Positions 1-64,000 of a DNA stretch of 64,000 bases are shown here, in pieces. The stretch is from Aliikangiella coralliicola. GTDB lineage: Bacteria > Pseudomonadota > Gammaproteobacteria > Enterobacterales > Kangiellaceae. The stretch lies in contig NZ_ML660160.1 in assembly GCF_007004725.1 (NCBI RefSeq), positions 496,001-560,000 on the forward strand, read 5' to 3'. A model generated the notes under the pieces. The model was not told the origin of the DNA, searched no databases, and saw only the letters and a list, made by a program, of their open reading frames with translations. A program made the translations under genes and the position numbers. Position 1 is the first letter of the stretch; the number at the start of each line of letters is the position of its first letter.

Positions 1-765
1 AATATTCAGGGTAAACGTGTCAAAATTGTTAATGTCCAGTCGATTTATCAAGCATTGCAAGCAAAAGAACAGCAAGCCTATAAACAACTCACCCGGGTGC
101 TTACCCACGAGATAGCCAATTCGATCATGCCGCTGGCTTCGTTAGCACAAACCTGTAAAGCGTTGATACCTGACGATACTCAATTTGATGACAGGGAAAA
201 TAAAGAAGATTTAGATCTGGCACTAGATACCATTGCGAACAGGGCAAGTCAGCTAGATAAATTTATCAAGCAATTTTCCAGGGCAACCCGATTACCCTTG
301 CCCACATTGCAGCGCGTGGAAATAAGAAAACTGGTAGAGCAAGTTTTGGCGCTACATAAGCAAGCGTTGAGCGAGTTGTCCATTAAAGTTGATGTAGATG
401 CTAACTTGTCAGAATATTGGGTAATGGCTGATAAAGCTCAATTGGAACAGCTATTAGTTAACCTGGTAAAAAACAGCATGGAAGCCTTGAAAACTGTCTC
501 ACTAAAACAACTTAAAATTTTTCTGTATTATAATGCTCAAAGCCAACTTATCATTGAAATTCAAGATTCTGGTATCGGCATTGAACCCCATGTTGTTGAA
601 CAGATTTTTATTCCATTTTTTACAACTAAACAAGAAGGTTCAGGAATAGGATTAAGCCTTTCAAAACAAATCATGGTGAACCATGGCGGCGATCTAATTT
701 ATGTTGATAATTTAAACCGTGACAATCGGCTGAACGGTGCATGTTTCCGAGTGGTTTTTGGATAG
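1..765 (+). CDS. Sensor histidine kinase, C-terminal part (NtrY-like), 5' truncated
   Basis: The reading frame is open from base 1, so the start and sensor region lie outside the window. The visible ~254 residues form a complete kinase core. The phospho-acceptor H-box is RVLTHEIANSIMP, followed by an N-box (NLVKNSMEAL), a G1 box (DSGIGIEP) and a G2 box (GSGIGLSLSKQIM). The HEIxNSI form of the H-box is typical of NtrY-like and related kinases that pair with sigma-54 response regulators. The enzyme would autophosphorylate on His and pass the phosphate to a response regulator, which probably lies upstream of the window. The next gene is a horizontally variable RHS gene 540 bp downstream, so this is the last gene of its operon. 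The TTG at 55 is an internal codon, not the start. Confidence 0.9.
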   Translation, partial: NIQGKRVKIVNVQSIYQALQAKEQQAYKQLTRVLTHEIANSIMPLASLAQTCKALIPDDTQFDDRENKEDLDLALDTIANRASQLDKFIKQFSRATRLPLPTLQRVEIRKLVEQVLALHKQALSELSIKVDVDANLSEYWVMADKAQLEQLLVNLVKNSMEALKTVSLKQLKIFLYYNAQSQLIIEIQDSGIGIEPHVVEQIFIPFFTTKQEGSGIGLSLSKQIMVNHGGDLIYVDNLNRDNRLNGACFRVVFG

Positions 766-1302
766 CTGTGGCCCTTCCATTTGAGCGAGTGTCAATTTTT
801 TGATAAAACATTTTTTCAAGAATCCGTGTTGTATTAATCGCGTCACGAATTTTCTAATTTGTAATTCAGTATTTTTTTAAATCAATTACTCCGGCCCCTT
901 TGAGCGAATTTATTTCTCGAAGACTACCTGCCATTTTTTTGAACAAACTAGAAGACTATTCTGAAAAGAAAGTAGATATATCTCGATACAGAGCAGCTGA
1001 CTAAACCTTAAACAGAGGACCTGTGTTATGTGAGAGTTTGGCCATAAGCTGAGTGTCTGATTTTTTTGTTTATAAACTTTTTGGTTATCGATTTTCGATA
1101 TATTGGCAAACACAAAATTTTCACATTAATCATCCTAAATTAAATGCGCTGGATAATTCATCCACAGCATTTTTAACATAGCGTTATTAAATAGATGACC
1201 TTTATTTAAATGCTGTTGATTGGATTAGTAATCTTATATGACAAAGAAAAAACGATACAAATATTGAAAACGAACAAACTGCATACCAAAAGGGGCTGCT
1301 TT
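766..1302. other. Intergenic region with a relic repeat end
   Basis: No convincing gene is present. A 67-codon minus-strand frame at 910-1113 has no family resemblance and no good ribosome binding site. The only structure I see is at 1040-1077, where GGCCA, then GCTGAGTGTCTG, then a T-run and TTTATAAAC resemble the end of the ~195-bp repeats found downstream of the RHS gene. This is probably a decayed copy of the same repeat end. The RHS promoter should lie between about 1080 and 1290, but I cannot pick it with confidence. Confidence 0.4.
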
Positions 1303-4300
1303 GTGAAAATTAAATACCTGACATCATTAGTTCAGTTAACTGAAAAAAAATTCTCAACGAAATATGATCAAAATTATCTGCGTAAATCGCGAGTATTGTT
1401 GGGCGCCGTGATAATTATTATCTCGTCGACCCTGTCCGTGGTTGCTAACGCGGCTAGCGTGAGTGCCTCTACCAACGTGAGTGCGAATGGTAACTACAGC
1501 ATCAGCTATAGCGCGGCAAGTGTTAGCATGGGTTCCAATACCCTGCAGGAAAAAATTAACAGTGGCGATTGGAATGCCATTGCCAACAATGTGACCAGTG
1601 GTACAAAATCCTATACTGGCAAGCCGCAAGGGACCTACTATTACCGTGTAAAAACATACAAGTGTTCGATTTCCGGAGGGGGAGGAGGTCCCGGTGGAGG
1701 CGGCTACAATTGTACAACGTCTTACTCGAATTCTGCGACCGTTAAAGTCCTCACAAAACCCGGTAATGTTTCGTCAATTAACATTTCAACGACAAGTGCT
1801 GCACAAGGTAAATATAGGATCAGTTGGGGAACTGCTTCAGGCACCGTGAGCAAGTATCGCTTGCAGCGTGAAACCTACGGTGCAGGTAACTGGTCGACAC
1901 TTCAGGAATCCTCGAGTCGTTCTCGTGATGACACCCTGAGTGATGGTCAATATCGCTATCGCGTTTACGCATGCAACAACGCAGGTTGCAGAAGTTCACC
2001 AAAAACAAGTAGTGCAGTAACAGTAAAGCGCACACCGGGAACACCACAGCACATCTCTCGCCTCACCATTAATGCTGACACCGGCACCTACAAAATTACT
2101 TGGAGCGCGGCCTCCGGTACCGTCGAATGGTATGAGCTATTCCGCAAAACAGGCAGTGGAAGTTATGCCTTTGCGCATAAGGTGACCTCTTCTCGATCAA
2201 AACAAGTGTCACCGCCTGATGGCTCCCACACTTATTATGTCCGCGCCTGTAACATCAACGACTGCGGTGGCAAAAAGTACGGCACTGTATTTACCGTATT
2301 GCGTAAGCCCGGCAAGCCGAGTTCTATCCAAACCAGTGCCGTCAATGCGGATGCTGGTGTGTACAAAACTCAATGGGGAAGTGCTAGTGGTAGTGTTTCT
2401 TACTACAAGCTCGAAAGACAAAAAGAAAACAATAGCTGGCAAAATGTTACGCCGATTTCAGGTCAAAGCAATCAAGAAACACTGGGCAATGGCAGCTACC
2501 GCTATCAAGTCAGTGCCTGTAACAACAGAGGATGTAGTCTGGCACAAGTCGGTAGTTACTTTACGGTGATCCATACCCCGGCAGCGCCTGGCAATATTTC
2601 ACTAGCAAGCACCAGCACTACCGGTAACTTCTCACTGTCGTGGCCATCATCAAGTGGCGCCGTAAGTTATGAACTCTACGAAGATTCGCCCACCAGCGAC
2701 TGGACCAAAGTACAAGACGGCACGGGCCGATCCTTTTCAGTCACCGCAGCAACCAACGGCCAATACAGTTATAAAGTGCGTGCCTGTGTGCCTCAAAAAT
2801 GCGGTGCGTTCAGTAATGTCGCAAGTATTAATGTTAACCTGCCTAACCCACGTGCGCCGATATTGGCTGTGCCGGAGAAAAGCCTTAAATCCGAATTCAA
2901 AATATTCTGGAACGATGCGGTCCTGCCATATGCCAATGCCTACGACGGTATTTGGTACAGCGTGTACGAAAAGTACAACGACGGTTCGTGGACGCCTGTT
3001 GGTGATGGCAAAGACTTAAAAACACTCACACTGACGAAAGATTCAATAGGCACTTACAGTTATCGTGTGGACGCGTGCGTGGCAGTTGGTGGTGGACCCG
3101 ATTGTCACAAGGGGGCGATCTCAAGCAGCGTAGAAAGCATCCTTCGAGCGGATCCCCTGGCAAACGTCGATCCCGTCGGTGCAGCAATCAGAACCGCAGA
3201 CACCGTTGGCGCAACCAGCTATAAGTCGTCAACCAATAGCAAAGGCCAGTCGAATATCAGTATTCCGCTGAAACTGCCTAAAGGCGTAAACGGCATCATG
3301 CCGTCTTTATCTTTTCTTTACAGTAGCGGTCGTGATGACAAGCGCGCCCATTTAAAACTACCGAAAGACACCATGGATGGTGGTTTCCGTCTGAGTGGCT
3401 TCTCGCAGATCCACACCTGCAAGATCAAGGAGACCTACATGTGCCTGGACGGTAAACCACTTGCCACAGTGGTGCAAAATCCTCAAGCCATGCGTTTTCG
3501 CCTGCGCGGCGACAGTTTCAGTGCAATCAAGCCACTGGCAAACGGCGGCTACCAATTGACTCAGCCGGACGGTACCGTACTTGAATATGGAACCAGCGAT
3601 GATAGCTACCTGATTACCAAAGACCCAATGGATTTGGATGTTGTTACCTCCCGCATCCGCAAGATCAAACGCAAGACCGATGTCTTTGGCAACCAGGTGG
3701 TTTATCACTACCACAAGAATCAGGAGATCCAAAACAGCTACCCCACTGCGATTGATTACGGCGAAGGGGATAATCTTGTCAGCATCAAAATGAACTACAT
3801 GAGCCGCAGTTACACCGAGTTGGTCAATGACGATCCAACGCACGTGGTTATCCCTGGCGGCCAGGAAGATCCCTTTCTTTCCTATGAAGTGCAAAACACG
3901 CCGCTGCTGAAAGGCGTGGAAATTTGGCGAAATGGAATAAAAATTCGCGAATACCATCTGGCGAGCAAGGAAACTGACACGACTGATGTCTACTGGCTCG
4001 ATCAGCTTCAGGAGTGTGGCTTCGGTGAAAACGGTGGAAATGAAAGCTGTCTGGAACCCTTGAAGTTCAAGTGGGATTTCCGCGACGGTCCGGCCAAGGG
4101 GGCCATTACATCCGTCACTTCCAAATATGGTTTAACAACCGAGTTTGACTACCTGACGATGCAGGAAGGGTCAACTGTCGGTCAGTTTAACGAGCGTCCC
4201 TTTGGTGAATTCAATGCGGCAGGCGTCGGTCATGTGAGTGATCTCACCGCCGAAGAGGAGGACGAAGGGAAACTCAAAACGGTTGTTACTGCAATTCGCA

Positions 4301-7300
4301 AAAGCGATGGACTCGGCGGCTTAAATGAAAAGCAAGTCAGTTATCAGGGGGTTGGTCTGACGACCGAAGCGCACGACTTTGTTGGCTTCGAAGCGATGAA
4401 GATCTACGATGTGGTCAGCAATACGACTCGCTACACCCAGTTCGAAACCGCGGGTACCGCCTTCGGTTTACAAAATCAGGTTAACGCCCGCAGTGAAACC
4501 TACCTTGGCACTAACAACAGTGGTGAGCTGCTTAGCCAGGTATTTAATCGCTACCTTTATTTCTCAATGGATCATGGCGAATATCATCAGGACGGTCACG
4601 GTGAAAAACGCATGCTGACCTACCTTTACCTGAACACGGCACAAACCGTTTACAGTTATCAAGACGGTCAACTGATCAGCGTAAAACAAACGCGCAAAAC
4701 ACCTGAACTGGACACAAACCTTCGCCTGCTGAAAAGCATGACGACAGAAACCGAATGGGCTAGCTCGTCAAATAAAACTAGCGAAGGCAAAGCTGGCGAT
4801 ACCTGGTCTGTCAGTGATCATCTTCTTAGCGGTGTGATACGCAAGCAAAAAGTTAAAAAACAATTTACCAACTACACCAACGACGAATGGATCATTGGCT
4901 TTAATCATCAGACCGACAGCGATTGGTTTGAAGGCTCAAGCACGGTGCCTTATCAAAGCGTCAAGGAAACACAAGAAGCCTATGTGCACAATGGTGCGTA
5001 CACCCATCGAATTGACAACAAAACCAGCTTTAGTGGTGATGCCGACCTCAGCTTAAGCAGCAGTTTTACCTACGACAGTTTGGGCCGACTGCTTACAACA
5101 ACAGCGAGTGGTGTCGAAGTTGCTTCGCGTACCAGCAGCATCGATGCGTTTGAGTTTGGAGGTAACCCTGCACAAACCACCAATGCCCTTTCACAAACGG
5201 CCAGCGCCAAATATGATCTGCGTTTTGATTCGGTTAAAGAAACGACCGACATCAACAACCTTGTTAGCACAATCGGGTTCGATCAGTTTGGTCGTATCAG
5301 CACGCAAACCAATCCGGATAACGTCACTGTTAGTACGACCTACGAAAGTTGCGACGGTGTTTGTTCTCGGGTAAACGGACCGAGTGGTCACGGCGGTGCC
5401 GACGCACTCATCAAAATCACGCGCAGTTCGCCAGTTACCAGTGATGTTGTCAGTTACTTCGATGTTTTCGAGCGCGAAATTCGCAGTGAAACCATCAGCT
5501 TCGATGGCAAAGCTGTTTACCGAGACAGGCTGTATAACAAGCGCGGTCAGTTGGCATACGAAAGCCTGCCGTACTTTAGTGACAGCACACCGAGCTGGAT
5601 CCACTACGAATACGATGCGTATGGGCGCCTGGCGAAAGTGAATCGGCCCGACAACAGCTCCACACAAACGACTTATAGCGTGGTTGGCGGTCTGCCAGCA
5701 ACCACAGTTACCCAGCACGTAACTGATGCAGACAAAGCACACACCGATACCCATCGAAAGCAAACGATCCAGAACCGCACGGGCGAAGTTTACCAAGTGC
5801 ATGATGCTTATGGCAGCAGCGACCAAGTCACTACCGAGTTTGCATACTACCCAACGGGTTTGAGCAAGTGGATCAAAGTAGCAGGCAATGAAGTCGCCAG
5901 CTTTAGCTTCGATGTAGCCGGTAATCGGATCACCTTAGTTGACCAAAACCTCGGAACTGTCACCAGCAAATACAATGGTCTGGGTGAACTGCTCTGGGAA
6001 GAAGATAATGCCGGTCTGCGCGCAGATTACAAATACGATCTGCTTGGCCGACAAACCAGGGAAACCACCCTCGACGGTGTGCAAAACTGGGTATACGACA
6101 CCAGCGCCAACGGCAAGGGCCTGCTCGACTACACTGAGTTTGTTGATAACGACTCACGCTTTTACCACAAGCAGGACTTGAGTTATTACAATGACTCCAA
6201 GCTGAGTGGTACAAAGGTCGATATCAAAGTTCCGGGTTACACCAAAAGCTACACTTCGGGCGTCAGCTATGACAGCTACGGCCGACTCAAAACCACGACT
6301 TATCCTGGCGGTGTCAGCGCCACCAATCATTTCAACTCCCGTGGCTTCCTCGAAAAAGTGTTGGATGAAAACGGTGGTCAGTTGCAAAAAGTCGTCAGTG
6401 TCGATGCTTTCGGCAACATTACCAGTGAAGAATTCGGTCCGAGCATCAGCACCGCTAAAGCCTTCGAACCGCTCACTGGCAGTCTACGAAGCCTGAGTTC
6501 AACACGCGCATCAAACCAGATTCAAAACGAAAGTTACCGTTGGTTAAGCAACGGTATGCTCGAAAAGCGCGAAGACGCCCGTATCAATGTCAGCGAAACT
6601 TTTGACTATGATCCGCTTGGCCGCTTAACCGACAGTTACACCTATCAGAGTTCTGCTTCGTCGCCAAGTCGACAACTCAGTCAGTCATACGATATTTACG
6701 GCAACATCAAGACAAAGACGACGGTAATTGGTGAAGGTGATGACTTAACCGATTATGTCTATGACACCTCAGCGAGCATCAGTGGTAACGGTGGCGCAAA
6801 CGCAGTGAACTCGGTTTACCTGAATGGGGTAAACCGCACTTTAGTTTACAACGCGAATGGTGCAATCAGGCAGTACTTATCCAGCGATGGCGACAACCGT
6901 TATTTAGATTGGACGGCACGTGGCAAACCACATCGTGTATCGCGCGGCCCAAGTGAATCTAACTTTAATGCGCGCGACGAATTTGCCTATGGAATTGACG
7001 GTGCGCGTTACTACCGCAAAGCTCAGTGGAAGGATACAAACGGTCAGCTCAAAAACGAGCATACTTTTTATGTCGGCGCGTACGAAGAAGTTCTAACCGA
7101 AGCGGATAATGAATACAGCGCTTTATATAAAACCCAACTTGGCAACGCAATAAAGATTAAAGGTGTTAAACATGATGGCTACACTATCACCAATAACACA
7201 GAATATTTATTGCGTGATCATTTGGGTTCTGTTGCTGCCATTGTTGATCAAAATGGCGACATTATGCGCCTTGCCTATGAACCTTTTGGTAATCGCCGAA

Positions 7301-8322
7301 AAGATAATTGGTTGGGCAAATTTAATAGCGACGAGTTAGGCACGTTAAACAACAATTTGCGGCGTAAAGTCTCACGTGGTTACACCGGTCATGAACATCT
7401 CGACCGTACTGGCTTGATTCATATGAATGGGCGAGTGTATGACCCGACGCTGGGCCGCTTTTTAAGTCCTGACCCGATTGTTCAGGCACCGCATTTCTCG
7501 CAGAGTTATAATCGGTATAGTTATGTGTTTAATAATCCGATGCGGTTTGTTGATCCGAGCGGGTACAAAACTACCATTCGTGGATCAGATTCTGGCGGCA
7601 GTGTTTGCTTTTGTTCGACGACTTTCTATGGTGGATCACGCAAGGCAATAGCGAGCGCCGCTGCGGCAGTACTACCTCCGGATGCGGATTACCTTGCGCC
7701 TGTAATTGCCGACTATGCAACTACTGGAGGATTTAGCACGACTTTTCATTTTAATAACGAGTCAGTTACAACCTATCATCGAATGTCAAATAGAACCAAA
7801 AACTATGGCTCCGAAATAGCTGATATTAGAGAAGGGTTTGGAGGAGGAATTAGTCAGAGGGAAGGATTCAGCAACGCACAAAAAGACTCGATAGGGGCAT
7901 TGATTCAAAACATGGGACAATCTAGTGGTCTACTCGATAGCAATTTTGAGATAGAACTGTACCAAAAATGGTGGTATGGAGATGGTAGCAATTACGAGCT
8001 AGAGAAGATTACATTTAATGAAATTCTGTCTGTCGGAATAATTAAATATAAAGAAGCCAAAAGCGTGCCGCTAAGCGATGGTACACAAGGTTTTTCTGCG
8101 CCGATAGATACATATGGCAGCCCCAAATATAATTATGGAATAGGAGAAGCAACTGTCTATCTAAACGCAAACATGAAACCTGTTGGGTTCATTGACTTTT
8201 ACAATTTTGATCAAGGAAACAGAGCGTTCATCGCCGAGAGAGTAACGCGAAGCGTGGGAGAGTTCGGGAAAATTTACAATGCTAATGACTATTACATTTA
8301 TTACGGAGTTCTTGGTCCATAA
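1303..8322 (+). CDS. Secreted RHS/YD-repeat protein with FN3-like repeats and variable C-terminal toxin-like tip
   Basis: About 2339 aa. I chose the GTG at 1303 because AAAAGGGG lies just upstream and the protein then begins with a charged stretch and a hydrophobic segment ending in VVANA, a plausible signal peptide (residues ~1-50). An upstream ATG at 1210 is in frame but has no ribosome site. Residues ~50-615 hold six ~90-aa fibronectin-III-like repeats (for example GKYRISWGTASGTVSKYRL). An SpvB-like region follows (GQSNISIPLKLPKGVNGIMP), then many YD repeats, then the canonical RHS core end (YDPTLGRFLSPDP, NPMRFVDPSGY) near residue 2087. The last ~250 residues form a variable tip that I do not recognise. 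By analogy with RHS polymorphic toxins the tip is the effector, but that is inference. No same-strand immunity gene follows; a 195-bp repeat starts 49 bp downstream. The tip and downstream DNA are more AT-rich than the core. Confidence 0.88.
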   Translation: MKIKYLTSLVQLTEKKFSTKYDQNYLRKSRVLLGAVIIIISSTLSVVANAASVSASTNVSANGNYSISYSAASVSMGSNTLQEKINSGDWNAIANNVTSGTKSYTGKPQGTYYYRVKTYKCSISGGGGGPGGGGYNCTTSYSNSATVKVLTKPGNVSSINISTTSAAQGKYRISWGTASGTVSKYRLQRETYGAGNWSTLQESSSRSRDDTLSDGQYRYRVYACNNAGCRSSPKTSSAVTVKRTPGTPQHISRLTINADTGTYKITWSAASGTVEWYELFRKTGSGSYAFAHKVTSSRSKQVSPPDGSHTYYVRACNINDCGGKKYGTVFTVLRKPGKPSSIQTSAVNADAGVYKTQWGSASGSVSYYKLERQKENNSWQNVTPISGQSNQETLGNGSYRYQVSACNNRGCSLAQVGSYFTVIHTPAAPGNISLASTSTTGNFSLSWPSSSGAVSYELYEDSPTSDWTKVQDGTGRSFSVTAATNGQYSYKVRACVPQKCGAFSNVASINVNLPNPRAPILAVPEKSLKSEFKIFWNDAVLPYANAYDGIWYSVYEKYNDGSWTPVGDGKDLKTLTLTKDSIGTYSYRVDACVAVGGGPDCHKGAISSSVESILRADPLANVDPVGAAIRTADTVGATSYKSSTNSKGQSNISIPLKLPKGVNGIMPSLSFLYSSGRDDKRAHLKLPKDTMDGGFRLSGFSQIHTCKIKETYMCLDGKPLATVVQNPQAMRFRLRGDSFSAIKPLANGGYQLTQPDGTVLEYGTSDDSYLITKDPMDLDVVTSRIRKIKRKTDVFGNQVVYHYHKNQEIQNSYPTAIDYGEGDNLVSIKMNYMSRSYTELVNDDPTHVVIPGGQEDPFLSYEVQNTPLLKGVEIWRNGIKIREYHLASKETDTTDVYWLDQLQECGFGENGGNESCLEPLKFKWDFRDGPAKGAITSVTSKYGLTTEFDYLTMQEGSTVGQFNERPFGEFNAAGVGHVSDLTAEEEDEGKLKTVVTAIRKSDGLGGLNEKQVSYQGVGLTTEAHDFVGFEAMKIYDVVSNTTRYTQFETAGTAFGLQNQVNARSETYLGTNNSGELLSQVFNRYLYFSMDHGEYHQDGHGEKRMLTYLYLNTAQTVYSYQDGQLISVKQTRKTPELDTNLRLLKSMTTETEWASSSNKTSEGKAGDTWSVSDHLLSGVIRKQKVKKQFTNYTNDEWIIGFNHQTDSDWFEGSSTVPYQSVKETQEAYVHNGAYTHRIDNKTSFSGDADLSLSSSFTYDSLGRLLTTTASGVEVASRTSSIDAFEFGGNPAQTTNALSQTASAKYDLRFDSVKETTDINNLVSTIGFDQFGRISTQTNPDNVTVSTTYESCDGVCSRVNGPSGHGGADALIKITRSSPVTSDVVSYFDVFEREIRSETISFDGKAVYRDRLYNKRGQLAYESLPYFSDSTPSWIHYEYDAYGRLAKVNRPDNSSTQTTYSVVGGLPATTVTQHVTDADKAHTDTHRKQTIQNRTGEVYQVHDAYGSSDQVTTEFAYYPTGLSKWIKVAGNEVASFSFDVAGNRITLVDQNLGTVTSKYNGLGELLWEEDNAGLRADYKYDLLGRQTRETTLDGVQNWVYDTSANGKGLLDYTEFVDNDSRFYHKQDLSYYNDSKLSGTKVDIKVPGYTKSYTSGVSYDSYGRLKTTTYPGGVSATNHFNSRGFLEKVLDENGGQLQKVVSVDAFGNITSEEFGPSISTAKAFEPLTGSLRSLSSTRASNQIQNESYRWLSNGMLEKREDARINVSETFDYDPLGRLTDSYTYQSSASSPSRQLSQSYDIYGNIKTKTTVIGEGDDLTDYVYDTSASISGNGGANAVNSVYLNGVNRTLVYNANGAIRQYLSSDGDNRYLDWTARGKPHRVSRGPSESNFNARDEFAYGIDGARYYRKAQWKDTNGQLKNEHTFYVGAYEEVLTEADNEYSALYKTQLGNAIKIKGVKHDGYTITNNTEYLLRDHLGSVAAIVDQNGDIMRLAYEPFGNRRKDNWLGKFNSDELGTLNNNLRRKVSRGYTGHEHLDRTGLIHMNGRVYDPTLGRFLSPDPIVQAPHFSQSYNRYSYVFNNPMRFVDPSGYKTTIRGSDSGGSVCFCSTTFYGGSRKAIASAAAAVLPPDADYLAPVIADYATTGGFSTTFHFNNESVTTYHRMSNRTKNYGSEIADIREGFGGGISQREGFSNAQKDSIGALIQNMGQSSGLLDSNFEIELYQKWWYGDGSNYELEKITFNEILSVGIIKYKEAKSVPLSDGTQGFSAPIDTYGSPKYNYGIGEATVYLNANMKPVGFIDFYNFDQGNRAFIAERVTRSVGEFGKIYNANDYYIYYGVLGP

Positions 8323-8371
8323 TTTTATGTGAGTATTAAGAAGCTCAAAGAAATTGTGTTTTCGTTTTATA

Positions 8372-8566
8372 AACCATAAACGGACACTCAACTAATAAAC
8401 AATCTCTCACAGATTTTGTGGGAGATTGTCACAATCATCAATCAGTTGAAAAATGCGTTGTTAAAGTTTAGTTGGTTTATAAGCTGCTAAAGCTGAAATG
8501 TCTGTCAGCGAAAATTGATTTTGGCTGTAAGCGATTTGCGGCCAGTTGAGTGTCTGGCATTTACTA
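8372..8566 (+). repeat. 195-bp direct repeat, copy 1, with 11-bp terminal inverted repeats
   Basis: Nearly identical to 9737-9930 in the same orientation. Near its ends are GACACTCAACT (8383-8393) and AGTTGAGTGTC (8544-8554), a perfect 11-bp inverted repeat. Inside, CAATCTCTCACA and TGTGGGAGATTG form a hairpin. It encodes nothing obvious. It could be a MITE-like element or the boundary of a movable segment. It lies directly after the RHS stop codon. Confidence 0.85.
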
Positions 8567-8607
8567 AGAAGCTAGAGTCATAATTGTACGCTTAACTTAA
8601 TTCACGT

Positions 8608-8660
8608 GACTAACGTCCAAAGCAGCGGTGCGAAGCATCCACTACCTTCTCTTGTTAAGT
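8608..8660 (-). other. attC-like site downstream of the 210-aa cassette gene
   Basis: On the minus strand it runs from ACTTAAC (overlapping the TAA stop of the preceding gene) to GTTAGTC. It folds in attC style: TTAAC pairs with GTTAG, then unpaired spacers (AAGAG and GGAC), then AAGGTAGTGG pairs with CCGCTGCTTT using G-U wobbles, with one bulged A, capped by TGC-TTC-GCA. The length of 53 bp is slightly short for the class. The last box deviates by one base from GTTRRRY. Confidence 0.5.
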
Positions 8661-9287
8661 ACCCTCATCCTCTACATTTGGTGCCAAACGAAATAGCTTT
8701 AATTTATCTTCGACGCCCACAGTTGTAGAGTATTCTTTAAGATACAAGTATACGTCTTGATTTTGTTTGTAATTGCTAGCATATGACCACTCAATACATC
8801 TGTGGCAAGTGTTCTCATTTTTCAGGTAATTTTCGAGAAACCGCTTAAGGGCACCGGTGTTTCCAGTTGCCGAAAACCATGCCCATGTTGCGTCAACTTC
8901 ATAGGGGTGGGTTATGTCAGTTTTCAATACCTTAGACAGTTTTTCCAATGCATCTCTTTCTGTGTAGTGCGGATCCTTACAAGCAAAAAGATAATGAGTC
9001 ATTTTTTCATTAACGGCTTTAGCTCTAGTCTCTCCTATTTCATTGTAAAATCTCTTGCAATCAAAAAATTCCTCTCGCTCAACTGGTGCTAAGCTAAGTA
9101 TTACCTCGCCCACAAACTTTGTTTTATTCCCTTCGAGCACATCCATATTAACGACTTCGATCAAAAAATCAGTTAGCTTGGAGTCATCAAGTTTATAAAC
9201 ACTTTGGGCATGCCTTAGTAAGCTCTCCTCGGCAGTGCTAGCTGCCGAGAATAGGGTTATGAGAACTATCGACAGGAATTTAATCAT
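8655..9287 (-). CDS. Hypothetical secreted/periplasmic protein (210 aa), putative cassette gene
   Basis: I do not recognise the family. The protein begins MIKFLSIVLITLFSAASTAEE, a short signal peptide with a probable cleavage after STA, so it should be periplasmic or secreted. The body is soluble and rich in charged residues, with a CxxC (TCHRC) near residue 162 and further Cys at about 78 and 103. The start is supported by AAGGAG six bases upstream of the ATG. The TAA stop lies inside an attC-like site and the gene starts 17 bases after another, so I read it as a gene cassette. It could be a periplasmic immunity protein for an RHS-type effector, but nothing in the sequence proves that. Confidence 0.7.
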   Translation of the reverse strand: MIKFLSIVLITLFSAASTAEESLLRHAQSVYKLDDSKLTDFLIEVVNMDVLEGNKTKFVGEVILSLAPVEREEFFDCKRFYNEIGETRAKAVNEKMTHYLFACKDPHYTERDALEKLSKVLKTDITHPYEVDATWAWFSATGNTGALKRFLENYLKNENTCHRCIEWSYASNYKQNQDVYLYLKEYSTTVGVEDKLKLFRLAPNVEDEGT

Positions 9288-9304
9288 ACTTGCTCCTTAC
9301 TAGT

Positions 9305-9370
9305 GCTTAACGCTTATTTAAATTGTGAGGCGTATTTGTTCATCGAATCCATTTCTAATTCTTGTTATAA
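9305..9370 (-). other. attC-like site between the two cassette genes
   Basis: The minus strand runs from TTATAAC (containing the TAA stop of the 85-aa gene) to GCGTTAAGC, whose GTTAAGC matches the GTTRRRY core exactly. Boxes TAAC and GTTA pair across 5-nt spacers; inside, TTA(GA)AAT can pair with ATTTAA with two bulged bases. Length 66 bp, typical for attC. The upstream box departs from RYYYAAC outside the AAC. Confidence 0.55.
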
Positions 9371-9622
9371 CTCTACAGTTTCAATATCAATTTGCCAAGT
9401 CGAACCATCTGATTTTTCCTTGAAGTCACTCACATCGAAATACTCTAAAGATTCTATAGTCCAATTTCCGGTATTAGTAATTTCTTCTCTTAACTTGAAA
9501 AGTGCCACTTCTCTTGCCTTGACGTCTGCATCTCTCAAAGATCTCAACTCCTCCAATGAAGGGGAGATTCCTGATGGCTTCAATATAATTCTAAACTCTG
9601 TTTCAGGATGAGTAATTGACAC
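9365..9622 (-). CDS. Small hypothetical protein (85 aa), putative cassette gene
   Basis: Unrecognised small soluble protein with no signal peptide or membrane segment. The GTG start at 9622 is supported by an AGGAAAG motif about six bases upstream. The sequence is acidic with a central helical stretch (SLEELRSLRDADVKAREVAL) and a beta-like end (GSTWQIDIETVEL), compatible with a small alpha/beta fold. It is preceded and followed by attC-like sites and its stop overlaps the second, matching the layout of integron cassette genes. Most cassette genes are of unknown function. An antitoxin or immunity role is possible but unproven. Confidence 0.6.
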   Translation of the reverse strand: MSITHPETEFRIILKPSGISPSLEELRSLRDADVKAREVALFKLREEITNTGNWTIESLEYFDVSDFKEKSDGSTWQIDIETVEL

Positions 9623-9652
9623 AAATACTTTCCTATTTCTTACTTATTATTG

Positions 9653-9711
9653 CTATAACGCAAAGCTAATTTTTTGTGTAGTTTACGCTAAATTTCAGCG
9701 TATTGTTACGT
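9653..9711 (-). other. attC-like site upstream of the 85-aa cassette gene
   Basis: The minus strand runs from ACGTAAC to GTTATAG. TAAC and GTTA pair, separated by 5-nt spacers (AATAC and TTTGC) from an inner stem GCT(GA)AATT / AATTAGC with two bulged bases. This is the box-spacer-box layout of attC. Length 59 bp. It lies 25 bp from the second 195-bp direct repeat. Confidence 0.5.
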
Positions 9712-9736
9712 TTCATCGACTTTTCCTTGAATAGCC

Positions 9737-9930
9737 AACCATAAACGGACACTCAACTAGTAGACAATCTCTCACAGATTTTATGGGAGATTGTTTTAAT
9801 CTCCAATCAGTTAAAAATGCGTTGTCAAAATTTAGCTAATTTACAAGCTCCTAAAGCTGAAATGTCTGTCAGCGAAAGTTGATTTCGGCTGTAAGCGATT
9901 TGCGGCCAGTTGAGTGTCTGGTATTTACTA
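9737..9930 (+). repeat. ~194-bp direct repeat, copy 2
   Basis: Same orientation and almost the same sequence as 8372-8566, including GACACTCAACT near the left end and AGTTGAGTGTC near the right end, the CAATCTCTCACA hairpin and the ATTTACTA end. The two copies enclose the putative cassette pair, so homologous recombination between them would delete or exchange it. Confidence 0.85.
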
Positions 9931-9967
9931 CCTATGGATAGCCACCGGAAGTGCATGGAGCAGCAAG

Positions 9968-10768
9968 TTATTTTGCATCAGCGACCCAATATGCAATGAG
10001 TTCAGGGCGATAATCTTTCCACGTAAAAACAATAGACTCCTTATCAAATAATTGAATAAGTTCTTTTGCTCCCTTTATAGTCAATAGAACTTTGTCTTTT
10101 GATGAACCAGATTGTGTAATCGCAAATTTACGCTTTGGTTGCTTTTCTCGTATCTGCTTTTTTAGCGCCTTTATACATCCATCAATTTTGCCTTTATTAT
10201 GCTTGTGGCTTTTACAATTGGCATAAACTCGAAACTCCCCGTCGAACTCAGCCCATTTCACTGGTGAAACTAGAGCGATTTCAGAATTTGTTTTCTGTTT
10301 ATTCATGAAGATTCTTGCCTCCTCTAGAGACTCAAACTTATGTTCTTTGCGTATCACTTTTCGCATGAGTTGTTTACTTTTAAGTAATTGACTTTTATCA
10401 AATGAAAAACTCTTTCCGTCAATAACTGCATATCCACAACCGTCTTCAAAATTCAGCCCGATTTCGTCTACCTTGACCCCATCTTTCAAAATATTTAGAT
10501 AGTAATTGTAACCACAGGCTGAAAGAGGCTTATCATCGCCTAGCTGCCAATCCCTCTTTATTGATTTAAGAGATTCGACGTTCTCGATAAAAAACTCTTT
10601 CATCTCGGCATGGAATTCATGCCTTTGCCCATGGGTTCCAACAACAGAGTAGCCTCCCTCTTTAAAAGCATACTTTTGAAATATACTTTTATCGGTCTTG
10701 TTGGCCGCTATTGAACAACTTGAAAGAATCAAAGTTGTCGCGAGGATAATTTTAATCAATAGCTTCAT
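9968..10768 (-). CDS. Hypothetical lipoprotein (266 aa)
   Basis: Unrecognised. The N-terminus MKLLIKIILATTLILSSC is a classic lipoprotein signal with the modified Cys at residue 18, so the protein is membrane-anchored and faces the periplasm. The ATG is supported by AGGAAA six bases upstream. The mature part is Lys-rich. It contains a Cys-bearing segment (SACGYNYYLNILKDGVKVDE) and a Cys pair near residues 191-203 (YANCKSHKHNKGKIDGC). It lies on the same strand as the two cassette genes, beyond the 195-bp repeat, but no attC-like site was found at its 3' end. It may be part of the same accessory cargo. Confidence 0.7.
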   Translation of the reverse strand: MKLLIKIILATTLILSSCSIAANKTDKSIFQKYAFKEGGYSVVGTHGQRHEFHAEMKEFFIENVESLKSIKRDWQLGDDKPLSACGYNYYLNILKDGVKVDEIGLNFEDGCGYAVIDGKSFSFDKSQLLKSKQLMRKVIRKEHKFESLEEARIFMNKQKTNSEIALVSPVKWAEFDGEFRVYANCKSHKHNKGKIDGCIKALKKQIREKQPKRKFAITQSGSSKDKVLLTIKGAKELIQLFDKESIVFTWKDYRPELIAYWVADAK

Positions 10769-10899
10769 GTATGTTTCCTATTTAATTAACTCTATATTTT
10801 AAGGTCTAGGAAACCTTATAACCCTTCAGACGAGCTGGGCGTGTTTTCGTATTGTGTTCGGATAGTGATTTCACCGAAATGGTTTGTCTTGTGTGGGTT

Positions 10900-11364
10900 T
10901 CAATTCAGCTCTGTCAGATCTTCGACCCCAGCCATATCTGCCAACATTTTCGTGTAAACCAGTAACACTTTGCGCAATTCAGCAAGTTCTGTTCTAAATT
11001 GACGACAATGTTCAGGATCGTCGAAAGCGCCTTCCAGAGAAAGTCCGTGCCATTTCGCAGTGAAAGGACGAACCACCTGGTTAAGAACAACAATCGCTAT
11101 TTTGGCGAACTCTGCACAATTTCTTCCATGTGTTTTCAACACACTTCTGGTGAGTGAAAAAAGTGAGTGGATACTTGATAAGGCGGTTTGTTCGTCGCCG
11201 CATTCGTCGCTTGTTTGAGTTGTCGTTCGAGTCAGTAATTCGACATAAAGTTCCCAGGCTGCGGCCTTATCTTCGTCTCGTGGTTTCCACTCTAAATCAA
11301 GGAAAGGTGTTTTTATTCTTAAGGCTGTCATATTCCAACTTTCAAGCCAGTTTTTCCATTTCAT
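10900..11364 (-). CDS. Conserved-looking 154-aa helical protein divergent from the TIR-STAND gene
   Basis: I chose the ATG at 11364 (protein begins MKWKNWLESWNM) because GGAGGAGG lies directly upstream; a longer in-frame extension exists but looks untranslated. There is no signal peptide or membrane segment. The sequence looks all-helical and compact, with a motif-like middle (HGRNCAEFAKIAIVVLNQ and RPFTAKWHGLSLEG) and a helical end (RTELAELRKVLLVYTKMLAD). I cannot name the family with certainty. It is divergently paired with a TIR-NB-ARC-TPR gene across a 209-bp promoter region, which suggests a regulator, partner or ancillary part of one defence module. Confidence 0.7.
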   Translation of the reverse strand: MKWKNWLESWNMTALRIKTPFLDLEWKPRDEDKAAAWELYVELLTRTTTQTSDECGDEQTALSSIHSLFSLTRSVLKTHGRNCAEFAKIAIVVLNQVVRPFTAKWHGLSLEGAFDDPEHCRQFRTELAELRKVLLVYTKMLADMAGVEDLTELN

Positions 11365-11573
11365 TGGAACCTCCTCCATTTTTACCATGATTAATTTTGT
11401 TGATAAAAAAACAACTAAAAAATAATACAAAATTTAAATGACAAAGTTTTTCCTGTCGAAAATTAGACGTGCACATTTTCACCACTGGACGGGAACCATT
11501 AACTAATATACGCTAATAAAGTGATAATTGCAGGCAGATCATTGATTTGCTCACCTTTTCGGGAGGGATTCCT
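11365..11573. promoter_or_regulatory. Divergent promoter region of the 154-aa gene and the TIR-STAND gene
   Basis: A very AT-rich 209-bp spacer between two divergent genes must carry both promoters. AT-rich stretches at 11385-11440 and 11505-11525 are candidate -10 areas. I cannot assign exact boxes. The TIR-STAND ribosome site is GGGAGGGA at 11561-11568. Confidence 0.45.
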
Positions 11574-14500
11574 ATGCAAAGCTATGACGTTTTTATCTCT
11601 TATGCCAGAACATCTTCATTTGATGAAGCACATCAGTTCGCAGCATTGTTAACAGACAATGGTATTTCTCACTTTATTGATGACAGGTCAATTCCTTTAG
11701 GAAGTCGTTTCCCACAAGATATTGCAAAAAGTCTGCTTAACTCCAGGGTGATGGTTGTATTTGTGGACTCCGTTTATTTCGAGCGTTATTGGTGCGTTTG
11801 CGAATATCAGTTAGGCATTGCTTTGTACCGAAAGAACATCTCTAACGGCAAGGTTGAATCACCGCTTGAGCATATGCTTATTGCACTACCTGAAAATACT
11901 GAGTTAGATATGGTAAAAGCTCACCTACCACCGTTATTGTCCAATACCTCCTGGCCTGCTTCTGACAATAGCGCCGATCTGGTTGAGCTGGTGATACGGA
12001 AGTTGGAGAAAGATCCGGATGTTATTGGCAATCAATTGGATGAGTTTGATGACAATGCCGTAAAAATGTTACTCGATGGCGGTTCTATTCCAGTTCCCGC
12101 AGTGATTAAAAATATTCCTAATTTTCTGAAAAATATTCCCGATGGACTGGGTAATGAGTTCATAGGCCGGCAGGATATTCTTTGGAGAATATTTCATTCA
12201 CTGGAAACGAATGGTGTTGCTGGTAACGCTACAACTTGTGTACTGCGAGGGCTAGGTGGAACAGGGAAAACACAAATTGCAGCAGAGTATGTTTGGCGTT
12301 ACGGAGCACGTTATTACCCTGGCGGTATCATCTGGTTAAATGCCGACTGTGATGAAGAAGAGTTATTTGAACAGCTCTATGATATCGCGCTGAAATTTCT
12401 TCCGAATATTGAGCCTGTCGACCGGTTTCATTTTGATGTCGAGGCTATATCATCGAGGTTAGTTGATTACTTTAGCGAAAGAGAAAATGATAAAGCGGTA
12501 TTGTGGGTGGTGGATAATCTACCTGAACCGAAAAAAGGCCAACGTATTCAACCGCTAAAGTATTGGTGCCCGGTTGAGCAATATGTGCGTGTACTGGGTA
12601 CGACACGGCGCTCAAAAATTAAAGTGGGTACATTAATTCGCGTATCAGAGTTTTCGCCGGAAATTGCCATTGAAATGATTACTCGAAATGAAGTGAAGAA
12701 AGACTGGTTAAGCAATGACGAGTGGAAAGAAATTGTTAACTGGGTTGGGTGTTTGCCTTTGGCCTTAAAGTTATTACAAACGCTTCTTAGTGAGAAGTTT
12801 ATTGCTGTGAAGTCATTGCTAAGCAAAGCGAGAGAGGAAGAGCCTGCTGATTACTTAAAAGACGAAATTGATTCTTTACAAGAAGAAGTTGAAGAAAACT
12901 ACTTAAGGGGAGTTACTGAGACGTTTCACTTATCCTACGCACTGTTGCAGAATGACCATGAGATGCAAAGCGCGTTACAATTCTTCGCGTTTCTATCATT
13001 TGTCGCGGTGCCTCAACCACTGTTAACTTTAACGATATCCGAAAGGACATTAGGGAAGTTAGCAAATCGCAGTTGGATTCAATCCTCTGAGTCAACCAAT
13101 GATAAAGATAGCGGAAACAACATAGTCAGGCTCTGGCAAATGCATCGACTTGTTTCCAGCTATGTGCGTTCTCAAACTCGCCAGCCGGTCATTTTAGTTG
13201 CTATGGTCGCAGAATGGCTGACGAAGGTTTTTGAAAGTGATCTTCATTGGCATTTGCTTAAACGGTGTAACCCTCATTTATTTCGATTGCGCAATAATGC
13301 ACATCATTTTCTCATCGAAAATAATCCAGAGACTTTCGAGGTTGTGAGTAAAGTTAACTTTTGTGGACAAACTGTCGCTTTAACTCGACTGGACGATGAG
13401 CGTTTAGATGGTGCTCGCTATCTTGGTGCATGTCTGGTTTATTGGAGTAATGATGTTGATACTTTTCTCGAACGACTGGAAAACAAAATTGCTGAAGATG
13501 ATATAAAGGTATTATCCAACCTACCGCATCTTCTGCAGGTTTTCAGAAATTCTCAACGAGCTGCAAATCTATTTGTTCAATTATTAAATCATTCTGATTT
13601 AGAGGTGTGTAGAAAGGCAATGGTGTACGTGGGAAATTGTCAAACTCCTGAAATTGTTGCAATCCCTTTTTTAGAAGTTTTAATTAACCCTAAGCACGAA
13701 AATATTCTCGATAATGTTATCAATAGCTTTGAAAATTTATTTACGGCTAATTCACCAAGTCTCGATATTATTTTACCAAAATTAATCGATTTAGCGAAAG
13801 ATGGTGAGTATCAGGGAATGGTAAGTGCAAGGCTTTTGTCCCGTTTGTTTGCGCATTTGGGCGAGGAGTTGGTGACTGCAAATTTTAGTGGTATTCGACT
13901 TGCGAACGAACTAATCGAAATTGTAAAAACTACCAACGACGAGAAAATTGCTTTACAACTTGCAGATGGGTTAGGGCGGGTAGATAGCGATGAAATCTAT
14001 ACTCAAGTGATTGGCTTGCTTTCGGCTGAGGACAGGCAGGAAATTCAATTGCAGCGTATTAAAGCGGTTAATCAATATTTGCATATCAGAACTTATCCAC
14101 CGACGCCAAAAATTAAAGTTGAATATAAAGAGGACGGCGGCGTGGCTTTGCATGCTGGAGAAGGTGGTTTTTTTCCAACAAAAAAAGCGCGCCCTGAACT
14201 TAATCGACCCTTAGGAGATTTTGTATTGAAGTTGGTTCATCCCGATATTTTTGAACAGGCTATTGAAATTATTTGTCAAAGCAGCGTCGGGCAATTCGGT
14301 CTGGTACAAGCGGTTTATGATGTGATTGATGCGGGAGAATATCAACGAGTTATCGCCGTAGCTAGCAAAGCCATGGAGTATTCACCGGACTTTCCAAGTC
14401 CCTACATGTGGCGAAGCGAATGTTATGAAGCATTAGGGCAATTTGAAAAAGCGTTGAGTGATCAATCGATGTTGATTAATATGACGACGAATTTACCTGA

Positions 14501-15059
14501 GCAATACCGGGCTGAATACATTGCAAGAAGAGGGTTTATTCAAGAACAGTTAAACAATATTCCTGGTGCCATTGAGGATTATTCGAGTGCCATTGAACTT
14601 GATTCTGAAAATAGTCAACACTACCAATATCGTGGTTACCTGTATAAGTTGGCTAATGATGTTGAAAAAGCGTTCGAGGATTTTACACAGGCAGTTAAAC
14701 TTAACCCTGAAGAGACTTATTCACTATATGAAAAAGCAATGTATCAGGGAGGACGCGGTGAATATGCCCTTGCTCTCATTGACTTAAAGAAGCTGTTGGC
14801 GATAGATAAGAACCACCATGCTGCCTGGTATTTGCAAGGCCTTTGCAACTTAAACCTCCAACTTTACCCTCCGGCTATTGAATCGCTGAGTAACGCAATT
14901 TTACTGGAGCAGAATGTTGGCGAATATTATTATATTCGAGGATTAGCACGGTTTTATTGTGATTTAAAAGATGATGCACGGCGTGATGTTGAGCTGTGTC
15001 TTCAACTGAATCCCGATCATGGTAAATGTCAAGAACTGCAAAACTTGTTGGAAGAGTAG
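11574..15059 (+). CDS. TIR-NB-ARC (STAND NTPase)-TPR protein, probable anti-phage immune sensor
   Basis: 1161 aa from the ATG at 11574 (GGGAGGGA upstream; an in-frame TTG at 11547 is less likely). Residues ~2-140 are a TIR domain (YDVFISYAR, IPLGSRF) with a WCVCEYQL motif whose Glu is a candidate NADase catalytic residue. Residues ~200-520 are an NB-ARC/STAND ATPase with Walker A GLGGTGKT (~226-233), a Walker B-like hydrophobic strand (AVLWVVDN) and GCLPLAL. Residues ~600-830 look like HEAT-type helical repeats and ~920-1158 are TPRs (for example AIEDYSSAIELDSENSQHYQYRGYL). This is the layout of NLR-like prokaryotic immune proteins: repeats sense an invader, the ATPase oligomerises, and TIR depletes NAD or makes a signal. 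Function here is inferred from domains. It is the core of a probable defence island with the divergent 154-aa gene. Confidence 0.88.
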   Translation: MQSYDVFISYARTSSFDEAHQFAALLTDNGISHFIDDRSIPLGSRFPQDIAKSLLNSRVMVVFVDSVYFERYWCVCEYQLGIALYRKNISNGKVESPLEHMLIALPENTELDMVKAHLPPLLSNTSWPASDNSADLVELVIRKLEKDPDVIGNQLDEFDDNAVKMLLDGGSIPVPAVIKNIPNFLKNIPDGLGNEFIGRQDILWRIFHSLETNGVAGNATTCVLRGLGGTGKTQIAAEYVWRYGARYYPGGIIWLNADCDEEELFEQLYDIALKFLPNIEPVDRFHFDVEAISSRLVDYFSERENDKAVLWVVDNLPEPKKGQRIQPLKYWCPVEQYVRVLGTTRRSKIKVGTLIRVSEFSPEIAIEMITRNEVKKDWLSNDEWKEIVNWVGCLPLALKLLQTLLSEKFIAVKSLLSKAREEEPADYLKDEIDSLQEEVEENYLRGVTETFHLSYALLQNDHEMQSALQFFAFLSFVAVPQPLLTLTISERTLGKLANRSWIQSSESTNDKDSGNNIVRLWQMHRLVSSYVRSQTRQPVILVAMVAEWLTKVFESDLHWHLLKRCNPHLFRLRNNAHHFLIENNPETFEVVSKVNFCGQTVALTRLDDERLDGARYLGACLVYWSNDVDTFLERLENKIAEDDIKVLSNLPHLLQVFRNSQRAANLFVQLLNHSDLEVCRKAMVYVGNCQTPEIVAIPFLEVLINPKHENILDNVINSFENLFTANSPSLDIILPKLIDLAKDGEYQGMVSARLLSRLFAHLGEELVTANFSGIRLANELIEIVKTTNDEKIALQLADGLGRVDSDEIYTQVIGLLSAEDRQEIQLQRIKAVNQYLHIRTYPPTPKIKVEYKEDGGVALHAGEGGFFPTKKARPELNRPLGDFVLKLVHPDIFEQAIEIICQSSVGQFGLVQAVYDVIDAGEYQRVIAVASKAMEYSPDFPSPYMWRSECYEALGQFEKALSDQSMLINMTTNLPEQYRAEYIARRGFIQEQLNNIPGAIEDYSSAIELDSENSQHYQYRGYLYKLANDVEKAFEDFTQAVKLNPEETYSLYEKAMYQGGRGEYALALIDLKKLLAIDKNHHAAWYLQGLCNLNLQLYPPAIESLSNAILLEQNVGEYYYIRGLARFYCDLKDDARRDVELCLQLNPDHGKCQELQNLLEE

Positions 15060-15136
15060 CCGTTTTATTCGATTGACTCGCATTCAAATATTTCGAACGC
15101 TTTTTTTCGATGAGCGATTCGTCAGGAGTTGCGGTT

Positions 15137-15358
15137 ATGAAATACGACAAAGTAATCATCACACCCGCAATGATTATTCCGTTCATAAAGCTTCTCCTGA
15201 TGGTAATGTTGTTTGTATCTTTAGTGACTGGGAACATGACGCTGAGTCAAGTGTTCCCACATTTAAAGTATACTCAGTATTTTGTAAAGCTGACTAAATA
15301 TGCGAGTATCGTTGAGCTAAATAATTTGAGTTTAAGTAACTTAAAGCTAAATAATTAA
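15137..15358 (+). CDS. Possible small membrane protein (73 aa)
   Basis: The ATG at 15137 has AGGAG eight bases upstream and would give a 73-aa protein with one strong hydrophobic segment (residues ~8-31) and a Lys/Leu/Asn-rich tail. The opposite strand of the same DNA also has a frame with a good ribosome site (ATG at 15186, AGGAG upstream, ending at 14875 inside the TIR gene). I cannot tell which, if either, is real. A perfect palindrome TTTAAGTAACTTAAA (15331-15345) flanked by copies of GCTAAATAATT lies at its end. Coding status is weak. Confidence 0.25.
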   Translation: MKYDKVIITPAMIIPFIKLLLMVMLFVSLVTGNMTLSQVFPHLKYTQYFVKLTKYASIVELNNLSLSNLKLNN

Positions 15359-16218
15359 GTCGTTGAAACATCTTCTCGATACACTTCGAAATCAGTTTCT
15401 TCCATACTCGCTTCTTGTACCATTGTGCCGATTGAAATAAATGCGATTAGCTGAAAATATAAACTGGCGATACTAGGTTCAAAAGATTCAATATCAAATT
15501 TATCTCCTGCGGCTACGACTGCAAAATATAAGCTCATTGTGATGCTCAATAACACCAGAGAACTCACGCTAATTTTTATTTGCCGAAAGCGATCTTTATT
15601 TTTTTGATATGGGTTGAGCTTTTTCCCTCTTAAATTCCAGATAATTATTCCAATCAGAAAAAGATTGCTCATTAGTAGTATAAATGCTCTTTGAACCGTG
15701 TCATGGCCCCATTGAATGACAAAGTCGTGGACATACAAGTCAAACAATACACTGGCAACATACATGAATATCGCGATACCAATTAGTGTGGGTGAAACGA
15801 AATCTTGCAATCTGCGCGGCTGTAATTCGGCTTTTCTAGTCGTGCTTGAATTGGCTTCTCTCATTTGTTTAAAGCGTTTGAAACATGAAATTTCCATCAA
15901 AATAAATGGAGAAAATTGAAGTAGTCCAAATAGCACCGGAATAACTTTTGGAAACTGTTCTTCAGACGAGTTTTCCCATACGCCGATTGCGATCAGGAGT
16001 ATTAAACCAAGTACTAACACAATGCGATTGATCAGGTTAAAACTTTGATGCCTTTTTCCTTCAGGCTTTACTAGTTTCGGGTAGAGCTTGGGATATTTCG
16101 ATGGCGGATATTTTTTGAATATCCTCTCAGCTCGATCAACTAATTTTTTTGAAAAATAGAAATTAATTAGCAGGATTTGACTTAAAAATATTGGATAAAA
16201 TAATATATTATCTATCAT
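15355..16218 (-). CDS. Multi-pass inner-membrane protein in a GntR-regulated pair
   Basis: 287 aa with about six hydrophobic segments: residues ~5-22, 65-85, 90-110, 140-160, 175-195, 220-240 and possibly 250-270. No enzymatic motif is recognised. It begins 10 bp after the stop of the upstream GntR-type regulator on the same strand, so the two almost certainly form an operon. Small GntR regulators of the YtrA type usually control adjacent membrane transport genes. This protein lacks an ABC or permease signature I can see. The C-terminus is acidic and cytoplasmic-looking (EETDFEVYREDVSTT). Confidence 0.75.
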   Translation of the reverse strand: MIDNILFYPIFLSQILLINFYFSKKLVDRAERIFKKYPPSKYPKLYPKLVKPEGKRHQSFNLINRIVLVLGLILLIAIGVWENSSEEQFPKVIPVLFGLLQFSPFILMEISCFKRFKQMREANSSTTRKAELQPRRLQDFVSPTLIGIAIFMYVASVLFDLYVHDFVIQWGHDTVQRAFILLMSNLFLIGIIIWNLRGKKLNPYQKNKDRFRQIKISVSSLVLLSITMSLYFAVVAAGDKFDIESFEPSIASLYFQLIAFISIGTMVQEASMEETDFEVYREDVSTT

Positions 16219-16228
16219 GTATGTCTCC

Positions 16229-16609
16229 TTAATTGCCGCGATTGTTCATCGCGTTTCCAAATGCAATTCTTATTTCAGAATCGGTAACACCGGATTCTCT
16301 AAATGTTGTGATCATTTCGTTTAGTTTTGTCATTACCCACTCATTTAAGTCGACAGTGCTATTTGACTTAGCATCGGGATGAATAAATGTGCCACGATAA
16401 CCTTTGGTTTGAATGACCGAGTCTCGCTCTAGCAGTCGATAGGCTTTTGCAACCGTTTTGCTGTTGAGCTCCAGATCATTGGCGAGTTGCCTGATAGAAG
16501 GTAGCGCATCGCCTGGACCAATTTTATCGCTGAGCACGGCCTTTTTTATCTGTTCGATCAACTGAGCAAACAGTGGGACCGGATCGTCAATGTCGATAGT
16601 TATTTCCAT
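16229..16609 (-). CDS. GntR-family transcriptional regulator (YtrA-like)
   Basis: 126 aa from the ATG at 16609 (MEITIDIDDPVPLFAQLIEQI). The N-terminal winged helix carries the family signature: a PLFAQ start, GPGDALPSIRQLANDLELNSKTVAKAYRLLE recognition region, and a wing with KGYRGTF. The C-terminal part is short (~50 aa), as in the YtrA subfamily, where it mediates dimerisation without a large ligand domain. It is the first gene of a two-gene operon with a membrane protein. It is probably autoregulated through the imperfect palindrome just upstream of its start. Longer in-frame starts exist to 16747 but would add a non-homologous Cys/Pro-rich leader. Confidence 0.88.
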   Translation of the reverse strand: MEITIDIDDPVPLFAQLIEQIKKAVLSDKIGPGDALPSIRQLANDLELNSKTVAKAYRLLERDSVIQTKGYRGTFIHPDAKSNSTVDLNEWVMTKLNEMITTFRESGVTDSEIRIAFGNAMNNRGN

Positions 16610-16618
16610 AATTTTAAT

Positions 16619-16636
16619 ATGACCCATATGAACCAT
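16619..16636. promoter_or_regulatory. Candidate GntR operator (imperfect palindrome)
   Basis: ATGACCCATATGAACCAT is an imperfect palindrome centred on CATATG with ATG...CAT ends, matching its reverse complement at 12 of 18 positions. It lies 10 bp upstream of the GntR start codon, where an autorepressor would block transcription. The assignment is by position only. Confidence 0.35.
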
Positions 16637-16838
16637 GTGTGGTGATGGTACAATGGGTTCGAGCAAAATGCAAGGGCAAAATTTGATCAATACCGGCTTG
16701 TGATTGTGAAATGGAGAGGAATTAGTGAGAATTCGATACCGTATCAACGGCCTGTTTTTCTTTAAATATTAACGAGTTACTGTGGCTTATTTAGTGGGAA
16801 CTTTGATGTGAAAATGATATTTGCTTAAGGCTGTTTGA

Positions 16839-16867
16839 ATTGCTCCCACTGCCTGTGTGGGAGCAAT
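16839..16867 (-). terminator. Strong hairpin at the 3' side of the tricorn-like gene
   Basis: ATTGCTCCCAC and GTGGGAGCAAT form a perfect 11-bp stem with a 7-nt loop, 31 bp past the stop codon of the minus-strand S41 gene. There is no long U-tract, so it may be an mRNA-stabilising or bidirectional hairpin rather than a classic intrinsic terminator. Confidence 0.5.
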
Positions 16868-16897
16868 CGATTATGACTATATGTACTCGATTAATGC

Positions 16898-19800
16898 TTA
16901 TTGAATATCTTCCGCAGGCGTATTAACATCGGAAAAAGGCTTTGCTTGAAGCTTTGGAATAGGCTCTTCTTTGAGCTTTTTATTAAGGTATGCAATTGCG
17001 GCTTCAAGCTGCGCGTCTTTTCCCATAAAGGTTTCGTAAGGTAAATTGTCGACTTCAATGTCGGGTTTCACTCCATACCCTTCCAGGACCCATCGACCAT
17101 CTATCGCGTATTGCGCAAATTCAGCTGCCCGGGCAATACCGTTATCAACCATTCTATTTTGGCTGCGTAGCCATACGCCGGCGCCTGCCGTTTGCTTGCC
17201 GATAACCGGCCCGAGGTTCAAAGCTTTAACACCGGCTGTAAAAGTTTCGCCGTCCGAGTAGGTATATTGATCCGCCAATACAACCAGGTGCCCGCGAAAA
17301 GTTTGTTGCATATTGGTGAATGAGTCGCCGGTTGTCGGTTGCCAAAAGGCCCAGGCACGACGGAGCAGTTTCTCAATGATCCAGCTATCAATGTTGCCAC
17401 CGCGGTTGCGGCGTACATCAATAATTAATCCGTGTTTTCGGTAGTTAGCGTAAAACTCTCTGGCGAAATTAGCAATGTCATTTGAGCCCATGGCGTGCAA
17501 ATGTAAATAGCCGATTTGAGGGGCTGATTTTGATACTTTTTCTCGATTGTTATTCACCCAATCGTTATATCTGAACTGATAATCCTGTCCTCTTGAAGCT
17601 GGCACCACCACAGTCTTAACTTGTTTCTTGCCTCGTTTAAGTTCTAATAAAACCTGCTTGCCGGCTTGATTTCTCAGTTGTCGATTGACTGCGTCAACCG
17701 AGTTTGTTTTGACGCCGTTAACCGCACTGATAATATCGCCTTCTGCTGCGTTAACACCAGGTTTCAATAATGGTGAGGCTTGCGAAGGGAGTTCTGGATC
17801 GTAACGGTAAATATGGTCAATCGATACACCTTTCCTGGTTTGGCTAAGTATCGCGCCAAGTGTTGCTGTTTTGGCCATTGACGGATCGCTCGGGTAGTCG
17901 CCGCCTCTCACCTGTGAATGGAGTGAGTTTAGCTCTCCCATCATCAGTTTAAGTATTTCGTTTAGTTCATAGCGATCAGTCAAGCGATCAAGTAGCGGAG
18001 TATACTTTTTCTTCGCTTCGTTCCAGTCAATTCCGCGCATATTTTTATCATAGAAAAAATCGCGGTGCATTAGCCAGGCATCCTGAAACATTTGTTTCCA
18101 CTCCTGTTTCGGATTAAGCAGCAACTGCCAATCTTTTGTGACAACTTTGGTGCCTTTTGTGTCTTTAGGGAATTTGTCGCCTGAATCAACGATAAACATA
18201 TTCGCGTTGTCATTGCCTTCCTTGAGTACGAATATCTTTTTGCCATCGTTTGACAGGGCATATCCAGCAACTTTGTCCGTAAATGTCACCAATTCAGGAG
18301 AAGGTTTTATCTTTATTGATTTAATTGTTGGTTTGCTTTTCGGTTCATTAATTCTATCTTGCACAAACAGAAATTTATCATTAACGGTCAAGTTACTATA
18401 GTTGCCTGAATCGATGGGAACTTGCCAAAGGCGCTTCGTTAACCCTTTCCATTCAACTGTTTTTTTAGTTTTTTTCTTGGCTGACTTTTTACTTTCTGCT
18501 TTATCTTTTGTCGTACTATTTTTAGGCATCAGCTCGTTTGGGGATTGGAATGGAAACACCGCTGATTGTGTTAATCCGTAAGCAAATATTTGGGTTCGTC
18601 GATCAAATACCGTTCCCATTACTCGATCTCCCCATGGTGCACCAGGGGTGGCTTTAAAATGTCTGTCGGATAAAAAGTACAACCATTCACCATCGGGACT
18701 AAATGCCGGTGAATAAGCGTTGTATTTATCGCTGGTTAACACTTGTTGTTTTTTGTCATCGAGAGAATACAAAACAATGCGGCTACGCTCGTCGTCTTGA
18801 TGAGACTGAGTAATTGCCAGCAAACGACTATCTGCAGACCAATTTACATCAGCGTAAGGACTTAATCCGTCACTTCCGGATAGTATTTTTTTGTTGCGAG
18901 CGTTATCTGTATTGAGCAACCATAAGTTGCCGCTTCTGTCATCGTGGGCAATCCATTTTCCGTTGGGGGAGAGGGATAGAGACCAACGAAAAATAGAACC
19001 ATCGTCAGTCAACTGTTTCGAATTTTTTGAACCATCGGCGGCAAAACGCCAAATCTCATTTTCGCCGCTGGCGTCATTTATCGCGTAGACCCATTTTCCA
19101 TCGTGGCTTAACAGAGCATTGCGAGTACGTGACTGTAGCGGGGTGGCAATTTCAACCAGACGAGACTTATCAATTCCTGCGATAGCGACTCTGCCGCGGG
19201 CGGTAATAACTATCTTTTTTTGTTTTCCTGCCAATCGGCTTGAGGTCATATATTTTAGTGGTTTGTTAATCCAACGCTCGCGTAAATTAGGAAAATCGGA
19301 AGTGAGTTCAAGATTCAGTTTTTGACTCTTCGATGAACTGAGATCCAGCAACTTGATATCTGCGCCATGTTGATAAACAATCTTGTCACCGTTTATTTGT
19401 GCAGAACGAATCGGCCAGTCCTGGTATTGGGTCACTTGTTGAAAATTACCGCCTTCTAAATTCATTGACCAGATGTTGTCTGAGCCGCTGGCATCGCTGA
19501 TAAAGTAGAGTTTATTTTGGTGAACCATCGGTTGGCGTGAGGAGCCGATATGGTTACCGGTCAGTTTTTTAGCTTCTGATTTTGAGCCTAACTTGAATTG
19601 CCACAGCTCGCCCTTAGCACCACCGCGGTAATTCCTGGCATTGTCCGTTGAAATCTGGAGGCCAAATTGGGTGAAATAGATATTTTTACCTTGTTGATCG
19701 ATGGCTCCTTCAACCGCGTCAGCCAGAGGAATAGATTCAACCACCAAAGTTTTTGGATTGACCTTTCGCAGAGTCCAGTTACCGGTTGGGCCGATACGGT

Positions 19801-20167
19801 TGTTGGTACTGTAAAGAATATTTCCATCTGGTGTCCAACCTTGCACTCTGACACTGCTGTTTTCAAAACTCACGCGTTTTGAGACACCGCCTTTAACCGG
19901 GATAACATAAACTTCGGTTGCACCTTCATAATTGGCGGCATAGGCTATCTGTGTGCCGTCGGGTGATAATTTGGCTTGTTTTTCTTCTGCAGGATGAGTT
20001 GTCAGCCGTTTGGCTTCTGGCTGGTCGACCCTGGTGACCCATAAGTCGCCTTCTGCAGTAAAGACCAATGTATTTTGGTGAAGAGTAGGAGAACGGTAGT
20101 AGCCAACTGAAGCAGAAGCAGAACTACTGAACGCGAAAATAAGTGCCAATGTTAATCGCAGTTTCAT
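16898..20167 (-). CDS. Tricorn-protease-like S41 peptidase with beta-propellers and PDZ domain
   Basis: 1089 aa with a signal peptide (cleavage after SSSASA). The N-terminal half has WD40/TolB-like blades (for example LSPDGTQIAYAANYEGATEVYVI and FSPDGEWLYFLSDRH), forming propellers as in tricorn proteases. A Lys-rich linker follows (AESKKSAKKKTKKTVEW, ~residue 550), then a tricorn core domain, a PDZ domain (~residue 770-850; EGDIISAVNGVKTNSVDAVNRQL) and the S41 serine peptidase domain. The latter shows GLIIDVRRNRGGNIDSW, the YSDGETF segment with the probable nucleophile Ser, and YGVKPDIEVDN. It should degrade peptides in the periplasm. Length matches bacterial tricorn homologues. It is a single-gene unit, with convergent or unrelated neighbours. 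Confidence 0.9.
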   Translation of the reverse strand: MKLRLTLALIFAFSSSASASVGYYRSPTLHQNTLVFTAEGDLWVTRVDQPEAKRLTTHPAEEKQAKLSPDGTQIAYAANYEGATEVYVIPVKGGVSKRVSFENSSVRVQGWTPDGNILYSTNNRIGPTGNWTLRKVNPKTLVVESIPLADAVEGAIDQQGKNIYFTQFGLQISTDNARNYRGGAKGELWQFKLGSKSEAKKLTGNHIGSSRQPMVHQNKLYFISDASGSDNIWSMNLEGGNFQQVTQYQDWPIRSAQINGDKIVYQHGADIKLLDLSSSKSQKLNLELTSDFPNLRERWINKPLKYMTSSRLAGKQKKIVITARGRVAIAGIDKSRLVEIATPLQSRTRNALLSHDGKWVYAINDASGENEIWRFAADGSKNSKQLTDDGSIFRWSLSLSPNGKWIAHDDRSGNLWLLNTDNARNKKILSGSDGLSPYADVNWSADSRLLAITQSHQDDERSRIVLYSLDDKKQQVLTSDKYNAYSPAFSPDGEWLYFLSDRHFKATPGAPWGDRVMGTVFDRRTQIFAYGLTQSAVFPFQSPNELMPKNSTTKDKAESKKSAKKKTKKTVEWKGLTKRLWQVPIDSGNYSNLTVNDKFLFVQDRINEPKSKPTIKSIKIKPSPELVTFTDKVAGYALSNDGKKIFVLKEGNDNANMFIVDSGDKFPKDTKGTKVVTKDWQLLLNPKQEWKQMFQDAWLMHRDFFYDKNMRGIDWNEAKKKYTPLLDRLTDRYELNEILKLMMGELNSLHSQVRGGDYPSDPSMAKTATLGAILSQTRKGVSIDHIYRYDPELPSQASPLLKPGVNAAEGDIISAVNGVKTNSVDAVNRQLRNQAGKQVLLELKRGKKQVKTVVVPASRGQDYQFRYNDWVNNNREKVSKSAPQIGYLHLHAMGSNDIANFAREFYANYRKHGLIIDVRRNRGGNIDSWIIEKLLRRAWAFWQPTTGDSFTNMQQTFRGHLVVLADQYTYSDGETFTAGVKALNLGPVIGKQTAGAGVWLRSQNRMVDNGIARAAEFAQYAIDGRWVLEGYGVKPDIEVDNLPYETFMGKDAQLEAAIAYLNKKLKEEPIPKLQAKPFSDVNTPAEDIQ

Positions 20168-20477
20168 AGTGTTTTTATCTCATTTTTTGATTTTATTTTG
20201 TCTTGATGCTGTTAGGGACTGTTTATCTCAAAAGGTTAAAAACTCTCTCCTTTCTTCAAGACAGAACGAAGTTCTAAAGCATACTACAATGCGTATTCTA
20301 ACTGTAATTTATCAGCAAAATTCAACACGAAAAATTGTGTCTAATCATGATCAGGTTTTTACGACAATCGAGTTTTCGTTTCGAACAATTGAATTGGCAG
20401 CAGGATTTCAGAAACGATTGTAAAATCGCATTACTTTGGGTGGGAGGTATCGACCTACTATTATTTGAGATTAAAGG
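20168..20477. other. Intergenic region, no gene seen
   Basis: A 310-bp AT-rich spacer between two minus-strand genes. It must contain the promoter of the S41 gene near 20170-20230. I see no conserved RNA, repeat or credible ORF. Confidence 0.4.
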
Positions 20478-21398
20478 CTAACTTAATAGCCCTTCGAGGT
20501 GGGCTACGACACTTCGACCGAGCGCCCCCAGGGAATATCCGCCCTCTAGTACAGAGACTATCCTACCATCGCTATATTGATCGGCAATTGACTTGAGTTC
20601 TCGGCTTACCCAGTGATAATCCTCTTCATAAAGCATTACCTGTGACATATTATCTTCAGCATGGGCATCAAAACCCGCAGATATCAATAATAGTTCTGGC
20701 TTGAACTGGTGTAGTGCCGGCAGCCAGTCGTTAGTAATTGCCTGTCTAAATTCCTGACTACCTGCGTTAGCCGACAATGGAGTATTAATAATATGTGTGG
20801 GGTGAGCTTCGGTTCCGCTAAAAGGGTAAAATGGGTGCTGGAAGGTTGAGCAGAATAAAAAACCGCTTTCATCTCTCAAAATATTTTCGGTGCCGTTACC
20901 ATGGTGCACATCAAAGTCGACTACTGCAACCCGTGCTAACTGATACTGTTGTTTTGCATAGATTGCGGCGATCGCGACGTTATTAAACAGGCAAAATCCC
21001 ATCGCTTTGTCGCGTTCTGCATGGTGGCCAGGCGGCCGTGTGGCACAGAAGGCTGCGTTGACTTCCTGGCTCATTACCAGGTCGACAGCATTGGTTGCAG
21101 CACCTGCAGAAAGTAACGCCGCATTCAGCGATTCTGGCATCATTGCGGTATCCGCATCGAGTTGCAGGATTCCTTCTCTGGGGGCATTTTCAAAAATATA
21201 CTCAATGTATTCGGCGTTGTGAGCCAGCTCAAGTTGTTCCTGTTTTATTGGCTGGGCATTGATGTGGAGAAGGTGCGGTTCTAATTCACAATTAGCTATT
21301 TCTTGTTGAATGGCAGCAATTCGTGCGGGGCGTTCGGGATGATGCTCGCCGACATTGTGGGCGCTGCAATCTGAGTGACTGATTATTCCTAAAGACAT
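20478..21398 (-). CDS. Histone-deacetylase-family zinc hydrolase
   Basis: 306 aa, the usual size for bacterial class II HDAC-like amidohydrolases (acetylpolyamine or acetoin-utilisation type). Family motifs are all visible: HHPERPARIAAI at the start, RPPGHHAERDKAMGFCLFNN with the His pair, VVDFDVHHGNGT with the zinc-binding Asp and His, SAGFDAHAEDNM with a further metal ligand, and the C-terminal LEGGYSLGALG. It should be cytoplasmic and remove acyl groups from polyamines, small molecules or proteins; the substrate cannot be told. A GAGGACCT ribosome site precedes the ATG. No operon partner is evident. Confidence 0.92.
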   Translation of the reverse strand: MSLGIISHSDCSAHNVGEHHPERPARIAAIQQEIANCELEPHLLHINAQPIKQEQLELAHNAEYIEYIFENAPREGILQLDADTAMMPESLNAALLSAGAATNAVDLVMSQEVNAAFCATRPPGHHAERDKAMGFCLFNNVAIAAIYAKQQYQLARVAVVDFDVHHGNGTENILRDESGFLFCSTFQHPFYPFSGTEAHPTHIINTPLSANAGSQEFRQAITNDWLPALHQFKPELLLISAGFDAHAEDNMSQVMLYEEDYHWVSRELKSIADQYSDGRIVSVLEGGYSLGALGRSVVAHLEGLLS

Positions 21399-21505
21399 GA
21401 CAAGGTCCTCCAGTAGCTTTTATGTGCCTGATCCACGAGCTTGTTTAGGCATGCGTTAAAGATAAACAGACTCTGCCTAAATTTCAAATTGTGAGGTTGC
21501 TTAGA

Positions 21506-24169
21506 CTAATTGATAAAACTGGTGGAAGTTGCATACTCTTGAACAAACTTAATCAATTGGTGCTTCGGCATGGGTTTGGCGAATAGATATCCCTGGCCAA
21601 AGCGACAATTCAGATTTTGTGCAAGCATCATTTGTGCTTCCGTTTCTATGCCTTCCACCACAATATCCATTCCAAGATTGGTGGCAAGGAATCCAATGGA
21701 TTCGATTAGAGTAATATTACTGTTATTTTCGGAAGTTGACTGAATAAAAGATTGATCGAGCTTGATCAGATCAAAAGGAAATTGATGCAAATAACTGAGC
21801 GAAGAATATCCGGTACCAAAATCATCTAAAAATACTTTCATTCCGATAGTTTTCAGCTCTTGCACAAACTGTATGGCCGCTTTGAAATCTTCTACCAGAA
21901 TACTCTCAGTAATTTCTGCATTGAGTTTGCTTGGGTCGATTTTGTATTTGGCGATAAGCTTACGAATTGACTCGTCCGAGGTTCGCGACAGGATTTGAAT
22001 CGCTGAAATATTAACATTGACGTAAAGCGATTCAGTAGCGCTAATTTGAGAAAACTCGTGTAACGATTGGCAGGCCATTTCCACAACTTTTTCGCCTACC
22101 TCCTGGATTAACCCGGTTTCCTCCGCGATTGGGATAAACTCAACCGGGCTGATAAAACCTTCGGTTGGATGTTCCCACCGAATCAGGGCTTCAAGTCCAA
22201 CGATGCTATTGGTAAATAGTTCTAATATAGGTTGATAATAAAGTGATAGCTGATCAGTACCGATGGCGTTACGTAAGTCTTGCTCTAACTGTAGTCGTTT
22301 GGAGACAATTTTTTTGATGTTGGCGTCAAACAAACAGTAACGGTTTTTCCCATCGTGCTTTGCTTGATACATGGCAGAATCTGCATCGCCGATCACTTGC
22401 ACTGCATTGTCTTTTCCTACCTTCGCTAGCCTGACACCGATACTGGCACTGGTAATCAGGGAATGCTGCTCAACTTCTACGGGACTGCGTAATTGGTTCA
22501 ATACTCTTTCTGCGAGTCGAATAGCCACTTTTTCTGAACGTACATCAGACATTAAAATACAAAACTCGTCACCCCCTAATCGAACCACAACGTCGTTGTC
22601 ACGCATACAACTGGTGAGTCTTTTTGCCACTTCCACTAAAAACAGGTCACCGATATGATGACCCAAACTGTCATTAATTATTTTAAACCGGTCCAGGTCG
22701 AGAAATAGTAGCGCGATATCACACGAAGATTCAGTTAACTCACCTTCAAGTACTATTTTTAATTGTTCCGTCAGGTATTTTCGATTGGGTAATTGGGTAA
22801 GAGCATCATGGAGCGATTCGTGCTCAAGTTGTTTTTCGATTTTGCGCCGCTTAACAATCGTTTTTTCAAGAACGGAAGTTCTCTCTTTTACTCGTCGCTC
22901 TAAGTTTTCATGGGCCTGTTTGAGTGCATCAGCGTCTTTTTTACGCAAAATTGCTGTCGCGACCTGCTTGGCGATGGTGATTAATACGGAAAGGTTCTGG
23001 TTGCTGTGAATATGATTTTTATCATAGCTTTGAACCACAATAACGCCAAAAGTCGCTGCTTGATCTTTTAGAGGGACACCCAACCAGGAAATTGGCTCAG
23101 GGCCGAGGACTTCCCGTTTTTTATCTTTTGAGCGTTCGAATAAAATAGGTTCGCCGGTTTGAAACACTTTTACTGTGAGGCTGGAAGGTTCTGAATCATT
23201 CTCGCTATCTAGTTGAATGATGCCGGGTCGCGCATCGTGCTGGTCTGCAAAATAGGGAAATTCCAACGCATCTTTATCTTTAGATACTATCGCAATAAAC
23301 GCATTTTCGGCATACATTAATTCGGAAATGGTGCGATGCACACCTTCAAACAAGTCATTTAAACTGGTTGCAGTGCTCACCAGGTCGGTAATTTTGAATA
23401 AAGCTTTCTGAATTTTCTCGCTGGTTCTCCTAACTTTTACCTCATTGGCAAGCATCAAGTTAATCTGGTTGAGTTCATTAGTACGTTCTTGCACTCGATT
23501 TTCGAGTTCCAGATTATTTTGCTGCAATTTCTTGTGTGCATCTTTGAGCGCTTCTGCACTTTGTTTGCGGCTCAAACCCGTTGCGATATGCTGGGACACA
23601 TAGGTGAGTAGATTTTCGTCACGCTTGCTGTAGCTAAAGCCCGGCGCATAGCTTTGTACCACAAGTGCACCCAGCACTTTGTCACCTTGAATGAGTGGAA
23701 CGCCAATCCAGTCTTCGGCATTTCTTCCTTTTCCGCCCATTTGGGCGATTTGCTGAGCGTTGAGGTGCAGCAATTTTCCCTGCGTTATTACTTGCATTGT
23801 TGGTGAGGCTTGATACTTCTCGGCAGAGTGGATTTTCTCTTTGTTGTGTAATGGTTCGTCTTTACCTTGCTCGTTATCCTCATCATCCTCGTAATAAGGG
23901 AAACTTAAACCGTTGACGTCCTGATGATATAGCGCGATAAAAAAGTTTTTAGCTGAAGTCAGCTCGCTGACTATGTTGTGTAATTCGCAGTAAAATTCGT
24001 ATAAATCCGCCGTTGAATTAGCGATATCGACGATTCTGAAGAGGGCGTTTTGTAATTTTTTTGCGGCCGTGAACCGTCTCGCCGCTTTTTCTAATTCAGC
24101 ATTTCTAACCTTGAGGTCTTTAATTTCTTCGCAAAGATCCTTTTCTGTCAGCGTCGTTTCGTTCTTCAA
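21506..24169 (-). CDS. Cytoplasmic GAF-GAF-GGDEF-EAL cyclic-di-GMP protein
   Basis: 887 aa, with no membrane segment. Order: short coiled coil (~5-35), GAF 1 (~40-205), coiled coil (~205-250), GAF 2 (~255-415), coiled coil, GGDEF (~450-620) and EAL (~630-880). The GGDEF motif is intact (VVRLGGDEFCILM), so it can make c-di-GMP. The EAL domain keeps LEALIRW, DDFGTGYSSL and KLDQSFI, so it can also degrade it. The two GAFs are internal paralogues (FFIALY...GLSFPYYEDD and AFIAIV...ALEFPYFADQ). A TTG at 24169 is the likely start, with AGGA upstream. A 264-bp MITE begins 25 bp upstream of that codon, so the promoter lies within or beyond the element. Confidence 0.9.
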   Translation of the reverse strand: MKNETTLTEKDLCEEIKDLKVRNAELEKAARRFTAAKKLQNALFRIVDIANSTADLYEFYCELHNIVSELTSAKNFFIALYHQDVNGLSFPYYEDDEDNEQGKDEPLHNKEKIHSAEKYQASPTMQVITQGKLLHLNAQQIAQMGGKGRNAEDWIGVPLIQGDKVLGALVVQSYAPGFSYSKRDENLLTYVSQHIATGLSRKQSAEALKDAHKKLQQNNLELENRVQERTNELNQINLMLANEVKVRRTSEKIQKALFKITDLVSTATSLNDLFEGVHRTISELMYAENAFIAIVSKDKDALEFPYFADQHDARPGIIQLDSENDSEPSSLTVKVFQTGEPILFERSKDKKREVLGPEPISWLGVPLKDQAATFGVIVVQSYDKNHIHSNQNLSVLITIAKQVATAILRKKDADALKQAHENLERRVKERTSVLEKTIVKRRKIEKQLEHESLHDALTQLPNRKYLTEQLKIVLEGELTESSCDIALLFLDLDRFKIINDSLGHHIGDLFLVEVAKRLTSCMRDNDVVVRLGGDEFCILMSDVRSEKVAIRLAERVLNQLRSPVEVEQHSLITSASIGVRLAKVGKDNAVQVIGDADSAMYQAKHDGKNRYCLFDANIKKIVSKRLQLEQDLRNAIGTDQLSLYYQPILELFTNSIVGLEALIRWEHPTEGFISPVEFIPIAEETGLIQEVGEKVVEMACQSLHEFSQISATESLYVNVNISAIQILSRTSDESIRKLIAKYKIDPSKLNAEITESILVEDFKAAIQFVQELKTIGMKVFLDDFGTGYSSLSYLHQFPFDLIKLDQSFIQSTSENNSNITLIESIGFLATNLGMDIVVEGIETEAQMMLAQNLNCRFGQGYLFAKPMPKHQLIKFVQEYATSTSFIN

Positions 24170-24194
24170 TATATGAAAAGTATCCTGTGGCCTG

Positions 24195-24458
24195 GGGCGT
24201 GCTTATCTTTCGTTATTTGAGATTGCCGATGCCATTTTTTTGTCCAGCAAGGCAAAAGATGAACCATGTAGCCATTCTACAGGTTCAGCTTTTAACGCCG
24301 CTGGGCGAAAAAATGGCTCGGCCCTGCGGGTTGTGGCTAAAATTTCGTCACTCCGCGTTGTTTGTCGCTCATTTAGAATGACTAAACCTCACTCCAAACG
24401 CCTTGATTGGCAAAATTTTAGCCTCAACAATCTCAAATAACGAAAGATAAACACGCCC
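24195..24458. mobile_element. 264-bp MITE-like element with 31-bp terminal inverted repeats
   Basis: The left end (24195-24225, starting GGGCGTGCTTATC) and the right end (24428-24458, finishing GATAAACACGCCC) are inverted repeats matching at 30 of 31 positions. The interior is non-coding: no frame longer than ~65 codons resembles a protein. I see no clear target-site duplication. The element separates the GGDEF-EAL gene from its upstream region and could supply or block promoters. Confidence 0.85.
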
Positions 24459-24672
24459 TAGTAAATTATAGCGAGATTTCTCTGAAATTCACCTAAATCC
24501 TTGTGACTAACATTTAAACTAATGAGCTAGATCACATAAAAATCAGGATTTGTTGGTTTGTAGGGCTGATAAATATCAATATCCAAACATCAGGTTTAGT
24601 TAACATTGGCTTTACAAGTGAATCAATATTTCGCTCGAATTGAGAGCATTGCCCCGAGTTATCGTTTAACAT

Positions 24673-25407
24673 GTGGATCTGCTATTAATAGACAAACCAG
24701 ACGGCTTGATGATGAAAAGTGAGTCCAAACTCCCGCCGGGACAGTACGAGTCTGAAACATTTTATCGTTTTGGTTTAACCCCATTTGCTAATCGGTTTCC
24801 ACGGCAACTCGATCAGGTTGTTTTTGAGATAACTGGAGATGTGGCGCAGCCAATGTCAATTTCCGAGGTTTTCTCCAAGTTGCCGCGAGTTGAACAAACT
24901 TCAGATTTTCACTGTGTGACAACCTGGAGTTTTAAATCTTTACGCTGGAGTGGGGTAAGGTTTTCGGAGTTTTACGACAAAATAGTTAAAGCGAAAGCTT
25001 TGCCTGCTGAAGATATTGGCTTTGTTATTTTACGTGCGCAAGACGGCTATCGTACTTGCCTTCCGTTAGCCGATCTTTTAGCTGAGGATGTCATGCTGGC
25101 TGATCAATTAAATGGCTCTCCACTGACCTTGGAGCATGGTGCGCCGGTGCGTCTGGTTGCTCCTGCTCACTATGGTTATAAAAATGTCAAATACATTTGT
25201 GGATTTGAATTTCGACGCGACAATAAATTATATCGCCCATCAGGTTTTCGATTTATGGATCATCCCAGGGCCAGAGTCGCAATGGAAGAAAGAGCTAAAT
25301 TTGGCCCGGGTTGGCTTTTCCGGTTTTTGTATCGCCCGTTGGTAAAGCCAACTGTCAAAAAGTTTCAACAAGCGATGCGCAACTATCAGGAATCGAAATC
25401 CCGTTAG
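24673..25407 (+). CDS. Molybdopterin-dependent oxidoreductase (sulfite-oxidase/YedY fold)
   Basis: 244 aa. The body matches the oxidoreductase molybdopterin-binding domain: ...FHCVTTWSFKSLRWSGVRFSEF with the conserved Cys that ligates molybdenum, then GYRTCLPLADLL, HGAPVRLVAPAHYGYKNVKYICGFEF near the end. The protein is shorter than sulfite oxidases and has no signal peptide, so it appears cytoplasmic and its substrate is unknown. The GTG at 24673 gives the longest frame; an ATG about 12 codons further in is also possible because no strong ribosome site is seen. The next gene is a dehydrogenase on the same strand 154 bp on, so co-transcription is possible but not clear. Confidence 0.82.
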   Translation: MDLLLIDKPDGLMMKSESKLPPGQYESETFYRFGLTPFANRFPRQLDQVVFEITGDVAQPMSISEVFSKLPRVEQTSDFHCVTTWSFKSLRWSGVRFSEFYDKIVKAKALPAEDIGFVILRAQDGYRTCLPLADLLAEDVMLADQLNGSPLTLEHGAPVRLVAPAHYGYKNVKYICGFEFRRDNKLYRPSGFRFMDHPRARVAMEERAKFGPGWLFRFLYRPLVKPTVKKFQQAMRNYQESKSR

Positions 25408-25561
25408 TATTGAAAGGAACCATTGGCGGAACGCATAAAAATAATGAGAGTTGCTACGCTTTAAAAGGTGATAATTTAGCAGGTTCTCAACTGGGGGTTC
25501 GATCAGTATGGTTTCGGTGGATGAGGTTTTAGTTGATAAGGCTGCAATAAATGAGGATTCA

Positions 25562-26323
25562 ATGAATAAGAATTCAACTAATAAAACAGTTCTGATTACC
25601 GGCGCCAGTCGAGGTATTGGTGCGGAGACAGCTCGGGTATTAGCCAGAAATGGTTATGATATTGCCGTTAACTATCGGTCGAATTCTGAGGCCGCACAAG
25701 ATATGGTCGCTGAATTAAAAGAATCGGGAGTGCGGGCCATTGCAGTGCAGGCCGATGTGTCGATTGAATCCGATGTTATGCGGCTGTTTGAGACCCTTGA
25801 TGAGCAACTCGGTACAATTAGCGGACTGGTAAATAACGCTGGTATTTTACTGCCGCAAACGACGGTAGAACAAATGACCGCAGCAAGAATTAATCAAATT
25901 CTAACGACCAATATCACCAGCTATTTTTTGTGTAGTCGGGAAGCGGTTAAACGGATGGCGATAAAAAATGGTGGGAGCGGTGGCGCTATTGTTAATGTAT
26001 CTTCGGTTGCTGCTCGTACGGGATCTGCCGGAGAATATGTCGATTATGCTGCGTCAAAAGGTGCAATCGATACATTAACCAGAGGATTATCGCTGGAAGT
26101 TGCTAATCAAGGTATTCGCGTTAACGGGGTTCGTCCGGGCTTTATTTATACCGATATGCACGCCGATGGAGGTGAACCGGGAAGAGTAGATAGAATTAAG
26201 GATAATATTCCAATGAAACGGGGTGGTGATCCCAACGAAGTTGCTGCCGCGATTAGCTGGCTTTTATCCGATGAAGCTTCCTATGCGACTGGGACATTTA
26301 TCGATGTTGCCGGTGGCCGGTAA
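25562..26323 (+). CDS. Short-chain dehydrogenase/reductase (FabG-like)
   Basis: 253 aa from the ATG at 25562, which has GAGGA just upstream; an in-frame ATG at 25508 is less likely. Classic SDR features: the NAD(P)-binding TGASRGIGAE motif at the N-terminus, NNAG (VNNAGILLP), the catalytic Ser in NVSSVAA, and the YxxxK pair in YVDYAASKGAID. The C-terminal RPGFIYTDMH and TGTFIDVAGGR are typical of classical 3-oxoacyl-ACP reductase-like enzymes. The reaction is NAD(P)H-dependent reduction or oxidation of an unknown carbonyl substrate in the cytoplasm. Confidence 0.9.
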   Translation: MNKNSTNKTVLITGASRGIGAETARVLARNGYDIAVNYRSNSEAAQDMVAELKESGVRAIAVQADVSIESDVMRLFETLDEQLGTISGLVNNAGILLPQTTVEQMTAARINQILTTNITSYFLCSREAVKRMAIKNGGSGGAIVNVSSVAARTGSAGEYVDYAASKGAIDTLTRGLSLEVANQGIRVNGVRPGFIYTDMHADGGEPGRVDRIKDNIPMKRGGDPNEVAAAISWLLSDEASYATGTFIDVAGGR

Positions 26324-26902
26324 AAGGCTATGCGCGTCTTTGCTTTGAAGTTAACAATATTCCAAAAAGTTCGTTGGTTTTAGTTTACTTCGGGTTAACA
26401 ATGGTTGCTACAACTTGATTTCGCCAATTGGAGAAAAGTGGTGCACCAGAAAAATGGCTTACAATCGAAGCCGCAATACTTGAGGTCGCGAGCAGCGGCT
26501 CAGCAATCGATAATCAGTCGAATGAATAGCAGTCGAATGATTGGCAATCGTATCCGAACCCAATTAACTTCAACTTCCTTCAGCACGTTTATTTGCCTGG
26601 CTTCCCAATATATTTTCTTTTCTCGTCGTTATCGCCACTCCTATTTTAGATACTAGACACAGTTTCAACGGCTAACTTTGGTTTTGATATTTTAACTAAA
26701 GCTATTTCTAGCCGAAAAAAAATATTTTTGTCACCTGACAACTAAAAATTAATTTCGATCACATGATCACTATTAGTCAAAAATTTTCGATAGTCAGAAT
26801 TTAATGATTCAGAAAATGGTTGAGCATAAGTGCTAAATGAGCAAAGACATTAAATGATCAACGATAGGATTAGATCGAAGCAAACAATACGAGAAAATTA
26901 AC
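26324..26902. other. Long intergenic region upstream of DAHP synthase
   Basis: A 579-bp spacer with no convincing gene. One frame ending at 26656 finishes with an aromatic-rich run (YIFFSRRYRHSYFRY), and a hairpin (CGGCTA ... TAGCCG at about 26669-26716, with an inner CTTTGGTT/AACTAAAG stem) follows. This could be a leader region for the aromatic pathway gene downstream but lacks a clear ribosome site and terminator U-run. Confidence 0.3.
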
Positions 26903-28024
26903 ATGTTAACCAATACAAGCATCAACACAAAATTAGCAATGAATCGAGTCAATGATCTTAATATTGCTTCTGAAAAAGTTCTACTGACTCCCGCCGCGCT
27001 CAAGGGAAAACTACCGATCAGTGAAGCCGCACTCCAATTTGTTGCGGGTTCCCGGCAAACGATTGCCAATATTTTAGCTGGTGAGGATCATAGAAAATTA
27101 GCTATTGTCGGGCCTTGCTCAATACACGACATCAAATCCGCTAAGGAATATGCACTAAAACTCAAACGGCTTCATCAATATTTATCTGATGAATTATTTA
27201 TTGTGATGCGAGTGTATTTTGAAAAACCAAGGACAACTGTCGGTTGGAAAGGCTTGATCAATGATCCCCATTTAAATAATAGTTTTGAAGTTGAGCAAGG
27301 TTTAGCCCAGGCCAGAGAGTTGATGCGTTGGTTAGCAGAGTTGGAGTTGCCGGTGGGTACCGAAGTACTAGATCCAATTTCTCCTCAATATCTGTCTGAT
27401 TTAGTTTCATGGGCGGCGATAGGAGCAAGAACCAGTGAATCTCAAACTCATCGAGAAATGGCAAGTGGATTGTCGATGCCGATGGGTTTTAAAAATGGCA
27501 CAGATGGCTCCGCTTCTGCGGCGATCAATGCGATGAAAGCGGCGGCAAGTGGTCACAGTTTTATGGGAATTAATCAACAAGGCCAGGTGACTTTATTAGA
27601 GACAACTGGAAACCGGCATGGGCACGTAATTTTGCGCGGTGGAGTCAAGCCAAATTATCAGGCGGAACAGGTGGCGGAATATGAGGAAAAATTACGCAGC
27701 GCAGGCTTACCCACTAATATTATGGTCGATTGCAGCCATGGTAATTCGAATAAAGACCATCGCCGGCAACCGATCGTTTTACAGGATGTATTAGGGCAGA
27801 TTGTGGCGGGTAATGATTCAATAATCGGATTCATGTTAGAAAGTCACTTGAACGAAGGTAATCAACCTATTTCGGGCGCAAAAGAATCACTTAAGTATGG
27901 TGTTTCGATCACTGATGCGTGTATTGATTGGCAAACGACGGAATCCAGTTTGATTGATTTTGCAGACAAATTAAGTGAAGGCAATGCGCACTCGAAAGCG
28001 CTCAGGCAAGGGATAACTTTTTAA
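26903..28024 (+). CDS. 3-deoxy-7-phosphoheptulonate synthase (DAHP synthase, type I), copy 1
   Basis: 373 aa, the normal length for AroF/G/H enzymes. It condenses phosphoenolpyruvate with erythrose 4-phosphate, the first step of the shikimate pathway. Signature segments: GPCSIHD, MRVYFEKPRTTVGWKGLINDP, GARTSESQTHREMASGLSMPMGFKNGT, HVILRGG, VDCSHGNSNK and ESHLNEGNQ. Metal and substrate residues (the Cys in GPCSIHD, the His in DCSHGNSNK, the Glu in ESHLNEG) are present. The N-terminal ~50 residues correspond to the allosteric region. A second, more diverged paralogue faces it at 28933-30000, with a glycerophosphodiesterase between. Which aromatic amino acid inhibits this copy cannot be read from the sequence. 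Confidence 0.95.
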   Translation: MLTNTSINTKLAMNRVNDLNIASEKVLLTPAALKGKLPISEAALQFVAGSRQTIANILAGEDHRKLAIVGPCSIHDIKSAKEYALKLKRLHQYLSDELFIVMRVYFEKPRTTVGWKGLINDPHLNNSFEVEQGLAQARELMRWLAELELPVGTEVLDPISPQYLSDLVSWAAIGARTSESQTHREMASGLSMPMGFKNGTDGSASAAINAMKAAASGHSFMGINQQGQVTLLETTGNRHGHVILRGGVKPNYQAEQVAEYEEKLRSAGLPTNIMVDCSHGNSNKDHRRQPIVLQDVLGQIVAGNDSIIGFMLESHLNEGNQPISGAKESLKYGVSITDACIDWQTTESSLIDFADKLSEGNAHSKALRQGITF

Positions 28025-28145
28025 TAGACATTTTCCAGCTGTTTATTAGATAATTTGACACTTATCATTGAAGTAACTATTTGAGAAAGTAATTCAAGTT
28101 GATAGAAAATAATCGATTTGAGTTTTTCTAATGAGTTAATCAAAT

Positions 28146-28844
28146 ATGAGAGTCATTGCCCATCGTGGCGCCAGTGGACACGAGCCCGAAAACACATTAT
28201 TAGCGATTGAAGCCGCGTTAAAGATGCAGGTTGACGCGGTGGAAATTGATATTCACCAGACCGAAGGCGAGCTGATAGTCATTCATGATCGCTGGTTGCA
28301 TAAGACAACGGATGGTGAAGGTCGAGTCAGCGAAAAGCCATTGTCTCAATTGAAGTTATTGGATGCCGGAAAAGGTGAGAAAATTCCCACGCTGTGGGAA
28401 GTGTTAACGCTGGTGGCAGGGAGATGTGACCTTAATATTGAATTAAAATCCGAGAAAACCGTAAAGCCACTGCTAGCTATGTTGGAAAAAGCGATGAGCC
28501 GGCTAGGTTTTGAACAATCGCAGTTTTTATTGTCTTCGTTTAATCATCATCTACTCAGAGAAATTAAGCTTTTAGATATGGCCTGGCGAATTGGCGCTTT
28601 AACGGGAAGTCGTCCGATTAACTACGCAAGATTCGCTGAAAAACTGGATGCTTATAGCATCCATATCGATATTGATTTCGTTGATGAGTGTTTTGTAAAT
28701 GATGCCCATGAAAGGGGTCTCAAGGTGTTTGTTTATACTGTTGATTATGAGGAGGATATTGCCGATCTTCATCGAATGAGGGTTGACGGTATTTTTACAA
28801 ATTACCCAACCCGCTCAATGGTTCGTATTGCACATCTAAAATAA
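28146..28844 (+). CDS. Glycerophosphodiester phosphodiesterase (UgpQ-like)
   Basis: 232 aa, cytoplasmic (no signal peptide). It hydrolyses glycerophosphodiesters to glycerol 3-phosphate and an alcohol. The GDPD TIM-barrel motifs are clear: IAHRGASGHEPENT with the catalytic His-Arg, AVEIDIHQT with the metal-binding Glu and Asp, VIHD with the second catalytic His, and NIELKSEK. The end carries DGIFTNYPT as usual. It is not predicted to share an operon with the DAHP synthase 121 bp upstream, although they are on the same strand. Confidence 0.92.
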   Translation: MRVIAHRGASGHEPENTLLAIEAALKMQVDAVEIDIHQTEGELIVIHDRWLHKTTDGEGRVSEKPLSQLKLLDAGKGEKIPTLWEVLTLVAGRCDLNIELKSEKTVKPLLAMLEKAMSRLGFEQSQFLLSSFNHHLLREIKLLDMAWRIGALTGSRPINYARFAEKLDAYSIHIDIDFVDECFVNDAHERGLKVFVYTVDYEEDIADLHRMRVDGIFTNYPTRSMVRIAHLK

Positions 28845-28883
28845 ATCAGCGGTCGGATTATTCAAACTCGATTATTCAGAATA

Positions 28884-28916
28884 ACGGCTGGTTTTATTGA
28901 TTTATCCGCCAGCCGT
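28884..28916. terminator. Hairpin between convergent genes
   Basis: ACGGCTGG and CCAGCCGT form an 8-bp perfect stem with a 17-nt AT-rich loop. It lies between the plus-strand GDPD gene and the minus-strand DAHP synthase, where a bidirectional terminator would be expected. U-tracts are weak. Confidence 0.5.
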
Positions 28917-28932
28917 AAGTTACTCGTCAGCT

Positions 28933-30000
28933 TTAAACTTGTCGGGATTTGGAAACTGATTGTGATAATTTATCAAGTAATAGTTCGGTGTCTTCCCAAC
29001 CAATGCAACCATCGGTAATACTTTGTCCAAAAGTTTCTGCTTTATTATCTTTTAATTTTTGATTACCTTCTTGAAGAAAACTTTCCACCATAACGCCGAA
29101 AATATGTTCATCACCTTGTTCAATTTGCTGGCAAACATCATCACAAACAATCAGCTGACGTTTGAATTCTTTGTTACTGTTAGCGTGACTAAAGTCGACC
29201 ATCACTTTTGGATTGACTTTAGCCTCATTAAGACCGGCGACAACTGATGTCACGCTCTCGCGATCATAATTGGGAGTTTTGCCACCGCGTAAAATGATAT
29301 GACAGTCCGCATTGCCCGCTGTTTGTACGATTGCAGAGTGCCCATATTTGGTAACTGAGAGGAAGTGATGGGCGGAACTGGCCGCCCTGATTGCATCAAC
29401 CGCGATGCGAATATTACCATTGGTGCCATTTTTAAATCCGACGGGACAAGATAGTCCTGAGGCGAGTTCTCGATGAACTTGCGACTCGGTAGTTCGCGCG
29501 CCAATAGCTCCCCAGCTCATCAGGTCAGCAATGTATTGCGGCGTGATCATATCCAGAAATTCTCCGGCTGCCGGTAAACCCATACTGTTGATGTCCACCA
29601 ATAATTTTCTCGCCAGCTTAAGTCCTTCATTAATTCTGAAGCTGTTATCAAGATAAGGGTCGTTAATCAGGCCTTTCCAACCGACTGTGGTTCTGGGTTT
29701 TTCAAAATAGACGCGCATAACAACTTCAAGAGAGTCTGAATATTTTTTGCGTAACTCAAGTAACTTCTCTGCGTATGCGATGGCTGCTTCAGGATCATGG
29801 ATTGAGCAAGGACCGATAACAACCATCAGGCGTTTATCTTTACCTTGTAAAATATTATGAATCGCTTGTCTGCCATTTAAGACGGTTTCTGTAGCCACAG
29901 AGTTCGTCGGAAATTTCTCCAGTAAAGCAATTGGAGGAAGCAGCTCTTTTATTTTATCAATACGTACATCGTCTGTTTGGTAATGCATAGGATATTCCAT
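28933..30000 (-). CDS. 3-deoxy-7-phosphoheptulonate synthase (DAHP synthase, type I), copy 2
   Basis: 355 aa. It has the same fold and motifs as the copy at 26903: IGPCSIHDPEAA, MRVYFEKPRTTVGWKGLINDP, GARTTESQVHRELASGLSCPVGFKNGT, HIILRGG, VDFSHANSNK and ESFLQEGNQ. The paralogues differ clearly across their length, so this is not a recent duplication; they are probably isoenzymes with different feedback inhibition. Two ATG codons four residues apart (30000 and 29988) are possible starts; GGAAT precedes the second. The 352-bp upstream region (to 30352) holds its promoter and no other gene. Confidence 0.95.
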   Translation of the reverse strand: MEYPMHYQTDDVRIDKIKELLPPIALLEKFPTNSVATETVLNGRQAIHNILQGKDKRLMVVIGPCSIHDPEAAIAYAEKLLELRKKYSDSLEVVMRVYFEKPRTTVGWKGLINDPYLDNSFRINEGLKLARKLLVDINSMGLPAAGEFLDMITPQYIADLMSWGAIGARTTESQVHRELASGLSCPVGFKNGTNGNIRIAVDAIRAASSAHHFLSVTKYGHSAIVQTAGNADCHIILRGGKTPNYDRESVTSVVAGLNEAKVNPKVMVDFSHANSNKEFKRQLIVCDDVCQQIEQGDEHIFGVMVESFLQEGNQKLKDNKAETFGQSITDGCIGWEDTELLLDKLSQSVSKSRQV

Positions 30001-30391
30001 ACAACTATTTTGTGGCGGTTTTAAGAAATTATTCGGAAATCCGAATGGTTATGCAACGAATTTAAACTTTAGTAACAGAAAGTTCTAACAACGGGTTCTA
30101 TTTTGGGATAAATAGTTGAAAATTCAATGAGTAGCATGTGTTTGCAATGAAATTGTTGGAAAAAATATCCATGTTGTTGTGAATTCAAAAGTCAGGTTTT
30201 TAGTTAACATTTCTGCGGTATTTCAGACAACTTTGACGAGGATTCGAAATAAATCGCAACAAATATCGTTGAGTTGATGTTTTAGCTTTAAATATCTCAA
30301 TTAATTGCACCTGTTTATAGTGTTTAATTAACTTTCAGGTAGTGTAATAATATTGAGGATTTTTTATTTAATAATTTGCAAGGAAGATGCA
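30001..30391. other. Divergent intergenic region
   Basis: AT-rich 391-bp spacer between the minus-strand DAHP synthase and the plus-strand Sel1/TonB-domain gene. It must contain both promoters. No palindrome or TyrR-like box strong enough to report was seen. Confidence 0.4.
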
Positions 30392-31741
30392 ATGAGAAAA
30401 CTATTTATTATCTTATTTTTATTCATGTCATCAGCTGTTGAGGCCGATTTCAATTCCGCACTCGACAGTTATGGTGCCGGTGAGCATGCGAAAGCTTATC
30501 AGGACTTTCTGTCGATGGCACAATTGGGTGAAAAACGATCTCAGTTCAACCTGGGCGTTATGTATTACCATGGCCAACACGTTAAGAAAGACTTGAATAA
30601 AGCTTATGCGTGGATGAAATTAGCTGTTGAAGGGGAAACGAGTAAGCCTCAGGAAAAGAAAATTTTTCAGACAATCGCTTCGAAAATAGAAGACAAAGAT
30701 GCTGCTGAAGCAGAATTCAATAAACTTTACAAAAATTACTCAACGGCAACTTTAATGAAGAAACTTTATCCCGTGATTGTAAAAGCGGAAAACGAACATG
30801 GATTTTCGGCGGATCCTGTCAAAATTGTAGATCCTAAATACCCAAGAAAAGCGGCGATGAGTGGTGCACAAGGTTGGGTTCGTTTTCAAATGGATGTGGA
30901 TAAATCTGGAAAGCCGCGAAATCTTCATATAATTCAATCATTACCGGAAAACCTTTTCGTTAAAGATTCTGTGGCTGCAATTAAGAAGTGGCGTTTCAAG
31001 CCAGCCGTTAATGAAGCAGGCGAACCAATAATGCAGAAAAAACTCCGTTATACTATTGAGTTTCGATTGAAGGGGGCCGATGAAATTTCGGTGAAAAAAG
31101 AATACCTGGAAAAAGCAGAGAAGAACGCTGCATTAGGCGATGCCGACGCCCAATATTTGTTCGGCGTCTGGAATAAACATTTGAAAATGCCAAAAAAAGA
31201 AAATCCGAATGATTGGTTTATCAAGGCAGCAATTCAGGGCCACACTAGCGCCCAATTTGAATTGGGGCGGAGTCTTATCATGGGGCAGGGTTGTATTTCT
31301 GATAGGGGGAAAGGTATTGATTGGTTAACTCGATCCGCTTCGAGTGGTCAGCCGCAGGCGAAACAATTACTGGCTTCACTAGCTATTGAAAAAGGTACTC
31401 AAGAATCACAATTGAAGGCAGTCGAGTATTTGAGTGATGTTGATGATTTAGAGGTTTCGACGGCAATTGATTATGCCTGGATGTTAGCGACCTCTAACAA
31501 TAAAGAGATCGCAAACCCTAAGAAAGCCATCAAGATTATTAAAACATTGCCTAGCCGACAGTTTTGGGACGAAGCAACCCTGAACGAAATTAAAGCTGCA
31601 GCCCATGCTGCCCAGGGAGACTTTAAAAAAGCGGTTGATTACCAAGAAGATGCATTAGATGAGGCTGAAGATATGCGGGTTGATCTAGATGAAATCAAAA
31701 ATCGTTTGAGTGCCTATCAAAAAAAGAAGCTGTGGTTTTAA
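30392..31741 (+). CDS. Periplasmic Sel1-repeat protein with an internal TonB C-terminal domain
   Basis: 449 aa from the ATG at 30392, preceded by AGGAAG. A signal peptide (MRKLFIILFLFMSSAVEA) leads into Sel1-like repeats (SQFNLGVMYYHGQHVKKDLNKAYAWM). A TonB C-terminal-like domain follows at ~residues 140-230 (VDPKYPRKAAMSGAQGWVRFQMDVDKSG ... AIKKWRFKPAV), then more Sel1-like repeats (AQFELGRSLIMGQGCISDRGKGIDWL). This placement is unusual: TonB proteins normally have an N-terminal membrane anchor, a Pro-rich linker and the domain at the very end. Here there is no Pro-rich linker and the domain is in the middle. It may act as a periplasmic adaptor rather than an energy transducer. Confidence 0.82.
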   Translation: MRKLFIILFLFMSSAVEADFNSALDSYGAGEHAKAYQDFLSMAQLGEKRSQFNLGVMYYHGQHVKKDLNKAYAWMKLAVEGETSKPQEKKIFQTIASKIEDKDAAEAEFNKLYKNYSTATLMKKLYPVIVKAENEHGFSADPVKIVDPKYPRKAAMSGAQGWVRFQMDVDKSGKPRNLHIIQSLPENLFVKDSVAAIKKWRFKPAVNEAGEPIMQKKLRYTIEFRLKGADEISVKKEYLEKAEKNAALGDADAQYLFGVWNKHLKMPKKENPNDWFIKAAIQGHTSAQFELGRSLIMGQGCISDRGKGIDWLTRSASSGQPQAKQLLASLAIEKGTQESQLKAVEYLSDVDDLEVSTAIDYAWMLATSNNKEIANPKKAIKIIKTLPSRQFWDEATLNEIKAAAHAAQGDFKKAVDYQEDALDEAEDMRVDLDEIKNRLSAYQKKKLWF

Positions 31742-31822
31742 GCTAACCTGAACTGGGGATTTGATAGCCATCCGCGCCGGAGTTCAGGCTAGTTTTTCAT
31801 AAATTTTTTGTGTAATAACAAA

Positions 31823-33007
31823 TTAAATAGGATCTTGTTCGATGACTGGCAGAATAAACTGTTCTGTCAGTCTAAATGGTAAGTCGTAAAGTTCTTCTTC
31901 GTAATTATGAGCAGTAAATGCAAGCACCAGATCATAGCTTGGAATGGTGATGATAAACTGCCCGCCAAACCCACGAGTTGAGTAAAAAGGAATGATTTTA
32001 TCATTCACCTTAAATTCTCCTAACCACCACTGATAACCGTACCCACTGGTGTAATCCCAGGCAAGTTTTACACTGGGTTTGAGTGACTTTTCAATCCAGT
32101 CGGGAGAAATTATCTGTAAGCCATTCCATTGACCTTTGTTGAGGTAAAGTTGCCCAAACTTCGCCATGTCACGTGTGGGTAAAAATAAGCCACTTCCCGT
32201 GTTGGGTGAGCCCGTCGGGATCATCAGCCATTCTGCGTCACGTATTTGTAACAAATCAAATAAGTATTGCTGGGCGAACTCTTCCATAGGCATATTAGTA
32301 ACAGCTTCAAGTACATTGGCCAAAGCAATCGAGGCTACAGTGTTATAAGCGTATTCTGTTCCTGGCTCTGATGTGAGTGGTAAATCTAACATGGCTTTAA
32401 CGAAATCATAGTTGTTTTCGGTTAAGTTGGTCAGGCTGTTTCGATCATCACCAAATGGAAAGTTCCATTCATCCCATTCCAGACCCAGTTGCATAGTGAG
32501 TACATTTTCGAGGGTTATTGCGTTTTTTTTGGCGTCCCAGTTTGAGTATTCGCCATAGTTAAAAAAACTGTAAAAAGGTAATGAAGTATCGGGGATATAA
32601 CCCTGCTGAATAGCAATGCCAACCAGGGCAGAAACAAAGCTTTTACTTGTGGAATGCATCACATGCCGATGCAGGTTTTCGTTATTAATCCACTCATCAT
32701 AAATTGAAAATTCGCTTCTCAAGTTTTCGTGGAGAAGCAAGGTGTTATCACGAACAATTGTTATTGAATCAATACCGGGATAGGTCTGGTTTTGCATATT
32801 TTTGACGAGTGTTGTTATTTTTTGTTCGTCAAAACCGAAATCGCTGATATGCCCGACTTGCCATCCATCATCGAGATATTCGGGAATGCTGTACTTATAG
32901 GTTTGTGATACTTGCTCGGCTTTTGGTGCCTCTTCGTTTGAGCAAGCGCTCAAAAAGATTAAGCTAACGAGTATACAAAATGTTTTTTTCAACCAGGAAA
33001 TAGGCAT
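31823..33007 (-). CDS. Beta-lactamase-fold serine hydrolase, lipoprotein
   Basis: 394 aa. A lipoprotein signal (MPISWLKKTFCILVSLIFLSAC) anchors it to a membrane. The catalytic domain belongs to the class C beta-lactamase/penicillin-binding-protein-like family: the SxxK motif is STSK (residues ~119-122), YxN is in EYAYNTVAS (~215), and a WWLGEF ... FGGQFI segment precedes the end. Such proteins are usually esterases, peptidases or other hydrolases rather than true beta-lactamases. The substrate is unknown. It lies alone on the minus strand. Confidence 0.9.
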   Translation of the reverse strand: MPISWLKKTFCILVSLIFLSACSNEEAPKAEQVSQTYKYSIPEYLDDGWQVGHISDFGFDEQKITTLVKNMQNQTYPGIDSITIVRDNTLLLHENLRSEFSIYDEWINNENLHRHVMHSTSKSFVSALVGIAIQQGYIPDTSLPFYSFFNYGEYSNWDAKKNAITLENVLTMQLGLEWDEWNFPFGDDRNSLTNLTENNYDFVKAMLDLPLTSEPGTEYAYNTVASIALANVLEAVTNMPMEEFAQQYLFDLLQIRDAEWLMIPTGSPNTGSGLFLPTRDMAKFGQLYLNKGQWNGLQIISPDWIEKSLKPSVKLAWDYTSGYGYQWWLGEFKVNDKIIPFYSTRGFGGQFIITIPSYDLVLAFTAHNYEEELYDLPFRLTEQFILPVIEQDPI

Positions 33008-33182
33008 AACTGGAAATTACTGCTCCTTATAATATCGGCCAAGTGTATCACAGAAATGTGAAAAAAAAGATGAAATATAACCCCAAAAATGCGTCAGATT
33101 AGCGGCTAATTGATGGAAAAGACCCAAGATTTAACAAAAAATTGATGGACTATGATAATAATTGACAATCTTGACAAGCTGA

Positions 33183-34382
33183 CTAGTGAGAGTCTTTATT
33201 TAACAACTGCGACAACATTTCATATTTGGCCTGATACAGCTTTTTAGTGTTGTGTTTATGGGTGTTTTGTAAGGCTTTTTCCATCGCTTGCTGTGCAGAG
33301 GTTAATCTACCCATTTGAAAGTTTGAGCGAGCAATTCCAGCATAGGGCTCATGCAGATAAGGGGCCGCCCGGCTTGCTTTTTTATAGTAATAGATAGCTC
33401 GAGAGTAGTTACGCGCGTTATAAGCGGTATTGGCCAGACGAACCCATTTAAACGGATTTGGGTCGTCATACTGATCGAGTATTTTGGCTATTTTGGCTGC
33501 TTCCTCAATTTGGCCGGTTTTTTTGAGCAAAGTATGGTAATTGCTCAGTAAATCCAGCTTATTTTCAGAGTTTTCAATGCCATAGCGATAAAGTTCAGCG
33601 GCGGTGTCTAGCTGCCCTGTATTGCTATAAACCACTGCCATCATGTTAATGGCGTGGGCATCAGAAGGTTTTAAGCTTAAAGACTGTCTGAGCAACCAGT
33701 ATGCCAAAACGTTATTTTTGTTAATCAGTGCTTCGGCGGCTTTATTACGGTAATACATCGAGTAAAACTCGGCTTCATCAACACTGCGTAGTGCTCTACT
33801 TCCCAGAGTAGGAAAATAATCGATATAAACGCCACCTCGCAACAACACTATTTCTCCTTTTTCTCGGGCTATCTTGGGATCTAATAGCTTGGTTCGTACA
33901 TGTTGCGAACTTAAGATGACATTCCCTTCTTTTTGATAAACCGGTGTTGTTTGCACTAGTTGGTATTTGACTTCCACATTGACCAGATCAGCTAAAGCCT
34001 TGGTTAAAATCGCTAGAGAGAGACAATTTCCCTGTTGCTCGATTAAGGAGTTTTGTGCGGTCAGGGTATCTGAATAGTAATTGAAGTCGCTTAAATGCTG
34101 TTTAAGGTAGTCTCCTATGACTTTGTTCGCTCTCGTATCTTGCTCCTCGTGAGACCGAAAGTAGGCGAGAAATTCTGACTGTTGTTCGATTGATAGCCTT
34201 GAAACTTCTGCAGGTGAAATGATTTTGGGTCTTTCGCCAAAGTGCTCTGAGTTCATCCAGGGTTTTGGTTGCGGTAATTTGGCGATGATAACCGGTGTTT
34301 TGGCTGGCTGGGTGCTAGTGCATGCTGAAAGAATACAGCCGGAAATTAATAATGAAGTAACGAAGAAAATACGAGATAGCAT
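33183..34382 (-). CDS. TPR-repeat lipoprotein with a transglutaminase-like region
   Basis: 399 aa. MLSRIFFVTSLLISGCILSAC is a lipoprotein signal. Residues ~90-160 hold a transglutaminase-like segment with the candidate Cys in QQGNCLSLAILTKALADL and a His later (SSQHVRT). The second half is a run of TPRs (for example HAINMMAVVYSNTGQLDTAAELYRYGI and HEPYAGIARSNFQMGRLTSAQQAMEKAL). It should sit in the periplasm on the outer membrane. The role is unknown, but the transglutaminase-fold plus TPR layout suggests a scaffolding or proteolytic accessory function. Confidence 0.85.
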   Translation of the reverse strand: MLSRIFFVTSLLISGCILSACTSTQPAKTPVIIAKLPQPKPWMNSEHFGERPKIISPAEVSRLSIEQQSEFLAYFRSHEEQDTRANKVIGDYLKQHLSDFNYYSDTLTAQNSLIEQQGNCLSLAILTKALADLVNVEVKYQLVQTTPVYQKEGNVILSSQHVRTKLLDPKIAREKGEIVLLRGGVYIDYFPTLGSRALRSVDEAEFYSMYYRNKAAEALINKNNVLAYWLLRQSLSLKPSDAHAINMMAVVYSNTGQLDTAAELYRYGIENSENKLDLLSNYHTLLKKTGQIEEAAKIAKILDQYDDPNPFKWVRLANTAYNARNYSRAIYYYKKASRAAPYLHEPYAGIARSNFQMGRLTSAQQAMEKALQNTHKHNTKKLYQAKYEMLSQLLNKDSH

Positions 34383-34475
34383 ACTTTTTATTCTAAGCTA
34401 TCCCGTCAAAATAGCAATGTCTGGAAGTTAAATCAGGAAGTTAGTGTCTGTAAATTAATATCAGAAAGTTAGCTG

Positions 34476-35090
34476 CTAGAAGTTAATTGATAACTGTACA
34501 CCACTAAAGGTTTCTGCTTCTGCTTCCCAATATCGGCTGTCGATTTCTCGGCGTCGACTAAATGCTTCAATTTTTATTGGCCCAGTGTCAACGCCAATGC
34601 CTACGCCAACAAAGGCGTCAACATCATCTTCAAAGTGATGATGGTGATCGTCATCGTCATCATATCGATAGTCGTGAAATAATGCTTCGGTTAAGTCAAT
34701 ACCGGCTTCTCCGTAAACCGAAATATTAGAAAAGTAACCAAATTTAACAGAGGCTTGCCAGGCGAAGAAATCTTCTATAAAACCATCATCGGCTCTCACT
34801 TCTGCAGCGTTGAACGAACTGTTGACCTGGAAGCCAAAGTTACTGTCTTCATCTTTGAATGTCACACCAGTACCGACGCCGGCAATGTAATCATCACCAT
34901 TCGATTCGTAAGTGAAAAAAAAGCGTCCTGATTTACTTTCGTGAGCAAAGGCTTGTGATGACATAAAAATTGGGGAGGACAAAGCACTCAAGAGTAAGAG
35001 AGAGAACAGCCGGTTCGTGTTTCTTTTTGCCTTTGACTGCTTTTCCATGATTGGAAGTTTTTTTATATTCGATATCGTTTTCATACTCAA
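34476..35090 (-). CDS. Small outer-membrane beta-barrel-like protein with Asp/His-rich loop
   Basis: About 204 aa, or 189 if the ATG at MEKQSKAKR is used. A signal peptide ends at SSQAFA. The mature protein alternates aromatic and small residues (for example GRFFFTYESNGDDYIAGVGTGVTF) and ends SGVQLSINF with a terminal Phe, as outer-membrane barrels do. The loop near residue 150 has YRYDDDDDHHHHFEDDVD, a run of Asp and His that could bind divalent metal. I do not recognise a named family. A promoter should lie at 35091-35200. Confidence 0.75.
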   Translation of the reverse strand: MSMKTISNIKKLPIMEKQSKAKRNTNRLFSLLLLSALSSPIFMSSQAFAHESKSGRFFFTYESNGDDYIAGVGTGVTFKDEDSNFGFQVNSSFNAAEVRADDGFIEDFFAWQASVKFGYFSNISVYGEAGIDLTEALFHDYRYDDDDDHHHHFEDDVDAFVGVGIGVDTGPIKIEAFSRRREIDSRYWEAEAETFSGVQLSINF

Positions 35091-35208
35091 GTACCTTGTT
35101 TCACCAATAGGCTTTAATAAGATTAATCGCTCTTAGTTCAAATAGAATAAGCTAAAGAGGGTAAAAGTTTAATTGAGATAAGCTGAATTTTGGCTGAATT
35201 GAAATACT

Positions 35209-36579
35209 TCAACCAAATGTTTTGTCGCGTTGAATCTCGTACTGTTTAATCTTTTTGTGCAAGTGAGTTCGGTCTATTTTGAGCGAACGGGCAACCTGAC
35301 TGATGTTACCACTAAATTGGTTCAGTCGGTCGACGATGAGTTCTCGTTCTGCGAATTCGCGGTAGGATTTTAAACTAACCTCGCGGTCTTTTTGTTGATG
35401 AGGAGAGGTGATATCTTTGGGAATATCTTGGGAAGTTAAAATTTCTCCTCCCATAATGATCATTCTTTCGAGGGTATTTGTTAATTCTCGCACATTGCCT
35501 GGCCAGGTATAGTTTTCAAATAGTTTTATACAAGAGTTGTCCGTTTGCTTGATTGAGATACCGTGTTTGCGGCACAAGGTTTCGATCAAGTAATTCACCA
35601 GCAGTGGGAGGTCACTTTTCCTTTTCCTGAGTGCAGGAGATGTGATCGGTATTACATTAATGCGATAAAATAAGTCTTGTCGAAAATCTCCTTTCTCTAC
35701 AGCTTCGTCCAGGTTTTTGTGGGTTGCGGCAATCACTCTAACATCCACATAGCTGGTATTTTCACTGCCCACTTTTTGAACTTCTTTGGTTTCTAGTACA
35801 CGTAATAAAGCGGCTTGAGCAGAGAGTGGCATATCACCAATTTCATCCAGGAAAATAGTCCCTTGATTGGCCATTTCGAAATAGCCTTTTTTAGACTCAT
35901 TGGCCCCGGTAAAAGCGCCTTTTGTGTGACCGAATAGTGCGCTCTCGATCAGGTTTTGAGGAATGGCTGAGCAATTGACGGTAACAAATTCTTTTTCTGA
36001 ACGCCTGCTAGCTTCATGTATCGCTCGTGCGATGAGCTCTTTCCCGGTGCCGCTCTCGCCACGAATTAATACGGCGGCGTCGGTTTTAGCAACTTTTGAG
36101 ATCTCAGAGCGTAGTTGCCTCATTAATTCATGCTCTCCAATAAGTTTGTTTTGTGGGTGGGAGCTTTCAATTCTCTTCAACTTATTTTTTAACCGGTAAA
36201 AGTTGAGGCAGTTTTCTAAAGCGATTTTTAGTTTTTCACTGGAAAATGGTTTTTCAAGAAAATCATAAGCACCTAATTTCTGAGATTCAGCGGCTTCGTT
36301 TAAGCTAGCATTGCCTGACATAAATATCGTCGGGATATCAATACCTGCTGATTGCAGTTGTTTGAATAGCTCGATTCCTGACTCCTGGTTTAATCGAATA
36401 TCAATGAGCGCGCAATCATAATCCTGTTTTTGCATTGCGATAAACGCATCTTTCGAGGATGTAAATGTATCGACATAAATATTTTCGAGTTCAAGGCAGG
36501 ATGCAATACTCAACAAAATATTAGGTTCGTCATCAATGACAATAATTTTTCCATTTGTTTTTTCTAGTTTATTTGTCAT
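35209..36579 (-). CDS. Sigma-54-dependent response regulator (NtrX/NtrC-like)
   Basis: 456 aa. It has a receiver domain (residues ~10-125) with the phosphoacceptor Asp in CALIDIRLN, a AAA+ sigma-54 activation domain with Walker A GESGTGKE, GAFTGA (GHTKGAFTGANES) and Walker B FLDEIGDM, then a Fis-type helix-turn-helix (NISQVARSLKIDRTHLHKKI). It should activate sigma-54 promoters when phosphorylated by the kinase encoded just upstream; the reading frames overlap by 11 bases. It is the last gene of a four-gene operon whose own promoter looks sigma-54 dependent, suggesting positive autoregulation. Confidence 0.95.
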   Translation of the reverse strand: MTNKLEKTNGKIIVIDDEPNILLSIASCLELENIYVDTFTSSKDAFIAMQKQDYDCALIDIRLNQESGIELFKQLQSAGIDIPTIFMSGNASLNEAAESQKLGAYDFLEKPFSSEKLKIALENCLNFYRLKNKLKRIESSHPQNKLIGEHELMRQLRSEISKVAKTDAAVLIRGESGTGKELIARAIHEASRRSEKEFVTVNCSAIPQNLIESALFGHTKGAFTGANESKKGYFEMANQGTIFLDEIGDMPLSAQAALLRVLETKEVQKVGSENTSYVDVRVIAATHKNLDEAVEKGDFRQDLFYRINVIPITSPALRKRKSDLPLLVNYLIETLCRKHGISIKQTDNSCIKLFENYTWPGNVRELTNTLERMIIMGGEILTSQDIPKDITSPHQQKDREVSLKSYREFAERELIVDRLNQFSGNISQVARSLKIDRTHLHKKIKQYEIQRDKTFG

Positions 36580-37717
36580 GACTCGCTTGCACTTGTTGGT
36601 TAATAGGTAATTTAATCATAAAGGCAGCACCTTGTTTAAAACCTACTGGCTCTATTGTGCCAAAATGCTCCAAAATAATTTTCTTGACGATTGATAAACC
36701 TAATCCTTGGTTATTTTTATTATTCTTACTCGAATAGCCTACCTGAAAAATATTAGCGTGGTCGGCTTCAGAAATCGTTTTTCCCTGATTGGAAAAGATG
36801 AGTATCAATGAATCGTCGTTACTGTTGTATATATCCAATTTGATTTTAATCTGTTCACTTGATGGGTTGGCTTCAACCGCGTTGTTAACTAAATTAATTA
36901 AGCATTGCTTGAAAAGTGCTTTATCAAGATTGATCGCGGTAGGCTTATTGGTTTCACTGAAACTATAGTCCCACCGAGTTGTAGGCCAGACCTCCGATAA
37001 TTCATCGACTAGTTCAGGAATATAACTTTCGAACTCAATGGGCTGCAATTTTGCTTCAGGTAGTTTTGAGAATTGCGAGAAGTGTTTAACCATTTTCTTA
37101 AGACGGTCGACTTCCTCAAGAATGATATGCTGCGTTTGATTCAGCTTCTTATCGAATCGTTCTGGAGTCAGGCTGTGATAGGCATTATTGAGATTTGACA
37201 CCATCATTTCAATTGGCGTGAGCGGATTTTTAATTTCATGGGCGAGGCTTGCGGCGATATTTTGCCAGTTTTGAATATTTTCCAGATCTTGCAGTCGCCT
37301 GGATTTATCCAGGTTATTCTTAAGCAGTTTTCTGTAAGAGTCGGATACTTTTCTGCTTAAAAGAATTGCCGCTACAATCGATAACAACAGAATGCTAATA
37401 AAAATGATGAGGAAGTAGGTCAGGTAAGAATGCTTGATTATTTTGCGTAGCTCTTCAGGCTTTCGGTAAACTTCCAGTAAATCCTGAATTTCAAAAAAAC
37501 GTTGTTTGTACGCTTGTTCTTGCTCAGGATTAAAATTCTTTAATTGTTTCAACGATTTTTGGTACTCTGAAAGCAACTCTCCTGTTTTGGGGTTGATACC
37601 TAAGCGCACAGTGCTCTCAAGAATTTCGTCAATGAGCCAGAATGAAATAGCAAAAGACGATACAGACAAAGTCAATATCGTCGCAATCAGGTAGAGGTTA
37701 ATCTTAGTCGTCTTCAC
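36569..37717 (-). CDS. Membrane sensor histidine kinase (NtrY-like)
   Basis: 382 aa from a GTG start inside the end of the upstream gene. Two membrane segments (residues ~9-30 and ~95-118) enclose a ~65-aa periplasmic domain (VRLGINPKTGELLSEYQKSL...). The kinase core has an H-box ASLAHEIKNPLTPIEM, an N-box (LINLVNNAVEA), and a G2 box (NQGLGLSIVKKIILEHFG); the G1 region is FSNQGKTISEADHANIF, diverged from DxGxG. It should phosphorylate the sigma-54 regulator encoded next. Overlapping starts and stops with both neighbours imply tight co-translation. Confidence 0.93.
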   Translation of the reverse strand: MKTTKINLYLIATILTLSVSSFAISFWLIDEILESTVRLGINPKTGELLSEYQKSLKQLKNFNPEQEQAYKQRFFEIQDLLEVYRKPEELRKIIKHSYLTYFLIIFISILLLSIVAAILLSRKVSDSYRKLLKNNLDKSRRLQDLENIQNWQNIAASLAHEIKNPLTPIEMMVSNLNNAYHSLTPERFDKKLNQTQHIILEEVDRLKKMVKHFSQFSKLPEAKLQPIEFESYIPELVDELSEVWPTTRWDYSFSETNKPTAINLDKALFKQCLINLVNNAVEANPSSEQIKIKLDIYNSNDDSLILIFSNQGKTISEADHANIFQVGYSSKNNKNNQGLGLSIVKKIILEHFGTIEPVGFKQGAAFMIKLPINQQVQASHDK

Positions 37718-38468
37718 GAGCTAAACTCTTCAGCGTGAATGATTGGGTAATTACCTGGCTTTTCCATTGTGCGCTCGTTTGATCATCTGACATTTGCTGC
37801 TCCAGTATCTTGTCAAATAGCTTTTGGAATCGAGGGCCGCCACTGTTAACTGTCCTTTTGTGCGAATCGCCAGCGATAATATTTACCGGGTTTGAGGGCG
37901 GTTTGCTTGCAGCAGATTGCCTCGATGCTAACGTAAATTCACTTTGTTCGTTAACTTCGTCGTAACCGTTACTGGTTCTGATCCAGTTTAAAATCTTCTT
38001 AACACGCTCAGCTCTCACTGGATTAAATAGTACTTGAATCGATATTGAATATTCTTTGTTTAATTGTGCATCGGTCGAGGGGCGTTTTCCAAAGGTGTAA
38101 AAATCGGCAAAAGCAATATTCGAAATAGCATTTTTTAGTTCATTCTCATCTTTTACTAGTTGCTGGGTCAGCGAGCCTGAATCCAGACGGCTAATACTAT
38201 AGTGTTCATCCCAAAGATCGTAGGTGATAATTAAACTGAATTTTTGTCTCGATATTTGTGAAGTTTCATCTTTTAACTTGATAATGAAATCAATCATATT
38301 TGGTAGGCCACTTTTTAATTCTTGGTAGACCAACCGCTCAGGGTACTCAATCTCTAGCAAGTAACTAGTGAGCTTTGTTTCAGTCAATTTAAGTTTTATA
38401 TTTTGTCCACTAACAATTACGCTATGAAACGTCAAAATGGATAAAAACAGAATGAGGAGGCTTTTCAT
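37704..38468 (-). CDS. Periplasmic DUF4390-like protein
   Basis: 254 aa from the ATG at 38468, which has AGGAGA five bases upstream. A signal peptide (MKSLLILFLSILTFHSVIVSGQ) leads a beta-rich domain (NIKLKLTETKLTSYLLEIEYP...FSLIITYDLWDEHYSISRL...FYTFGKRP...YSISIQVLFNPVRAERVKKILNWI). This resembles DUF4390 proteins, which I recall sitting next to ntrYX-type genes in other proteobacteria; I rate this as a probable match. The last ~85 residues are an extra Ser/Gln-rich tail. It overlaps the kinase gene by 14 bases and follows the Omp85-like gene by 10 bases. It may be a periplasmic input to the kinase. Confidence 0.7.
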   Translation of the reverse strand: MKSLLILFLSILTFHSVIVSGQNIKLKLTETKLTSYLLEIEYPERLVYQELKSGLPNMIDFIIKLKDETSQISRQKFSLIITYDLWDEHYSISRLDSGSLTQQLVKDENELKNAISNIAFADFYTFGKRPSTDAQLNKEYSISIQVLFNPVRAERVKKILNWIRTSNGYDEVNEQSEFTLASRQSAASKPPSNPVNIIAGDSHKRTVNSGGPRFQKLFDKILEQQMSDDQTSAQWKSQVITQSFTLKSLAREDD

Positions 38469-38478
38469 GGGGTTCTCC

Positions 38479-39732
38479 TCATTCTTTCTCATAACTGAAT
38501 GCAAGTCGATAAATCAGCTTATCGGTTTGATGTATGTAGTCAACGCCGAAAGTTACGCCACGATCTCTTGCCTCATTTGACGGAAAATGCAAAGTGTACT
38601 GCCAGCCTGAGTAGATACCATTGTGTTTTTGACTTTGGTTTATGTCACTAAACATTAATGAATAATAAGGATTAAGGTCGAAATCCGAACCCGTATCTTC
38701 GTGGTATTCAAAAGTATCTGTGATCCGATAACTCAGTACGTAGTTATCTGTGAGACTATAGTGATCTGAGTAAGCTAGATGTAATGATGAATAGCGAGAG
38801 TTGTTAAGATGGTTGACTGTCGCGGTGAAGTTTGAGCCTGTTGTGGGGAACAACAAATTGTCGCGCGAATCTCGACCGTAACTCATCGATACGACAGTAT
38901 CGGAATCTATTTTTCCGCCGTTAAAATTCGTATCGATATCTGATGCACTGAGTTGAACATAGGAATAGCTTCCAAAGCGTCGACCTAGTGACAAAAAGTA
39001 AAATTTGGAATTGTTATTATCATTAACTGTCAGGTGTTCTTCCTGTTCTCCTGAAAGTGTTACGTTATGTCTGTTATTCCATTCGTTATAAGATATTTTG
39101 GCGGTAAAAAAGTATCGTGCTGAGTCGAACAGGTGCGGGTCATAATATTCTATGTCAGCATAATTATTACGAGCTTTTTGACGACTGCTTGAAGACAGCG
39201 TTGGAGAAATAAACTGAGTGTTGCGAGACTTGGATTGAGATGTGCCCACATTAAAACTAAGCTGTTTGCCTCGCCCCAAAAAGTTAAAATCAGTAACGCC
39301 GGAGGCTAGTTGAAAAGAATCATTTTCGTAGTTTTTAATATCAGTACCTGCGTAGTTTGCAGCGAGATTAAACTGAATTTGATCGGCTTCTTCAACGATA
39401 AATACAACGACAACGTGCCCACGCTCACTCGATTTTTCCAGAGTGACTCGTACATTTCTAAATTGGAATAATGTTCCCAGCCTCAGTCGCGCATCTGCGA
39501 TTTCGCCTGGATCGACCAGGTCTCCGACGGATTGATAGTATTTTTTCAAAATAAAATTACAATCGGTGTTTTCATTGCCTCGGCAAGTAATATCATCGAT
39601 GATTAAGTTAAATGATAAGCCGTCGTCATTACCTGTTTCAGACGCCGCCACAACTTCAGCACTACCTAACAACGCGATTATGGCTAAGATCAACGAAAAT
39701 TCTCGCAGGCCAGTAAAAAACTTTTTGTTCAT
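38479..39732 (-). CDS. Omp85-family outer-membrane protein with a single POTRA-like domain
   Basis: 417 aa from the ATG at 39732, with signal peptide (SAEVVAA then SETGNDD). Residues ~45-125 look like a POTRA domain (YYQSVGDLVDPGEIADARLRLGTLFQFRNVRVTLE). The rest is a beta-barrel of the BamA/TamA family (ATNYAG-like NLAANYAGTDIKNYEND, FNFLGRGKQLSFNVG) ending near FSYEKE. It is much shorter than BamA and TamA, so it is an accessory family member. It heads an operon with a DUF4390-like protein, a histidine kinase and a sigma-54 regulator, which suggests an envelope-sensing role. Confidence 0.8.
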   Translation of the reverse strand: MNKKFFTGLREFSLILAIIALLGSAEVVAASETGNDDGLSFNLIIDDITCRGNENTDCNFILKKYYQSVGDLVDPGEIADARLRLGTLFQFRNVRVTLEKSSERGHVVVVFIVEEADQIQFNLAANYAGTDIKNYENDSFQLASGVTDFNFLGRGKQLSFNVGTSQSKSRNTQFISPTLSSSSRQKARNNYADIEYYDPHLFDSARYFFTAKISYNEWNNRHNVTLSGEQEEHLTVNDNNNSKFYFLSLGRRFGSYSYVQLSASDIDTNFNGGKIDSDTVVSMSYGRDSRDNLLFPTTGSNFTATVNHLNNSRYSSLHLAYSDHYSLTDNYVLSYRITDTFEYHEDTGSDFDLNPYYSLMFSDINQSQKHNGIYSGWQYTLHFPSNEARDRGVTFGVDYIHQTDKLIYRLAFSYEKE

Positions 39733-39768
39733 AAAAATTGCTCTTAATTTGGTTTGGTTAGTTTGAAA

Positions 39769-39787
39769 GAGCAACCGATGTGCCAAA
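39769..39787 (-). promoter_or_regulatory. Sigma-54 promoter of the Omp85/NtrY/NtrX-like operon
   Basis: On the minus strand TTTGGCACATCGGTTGCTC holds the -24 GG and -12 GC elements with exactly 10 bases between (GGCACATCGGTTGC), close to the consensus TGGCAC-N5-TTGC. It lies about 37 bp upstream of the first start codon. The operon encodes its own sigma-54 activator. Confidence 0.75.
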
Positions 39788-40181
39788 CCGCAACTGGAGC
39801 AAAGGCAGGTTTCTAAGTGTTTGATTTATAATTGATTGTCTGTTTTCGAGGGCGCAATAAAGGGCGCTAATAATAGTGATTGGCTGTTGCAAAAAAACGA
39901 CACCTGTATTTTATTTTCGACTATCAGTAAGTTGATGGGAATAGTAACCGTTTCTTATCTAGTTCTAACATTGGAATATGTAAGTATTTATGATTGACCA
40001 GGTTAATCGAGGATTATCTGCTTAAATATTGGTCAATGTTGCTAGTCGAATGCTTTATTAACGAAACGTATATTGGCAGGTAACCCGATAAATGCTGGTT
40101 GACAGGGCAAAGAAAAGCTAAAATCGAGCGGTTATTTGAATCGATTGTCACTCAATTGATGATTATTTGAACTGTATTTAG
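39788..40181. other. Intergenic region, sigma-54 operon upstream side
   Basis: About 390 bp between divergent genes. The enhancer (activator) sites for the sigma-54 promoter should lie here. I see no gene and no other named element. Confidence 0.35.
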
Positions 40182-41024
40182 ATGGGGTCTAAATTCGATA
40201 TGCTTACTGGTGTACTGGCTAAAATGCGCGCTGATCTGGGTGATCACGAAAATAAAGTTAATTACCGTCTTCCCGTTGGAGAGGAAGAGTTACCACTGAA
40301 TCAATTTTTAGGTCAGTCGCTAAAACTTGAGTTTTCTGGAAAAATCTCCTGTCTCCACTGTGGTAGAGCCACAAAAAAAAGCTTCTCCCAAGGTTATTGT
40401 TATCCTTGCATGAAAAAGCTGGCGCAATGCGATATGTGCATAATGAAGCCGGAAACTTGTCATTATCATGAAGGTACTTGCCGTGAACCTGAGTGGGGGG
40501 AGAGAAACTGTTTTACGCCTCACTATGTTTACCTGTCCAACACCTCGGGATTAAAAGTCGGTATTACTCGTCACACTCAGATCCCCACCCGTTGGATCGA
40601 TCAAGGGGCGACGCAGGCTTCGATCATTTTTAAAGTCAACACCCGTCAGCAGTCAGGGTTTGTCGAAACTGCCTTTAAAGACTTAATCGCAGATAAAACC
40701 AACTGGCGTGCTTTGCTCAAGGGAAATGCTGAACCCAGAGACATACTTGGTGAGGCGGAAAAACTTAAATCGCAACTTAAAGAAGGCATAGATAGCCTTA
40801 TTACGCGTTTCGGTGAGGATGAGATTGAGCCGGTTGAGAGTGAACTGGTTGAGATTGATTACCCTGTATTAGAATTTCCCAGCAAAATTACTTCGCATAA
40901 CTTCGATAAAAACCCTGTTGTTGAAGGAACACTAAAAGGGATTAAAGGCCAGTATTTAATTTTTGATACAGGTGTTATTAATATTCGAAAATTTACTTCG
41001 TACGAGGTTAGCGTTAGTTATTAA
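40182..41024 (+). CDS. DUF2797 protein with zinc-finger-like Cys motifs
   Basis: About 280 aa (274 if the ATG at 40200 is the start; neither has a strong ribosome site). A Cys-rich region at residues ~58-105 (CLHCGRATKKSFSQGYCYPC, CDMCIMKPETCHYH, CREPEWG) could bind zinc. HYVYLSNTSGLKVGITRHTQIPTRWIDQGA is the conserved DUF2797 core and resembles a GIY-YIG nuclease fold (V-Y-L-S ... K-V-G-I-T). Function is unknown; a nucleic-acid role is plausible by fold only. It stands alone between the sigma-54 operon and the glucan locus. Confidence 0.85.
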   Translation: MGSKFDMLTGVLAKMRADLGDHENKVNYRLPVGEEELPLNQFLGQSLKLEFSGKISCLHCGRATKKSFSQGYCYPCMKKLAQCDMCIMKPETCHYHEGTCREPEWGERNCFTPHYVYLSNTSGLKVGITRHTQIPTRWIDQGATQASIIFKVNTRQQSGFVETAFKDLIADKTNWRALLKGNAEPRDILGEAEKLKSQLKEGIDSLITRFGEDEIEPVESELVEIDYPVLEFPSKITSHNFDKNPVVEGTLKGIKGQYLIFDTGVINIRKFTSYEVSVSY

Positions 41025-41106
41025 TCATTTGGGGGAAATTTTCACCCTACTTATTACCTTCCAACACTTCGCGGTTGAAACAGCTCCTGCAAATTCGTTG
41101 TTCTCC

Positions 41107-41130
41107 TGTAGGAGCGACTTAAGTCGCGAT
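41107..41130. repeat. REP-like palindrome
   Basis: TGTAGGAGCGACTTAAGTCG, continuing CGA, contains the perfect 14-nt palindrome GCGACTTAAGTCGC (41114-41127). The GTAGGAGCGACTT.AGTCGCGA word is a common repetitive extragenic palindrome in gammaproteobacteria. Only one copy is in this window. Confidence 0.6.
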
Positions 41131-41273
41131 AGATATGACAATGCCGGCTATTGCGTCGTGGTTAAACCTGCTGAAAAAGAAGCAAAAAATCTACTGCATC
41201 ACTTCTCCGGTAATAATCACGTTTTTAACCAGAATTACCTCTATCGACGTCAGTAAAAATCTCAAAATTCTTA

Positions 41274-41287
41274 TGAATACGTATGCA
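41274..41287. promoter_or_regulatory. Candidate regulator operator (TGAATACGTATGCA), glucan regulon
   Basis: This 14-bp site matches at 13 of 14 positions the perfect palindrome at 58007-58020 in front of another gene of the same locus. Both sites end exactly 5 bp upstream of a -35 box. A LacI-type maltose regulator is the likely binder; none is encoded in the window. Confidence 0.75.
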
Positions 41288-41292
41288 AGCCA

Positions 41293-41322
41293 TTGTCCTG
41301 TCAAATTGTTCCCCCGTATTAT
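41293..41322 (+). promoter_or_regulatory. Promoter of the TonB receptor/pullulanase genes
   Basis: TTGTCC (41293-41298), 18 bp, TATTAT (41317-41322). It is 166 bp upstream of the TonB receptor start and immediately downstream of the operator. The weak -35 and the operator position fit an activated promoter. Confidence 0.55.
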
Positions 41323-41487
41323 TGATGCAAGATTAAATGACTAAAAATGTGTTTTATCCGACGCTGTACTCTGGTGTGAACAATCAATTTGATAAGTTTT
41401 ACTTAGCGAATTCAGGGCGATAACGAATTTTTGTAAAACCGATACATTAGGGATCGAACAACACAAAATAATAACAAGGGGGTTTCT

Positions 41488-44406
41488 ATGACGAGATTTA
41501 AGCCGAGTTTATTGACGTTAGCCTTAGCCACTGCAGGGCTAACTTCTGGCTTATATGTTTCACCAGTCAGTGCTCAAGAACAAACAACTACTCAAGAAGA
41601 ATCTGCACAAGAAAATGAGGTAAGCGAGTCGACTGATTCATCCAGTCAGAATGAAAATGCGACCGAGACCGAACAACCAATTGAAGAACATAAAATGGTT
41701 ATCACTGGGTATCGTGGAAGCCTTATTCGCTCACTCGATGAAAAGCGATATGCCGACACTGTTAGTGAGCAATTGTCCTCTGACGATCTAGGTTCTCTTC
41801 CCGATGTATCAATTGCAGACGCATTAACACGATTACCTGGAATTTCCGCGGTACGTACCGGTGGACAGGCTGCTGAAATTAATATCCGTGGTTTATCAGG
41901 CGGCTTTATTTTAGCGACGCTTAATGGACGAGAACAAGTTTCAACTGGAGGAACGCGTAGTGTTGAGTTTGACCAGTATCCGTCAGAGCTAATTGCATCC
42001 GGTGCCGTTTATAAATCGCAAAAAGCGTCTTTAATTGAAGGCGGTGTTGCAGGCACGGTGGAACTGAGAACGGCGAGCCCATTACAAAACAAAGAGCAAC
42101 ACACGTTTAGTTTTAATGCACGAGGCATGTACAACGATCGCGCTGAAGAAATTTACGATGCTGAAGAAAGCGGTAGCCGCTTAAGCTTTTCTTACCAGGG
42201 AAAATTTGCCGATGACACAGTGGGATTATCTTTAGGATTTGCTCGATTAGATCAACCCAGCGTAGCGACCCAATTTATCGGTCTTCACTACAACGATCAA
42301 AAAGACGTTGACGGTGATCAAGATTTCGAATTTATCAGCGAAGGATTCGAAATGCAGCATAAAGGCGGCACTGAAATTCGTGACGGTTATGTCGCGGCAG
42401 TGGAGTGGACGCCGAGTAATACATTTTCATTAACTGCCGATGCCTTTTTGTCAAAATTTGATTCCGAACAATTCGCGCGAGGTCTTCGAGTTAAATTTGG
42501 TGGACCAACGGCGCATTTTTATAATCCCAATATTTTTCAGAACAACGTAGTTGGCGCCACGGTAGTAAGGACTGGACAGAGTTATACTCGAGTTGAAATT
42601 GCAAACGATGATGATAGTGAAGTTGATGAAATTGCAAACTATGGAGTTAATGCCAACTGGCAATTGACCGATAATTTTTCTCTAAGTGCTGATCTTTCTT
42701 ATTCTGGTGCTGAAAGTGATTTCCAAAATCGCTTACTTTGGTCTTTAGTTGCTGAAGATGCCACCATTGCCAATCCAGTTTTCGACACGGGTGTCGCAAT
42801 AAACTATCAACTGAATGATCTGAATTTACCTGACGCGAGTTTCAATCAGAATTTTGCCGATATTAACCGCGTCATGGTCAGTAAATATGGTACTTATCCA
42901 TTTGAATATAAAGACAACTTAAAAGCTTTTAAATTAGATGGTGTTTATGATTTACAACAAAGCGACTGGTTTTCTTCGTTTGAAATGGGCGTTCGTTTTT
43001 CTGAACGAAACTATGATAAAGAGCGATCGCTGTTCGAATACGGTTCGGACGGTTCATTCTTATCCAGTGAACCGCCTTTCAGACTCAATAGCAGCTTAGC
43101 TACTCCGGTAAGTTTTTCTGGAGACTTTGCTAGTTTTCCGAGTTACCTGGCCGTTGATATTGATGCGGTTCTCGCCGCCTGGTTGCCAGCAGGAACAGGT
43201 CAACCCGTGCAAACATGGGGTGTTAACGCGTTGGGAGAGTTAGACAATCATTCGGCATGGTCTGTTTTACAAAGTGGTGAAGTGACAGAAAAAGTTTCAT
43301 CTGCTTATTTCCAGGCTAATATCGATGCCATGTTAGGCGAAATGCCCGTTACTGGTAACATTGGATTGAGAGTTGTTCATACTGATCAATCTGCATCAAC
43401 ATTACAAAATGTCGAAGGCGATCCATTACAGGGTGCACAGAATATTGTCGACGAGGCAGGTATTGTTAATGATCAATACGCACCAGGTACTGACGGCGTC
43501 ACTTACACCGATTATTTGCCGCAAATTAACTTAAATTTTAAACTCACTGAAGATACCCAACTTCGTTTTGCTGCGGCCAGAGTGATGTCGCGTGCGCCAA
43601 TTCAACGGCTGGTGTCGGAGATCAGTGGGCAGGTTAATCTTGATACTCAAGAATTTAATGCCACGAGTGTCAACAGTCCACAGTTAAAACCATTTATGGC
43701 AGACCAGTATGATCTGTCTTACGAATATTATTTTAGTGAGACTGACGGAGCCCTTATTGCGGCGATTTTTTATAAAGATATTAAGTCTTTTATTGATCAA
43801 TTTACCGTGGAAAACTTTGACTTTTCGACCACCAATATTGCGGTTCCTGAAACTTATCTAAACCCTGTGTCTTTGGAAGAATTTGAAGTGCGTAATGGTT
43901 CTTATACTACAGCGGTAAACAATACAGGAGGAGGGTACATTCAAGGGTTTGAACTGGCTTACACCCAGGTATTTTCAATGTTGCCCGAACCCTGGTCTGG
44001 CTTAGGTGTGAGCGGAAGTTATGCTTACACCGATAGTGAGGTGAGTAAGCTGACTGACTTTGGCGGCTCTTCAATTGACTTACCGTTAGATGGGTTGTCA
44101 AAAGATGTGATCAGCGCAACCGTTTTTTATGAATATGACGATTTTGAAACTCGAATCAATGTGCGTCACCGTTCGCGATTTGTTTCTGAACAAATTGCCG
44201 TTAATGAGCAAACAGTATTCTTCGATGGTGAAACGGTTGTTGACTATCAAGCCTCTTACGCTTTTGATGAAAGTGGAACGATAGTTTTTCAGGTTAACAA
44301 TGTAACTGACCAACCGACAAAATCTTACTTTGGTACAAAAGCACAAACCGGCACAATTCAATATTTTGGCCGTCAATTTTTTCTTGGGATGACTTACCAG
44401 CTTTAA
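41488..44406 (+). CDS. TonB-dependent receptor for alpha-glucan oligosaccharides
   Basis: 972 aa, with AAGGGGG upstream of the ATG. A signal peptide (…GLYVSPVSA) is followed by an acidic linker (QEESAQENEVSESTDSSSQNE), then a TonB box-like MVITGYRGSL. The plug domain (~residues 75-200) carries LGSLPDVSIADALTRLPGISA and INIRGLSGGF. A 22-strand barrel follows with typical C-terminal end FGRQFFLGMTYQL. This subclass (DUSIADALxRLPG) is typical of carbohydrate receptors. Being the first gene of the cluster with pullulanase and amylases, it probably imports maltooligosaccharides into the periplasm. The promoter and operator are directly upstream. No SusD homologue is present, as expected outside Bacteroidota. 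Confidence 0.92.
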   Translation: MTRFKPSLLTLALATAGLTSGLYVSPVSAQEQTTTQEESAQENEVSESTDSSSQNENATETEQPIEEHKMVITGYRGSLIRSLDEKRYADTVSEQLSSDDLGSLPDVSIADALTRLPGISAVRTGGQAAEINIRGLSGGFILATLNGREQVSTGGTRSVEFDQYPSELIASGAVYKSQKASLIEGGVAGTVELRTASPLQNKEQHTFSFNARGMYNDRAEEIYDAEESGSRLSFSYQGKFADDTVGLSLGFARLDQPSVATQFIGLHYNDQKDVDGDQDFEFISEGFEMQHKGGTEIRDGYVAAVEWTPSNTFSLTADAFLSKFDSEQFARGLRVKFGGPTAHFYNPNIFQNNVVGATVVRTGQSYTRVEIANDDDSEVDEIANYGVNANWQLTDNFSLSADLSYSGAESDFQNRLLWSLVAEDATIANPVFDTGVAINYQLNDLNLPDASFNQNFADINRVMVSKYGTYPFEYKDNLKAFKLDGVYDLQQSDWFSSFEMGVRFSERNYDKERSLFEYGSDGSFLSSEPPFRLNSSLATPVSFSGDFASFPSYLAVDIDAVLAAWLPAGTGQPVQTWGVNALGELDNHSAWSVLQSGEVTEKVSSAYFQANIDAMLGEMPVTGNIGLRVVHTDQSASTLQNVEGDPLQGAQNIVDEAGIVNDQYAPGTDGVTYTDYLPQINLNFKLTEDTQLRFAAARVMSRAPIQRLVSEISGQVNLDTQEFNATSVNSPQLKPFMADQYDLSYEYYFSETDGALIAAIFYKDIKSFIDQFTVENFDFSTTNIAVPETYLNPVSLEEFEVRNGSYTTAVNNTGGGYIQGFELAYTQVFSMLPEPWSGLGVSGSYAYTDSEVSKLTDFGGSSIDLPLDGLSKDVISATVFYEYDDFETRINVRHRSRFVSEQIAVNEQTVFFDGETVVDYQASYAFDESGTIVFQVNNVTDQPTKSYFGTKAQTGTIQYFGRQFFLGMTYQL

Positions 44407-44471
44407 ATTGATTGTTAAGTCGATAAATTTAGAAACCAAGTAAATTGAAAAGAATAATTTGGAGATTGCCC

Positions 44472-47400
44472 ATGAATAATTTGACAAAAAAAATAACCAT
44501 TTTGAGCTATGTTGCCATTATTTTAACTTTGCTCGGATTAGGTGGATGTGGCGGCGGATCGGTCGATAGCGGAAAAGAATTATTGACCTGTACATTGCCG
44601 CTAATTCCTGATCCCACCGGAACATCTTGTGTTGAGCCGCCGCCCCTTGATTGTCCTGCGCCGACAGTGCCTAATGAAACGAATGATCAATGTGTCATTG
44701 GTGCTGATCCTAATGCGCCTGAGCCGAGTGTATTTCCAGGCGAAAACGAAGCGATACTTTTTTATAACAGACCACAAGATGCATCAAATGAAGCGGGAGA
44801 TCCGGTTTATGAAGGCTATCGATTGCACACCTGGAACAATGACGCTTGCGATTCATTGGCGCCGGAATCTATCGCTGAGTCCTGGTCGAATGGTCTGGTC
44901 CACACCGGAATTGATCCTAACTATGGTGCTTACTGGATTTTAAAATTGAAAGAAGGTTATGGTGACTGCGCGAACTTTATTATTCACATTGGCACTGATG
45001 ATGCTGGTAAAGAATTAGGCGGCGGTGACTGGACCATGAATCTGGTTCAGGACGATCCTGATTTTGTTCGCATGAACTGGACGCTTTCTGGCTATCCGGC
45101 AGTTTTCGAATATCCAATTACATCTCTGGGCGATTTACCGCTGCAGGTCAAAGATTTTGCTGCTCACTGGATCGATGCAACGACATTAGTTTGGGAAATT
45201 GATCCAGTATTAGCAACCGAAGTTCGCCTGCACCATTCTGCTGACGCGAGCATCGAGGTGGATGATGATTCAAACTTAAGTGGTACGTCGGTGGTGTTGA
45301 CTGAGGTGGAATTGACTGCGGAACAGCAAGCCATGTATCCACAGTTTGCCAGCTGGACTGCATACCAGGGAAATTGGACGGCCGAAGAAGCGAAAGCCGT
45401 TTTGAAAAATCAGTTAGTGCTTGCGGCTTACAATGCTGACGGCCCTTTTCAGGCGACCAATGTTCAAGCGGCGAAAGCACTCGACGCAATTTATACAACC
45501 GGTGATGCAGATGCTGATGAGTCGGCACTTGGTGTAGTTTATTCTGGCGATAATATCAACGTTTCGGTTTGGGCACCGACTGCGCAGACAGTCAAGTTAA
45601 AGATTTATGATGCCGCTAAAAATTTAACCAGCACTAATGATATGACAGAAGATGCCGTAACCGGTGTTTGGAGTTATGGGGGAACTGCATCCCTTGACCG
45701 TCAGTTTTACCGATTTGAACTCAGTGTTTATCATCCGCAAAACGATGCGATCGAAACCATTGAAACCACCGACCCTTACTCAGTAAGTTTGTCGACTAAT
45801 GGCATGTACAGTCAGTTTGTTAATTTAAATGATGCGGACCTGAAACCTGCGGGTTGGGATGCGCACACAGTACCGACTATTGTCGACCCCGAAGATGCCG
45901 TTATTTATGAAGGGCACATTCGAGATTTCAGCGTACGCGATGAAAGTACCACGGAAGCCAATCGTGGTAAGTATATGGCATTTACCGAAACAACTTCCGC
46001 ACCTATGCAACATTTGGCGGCTTTAGCGTCACGGGGTTTAACTCACTTCCATATGTTGCCTGCCAATGACATTGCCAGTATTGGCGAAGACCCGGCAAAT
46101 ATTGTTGATATCGATGATACCGTTGGAGATTTATGTGCGGCCAACGCCGATGCACCAGTCTGTGGTGTTGAATCTGACAGCGCAACTATTCTTTCTGTTT
46201 TACAAAGTTATGCACCTTACTCAGAAGATGCTCAAGCGCTAGTGAACTCTATGCGAGGTTTAGACTCGTTTAACTGGGGCTACGATCCAAAACACTTTAG
46301 CGTGCCAGATGGTATCTACGCTTCTAATGCCGACGGCGTTTCACGAATTATTGAAATGCGAGCGATGAACCAGGCGCTACACGAAACTGGTTTGCGTGTT
46401 GTTCTGGATGTTGTTTACAACCATACAAGTTCTGCCGGCCTGTGGGACAATTCTGTGTTCGATAAAATTGTTCCTGGCTATTATCATCGCCGAGATTTGG
46501 TGACCGGAAGCGTTCAACAATCCACTTGTTGTAACGATACGGCACTAGAGCATCGTATGATGGATAAGTTTATGAAGGATTCTCTGTTAGTCTGGACTGA
46601 ACAATATAAATTTGATGGTTTCCGTTTCGATATTATGAGCCATGGCTCAGTTGAACAAATGGTTGCGGCGAGAGAAGCAGTACGAGCTGTTGATCCGGAT
46701 AACTATTTTTACGGAGAAGGTTGGTATCGAGATGATGGCAGAGCGAATCAGGCCAATCAGGATAACCTCGCAGGAACCGAAATATCGACTTTCAATGATC
46801 GCATTCGGGAAGGTATTCGTTCCGCTGCGTTGTTTAACAGCGGCGGCGATTTGAATGAACAAGATGTGGTTAAACTGGGTATGGCCGGCACGCTAGCTAA
46901 CTATGTGCTGAAAGGTTCCAGTGGCGCAGCGAGTACCGGTAGCAGTTTTTCTCGCCCATCTTATGCCTTGGATCCAGCTGATGTAATCAACTATGTTTCT
47001 AAGCATGATGACAATACTTTGTGGGATAAATTGCAATACAACTTACCTGTTGGTATGTCACAAGAAGACAGAGTGCGTTCACAAAATATTGCCTTGTCAA
47101 TTCCATTGATGAGTCAGGGAATTCCATTCTTGCAACTCGGTGGTGACATGCTTCGTTCCAAATCAATGGATCGTAATACTTATGATGCTGGCGACTGGTT
47201 CAATTATGTTGACTTTACCATGACGACTAACAACTGGAATGTTGGCTTGCCGCTAGCTCAGGACAATGAAAGCAACTGGGAAAATATTGTTGGTATTTCT
47301 TCAAATCCGTTAACAGCAACCAGTAACAGTGATATCACTTTCGCGTCCAATGTTTTCAAAGAATTTCTGAGTATTCGTCGCGATAGTAAGCTGTTCCGTT

Positions 47401-48776
47401 TGACTTCTGAAGCCGATGTTCTGGCGCGCGTTGGTTTCCATAATATCGGTAGTCGACAAACTCAAGGGCTTATCGTCATGAGTATTGATGATGGTGTTGG
47501 TGTGACCGACCTGGACCCTGCTTTTGACGCGCTTGTCGTTGTGGTTAATGGTACCGATAGCGAACAATCACATACGGTTCCAACCGCTGCCGGATTTAGT
47601 TTACATCCGACGCTGGCCGCATCAGTGGATACACGAATGAGTAGCGCGAGTTTTAGCGAAGGTACTGGCGAAGGGACATTTACGGTACCTGCCCGTACTA
47701 TGGCTGTTTTCGTTAAATCTCAAGGGGCGGCACAAGGAGAAGGTTTATCCGCTTTTGCGACTTCCGGTGCACCCGACGTTGTTCCTTATGGAGACACTTC
47801 TGTTTATCTACGCGGTGATATGAATGGTTGGTCGACTGATGATGCATTTGAGTATCAAGGTGACGGCGTTTACGCGGTGGCTGTCGCGCTGACAGGTGGT
47901 ACAACTTACAACTTCAAGTTTGCGTCTGAAGACTGGTCTACCGTGAACTATGGTGCAGCGAGTGAAGGCGCTGAACAAGTTGTCGCTGAAGGCGCTGACA
48001 AAACGCTTGCTTCAACCAATTTTAATTTGAATATCACACCTGCAATTGATGCAACTTATTATTTTGAAGTCGATGCCAGTGAACCGACGGCGCCGGTATT
48101 GAATGTCGTTAACGAGGAACCCTACGTAGGAACAACGGTATATCTACGAGGCGACATGAATAGCTGGGGAACGACAACGCCGTTCACTTATGATGGCGGT
48201 CGAATCTATACGCTATCTGTGCCGCTTACTGCTGGAACCTATAACTTTAAAGTCGCATCAGAAGATTGGAGCACCGTGAATTTTGGTGCTGAAAATGCTG
48301 GAGAGTCAACGGTTGAACTTGGTGTCGAAGAATTGTTATTCGAAACCAATGATAACTTAAACATTACCATCTCCACTGACGCCACTTACGTGTTTATTTT
48401 TGATATGACCAACCTGGTGCCAAAGCTTCGTGTGTTTAACCAGGAGTTCTTTGCCGGCACACCGGTATTCCTTCGCGGCAGCATGAACGGTTGGGGAACT
48501 GATGATCAAATTAGCTATAACGGCGATGGTACTTACAGTATCGACAGAGCGCTAACCGCTGGTAGTTACGAGTTCAAAGTTGCCAGTGAAGATTGGTCGA
48601 CGGTTAACTTCGGCGCCGAAAATAGCGATTCGGCTGCAGTTGAGTTAGGTGTTGCCGAAGGGTTATTTACTACTAACGATAATCTGAAGCTTGAAATTAC
48701 GACAGATGGAACTTATCGGTTTATGGTTACCGGGCCTGATGGTTCAGCGCCATCAGTGACGGTAACCGCTCTCTAA
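44472..48776 (+). CDS. Lipoprotein pullulanase (GH13) with three C-terminal starch-binding-like repeats
   Basis: 1434 aa from the ATG at 44472 (GGAGA upstream). The lipobox is LGLGGC, so it is lipid-anchored. A CBM41-like domain comes first (GYRLHTWNNDAC ... IHIGTDDAGKELGG), then a pullulanase N2-like domain and CBM48 (NVSVWAPTAQTVKLKIYD). The GH13 catalytic domain shows VVLDVVYNHT, FDGFRFDIMSHG (nucleophile Asp), FYGEGW (acid/base Glu) and YVSKHDDN. A C-terminal DUF3372-like domain precedes three ~100-aa repeats, each with YLRGDMNGW-like and SEDWSTVNFGA motifs (residues ~1105-1425). It cleaves alpha-1,6 branches of pullulan, amylopectin or glycogen at the cell surface. The TonB receptor gene lies 65 bp upstream. 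Confidence 0.94.
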   Translation: MNNLTKKITILSYVAIILTLLGLGGCGGGSVDSGKELLTCTLPLIPDPTGTSCVEPPPLDCPAPTVPNETNDQCVIGADPNAPEPSVFPGENEAILFYNRPQDASNEAGDPVYEGYRLHTWNNDACDSLAPESIAESWSNGLVHTGIDPNYGAYWILKLKEGYGDCANFIIHIGTDDAGKELGGGDWTMNLVQDDPDFVRMNWTLSGYPAVFEYPITSLGDLPLQVKDFAAHWIDATTLVWEIDPVLATEVRLHHSADASIEVDDDSNLSGTSVVLTEVELTAEQQAMYPQFASWTAYQGNWTAEEAKAVLKNQLVLAAYNADGPFQATNVQAAKALDAIYTTGDADADESALGVVYSGDNINVSVWAPTAQTVKLKIYDAAKNLTSTNDMTEDAVTGVWSYGGTASLDRQFYRFELSVYHPQNDAIETIETTDPYSVSLSTNGMYSQFVNLNDADLKPAGWDAHTVPTIVDPEDAVIYEGHIRDFSVRDESTTEANRGKYMAFTETTSAPMQHLAALASRGLTHFHMLPANDIASIGEDPANIVDIDDTVGDLCAANADAPVCGVESDSATILSVLQSYAPYSEDAQALVNSMRGLDSFNWGYDPKHFSVPDGIYASNADGVSRIIEMRAMNQALHETGLRVVLDVVYNHTSSAGLWDNSVFDKIVPGYYHRRDLVTGSVQQSTCCNDTALEHRMMDKFMKDSLLVWTEQYKFDGFRFDIMSHGSVEQMVAAREAVRAVDPDNYFYGEGWYRDDGRANQANQDNLAGTEISTFNDRIREGIRSAALFNSGGDLNEQDVVKLGMAGTLANYVLKGSSGAASTGSSFSRPSYALDPADVINYVSKHDDNTLWDKLQYNLPVGMSQEDRVRSQNIALSIPLMSQGIPFLQLGGDMLRSKSMDRNTYDAGDWFNYVDFTMTTNNWNVGLPLAQDNESNWENIVGISSNPLTATSNSDITFASNVFKEFLSIRRDSKLFRLTSEADVLARVGFHNIGSRQTQGLIVMSIDDGVGVTDLDPAFDALVVVVNGTDSEQSHTVPTAAGFSLHPTLAASVDTRMSSASFSEGTGEGTFTVPARTMAVFVKSQGAAQGEGLSAFATSGAPDVVPYGDTSVYLRGDMNGWSTDDAFEYQGDGVYAVAVALTGGTTYNFKFASEDWSTVNYGAASEGAEQVVAEGADKTLASTNFNLNITPAIDATYYFEVDASEPTAPVLNVVNEEPYVGTTVYLRGDMNSWGTTTPFTYDGGRIYTLSVPLTAGTYNFKVASEDWSTVNFGAENAGESTVELGVEELLFETNDNLNITISTDATYVFIFDMTNLVPKLRVFNQEFFAGTPVFLRGSMNGWGTDDQISYNGDGTYSIDRALTAGSYEFKVASEDWSTVNFGAENSDSAAVELGVAEGLFTTNDNLKLEITTDGTYRFMVTGPDGSAPSVTVTAL

Positions 48777-48793
48777 TTGAAGTTAGTGTCGCT

Positions 48794-48819
48794 CCGGGCT
48801 ACTGGGTAAGCCCGGTTTT
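48794..48819 (+). terminator. Intrinsic terminator after the pullulanase gene
   Basis: CCGGGCT and AGCCCGG form a 7-bp GC-rich stem with an 8-nt loop, followed by TTTTC. It sits 18 bp past the stop codon and separates the receptor/pullulanase transcript from the next three genes. Confidence 0.75.
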
Positions 48820-49001
48820 CGATTGCCGTCCGGCGTTGGCTGGGCGGCTAATCGATTAAAACGTTGTTTGATTATTATGAGCGCTGATATTTAGGAATGT
48901 ATATATTTGAGCTGGTATGCATGTAAATATCCAGTACATGTGCTGCAGAAATTCTATTTTAAAGAACGTATTTCAGATGTCTCTTATCAAGAGGTCTTGT
49001 T

Positions 49002-50912
49002 TTGAATTTTACAAAACATTCAGGTAACTATTTCCCACTACTCACATTATTTATTTTATTTGTTGGCGTTAGTTTTTCAGTACAAGCGCAAGAGCACACG
49101 TCAGTGAAAACTGACGTGATGAAAAACTATAGAATCGAACCTCCTTTTTGGTGGGCAGGTATGAAAGACAATCGCCTTCAGTTGATGGTCCACGGGAATA
49201 ATATCTCCAATCTGACGGTTGAATCGCCGAGCAAAAAACTCAAAGTTGAATCATGGCAGTCAACGAATAATCCTAACTATCTATTTATCAATTTGTCGTT
49301 ACAGAATACTCCTCACGGAACCTATCAGCTTCACTTTCTTGAAAACAAGAAAGTCGTTAACACGATTGATTATCAAATTAAATCACGTGAGTCGAACTCG
49401 GCTAACCGACGAGGATTTAATTCTGCTGATGTTATTTATCTAATTACTCCCGATCGATTTGCTAACGGTGATTCCTCAAATGATGAAGTTGATAGTTTAA
49501 AAGAAAAACTTGATCGACAAAATCCAGATGGCAGACACGGAGGTGATATTCAGGGAGTCATTGATAACCTGGATTATATTCACAAAATGGGGTTCACGCA
49601 GCTTTGGCTCAATCCCGTTTTGGAAAACGATCAGCCTCAATATTCCTATCATGGTTATTCCACAACAGACTATTATCGAATTGACGAGCGTTATGGTAGT
49701 AACCGTTTGTATAGAGAGTTGTCCAGGGAAGCAAAGCGAAAAGAGATTGGGTTAATCAAAGACATCATTCTTAATCATATTGGCTCCGAACATTGGTGGA
49801 TGAAAGATCTTCCGGCAGAAGACTGGATTAACCATAATGCTAAGTTCAGCCCTACCAGTCATAAAAGGGAAAGCTTACATGACCCCCATGGTGTGGCAGA
49901 AGATAGAAACGGTTTCGCCGATGGGTGGTTTGTGCCGACAATGCCAGATTTAAATCAGCGTAATCCGATGTTGGCTAATTATCTTATTCAAAATAGTATT
50001 TGGTGGATTGAATATGCTGACCTGAGCGGTATTCGTTTAGATACTTACTCATATTCAGATAAAAAATTTCTGACAGACTACACGCAGAGAATTGTGGCTG
50101 AGTATCCCGAATTTACGATGGTTGGTGAAGAATGGTCAATAAACCCTGCCATTGTTGCTTATTGGCAAAAAGGTAAAAGACGTCACGATGATTATCAATC
50201 TGACTTAACTTCATTGATGGATTTTCCACTTCAGGATGCTCTGGTAAAAGGTCTTACCGAAAAAGATAGCTGGTCCGATGGATTTCAAAAGCTTTACGCA
50301 ACAATTGCCGGCGATTTCATTTATGCGAATCCAGAAAAGTTGGTTATTTTTCCTGATAATCACGATATGGGGAGAATTTTTACCCAATTAAAACATGATG
50401 TCGCATTGACTAAAATGGCATTAGTTTTCTTTGCGACCACCCGCGGAATACCACAGTTCTTCTACGGAACAGAAATTTTAATGGATAACAAAGAGAGCGA
50501 TTCCCACGGTGTAATCAGGAGTGACTTTGCCGGTGGTTGGAAAAGCGACAAGCGGAACGCATTTTCTGGTTCAGGATTAAGCAATAGTCAGTCTGAAATG
50601 CAGTTGTTTATGAAAAAGTTGTTAAATTGGCGCAAGAACTCGCCAGTCATTCACACTGGAAAGCTAACTCATTACGCTCCACAAAATGGTGTTTATGTTT
50701 ATTTCAGACATAACCAGAGTTCAAAAGTAATGGTTGTACTCAATAAAAATAAGGGCACTGTCGTAATCAATCCAGAAAAATTCCCATCAATGCTTAAAGA
50801 TGAAAAGGGTCGTGTTGGTAGAGATATCTTTACGGAAAGGAAATATTCGATGAATAAAGCAATTGAAGTTGAGGGAATGTCCGCATTGGTTTTGGATATT
50901 GTGAAGAATTAA
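49002..50912 (+). CDS. Cyclomaltodextrinase-like GH13 enzyme, secreted
   Basis: 636 aa from a TTG start with GAGGT upstream. A signal peptide (…LLTLFILFVGVSFSVQAQ) exports it to the periplasm. An N-terminal Cyc-maltodext_N-like beta domain (IEPPFWWAGMKDNRLQLMVHG) precedes the GH13 barrel. Catalytic segments: IKDIILNHIG, SGIRLDTYSYSD (nucleophile Asp), FTMVGEEWS (acid/base Glu) and FPDNHDM. RGIPQFFYGTEILM follows as usual, then a C-terminal beta domain. It hydrolyses cyclodextrins and maltooligosaccharides after TonB-mediated import. It begins a run of three glucan-enzyme genes on the plus strand. Confidence 0.92.
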   Translation: MNFTKHSGNYFPLLTLFILFVGVSFSVQAQEHTSVKTDVMKNYRIEPPFWWAGMKDNRLQLMVHGNNISNLTVESPSKKLKVESWQSTNNPNYLFINLSLQNTPHGTYQLHFLENKKVVNTIDYQIKSRESNSANRRGFNSADVIYLITPDRFANGDSSNDEVDSLKEKLDRQNPDGRHGGDIQGVIDNLDYIHKMGFTQLWLNPVLENDQPQYSYHGYSTTDYYRIDERYGSNRLYRELSREAKRKEIGLIKDIILNHIGSEHWWMKDLPAEDWINHNAKFSPTSHKRESLHDPHGVAEDRNGFADGWFVPTMPDLNQRNPMLANYLIQNSIWWIEYADLSGIRLDTYSYSDKKFLTDYTQRIVAEYPEFTMVGEEWSINPAIVAYWQKGKRRHDDYQSDLTSLMDFPLQDALVKGLTEKDSWSDGFQKLYATIAGDFIYANPEKLVIFPDNHDMGRIFTQLKHDVALTKMALVFFATTRGIPQFFYGTEILMDNKESDSHGVIRSDFAGGWKSDKRNAFSGSGLSNSQSEMQLFMKKLLNWRKNSPVIHTGKLTHYAPQNGVYVYFRHNQSSKVMVVLNKNKGTVVINPEKFPSMLKDEKGRVGRDIFTERKYSMNKAIEVEGMSALVLDIVKN

Positions 50913-50918
50913 ACTTGA

Positions 50919-51010
50919 ATAAATCCCCCTTAAGCCCCCTTTGATGAAGGAGGAGATAAGTGCTTTTCTTTCTGCGGGGTAGAGAGGCTCAGTGTACTGA
51001 GCGGGGGAAA
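50919..51010. repeat. G/C-tract intergenic repeat with hairpin
   Basis: The spacer between two glycosidase genes carries CCCCCTTAAGCCCCCTTT, later GCTCAGT/ACTGAGC (50987-51002, a 7-bp stem with 2-nt loop) and GCGGGGGAAA. The C-tracts and G-tracts could pair. This looks like one copy of a dispersed extragenic element. Only one copy is seen in this window. Confidence 0.4.
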
Positions 51011-51054
51011 CGCAATCGACTTAATCGTTAACTTAGTTATTACGAGGAAAAAAA

Positions 51055-53454
51055 TTGAAAAAAATATTATTCCTTTTAGGAATGTTAGCGCTCACCTCTT
51101 GTGTAACATCCAGACAAAGCTCCGAATATGTCTCGCACTCGATGGAAAATGGCGTTTTAGTTGTTGAAACATCCAGGGGAAAGATTCAATTGACAGCGTT
51201 ACCTGGTGATTCCATAGAGGTGCATCATATGGAAAACGGCGTAAAGCAATTACCTTCCTTTGCAATATCTGAGACTTCAAGAAGTGAAAAAGGAGAGCTT
51301 CAGGAAAAAAACAACCAGTTGTTTTTTCGTAATGGCAATTTAGAAGCGGTCATTAATAAGAAAAACTTTGAGATTCGGTTTTTTCGTGGCGCTGAACTTA
51401 TCAGCCGTCAGATAGCATATTTTCATACTGATAAGAATTTAGGTTTCAATTTTGAGCTTACCGACAAAGAAAAAATTATGGGGGGCGGGCAAAGAGTTCT
51501 CGGTATGGATCGAAGAGGCCACAGAATGCCACTTTATAACCGTGCCCACTATGGTTACACCACTGAATCTAATCAGATGTACTACAGTTTGCCGGCAATT
51601 ATGTCAGATAAGAAATATATGATTGTATTTGATAACTCGGCGTCAGGTTTCTTGGACATTGGAAAAACAAATAAAGATGTTTTGTCGTTTGAAGCTGTTG
51701 GTGGACGAACTGCTTACATTGTCTCTACGGCCAAGAATTTTCCTAAACTTATTAATAACTACGTTGAACTCACCGGAAAACAACCGTTACCGCCGCGATG
51801 GGCGTTTGGAAATTATGCTTCCCGTTTTGGTTATAAAACCGAAAAGCAAGTCAGGGAAACTGTTGATAAATTTATTCAAGAAGACTTTCCGCTTGACACA
51901 GTTATTCTCGACCTCTATTGGTTTGGCCCTGATATTAAGGGTCATGTTGGTAACCTTGATTGGGATCGAAGCGCGTTTCCGACGCCTGAAAAAATGATCG
52001 ATGACCTCAAACAAAAAGGTGTTAAAACCATCGCCATTACCGAACCTTTTATATTAAGCAGTTCTAAAAATTGGCAAGAGGCCGTTGATAATAAGGTGAT
52101 TGCTAAAGATGAAAAAGGTGAGCCTTATCGATATGATTTTTATTTCGGCAATACTGGCTTAGTTGATGTGTTTGATAAAAATGCTCAACAGTGGTTCTGG
52201 CAACACTATCAAAAACTTTTCGAGCAAGGAACCGCTGGAACCTGGGGAGATCTTGGAGAACCCGAAGTTCATCCCGATGATATATTGCACTATTTCTCTG
52301 CCGCCGAAAGAAACGTCAGAGGTGATGAAATCCATAATGCATACGGCCACCAGTGGGCTAAAATGGTGTATGAAAATCAACGAGAATTTCAGCCTCAAAC
52401 GCGCCCGTTTATTATGATGCGGTCAGGGTTCGCTGGGTCACAACGGTTTGGAATAATTCCCTGGACCGGTGATGTTTCGCGGTCGTGGGGAGGATTAAAA
52501 CCTCAGGTAGAATTGAGTTTACAGATGGGACTTTTCGGCCTGGCCTACACCCATTCTGACCTGGGTGGTTTTGCCGGTGGCACAACTTTTGATAAAGAAC
52601 TTTATATTCGTTGGTTGCAATACGGCGTATTTCAACCGGTTTACCGACCTCACGCACAAGATAACATTGCGCCAGAGCCTGTCTTCCACGATAAAGAAAC
52701 CAAAGATATTATCAGAGAGTTCGTTAAGTTGCGTTATCAGATGTTGCCTTATATCTATACGATGGCTTATCAGAATTCGACCACAGGAATGCCGCTAATG
52801 CGGCCATTGTTTTTTTCTGATGAATCTAATTTAGACTTAATCGATAATAAAACGAGCTACTTGTGGGGGGACTCTCTTTTGATTTCTCCAGTAGTTGAGC
52901 CGGGCATTACCTCACAATCGCTCTCACTACCCACAGGCGTATGGTTTGACTATTGGAACGGTACCAAATATCAAGGTAGTCAAACCGTCGATATACCTGT
53001 TGATTTGAAAAAAATTCCAGTTCTCGTTAAGGCCGGTGCCTTCCTACCAATGATAGAAAGTATTCAATCTACAAAAGATTACTCAAGTGGGAATTTAATA
53101 TTGCACTATTACTCGGATGATTCTGCATCAGAAAGTAAAGGCATGATGTATGAGGATGATGGGGAGAGCTTTGATTCAATTCAGAGTGGCGCACATGAGT
53201 TGTTGAGATTTAAGGCGAAGAACCAAAGAAAACATTTAGAGATTGAAATTAAGCGCGAAGGGAAGGGCTATCGAACAATGCCGGCGTCACGAAAGGTTTC
53301 TCTAGTGATTCACAATTGGAATCGAAAACCAGAGTCGATTGAATTTAATGACGAAGAGGTACCTGCCGATCAATTTACTTATGACTCAGCATTGAATCAA
53401 CTTGAGGTTTCAATTGTATGGAACCATGAAAAGTCTTTGTTGGTTATCAAGTAA
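51055..53454 (+). CDS. GH31 alpha-glucosidase, lipoprotein
   Basis: 799 aa from a TTG start with ACGAGG upstream. MKKILFLLGMLALTSC is a lipoprotein signal. The N-terminal beta domain leads into the (beta/alpha)8 barrel. GH31 signatures: LPPRWAFGNYASRFGY, TVILDLYWFGPDIKGHVGNLDWD, GTWGDLGEPEVHP (nucleophile Asp) and IIPWTGDVSRSWGGL (acid/base Asp). TPEKMIDDLKQKGVKTIAI and the C-terminal LLISPVVEPG with a beta-sheet end complete it. It releases glucose from non-reducing ends of maltooligosaccharides, and could alternatively be a transglucosylase. Neighbours are two GH13 enzymes on the same strand. Confidence 0.94.
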   Translation: MKKILFLLGMLALTSCVTSRQSSEYVSHSMENGVLVVETSRGKIQLTALPGDSIEVHHMENGVKQLPSFAISETSRSEKGELQEKNNQLFFRNGNLEAVINKKNFEIRFFRGAELISRQIAYFHTDKNLGFNFELTDKEKIMGGGQRVLGMDRRGHRMPLYNRAHYGYTTESNQMYYSLPAIMSDKKYMIVFDNSASGFLDIGKTNKDVLSFEAVGGRTAYIVSTAKNFPKLINNYVELTGKQPLPPRWAFGNYASRFGYKTEKQVRETVDKFIQEDFPLDTVILDLYWFGPDIKGHVGNLDWDRSAFPTPEKMIDDLKQKGVKTIAITEPFILSSSKNWQEAVDNKVIAKDEKGEPYRYDFYFGNTGLVDVFDKNAQQWFWQHYQKLFEQGTAGTWGDLGEPEVHPDDILHYFSAAERNVRGDEIHNAYGHQWAKMVYENQREFQPQTRPFIMMRSGFAGSQRFGIIPWTGDVSRSWGGLKPQVELSLQMGLFGLAYTHSDLGGFAGGTTFDKELYIRWLQYGVFQPVYRPHAQDNIAPEPVFHDKETKDIIREFVKLRYQMLPYIYTMAYQNSTTGMPLMRPLFFSDESNLDLIDNKTSYLWGDSLLISPVVEPGITSQSLSLPTGVWFDYWNGTKYQGSQTVDIPVDLKKIPVLVKAGAFLPMIESIQSTKDYSSGNLILHYYSDDSASESKGMMYEDDGESFDSIQSGAHELLRFKAKNQRKHLEIEIKREGKGYRTMPASRKVSLVIHNWNRKPESIEFNDEEVPADQFTYDSALNQLEVSIVWNHEKSLLVIK

Positions 53455-53508
53455 AGAAAAACACAAACAAGTTTTAATTTTGAATATTAATTTAAATCGA
53501 AACATAAG

Positions 53509-55467
53509 ATGATGAAAAAACTAAAGCAAATAAACATAATCATTGTTACTTTTAGTATGGCTGTTTTCACGGCTTCTTTTATTTCTGGTTGTGTTCAATC
53601 TGAACGAGCAAACATTAAAAATACTCAGAAGGTCGAGGCTGATACAAAAGCGGCGCTAAATTCGAACGTTAAAGAGCCAACTAAAAAGGCAGCTAAAAAA
53701 CCAGAAAAAAAAGTAATCTATCAGGTTTTCACCCGGCTATTTGGTAATAGAAACACAACAAATAAACCTTGGGGAAGTATTGAAGAAAATGGTGTTGGCA
53801 AATTTAACGACTTCACTGTTGATGCGCTTAAAGCCATTAAGCAATTTGGAACGACCCATGTCTGGTACACAGGCGTACCGCATCACGCGTTAATTCGAGA
53901 TTACACTCAGCTAGGGATTGCTAATGATGATCCTGACGTAGTTAAAGGAAGAGCCGGTTCACCTTATGCCGTTAAAGATTACTACAATGTCAATCCTGAT
54001 TTAGCGGTGGAGCCCGATAACCGCCTACAAGAATTTAAAGCACTGGTAGAGAGAACTCATCAGCAAGGGATGAAAGTGATCATTGATATTGTTCCCAATC
54101 ATGTGGCGAGAAATTATCAGTCGATTTCCAAGCCGAAAGGCGTAAAAGATTTTGGCGCGGAAGATAATACTAATGTTGAGTATCATCGAGACAACAATTT
54201 TTATTATATTGTTGATCAACCTTTTGTTGTCCCTGAACCCTTAGATGGTTACCAGGCTTTGGGCGGTGAAAAACATTTATTAAGTGACGGACGTTTTCAT
54301 GAGTCTCCCGCTAAGTGGACAGGAAATGGTGCCCGTAAAGCGCAGCCAGGTTTTCACGACTGGTACGAAACAGTCAAGGTCAATTATGGTGTTCGTCCCG
54401 ATGGGACATACGACTTTGACCGCTTGCCAGATAGTTATCGTAGTAAAAACCATCACGAGCATTATGACTTTTGGGCAGGTAGAAGTGTTCCTGATTCCTG
54501 GAAAAAGTTTCGAGATATCGCGCTTTATTGGATTGAATTTGGTGTTGATGGATTTCGCTATGATATGGCTGAAATGGTTCCTGTTGAATTCTGGAGTTAT
54601 CTAAACTCAGCAATTAAACAAAAAAACGCTGAAGCTTTTTTGTTAGCAGAAGTCTACAACCCAAAGATTTATCGAGACTATATCAAGCTAGGATTGATGG
54701 ACTCGCTATACGATAAGGTTGATTTTTATGACACTTTAAAATTGATTATGCAAGGTAAAGCGCCGACTTCTTTATTGACGCCAATTGTTGATACCTTTGC
54801 TGACATTGACCCTCAAATGCTGCATTTTCTTGAAAATCACGATGAGCAGCGTATCGCAAGTCCTGACTTTGCCGGGGATGCTAACAAGGGTAAACCTGCG
54901 ATGGTCGTTTCTGCATTAATCGGTAAAGGTCCCACCTTATTATATTTTGCGCAAGATTTAGGGGAAAAAGGCGAAGGCGATGCGGGGTTTGGTGCTCCGA
55001 CGCGAACGACTATTTTTGATTATTGGGGATTAGAAACGCTCAAGCGCTGGGCCAATAATGGGAAGTATGATGGGGGATTGTTAACTTCTAATGAAAAATC
55101 TCTAAATAATTTTTATCAAAAGTTACTTTCTTTTAGTGCTAATTCTCTCGCTCTAACTGGTAACTATGCTGATTTGCATTCTTACAATTTGGTAAACACG
55201 CGAAATTATGGTGAGAAGCTTTATTCTTTTGCTCGCTGGTCTGATAGTGAGAGAGTTATAGTGGTGAGTAATTTTTCTGATGATAAGAGTAGTCGGTTTG
55301 AGATTGAGGTGATGGAGTCATTGATTAGTGAGTGGGATTTGCGGGATGGTGTTTACCATTTGGAGAATATTTTTGATGATCGGCGTTTTGATTTGAGTGT
55401 TGAAGGTGGGGTGGGGAAGATTAAGGTTTCTTTGGGGGGGCTTGAGTCTTTGGTTTTGGTTTTTTAG
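53509..55467 (+). CDS. Alpha-amylase-family GH13 lipoprotein
   Basis: 652 aa. MMKKLKQINIIIVTFSMAVFTASFISGC carries a lipobox, so it is lipid-anchored; a Lys-rich linker (EPTKKAAKKPEKKV) precedes the catalytic part. GH13 motifs: VIIDIVPNHV, GVDGFRYDMAEM (nucleophile Asp), AFLLAEVYNP (acid/base Glu) and FLENHDEQRI. The barrel has an insertion (residues ~190-270) typical of SusG-like amylases. It should endo-hydrolyse starch-type alpha-1,4 glucans at the cell surface. It follows the GH31 gene by 54 bp, so co-transcription is likely. A palindromic repeat begins two bases after its stop. Confidence 0.92.
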   Translation: MMKKLKQINIIIVTFSMAVFTASFISGCVQSERANIKNTQKVEADTKAALNSNVKEPTKKAAKKPEKKVIYQVFTRLFGNRNTTNKPWGSIEENGVGKFNDFTVDALKAIKQFGTTHVWYTGVPHHALIRDYTQLGIANDDPDVVKGRAGSPYAVKDYYNVNPDLAVEPDNRLQEFKALVERTHQQGMKVIIDIVPNHVARNYQSISKPKGVKDFGAEDNTNVEYHRDNNFYYIVDQPFVVPEPLDGYQALGGEKHLLSDGRFHESPAKWTGNGARKAQPGFHDWYETVKVNYGVRPDGTYDFDRLPDSYRSKNHHEHYDFWAGRSVPDSWKKFRDIALYWIEFGVDGFRYDMAEMVPVEFWSYLNSAIKQKNAEAFLLAEVYNPKIYRDYIKLGLMDSLYDKVDFYDTLKLIMQGKAPTSLLTPIVDTFADIDPQMLHFLENHDEQRIASPDFAGDANKGKPAMVVSALIGKGPTLLYFAQDLGEKGEGDAGFGAPTRTTIFDYWGLETLKRWANNGKYDGGLLTSNEKSLNNFYQKLLSFSANSLALTGNYADLHSYNLVNTRNYGEKLYSFARWSDSERVIVVSNFSDDKSSRFEIEVMESLISEWDLRDGVYHLENIFDDRRFDLSVEGGVGKIKVSLGGLESLVLVF

Positions 55468-55468
55468 A

Positions 55469-56191
55469 GCGATTTCGCATCGCTTCGCTTGCATGCGAGT
55501 TACTTTTGTCCAAAGCCACAAAAGTAACCAAAAGGGCTTTTTCGCTGAAAATAACTAATTTGTTTGGTGTTGTAAGAACTGATAAGCCTTTCTCGCCTTT
55601 TCCTGTTGACAGTGACTCATTGGGCGGAAAAAAACTCGGTTCCCTCAAACATTTTTCCGCTTAATCCAATGAGTCATGAATTCCACAAGCTCGTTATAGC
55701 CGCTGGGCGAGGAGCCTTTAACAACTATCCCTGGTTTCCAACTGACTTTTGTCAATTTTTAATTCGTAGCTTCATCTACGACTTTAAATTTATCTCAACT
55801 CAGAAACAGTTATCGGTGGGAAGGTTACTAGGAATGAGTGGGTAGGCGCGAAAGATGAATTCACTCCTCCACGTATTCGATATTTAGTGATTGCGGACAG
55901 TCAATATATCCTGAAACTAGTTGAAAATAGCTAATCAAAGCACGACAAAATTAATATCTTAGAAAGAACCAAACGACAATCTGCATGCGTAACAGCAACA
56001 ATGCTTCATTGTAAAGACTACCTTCCACAGAGCAGGCGATAGCATCTCAATAACAACTTCAGTGCTAAAGGTTTGTTTCTAGTGAATTTCGCCTGTATCA
56101 ATTGCCCAGCGGCAAGCGCTCGGCTTTTTTGCTTACTTTTTTAGCTGTTGAAAAAAGTAAGTCGCATGCAAGCAAAGCGATGCGAAACCGC
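55469..56191. repeat. ~720-bp palindrome-rich segment bounded by 39-bp inverted repeats
   Basis: 55469-55507 and 56153-56191 are inverted repeats matching at 36 of 39 positions (start GCGATTTCGCATCGCTT). Inside are two more hairpins: 55613-55676 (TGACTCATTGG ... CCAATGAGTCA enclosing GCGGAAAAA ... TTTTTCCGC) and 56132-56161 (CTTACTTTTTT ... AAAAAAGTAAG). A frame at 55606-55845 reads through but resembles nothing. This is a non-coding mobile or structural element, or the relic of one. Confidence 0.75.
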
Positions 56192-56230
56192 CCTTAATAA
56201 AATAGAAACTCACACAACTTCCACGGAAAC

Positions 56231-56260
56231 AAAAAAAACGCCGCACATAAGCAAAGCGGC
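56231..56260 (-). terminator. Intrinsic terminator of the cytoplasmic alpha-glucosidase gene
   Basis: On the minus strand GCCGC ... GCGGC closes a hairpin, followed directly by GTTTTTTTT. It lies 39 bp past the stop codon of the minus-strand GH13 gene. Confidence 0.8.
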
Positions 56261-56298
56261 ATAAAAACAAGCTCAAAAAAATAAAAAAAAGGCGCAAC

Positions 56299-57921
56299 CT
56301 ATTTACACTTAGCAAACAGGCATCCATAAGCAGGAAGCACAACCTGATTACCACTTATTGCGCCGGAGGATAAACCATGACCTTCAACACTAGACAACAC
56401 ATATTCCTGGTTTATTGGAATCACTTGTTGAGAAGAAGAAAGGTTAAAATACACCAGTAACTTCTCATCACTATTTTCGCGGAAAAATCCAAGTACCGGT
56501 TCTTCAGTATCAATAAAATTAATATTTCCAGTTATGAGCGAAGGATAATTTTTCCGCCATGCAAAAAACTGACGAAAACTATTTAACACTGATAGCGGAT
56601 CATCTTCTTGCAGGTTTATAGCTTTATCAATATGCGAAACAGGGATCGGTAACCAACTATCATTTTCAGAAAAACCTGCGTGTGGTAAATGACTATTCCA
56701 TGGCATTGGCGTTCGACATCCATCTCGCCCTTTAAAAGTAGGCCAGAAGGTAATACCATAGGGATCTTGTAATTGTTCAAATGTCAGCTCGGCTTCTTCT
56801 AGCCCAAGCTCTTCACCTTGATAAGAACAAATACTACCTCTCAACGAACCTAACAGGGCGCTGAATAGTTTTGCTTTAGCTTCGCTATTTTCTTTATCGC
56901 CCCAACGGCTAACAACACGTTTTACGTCATGATTGCTGATAGCCCAGCAAGGCCATCCTTCGGTCATTTTTGACTCTAATGACTCAACTGTTTGCCGGAT
57001 ATATTGTGCTGAAAAATCATCGGTTAGTAGTTCAAAACTATAACCCATGTGAAGCCTCTTTCCACCTTCAGTATATTCGGCCATGGTTGCCAACGAGTCT
57101 TCTGATGAAATTTCACCAAGGGTGGTTGTACCAGGATACTGATCTAACAAAGCTCTTAACTTTTCAATAAAAGCGATGTTTTCTGGTTGTGTATTATTGT
57201 AGTAGTGATATTGATACGCGTAAGGATTATCTTCACTGAAACCACGCCCTTGTCTTTCGTTAACTGGTTTGGCTGGGTTGTCTCTGAGCATTTTATCGTG
57301 ATAGCAAAAGTTAATTGCATCTAACCGAAAACCGTCTACTTTTCGTTTCAACCAGAACTCAACATTTTCAAGAATAGCTTGTTGAACATCTGGATTATGG
57401 AAGTTTAAGTCCGGCTGGCTGGTTAAAAAATTATGCAGATAGTATTGTTGGCGTCGAGGTTCCCACTGCCAGGCACAACCACCAAAAATAGACAACCAAT
57501 TATTGGGCGCAGAACCGTCTTCTTTTGCATCAGCCCAAACGTACCAATCTGCTTTCGAATTGGTTTTATTGTCTCGACTTTCGATAAACCAGGCATGTTG
57601 ATCGGATGTGTGACTGAGAACTTGATCAATAATAACTTTTAGCCCTAAATCATGAGCTTTAGCGATGAGTTGATCGAAATCTTCAAGCGTACCAAATAGT
57701 GGGTCAACATCTTGATAGTCACTGATGTCATAACCGAAATCTTTCATGGGAGACTTAAAGAATGGCGAAACCCAGATTGCATCAACGCCTAAACTCGCAA
57801 TATAGTCGAGTTGTTGCACGATACCTTGTAGATCGCCAACGCCATCGCCGTTACTATCCTTAAGGCTTCTGGGATAAATTTGATAAATGACGGCTCCTCG
57901 CCACCATGAAGTTTGACTCAT
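56299..57921 (-). CDS. Cytoplasmic GH13 alpha-glucosidase
   Basis: 540 aa, no signal peptide, so it acts inside the cell. GH13 oligo-1,6-glucosidase/alpha-glucosidase subfamily: WWRGAVIYQIYPRSLKDSNGDGVGDLQGI, GYDISDYQDVDPLFGTLEDFD, VIIDQVLSHTS (conserved His), VDGFRLDAINF (nucleophile Asp), TTLGEISSED (acid/base Glu) and AISNHDVKR. RTPMPWNS appears near residue 400 as usual. It would hydrolyse imported maltose and maltodextrins to glucose. It is divergent from the MFS transporter gene; the palindromic operator lies 85 bp upstream of its start, and an intrinsic terminator ends it. Confidence 0.95.
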   Translation of the reverse strand: MSQTSWWRGAVIYQIYPRSLKDSNGDGVGDLQGIVQQLDYIASLGVDAIWVSPFFKSPMKDFGYDISDYQDVDPLFGTLEDFDQLIAKAHDLGLKVIIDQVLSHTSDQHAWFIESRDNKTNSKADWYVWADAKEDGSAPNNWLSIFGGCAWQWEPRRQQYYLHNFLTSQPDLNFHNPDVQQAILENVEFWLKRKVDGFRLDAINFCYHDKMLRDNPAKPVNERQGRGFSEDNPYAYQYHYYNNTQPENIAFIEKLRALLDQYPGTTTLGEISSEDSLATMAEYTEGGKRLHMGYSFELLTDDFSAQYIRQTVESLESKMTEGWPCWAISNHDVKRVVSRWGDKENSEAKAKLFSALLGSLRGSICSYQGEELGLEEAELTFEQLQDPYGITFWPTFKGRDGCRTPMPWNSHLPHAGFSENDSWLPIPVSHIDKAINLQEDDPLSVLNSFRQFFAWRKNYPSLITGNINFIDTEEPVLGFFRENSDEKLLVYFNLSSSQQVIPINQEYVLSSVEGHGLSSGAISGNQVVLPAYGCLFAKCK

Positions 57922-57971
57922 TTGAAACCTGTCGTTATTTTTGTTTAATTCGTTTTCATTGTATTAATTGC

Positions 57972-58001
57972 AGCATACTTGAAAGGTAATCTGCTATTCA
58001 A
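57972..58001 (-). promoter_or_regulatory. Promoter of the cytoplasmic alpha-glucosidase gene
   Basis: On the minus strand TTGAAT (58001-57996), 18 bp, TATGCT (57977-57972). Both the spacing and the 5-bp gap to the upstream operator are identical to the TonB receptor promoter. Confidence 0.6.
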
Positions 58002-58006
58002 ACGCC

Positions 58007-58020
58007 TGCATACGTATGCA
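58007..58020. promoter_or_regulatory. Perfect palindromic operator TGCATACGTATGCA, glucan regulon
   Basis: A perfect 14-bp palindrome in the divergent region of the alpha-glucosidase and MFS genes. It is nearly identical to 41274-41287 upstream of the TonB receptor. A LacI-family dimer is the likely ligand. Its position fits control of the alpha-glucosidase promoter and possibly the transporter. Confidence 0.8.
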
Positions 58021-58218
58021 TAGAAAAAACTTGTTTTTTTACTCGCTTTTGACAATCAATTTAAGATAAAAAGGAACTGTAATAGACCAAAGCGAAACTG
58101 ATATTTGCGTAGCCAGTCAAAATGGTTGAATGGCATAGTAATTGAGTGGCATAGCAAAAAGCACATCCAGTTGTTATTAACATTGAAATAACCTCCAACG
58201 GCGACTAAAGGTAGATTA

Positions 58219-59715
58219 ATGAACAAAAAAATAAAACAGCCCGCGTTATCATTCTGGCAGGTGTGGAATGTTAGTTTTGGATTTTTAGGTGTGCAATTCG
58301 GTTTTGCGCTACAAAATGCGAATGCGAGTAGAATTCTTTCCGATTTAGGGGCTGATCTTCATTCTCTTTCACTATTTTGGATAGTCGCGCCATTAATGGG
58401 GTTAATCGTACAACCAATCGTCGGTTCTGCTTCAGATAGAACCTGGAACCGTTTTGGTCGTCGTAATCCTTATATTCTCTTTGGCGCAATTGCTGCGGCG
58501 ATAGGCATGGCGTTTATGCCAAATGCACAGATTGCCGTCGCAATTATGGCGCCTATGATCTTCGGCGGCATTATGCTGGCGTTAATGGATGGCGCTTTTA
58601 ATGTCACTATGCAGCCATTTCGAGCTTTGGTGTCAGATATGGTGCCTTCAGAGCAACGCAATCTGGGCTACTCAATCCAGTCCTTGCTAATTAATATTGG
58701 TGCTGTTTGTGGCTCGATTTTACCGTTTGTGTTAACTAATGTGATTGGTCTGGATAATACTGCAAAAGCGGGAGAGGTTGCGCCATCAGTTATCTGGGCA
58801 TTTTATCTTGGTGCTACGGCGCTGTTTGGTTCGGTATTATGGACTGTTTTTAGAACCAAAGAATACTCACCGAAACAATATAATGCTTATAAAGGTATAG
58901 ATGAAACAGAACTCAACAAAGAGCTTGCAGTTCAAAAGTCTCTCGCTGAGAAACTGTCAGGCTTTTTTAAACTATTAATCGGTATGCCGAAAACGATGAA
59001 GCAATTGGCTGTGGTACAATTTTTTTCCTGGTTTGCGTTGTTTATTATGTGGGTTTACACCACGCCTGCTATTACGCAATATATCTGGGGAGTTGAAGCT
59101 AAATGGTTCGATCCGGATTACCTGACATCTGTTGGTACCATTCCCGCAGAAATTGCGGCGGCAAAAGGTGCTGCCGGCGACTGGGTAGGAATTATCTTTG
59201 CTGCTTATTCGTTGTTTGCGGCGATATTTTCGATTCTGTTAACTCGTATTGCAAATCTGTTCGGTCGTAAACTGACTTACTCGGTTTCCCTGTTACTTGG
59301 TGGCATCGGGTACATCAGTTTTCTGGCATTTCAAAACTCAGAAATTGTCCATGTCAACTTGTTGGTCACTGAAGTCGATGTTCCCAAAGGCGCAATTGGA
59401 TTATTGTTTCCTATGGCCGGTATTGGGATTGCATGGGCGGCAATTTTAGCGATGCCTTACGCAATTCTTTCTGACTCTTTACCGGCAGCTAAAACCGGTG
59501 TTTATATGGGAATATTCAACTTCACCATCGCTGCGCCGCAAATTCTGTCGGGAATAATTGCTGGTCAAATTCTAGCGCATATTTTTGATAATCAAGCGAT
59601 TAACATTATTGTCTTAGCCGGCGTGTTTATGATTCTAGGGGCTATTTCTGTTTATTTTGTTAGAGATGAGTCAGCGGAAAAGTTAATCGCTGAAAAGGAG
59701 TTAGCGGGGGCCTGA
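58219..59715 (+). CDS. MFS sugar transporter of the maltose/SLC45 type
   Basis: 498 aa with about 12 membrane segments. N-terminal SFWQVWNVSFGFLGVQFGFALQNANASRILSDLGAD and the loop GSASDRTWNRFGRRNPYIL (MFS signature between helices 2 and 3) are typical of the SLC45-like sugar/proton symporters that take up maltose in alpha-glucan loci lacking ABC transporters. A central cytoplasmic loop (EYSPKQYNAYKGIDETELNKEL) and a C-terminal acidic end are normal. It would import maltose or maltodextrins from the periplasm for the cytoplasmic alpha-glucosidase. It is divergent from that gene and 63 bp upstream of an amylase gene on its own strand. The symbol malT is used for such genes but I leave it open. 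Confidence 0.88.
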   Translation: MNKKIKQPALSFWQVWNVSFGFLGVQFGFALQNANASRILSDLGADLHSLSLFWIVAPLMGLIVQPIVGSASDRTWNRFGRRNPYILFGAIAAAIGMAFMPNAQIAVAIMAPMIFGGIMLALMDGAFNVTMQPFRALVSDMVPSEQRNLGYSIQSLLINIGAVCGSILPFVLTNVIGLDNTAKAGEVAPSVIWAFYLGATALFGSVLWTVFRTKEYSPKQYNAYKGIDETELNKELAVQKSLAEKLSGFFKLLIGMPKTMKQLAVVQFFSWFALFIMWVYTTPAITQYIWGVEAKWFDPDYLTSVGTIPAEIAAAKGAAGDWVGIIFAAYSLFAAIFSILLTRIANLFGRKLTYSVSLLLGGIGYISFLAFQNSEIVHVNLLVTEVDVPKGAIGLLFPMAGIGIAWAAILAMPYAILSDSLPAAKTGVYMGIFNFTIAAPQILSGIIAGQILAHIFDNQAINIIVLAGVFMILGAISVYFVRDESAEKLIAEKELAGA

Positions 59716-59778
59716 TTGGTTAATCGAGGTGTTTTACTTTAATTGTTTCAACAGCTAAATATTTAAAGATCATAAATA

Positions 59779-61509
59779 ATGAAAAAAACAAAAAAGCTAC
59801 TGCTAAAAATTACAGGTTTATTAGTTACTACCGCTTTGATCAGTTGTCAGGATAAGGCTGACAATGAGTCTCGAATTATGGAGCGAGTATCTTTACAGAC
59901 CGAGTCTTTTTACGGCACCTTAGAACCTTTTGCGAGTAATGCCGTTTATTTCTTGATGACTGACCGGTTTGTTGATGGTGATCCTGAAAATAACTTCCCC
60001 AATCAAGGTGGTGATAATCCAACTTTTCAGAACACTTTAGTCGGGCCTAATGGACAGGTTGCTAACGTCGGTTATATGGGAGGCGATTTTCAAGGCATTT
60101 TAGATAACGCTGGTTATATTAAGGACCTTGGTTTTGGTGCCATCTGGCTGACACCAATTGTCGATCAACCCGATGAGTCTTTCGCCGGTGGTGAGCCGAT
60201 AGCATTTGGCCGTGCTTTTCGTGATGGTGGAAAGACCGGATATCATGGATATTGGGGCGTCAACTTTTTTAAAACGGATGAGCATCTACCATCGAAAAAT
60301 TTAGACTTTAAACAACTGACTCAGCAGCTGCGCGAAAAATATCAGATTAAGACGGTTTTAGATATCGTTCTAAATCATGGTTCACCGGCCTATACGATGA
60401 AGCCAAAACAACAGCCAAAGTTTGGTCAATTATTTGATAAAGATGGGCGTTTAATTGCTGATCAACAAAACCTCGACCCTGAAAAACTTTCTGATGATAA
60501 CCCGTTGCACCGATTTTATAATAAGTCTAACGATATATTACAATTGTCGGATTTTAACCAGGATAATCCAGAGGTACTCGACTACTTTAGCGAAGCATAT
60601 CTTTACTGGATAACTCAAGGCGCAGATGCGTTTCGAATTGATACCATCAAACATATGCCGCATTCATTCTGGAAAGCCTTTAGCGATAGAATAAGAGACA
60701 AGCACTCTGAATTTTTTATGTTTGCGGAAAGTTACTCCTTTGACGCCGATTTTATTGCGGAACATACTTTGGACAAAAATGGTGGGATAAGTGTACTGGA
60801 CTTTCCCGGTCGAGAATGGATGACAAAAGTTTTTGAAAACAAAAACTCTGACTTTAGCGAACTGACAAATTACCTACACCTGGAAAAAGGTCCTTATAAA
60901 AATCCTTATGAATTGATGACGTTTTACGATAATCACGACATGTCTCGGATGAATGCTGATGATAACGGTTTTATCGATGCCCATAACTGGCTATTTACCT
61001 CACGTGGAATTCCAGTAATTTATTATGGCTCTGAAATCGCATTTATGGCTGGGACTAGCGAGCATGCCGGTAATCGTAATTATCTGGGGCAGGAAAATAT
61101 CGAGAAAGCAGAGAAACATCCAGTCTATCGAGCTTTGAGCAAGGTCGCTAATATCAGGAAAAACGCCATAGCCTTACAGAAAGGCTTGCAGGTAAATTTA
61201 GAGTTCTCAAAAAATAAAGCTGCATTTTATCGTATATTTGAACATGGCGGGAAATATCAGACTGCCCTGGTTATGTTAAACAAGGGTGATACCCCCGTTG
61301 AGTTTAATATAGATAAGTATTTAAGTGATGGCCAGTGGCGCGAGGCGTTTTCAAATGAGAAGATAATTGTCAAGGGGTCACTCAAAAGGGTTGTTGAGGC
61401 TCATGGCATATCTATTTTATTTTTTGATGCAGCCAATAACAATCAGCAATTAATAGAACGGATGCGGCAGTTAATGGGAAGGGAAAGAGAGGCTAGTAGT
61501 CGAGATTAA
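59779..61509 (+). CDS. Alpha-amylase-family GH13 lipoprotein (second)
   Basis: 576 aa. MKKTKKLLLKITGLLVTTALISC is a lipoprotein signal. The catalytic domain resembles secreted alpha-amylases and cyclodextrin glucanotransferase relatives: AVYFLMTDRFVDGDPENN near the start, GGDFQGI, VLDIVLNHG, GADAFRIDTIKHM (nucleophile Asp), FMFAESYS (acid/base Glu) and FYDNHDMSRM. It is a lipid-anchored endo-acting enzyme on alpha-1,4 glucans. It follows the MFS gene by 63 bp and is probably co-transcribed with it. The C-terminus (NNQQLIERMRQLMGREREASSRD) is a charged helix. It is clearly different from the amylase at 53509, so the two likely differ in product or substrate preference. Confidence 0.92.
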   Translation: MKKTKKLLLKITGLLVTTALISCQDKADNESRIMERVSLQTESFYGTLEPFASNAVYFLMTDRFVDGDPENNFPNQGGDNPTFQNTLVGPNGQVANVGYMGGDFQGILDNAGYIKDLGFGAIWLTPIVDQPDESFAGGEPIAFGRAFRDGGKTGYHGYWGVNFFKTDEHLPSKNLDFKQLTQQLREKYQIKTVLDIVLNHGSPAYTMKPKQQPKFGQLFDKDGRLIADQQNLDPEKLSDDNPLHRFYNKSNDILQLSDFNQDNPEVLDYFSEAYLYWITQGADAFRIDTIKHMPHSFWKAFSDRIRDKHSEFFMFAESYSFDADFIAEHTLDKNGGISVLDFPGREWMTKVFENKNSDFSELTNYLHLEKGPYKNPYELMTFYDNHDMSRMNADDNGFIDAHNWLFTSRGIPVIYYGSEIAFMAGTSEHAGNRNYLGQENIEKAEKHPVYRALSKVANIRKNAIALQKGLQVNLEFSKNKAAFYRIFEHGGKYQTALVMLNKGDTPVEFNIDKYLSDGQWREAFSNEKIIVKGSLKRVVEAHGISILFFDAANNNQQLIERMRQLMGREREASSRD

Positions 61510-61536
61510 CTTCATAAACTTAGCAAAATTTTCTAC

Positions 61537-62265
61537 TTAATTGCCGGGCAGTGATTTTAACAATTTGTACAAACAACCCAGTTGAATTGCCGAGATAAAA
61601 ATGACGGAACTCACTGAGAAATATTGAGGTAGCCCTAATTTAGATAGTGCAATGATTGGTTCGGGGCTTGTCCCACCCCAAAAAATTAAGTGTGGTAAAT
61701 CGAAAAATATCGGTAGCACGCTATAAAGTAGCAAGTCGTAGTGCAAGAGCGCTCCTGCAACGGACACCGCCAGACCTATTCCTTTTGGCTTGAATATATA
61801 GATGAATAACAGTGATATTACTGAAAGTAATGAATTAAGACCGCTCCCTGATAACGCTATTATACTTGAGTCAAATTCTGTTATTGGCTTATATTCTTCC
61901 TGTTTTAAATCTATGTACTTTTTCCAACCTGGAATCTCACTAGCTTTTGAGGAAATGGCAGGAGGTGCCTGAATTCCTCCAAATGCGACTACTCCTTTCG
62001 GCCAGTTCTTTTTATAGGGAGAACCTATGTTAGGGTGTAATTCGTAGCCAGGCCAAATGTAAACTGTCAGGGTTTGATTACTAACCAGCTTAGCACCCAG
62101 GACATGCCCATACTCATGAATCACAACAGACAAATAGATAAAAACAGGTATCGCAGAACAAGACGCGAAAAATCTTAAACTAAGCGGCTTTAATTTAAGT
62201 GACTCTAATTTAAATGACTCTAATTTAAGTGATATAGCTGCTCTCCTGATGGAAAAAATTAACAA
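61537..62265 (-). CDS. M50-like membrane zinc metalloprotease
   Basis: 242 aa. The VVIHEYGHVLGAKL segment (residues ~48-61) carries HExxH inside a membrane helix, as in M50 site-2-type proteases. Further hydrophobic segments lie at ~30-50, 140-165, 170-190 and 215-235. A possible second metal motif (DLPH in FFDLPHLIFWGG) is weak. The TTG at 62265 is a poor start without a clear ribosome site. The N-terminus is encoded by three 15-bp tandem units (62191-62235) giving a LKLESFKLESLKL-type repeat, so the true start may differ. Substrate unknown; it stands alone beside the glucan locus. Confidence 0.65.
   Translation of the reverse strand: MLIFSIRRAAISLKLESFKLESLKLKPLSLRFFASCSAIPVFIYLSVVIHEYGHVLGAKLVSNQTLTVYIWPGYELHPNIGSPYKKNWPKGVVAFGGIQAPPAISSKASEIPGWKKYIDLKQEEYKPITEFDSSIIALSGSGLNSLLSVISLLFIYIFKPKGIGLAVSVAGALLHYDLLLYSVLPIFFDLPHLIFWGGTSPEPIIALSKLGLPQYFSVSSVIFISAIQLGCLYKLLKSLPGN
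62191..62235 (-). repeat. Three 15-bp tandem repeats in the M50-like gene
   Basis: TAATTTAAGTGACTC, TAATTTAAATGACTC and TAATTTAAGTGATAT follow one another. On the coding strand they give a LES[FL]K heptad-like run at the N-terminus. They suggest recent slippage expansion. Confidence 0.8.
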
Positions 62266-62366
62266 TTAGGACTGTGTTTATAAAACTAAGTTCATGGTCA
62301 TTTTTTCCAAATCGAGTTAAAGCTGCGCTATATCATCTTAAAATAAAACCGCAATTTGATAAGTGG

Positions 62367-63545
62367 CTAACGCCACCAAAATAAATCCCGTGCTGCATCA
62401 ACTGAATCATCATTGTTTAGAGTAACAACCTGTCCCATTTTAGGGGTTAACAAATCAATCCAGTCTCGGTTTGCAATTTCGACCATTTGCTCAAAGGGAT
62501 CTGTCCAACTATGAAAAGCCAGGTCAAATGTGCCATTGTGAATCGGTAATAGTTTTTTACCTTTTAAATCTTTGTGCGCTTGGGCAGATTCAGTTGGGCT
62601 CATGTGAACCTCTGACCAATCTTTATCATAAGCGCCTGTTTCGAGCATCGTTAGATCGAATGGGCCGTATTGATTTCCTATTTCCTTGAACCCGTCAAAA
62701 TAGCCGGTGTCACCGCTGAAAAATAAGTTGCTTGATTCCGATTTAATTACCCATGAACTCCATAAAGTTTTATTGCGGTCGCTGATTCCTCGGCCGGAAA
62801 AGTGTTGTGCGGGTGTTGCAGTAATTTTGGTGCCTTCAATTTGAATTGATTGCCACCAATCTAGCTCGGTTACTTTATCTGGATTAATTCCCCAGTCGAT
62901 CACTTGTGCAGAATTTCCAAGTGGCATGATAAAGTGCTTCACTTTATTAGCTAGTTGCTTGATGGAGTACTCGTCAAGATGGTCATAGTGATTGTGTGAA
63001 ATGATCACGCCATCAATTTCTGGAAGATCGTTAATGCTAATTGGCGGTTGATGAAATCGCTTAGGACCCATAAATGAAAATGGTGAAGCTCTCTCGGAAA
63101 ATACTGGATCGATCAACCAAAACTGTTTGTCTAATTTTAATAGAATGGTTGAATGACCTAATCGAATGATAGATGTTTTATCGCTGGGAAGTTGTTCAAG
63201 TTGCGTGTCAGAAATCGATTCTAAAGGAATCAATTTGTCGGGTGCCGTGTTTTGCTTTTTTTCGAATAAAGAACGCTTCACTATTCTGAACAGGCGACTA
63301 AAACTGAATTCGTCTACCATTTTTTGATTAGTGAATTTTCCTGCAGCGTTATACTGTGAGGAAGTTAAATAAGGGGCGTCATTTTCGACGGTTACTGCGT
63401 TAAGAGAAGAGATAGTCATGGCTATGGTGCCTCCAAGTAGCAATATAAATGTGGTGATTTTTCGACGTCTTATTAACAACCCTAACTGCTTAAAACTGCG
63501 CTTCTGGTTGCTTCCTTTGGTATTTTGTCTATCGGGTTTGCTCAT
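62367..63545 (-). CDS. Metallo-beta-lactamase-fold hydrolase (UlaG/NAPE-PLD-like)
   Basis: 392 aa. An N-terminal membrane segment (residues ~33-50, FILLLGGTIAMTISSLNAV) anchors it with the domain outside the cytoplasm. The MBL domain has IIRLGHSTILLKLDKQFWLIDPV, the metal-binding ISHNHYDHLD, TPAQHFSGRG (His), FFSGDTGYFDGF (Asp) and PIHNGTFDLAFHSW (His). It may act on phosphodiesters or lactones; NAPE-PLD-like members act on phospholipids. The ATG at 63545 lies just downstream of the TetR operator, and the divergent gene is a TetR regulator, so expression is probably repressed by it. Confidence 0.9.
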   Translation of the reverse strand: MSKPDRQNTKGSNQKRSFKQLGLLIRRRKITTFILLLGGTIAMTISSLNAVTVENDAPYLTSSQYNAAGKFTNQKMVDEFSFSRLFRIVKRSLFEKKQNTAPDKLIPLESISDTQLEQLPSDKTSIIRLGHSTILLKLDKQFWLIDPVFSERASPFSFMGPKRFHQPPISINDLPEIDGVIISHNHYDHLDEYSIKQLANKVKHFIMPLGNSAQVIDWGINPDKVTELDWWQSIQIEGTKITATPAQHFSGRGISDRNKTLWSSWVIKSESSNLFFSGDTGYFDGFKEIGNQYGPFDLTMLETGAYDKDWSEVHMSPTESAQAHKDLKGKKLLPIHNGTFDLAFHSWTDPFEQMVEIANRDWIDLLTPKMGQVVTLNNDDSVDAARDLFWWR

Positions 63546-63562
63546 AAAATTACACTAGCTCA

Positions 63563-63611
63563 AGTAAACTGTACGGTGTAGTTTACTTTTTGTTTGCGAA
63601 AAAGTAAACTG
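63563..63611. promoter_or_regulatory. TetR-type operator between MBL hydrolase and regulator genes
   Basis: AGTAAACT (63563-63570) and AGTTTACT (63580-63587) form a perfect 8-bp inverted repeat with a 9-bp centre, ending 18 bp from the MBL start codon. A second half-site AGTAAACTG (63603-63611), followed by GTGTA four bases on, repeats the left arm. This fits cooperative binding of two TetR dimers. Confidence 0.75.
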
Positions 63612-63678
63612 CTTAGTGTAAAAAAATGTGTTACAGTGAGTATTAATTGATGAAACTAAAATTTAGTTGTTGAAAATC

Positions 63679-64000
63679 ATGAAGTTAACTGAAAAAAAGA
63701 AACAGCAGATTATATTGGCATCTGTTCAGGAGTTCCGTGAGAAAGGTTTTTCAGGAACAAGCATGGACAATGTCGCGCAGCGTGCGGAGGTTTCCAAGCG
63801 AACGGTTTACAATCATTTTGCCAGCAAAGACGAGCTTTATATGGGTATTGTTAAGTATATGTTTGGCTTGATCGCAGAAACTTCTCCACAACCTTATGAA
63901 AACGGTATTCCTCTGCGAAAACAGCTTGAGGCGATCGCACGGGTGAAAATAAACCTGTTTTCATCTGACGAGTTTATCGGACTTTCTCGTGTAGTTATGC
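63679..64000 (+). CDS. TetR/AcrR-family regulator (3' truncated by window end)
   Basis: The first 107 residues are visible. The N-terminal helix-turn-helix is canonical: KKQQIILASVQEFREKGFSGTSMDNVAQRAEVSKRTVYNHFASKDELY. The ligand-binding domain begins (FGLIAETSPQPYENGIPLRKQL). It is divergently transcribed from the MBL hydrolase gene across a short region with a strong inverted repeat, the standard layout of a local TetR repressor and its target. The end of the gene lies beyond base 64000. Confidence 0.92.
   Translation, partial: MKLTEKKKQQIILASVQEFREKGFSGTSMDNVAQRAEVSKRTVYNHFASKDELYMGIVKYMFGLIAETSPQPYENGIPLRKQLEAIARVKINLFSSDEFIGLSRVVM

Follow-up and report, generated by a model that had tools for sequence, protein, structure and literature searches.

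Integron integrases (IntI) move gene cassettes by recombining the folded strand of an attC site at the G/TT point. Two related situations have been described: Loot et al. (2024) are said to have observed cassette insertion at attG sites, and Gillings (2009) reportedly described MITE-flanked class 1 integrons of Acinetobacter. Clusters of attC sites lacking an integron integrase have been named CALINs (PMC9024848; PMC8618304), and 2961 of them were counted in the IntegronFinder 2.0 survey (PMC9024848). PMC8618304 gives off-target insertion, loss of intI and rearrangement as routes to a CALIN. attG sites are described in PMC12901181, and in the Acinetobacter case identical 439-bp MITEs with 5-bp target repeats surround an integron with intI1 (PMC3934969). 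Our literature search found no publication joining Aliikangiella with an integron.

Here, we analyzed a 64-kb window (the whole stretch of Aliikangiella coralliicola DNA under study, on contig C1), which very probably contains a short CALIN. It would consist of two complete cassettes, one with an 85-aa gene and attC site 2 and the other with a 210-aa gene and attC site 1, together with what is left of a third, its attC tail, all in one orientation and drawn from the cassette pool of an array on contig C3. The attC sites, a C3 copy of one cassette bounded as cassettes are, the lack of an integrase and the presence of an attI-like segment on C3 together place this CALIN apart from a larger former integron. 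Since CALINs have already been named and counted (PMC9024848), the locus falls in a known class.

As in other CALINs, at least two close attC sites are present (three, by our own covariance models rather than those of IntegronFinder), the cassette genes share one orientation and no intI lies nearby; a complete integron, with intI and attI beside the array, was not found here. The three routes listed in PMC8618304 cover this case. Unlike described CALINs, sites 2 and 3 are AT-rich (GC 0.30-0.33) and the cluster is bracketed by MITE-like repeats. Insertion at an attG site would explain cassettes far from the main array. Compared with the Acinetobacter integrons (PMC3934969), two direct copies of one short element again bracket cassettes, whereas the window copies are 194/195 bp long and 90% identical, with no target repeat seen and no integrase.

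attC sites and covariance models

The three sites lie on the minus strand at 8608-8660 (site 1, 53 bp), 9305-9370 (site 2, 66 bp) and 9653-9711 (site 3, 59 bp), exactly where the first-pass annotation had placed them, and all carry TAACAA...CGTTA in a common orientation. Site 1 ends the 210-aa cassette and includes the stop codon of its gene (TAA, 8655-8657); site 2 ends the 85-aa cassette and also includes the stop codon (TAA, 9365-9367); site 3 is the tail of a cassette without its gene. The ATG of the 210-aa gene (9287) is found 17 bases after site 2 and the GTG of the 85-aa gene (9622) 30 bases after site 3, in agreement with the layout of stops and starts noted earlier.

Covariance model R2 was made from 11 of 21 attC sites of relatives; 10 of the 11 belong to other genera, and the remaining site is that of a genome in the same genus. 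Its training sites were picked by eye, two of them reversed, and none came from the A. coralliicola genome itself; eight long-looped sites of loci L054 and L059 and two doubtful sites were left out. When R2 was run on the window with no filters, sites 1, 2 and 3 took ranks 1, 2 and 3 (E 0.003, 0.031 and 0.056), followed by a match at E 0.43. With a model made from other genomes, the top three of the window are thus exactly the three annotated sites. Genome-wide, with the best 150 of 868 candidates scored, R2 gave three places, including site 2 (E 3.38) and without sites 1 and 3. In 96 kb of C3 and other stretches of this genome, 13 matches were obtained at E ≤1, 10 of them hand-picked C3 sites; at this threshold the model recovers 10 of 24 C3 sites and misses 14. 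The best match in these stretches was a near copy of the R2 training site L044:18386.

Model R1 was made from 24 of 25 attC sites picked by eye in the C3 array of this genome (one misaligned at its 3' end). Over the 7.04-Mb genome, it gave 15 matches at E ≤10 among the best 150 of 2182 candidates. Fourteen of these were in the C3 training array and the only one outside was window site 2, the third best match genome-wide at 51.1 bits; weaker sites would be missed by this search, because 150 of the 2182 candidates were scored. In the window alone, R1 ranked site 2 first (E 1.1e-6), site 1 second (E 0.6) and site 3 fourth (E 1.1), sites 1 and 3 being weak on their own under this model. The window sites, weak as attC sites and in two cases AT-rich, offer test material for detection models and recombination assays.

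Several other searches addressed the sites. A home-made box-and-stem score gave its highest minus-strand value to site 1 (30.0; best plus-strand match, 27.8), and was dropped in favour of the covariance models, as sites 2 and 3 fell outside its top eight. Part of an array attC (C3:224492-224529) shares 87% identity with site 3 over 38 bp. When the genome was searched with a hand-made 60-base pattern for the site-2 family (≤3 mismatches), window site 2 alone matched; the pattern misses the C3 relatives because its length is fixed. An Rfam search of the 64-kb window gave zero matches. Around the locus, promoter-like sites numbered 7 (6.7 expected) and no terminator-like site was found.

Pairing was assessed in the site-2 family, which comprises seven sequences, the window included. 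In 93% of cells, the R and L boxes retain an attC-like pairing, as opposed to ≤49% in slid versions of the structure, a comparison in which the counted structure is favoured because we drew it from those seven sequences. Three pairs are changed on both sides. Shuffles reached as high in 1 of 500 cases for cells paired and in 19 of 500 for pairs changed on both sides, and RNAalifold found no consensus structure for the family.

Cassette genes, the C3 array and the integrase

The 85-aa gene (9365..9622, minus strand, GTG start) has relatives in the C3 array (85% protein identity) and in a same-genus genome, G296 (61%). At the DNA level, positions 9308-9669 of the window and C3:212750-213109 share 87% identity over 362 bp. 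In a sliding comparison, identity stays high between the GTTA boxes of sites 3 and 2 and is at background level on either side, which defines a cassette unit common to both places (9308..9660, minus strand). Similarity bounded by a GTTA box at both ends is a cassette's signature. Together with the R2 ranks, this homology bears out the integron-cassette interpretation of the first-pass annotation. A unit with its boundaries at the G/TT point in the R' box of attC was found for the 85-aa cassette, one of the two; for the 210-aa cassette, 394 genomes of the order provided no relative but its own for such a comparison. The GTG start of the window copy is replaced by GCG in the C3 copy, and the latter may therefore be decayed or start elsewhere.

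Occurrence of both cassette proteins is limited. The 85-aa protein matched in 2 of 40 family genomes, its own included, with zero relatives in genome_contigs and zero in plasmids. The 210-aa protein (8655..9287, minus strand), which has a signal-peptide-like N-terminus by eye and no family, matched in 1 of 394 order genomes, its own, with zero relatives in plasmids and zero in viral contigs. Neither had an informative match in Pfam, NCBIfam, PHROGs or PADLOC; a match of the 85-aa protein to NCBIfam FliL was at chance level (E 0.076, 12.8 bits, cut-off 197). Structure prediction with AlphaFold2 gave poor models of both (85-aa protein, mean pLDDT 51.3; 210-aa protein, 43.8). Because of these poor models and the lack of an informative family match, we claim no function beyond that of accessory genes, and accessory proteins are what the two most likely encode.

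In G296, the relative of the 85-aa gene starts just after GTTA and is followed by three sites found with R1 (E 0.41, 0.0022 and 2.2). This region (L068:770-2330, on G296:C72) is a second short cassette cluster, at a different chromosomal place, and carries relatives of two C3 cassettes, those of the 85-aa protein and of a 137-aa protein.

Further attC sites elsewhere in the genome, as anticipated in the first-pass annotation, were found in the C3 array, which was located through a run of minus-strand matches to the TAACAA..CGTTA pattern. It spans about 22 kb (C3 ~205-227 kb) and holds some 36 small minus-strand ORFs, chosen by us from ORF lists. Many of these are separated by attC-like gaps, and a single plus-strand ORF (152 aa) stands apart. 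This array is a former integron, and its cassette pool is most likely the same as that of the window pair. A 175-bp attI-like segment lies at C3 ~221,790-221,964 on the minus strand (in L062); its identity to the region upstream of intI is 88% in genome G255, 85% in G296, 80% in G173 and 76% in G215. Similarity to these relatives ends at CAGCTGTTA, which we read as the expected attI crossover. Beside the segment, an integrase gene is absent, and a MITE-like AGACAGTCTGT motif is found there, followed by further cassettes; cassettes in the same orientation occur on both sides of the segment. Its best match in the window was 18 bp long (E 0.70). These observations add a marine genus in which a large cassette array lacks an integrase, an attI-like segment is an orphan and some cassettes have strayed.

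Two other features of the array were observed. The C3 stretch (C3 203-222 kb) has 10 occurrences of the motif AGACAGTCTGTTAAA (≤2 mismatches). In addition, C3:205288-205343 and L044:18386-18441 (genome G184, another genus of the family) are very similar attC sites, a sign of shared cassettes.

The integrase was assessed with the IntI family TIGR02249 (cut-off, 265 bits). The absence of an integrase from the window, noted at the outset, extends to the genome, in which none of the 22 contigs carries a gene above the cut-off; because the assembly is in 22 contigs, an integrase may be hidden in a gap. Five weaker matches were obtained, none on C1: four fall within two tyrosine recombinases of ordinary appearance, and the fifth is a divergent paralog on contig C2. 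Weak matches of this kind also occurred in 14 of 14 control genomes. Among related genomes, where the presence of an integrase had been in question, 131 of 295 in the order and 3 of 7 in the genus (G255, G298 and G296) exceeded the cut-off. Within the genus, intI is intact in G255 (its protein is a 100% match to Aliikangiella sp. G2MR2-5), has 8 stops in G298 and is partial in G296 and G264, and the best matches of this genome (G000), G295 and G297 score 80.7-96.5 bits against the cut-off of 265. Integron decay can thus be traced over seven genomes of one genus.

The C2 paralog is a 333-aa IntI-derived protein (G000:C2 ~630350-631351; L002:1012-2013, minus strand; also L154 and L158). Its N-terminal half aligns with IntI, and the C-terminal RHSFATHLL...Tyr region is missing. 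Relatives with 41-42% identity over ~280 residues are present in G295 and G296, each of which retains one of the neighbour genes of the paralog, and matches of like span, unaligned, suggest that it also occurs in G298 and G255. By its sequence, the protein may be a vertically kept integrase paralog that looks catalytically dead. It also contains the one occurrence of AGACAGTCTGTTAAA (C2:630785) in the other stretches of this genome that were examined. Judged by titles and the beginnings of abstracts, our literature search gave no report of a catalytically inactive integron integrase paralog.

Origin of the cluster

Under the CALIN interpretation, a former IntI most likely inserted the cassettes at a secondary site, away from attI. 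Recombination between the MITE-like repeats would perhaps then have trimmed the block and left site 3 without its gene. Since the genome has no gene above the IntI cut-off, the IntI step would lie in the past. Could the sites instead be a chance occurrence, weak palindromes between two ordinary small genes? Two results are of the kind that chance would give. Folding, which had been suggested for the minus-strand sites, did not set them apart: on neither strand were single-stranded-DNA minimum free energies of sites 1-3 better than those of shuffled sequences (z -0.82 to 0.90). The bare TAACAA..CGTTA pattern is also at background genome-wide, with 201 matches as compared with 461 for a reversed control pattern. 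However, none of 400 simulated first-order Markov windows had at least three TAACAA..CGTTA sites (46-76 bp, a pattern written after the sites had been seen) in 1.2 kb of one strand. The top three ranks under R2, the position of site 2 as the only R1 match outside C3 among the best 150 of 2182 candidates, and the pairing in its family argue in the same direction, and the cassette-bounded homology to C3 contradicts chance for site 2. We therefore regard chance as scarcely credible.

The pair is also bracketed by two direct repeats, which were overlooked in the first-pass annotation: a 194/195-bp left copy (8372..8566, plus strand) with inverted ends GGACACTCAACT..AGTTGAGTGTCT, MITE-like in character, and a right copy in direct orientation (9737..9930, plus strand), 90% identical to it. 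Thus two short elements with inverted ends lie around the unit, and the cassettes might have been brought in as a composite unit bounded by them, with no IntI action at this place. Elements with similar ends within the C3 array (e.g., C3:213974-214038) are consistent with this scenario, as are the Acinetobacter precedents (PMC3934969). On the other hand, no target-site duplication was seen by eye at the outer repeat ends, ~10 bp just outside either inverted end are shared by both copies, the sequence difference between them is 10% and no second copy of the unit was found, which makes such an origin rather unlikely. A broader version is a longer shot: the integron of this genus would have become integrase-less while its cassettes stayed in play, with MITE-like elements, one of which also lies at the spot of the missing intI beside the attI-like segment on C3, now moving and trimming the cassette blocks in its stead, so that the dead integron would go on seeding the chromosome. 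Compared with both, it is much less probable that the two cassette genes confer immunity to the adjacent RHS effector and are kept as cassettes for that reason. The RHS gene (1210..8322, plus strand) encodes a 2370-aa protein with TIGR03696 at residues 2023-2118 and Pfam RHS_repeat, lies outside the array and is convergent with the cassettes, and this position is the one link found. Against it, the cassette genes are on the opposite strand, informative family matches are lacking, and relatives, which exist for the 85-aa protein alone, lie in other cassette clusters (C3 and G296). The earlier proposal that the array stores immunity modules or is a partner of the RHS gene is thus unsupported, and the RHS neighbour is probably incidental to the cassettes. 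We found no literature joining attC sites, Rhs, integrons and immunity.

Other neighbouring genes

Upstream of the cluster, beyond the right repeat, is a gene for a 266-aa protein with no assigned family (9968..10768, minus strand). It matched in 1 of 40 family genomes, its own, and had zero relatives in viral contigs and zero in plasmids. This could be the gene that the right repeat separated from site 3. Near the locus, the window also encodes a TIR-domain protein (11547-15059) that also has TPR repeats and a weak match to AAA, and for which PADLOC gave PDC-S66 (E 1.6e-12) and ThsB (E 6e-7); a role in defence is possible for this gene.
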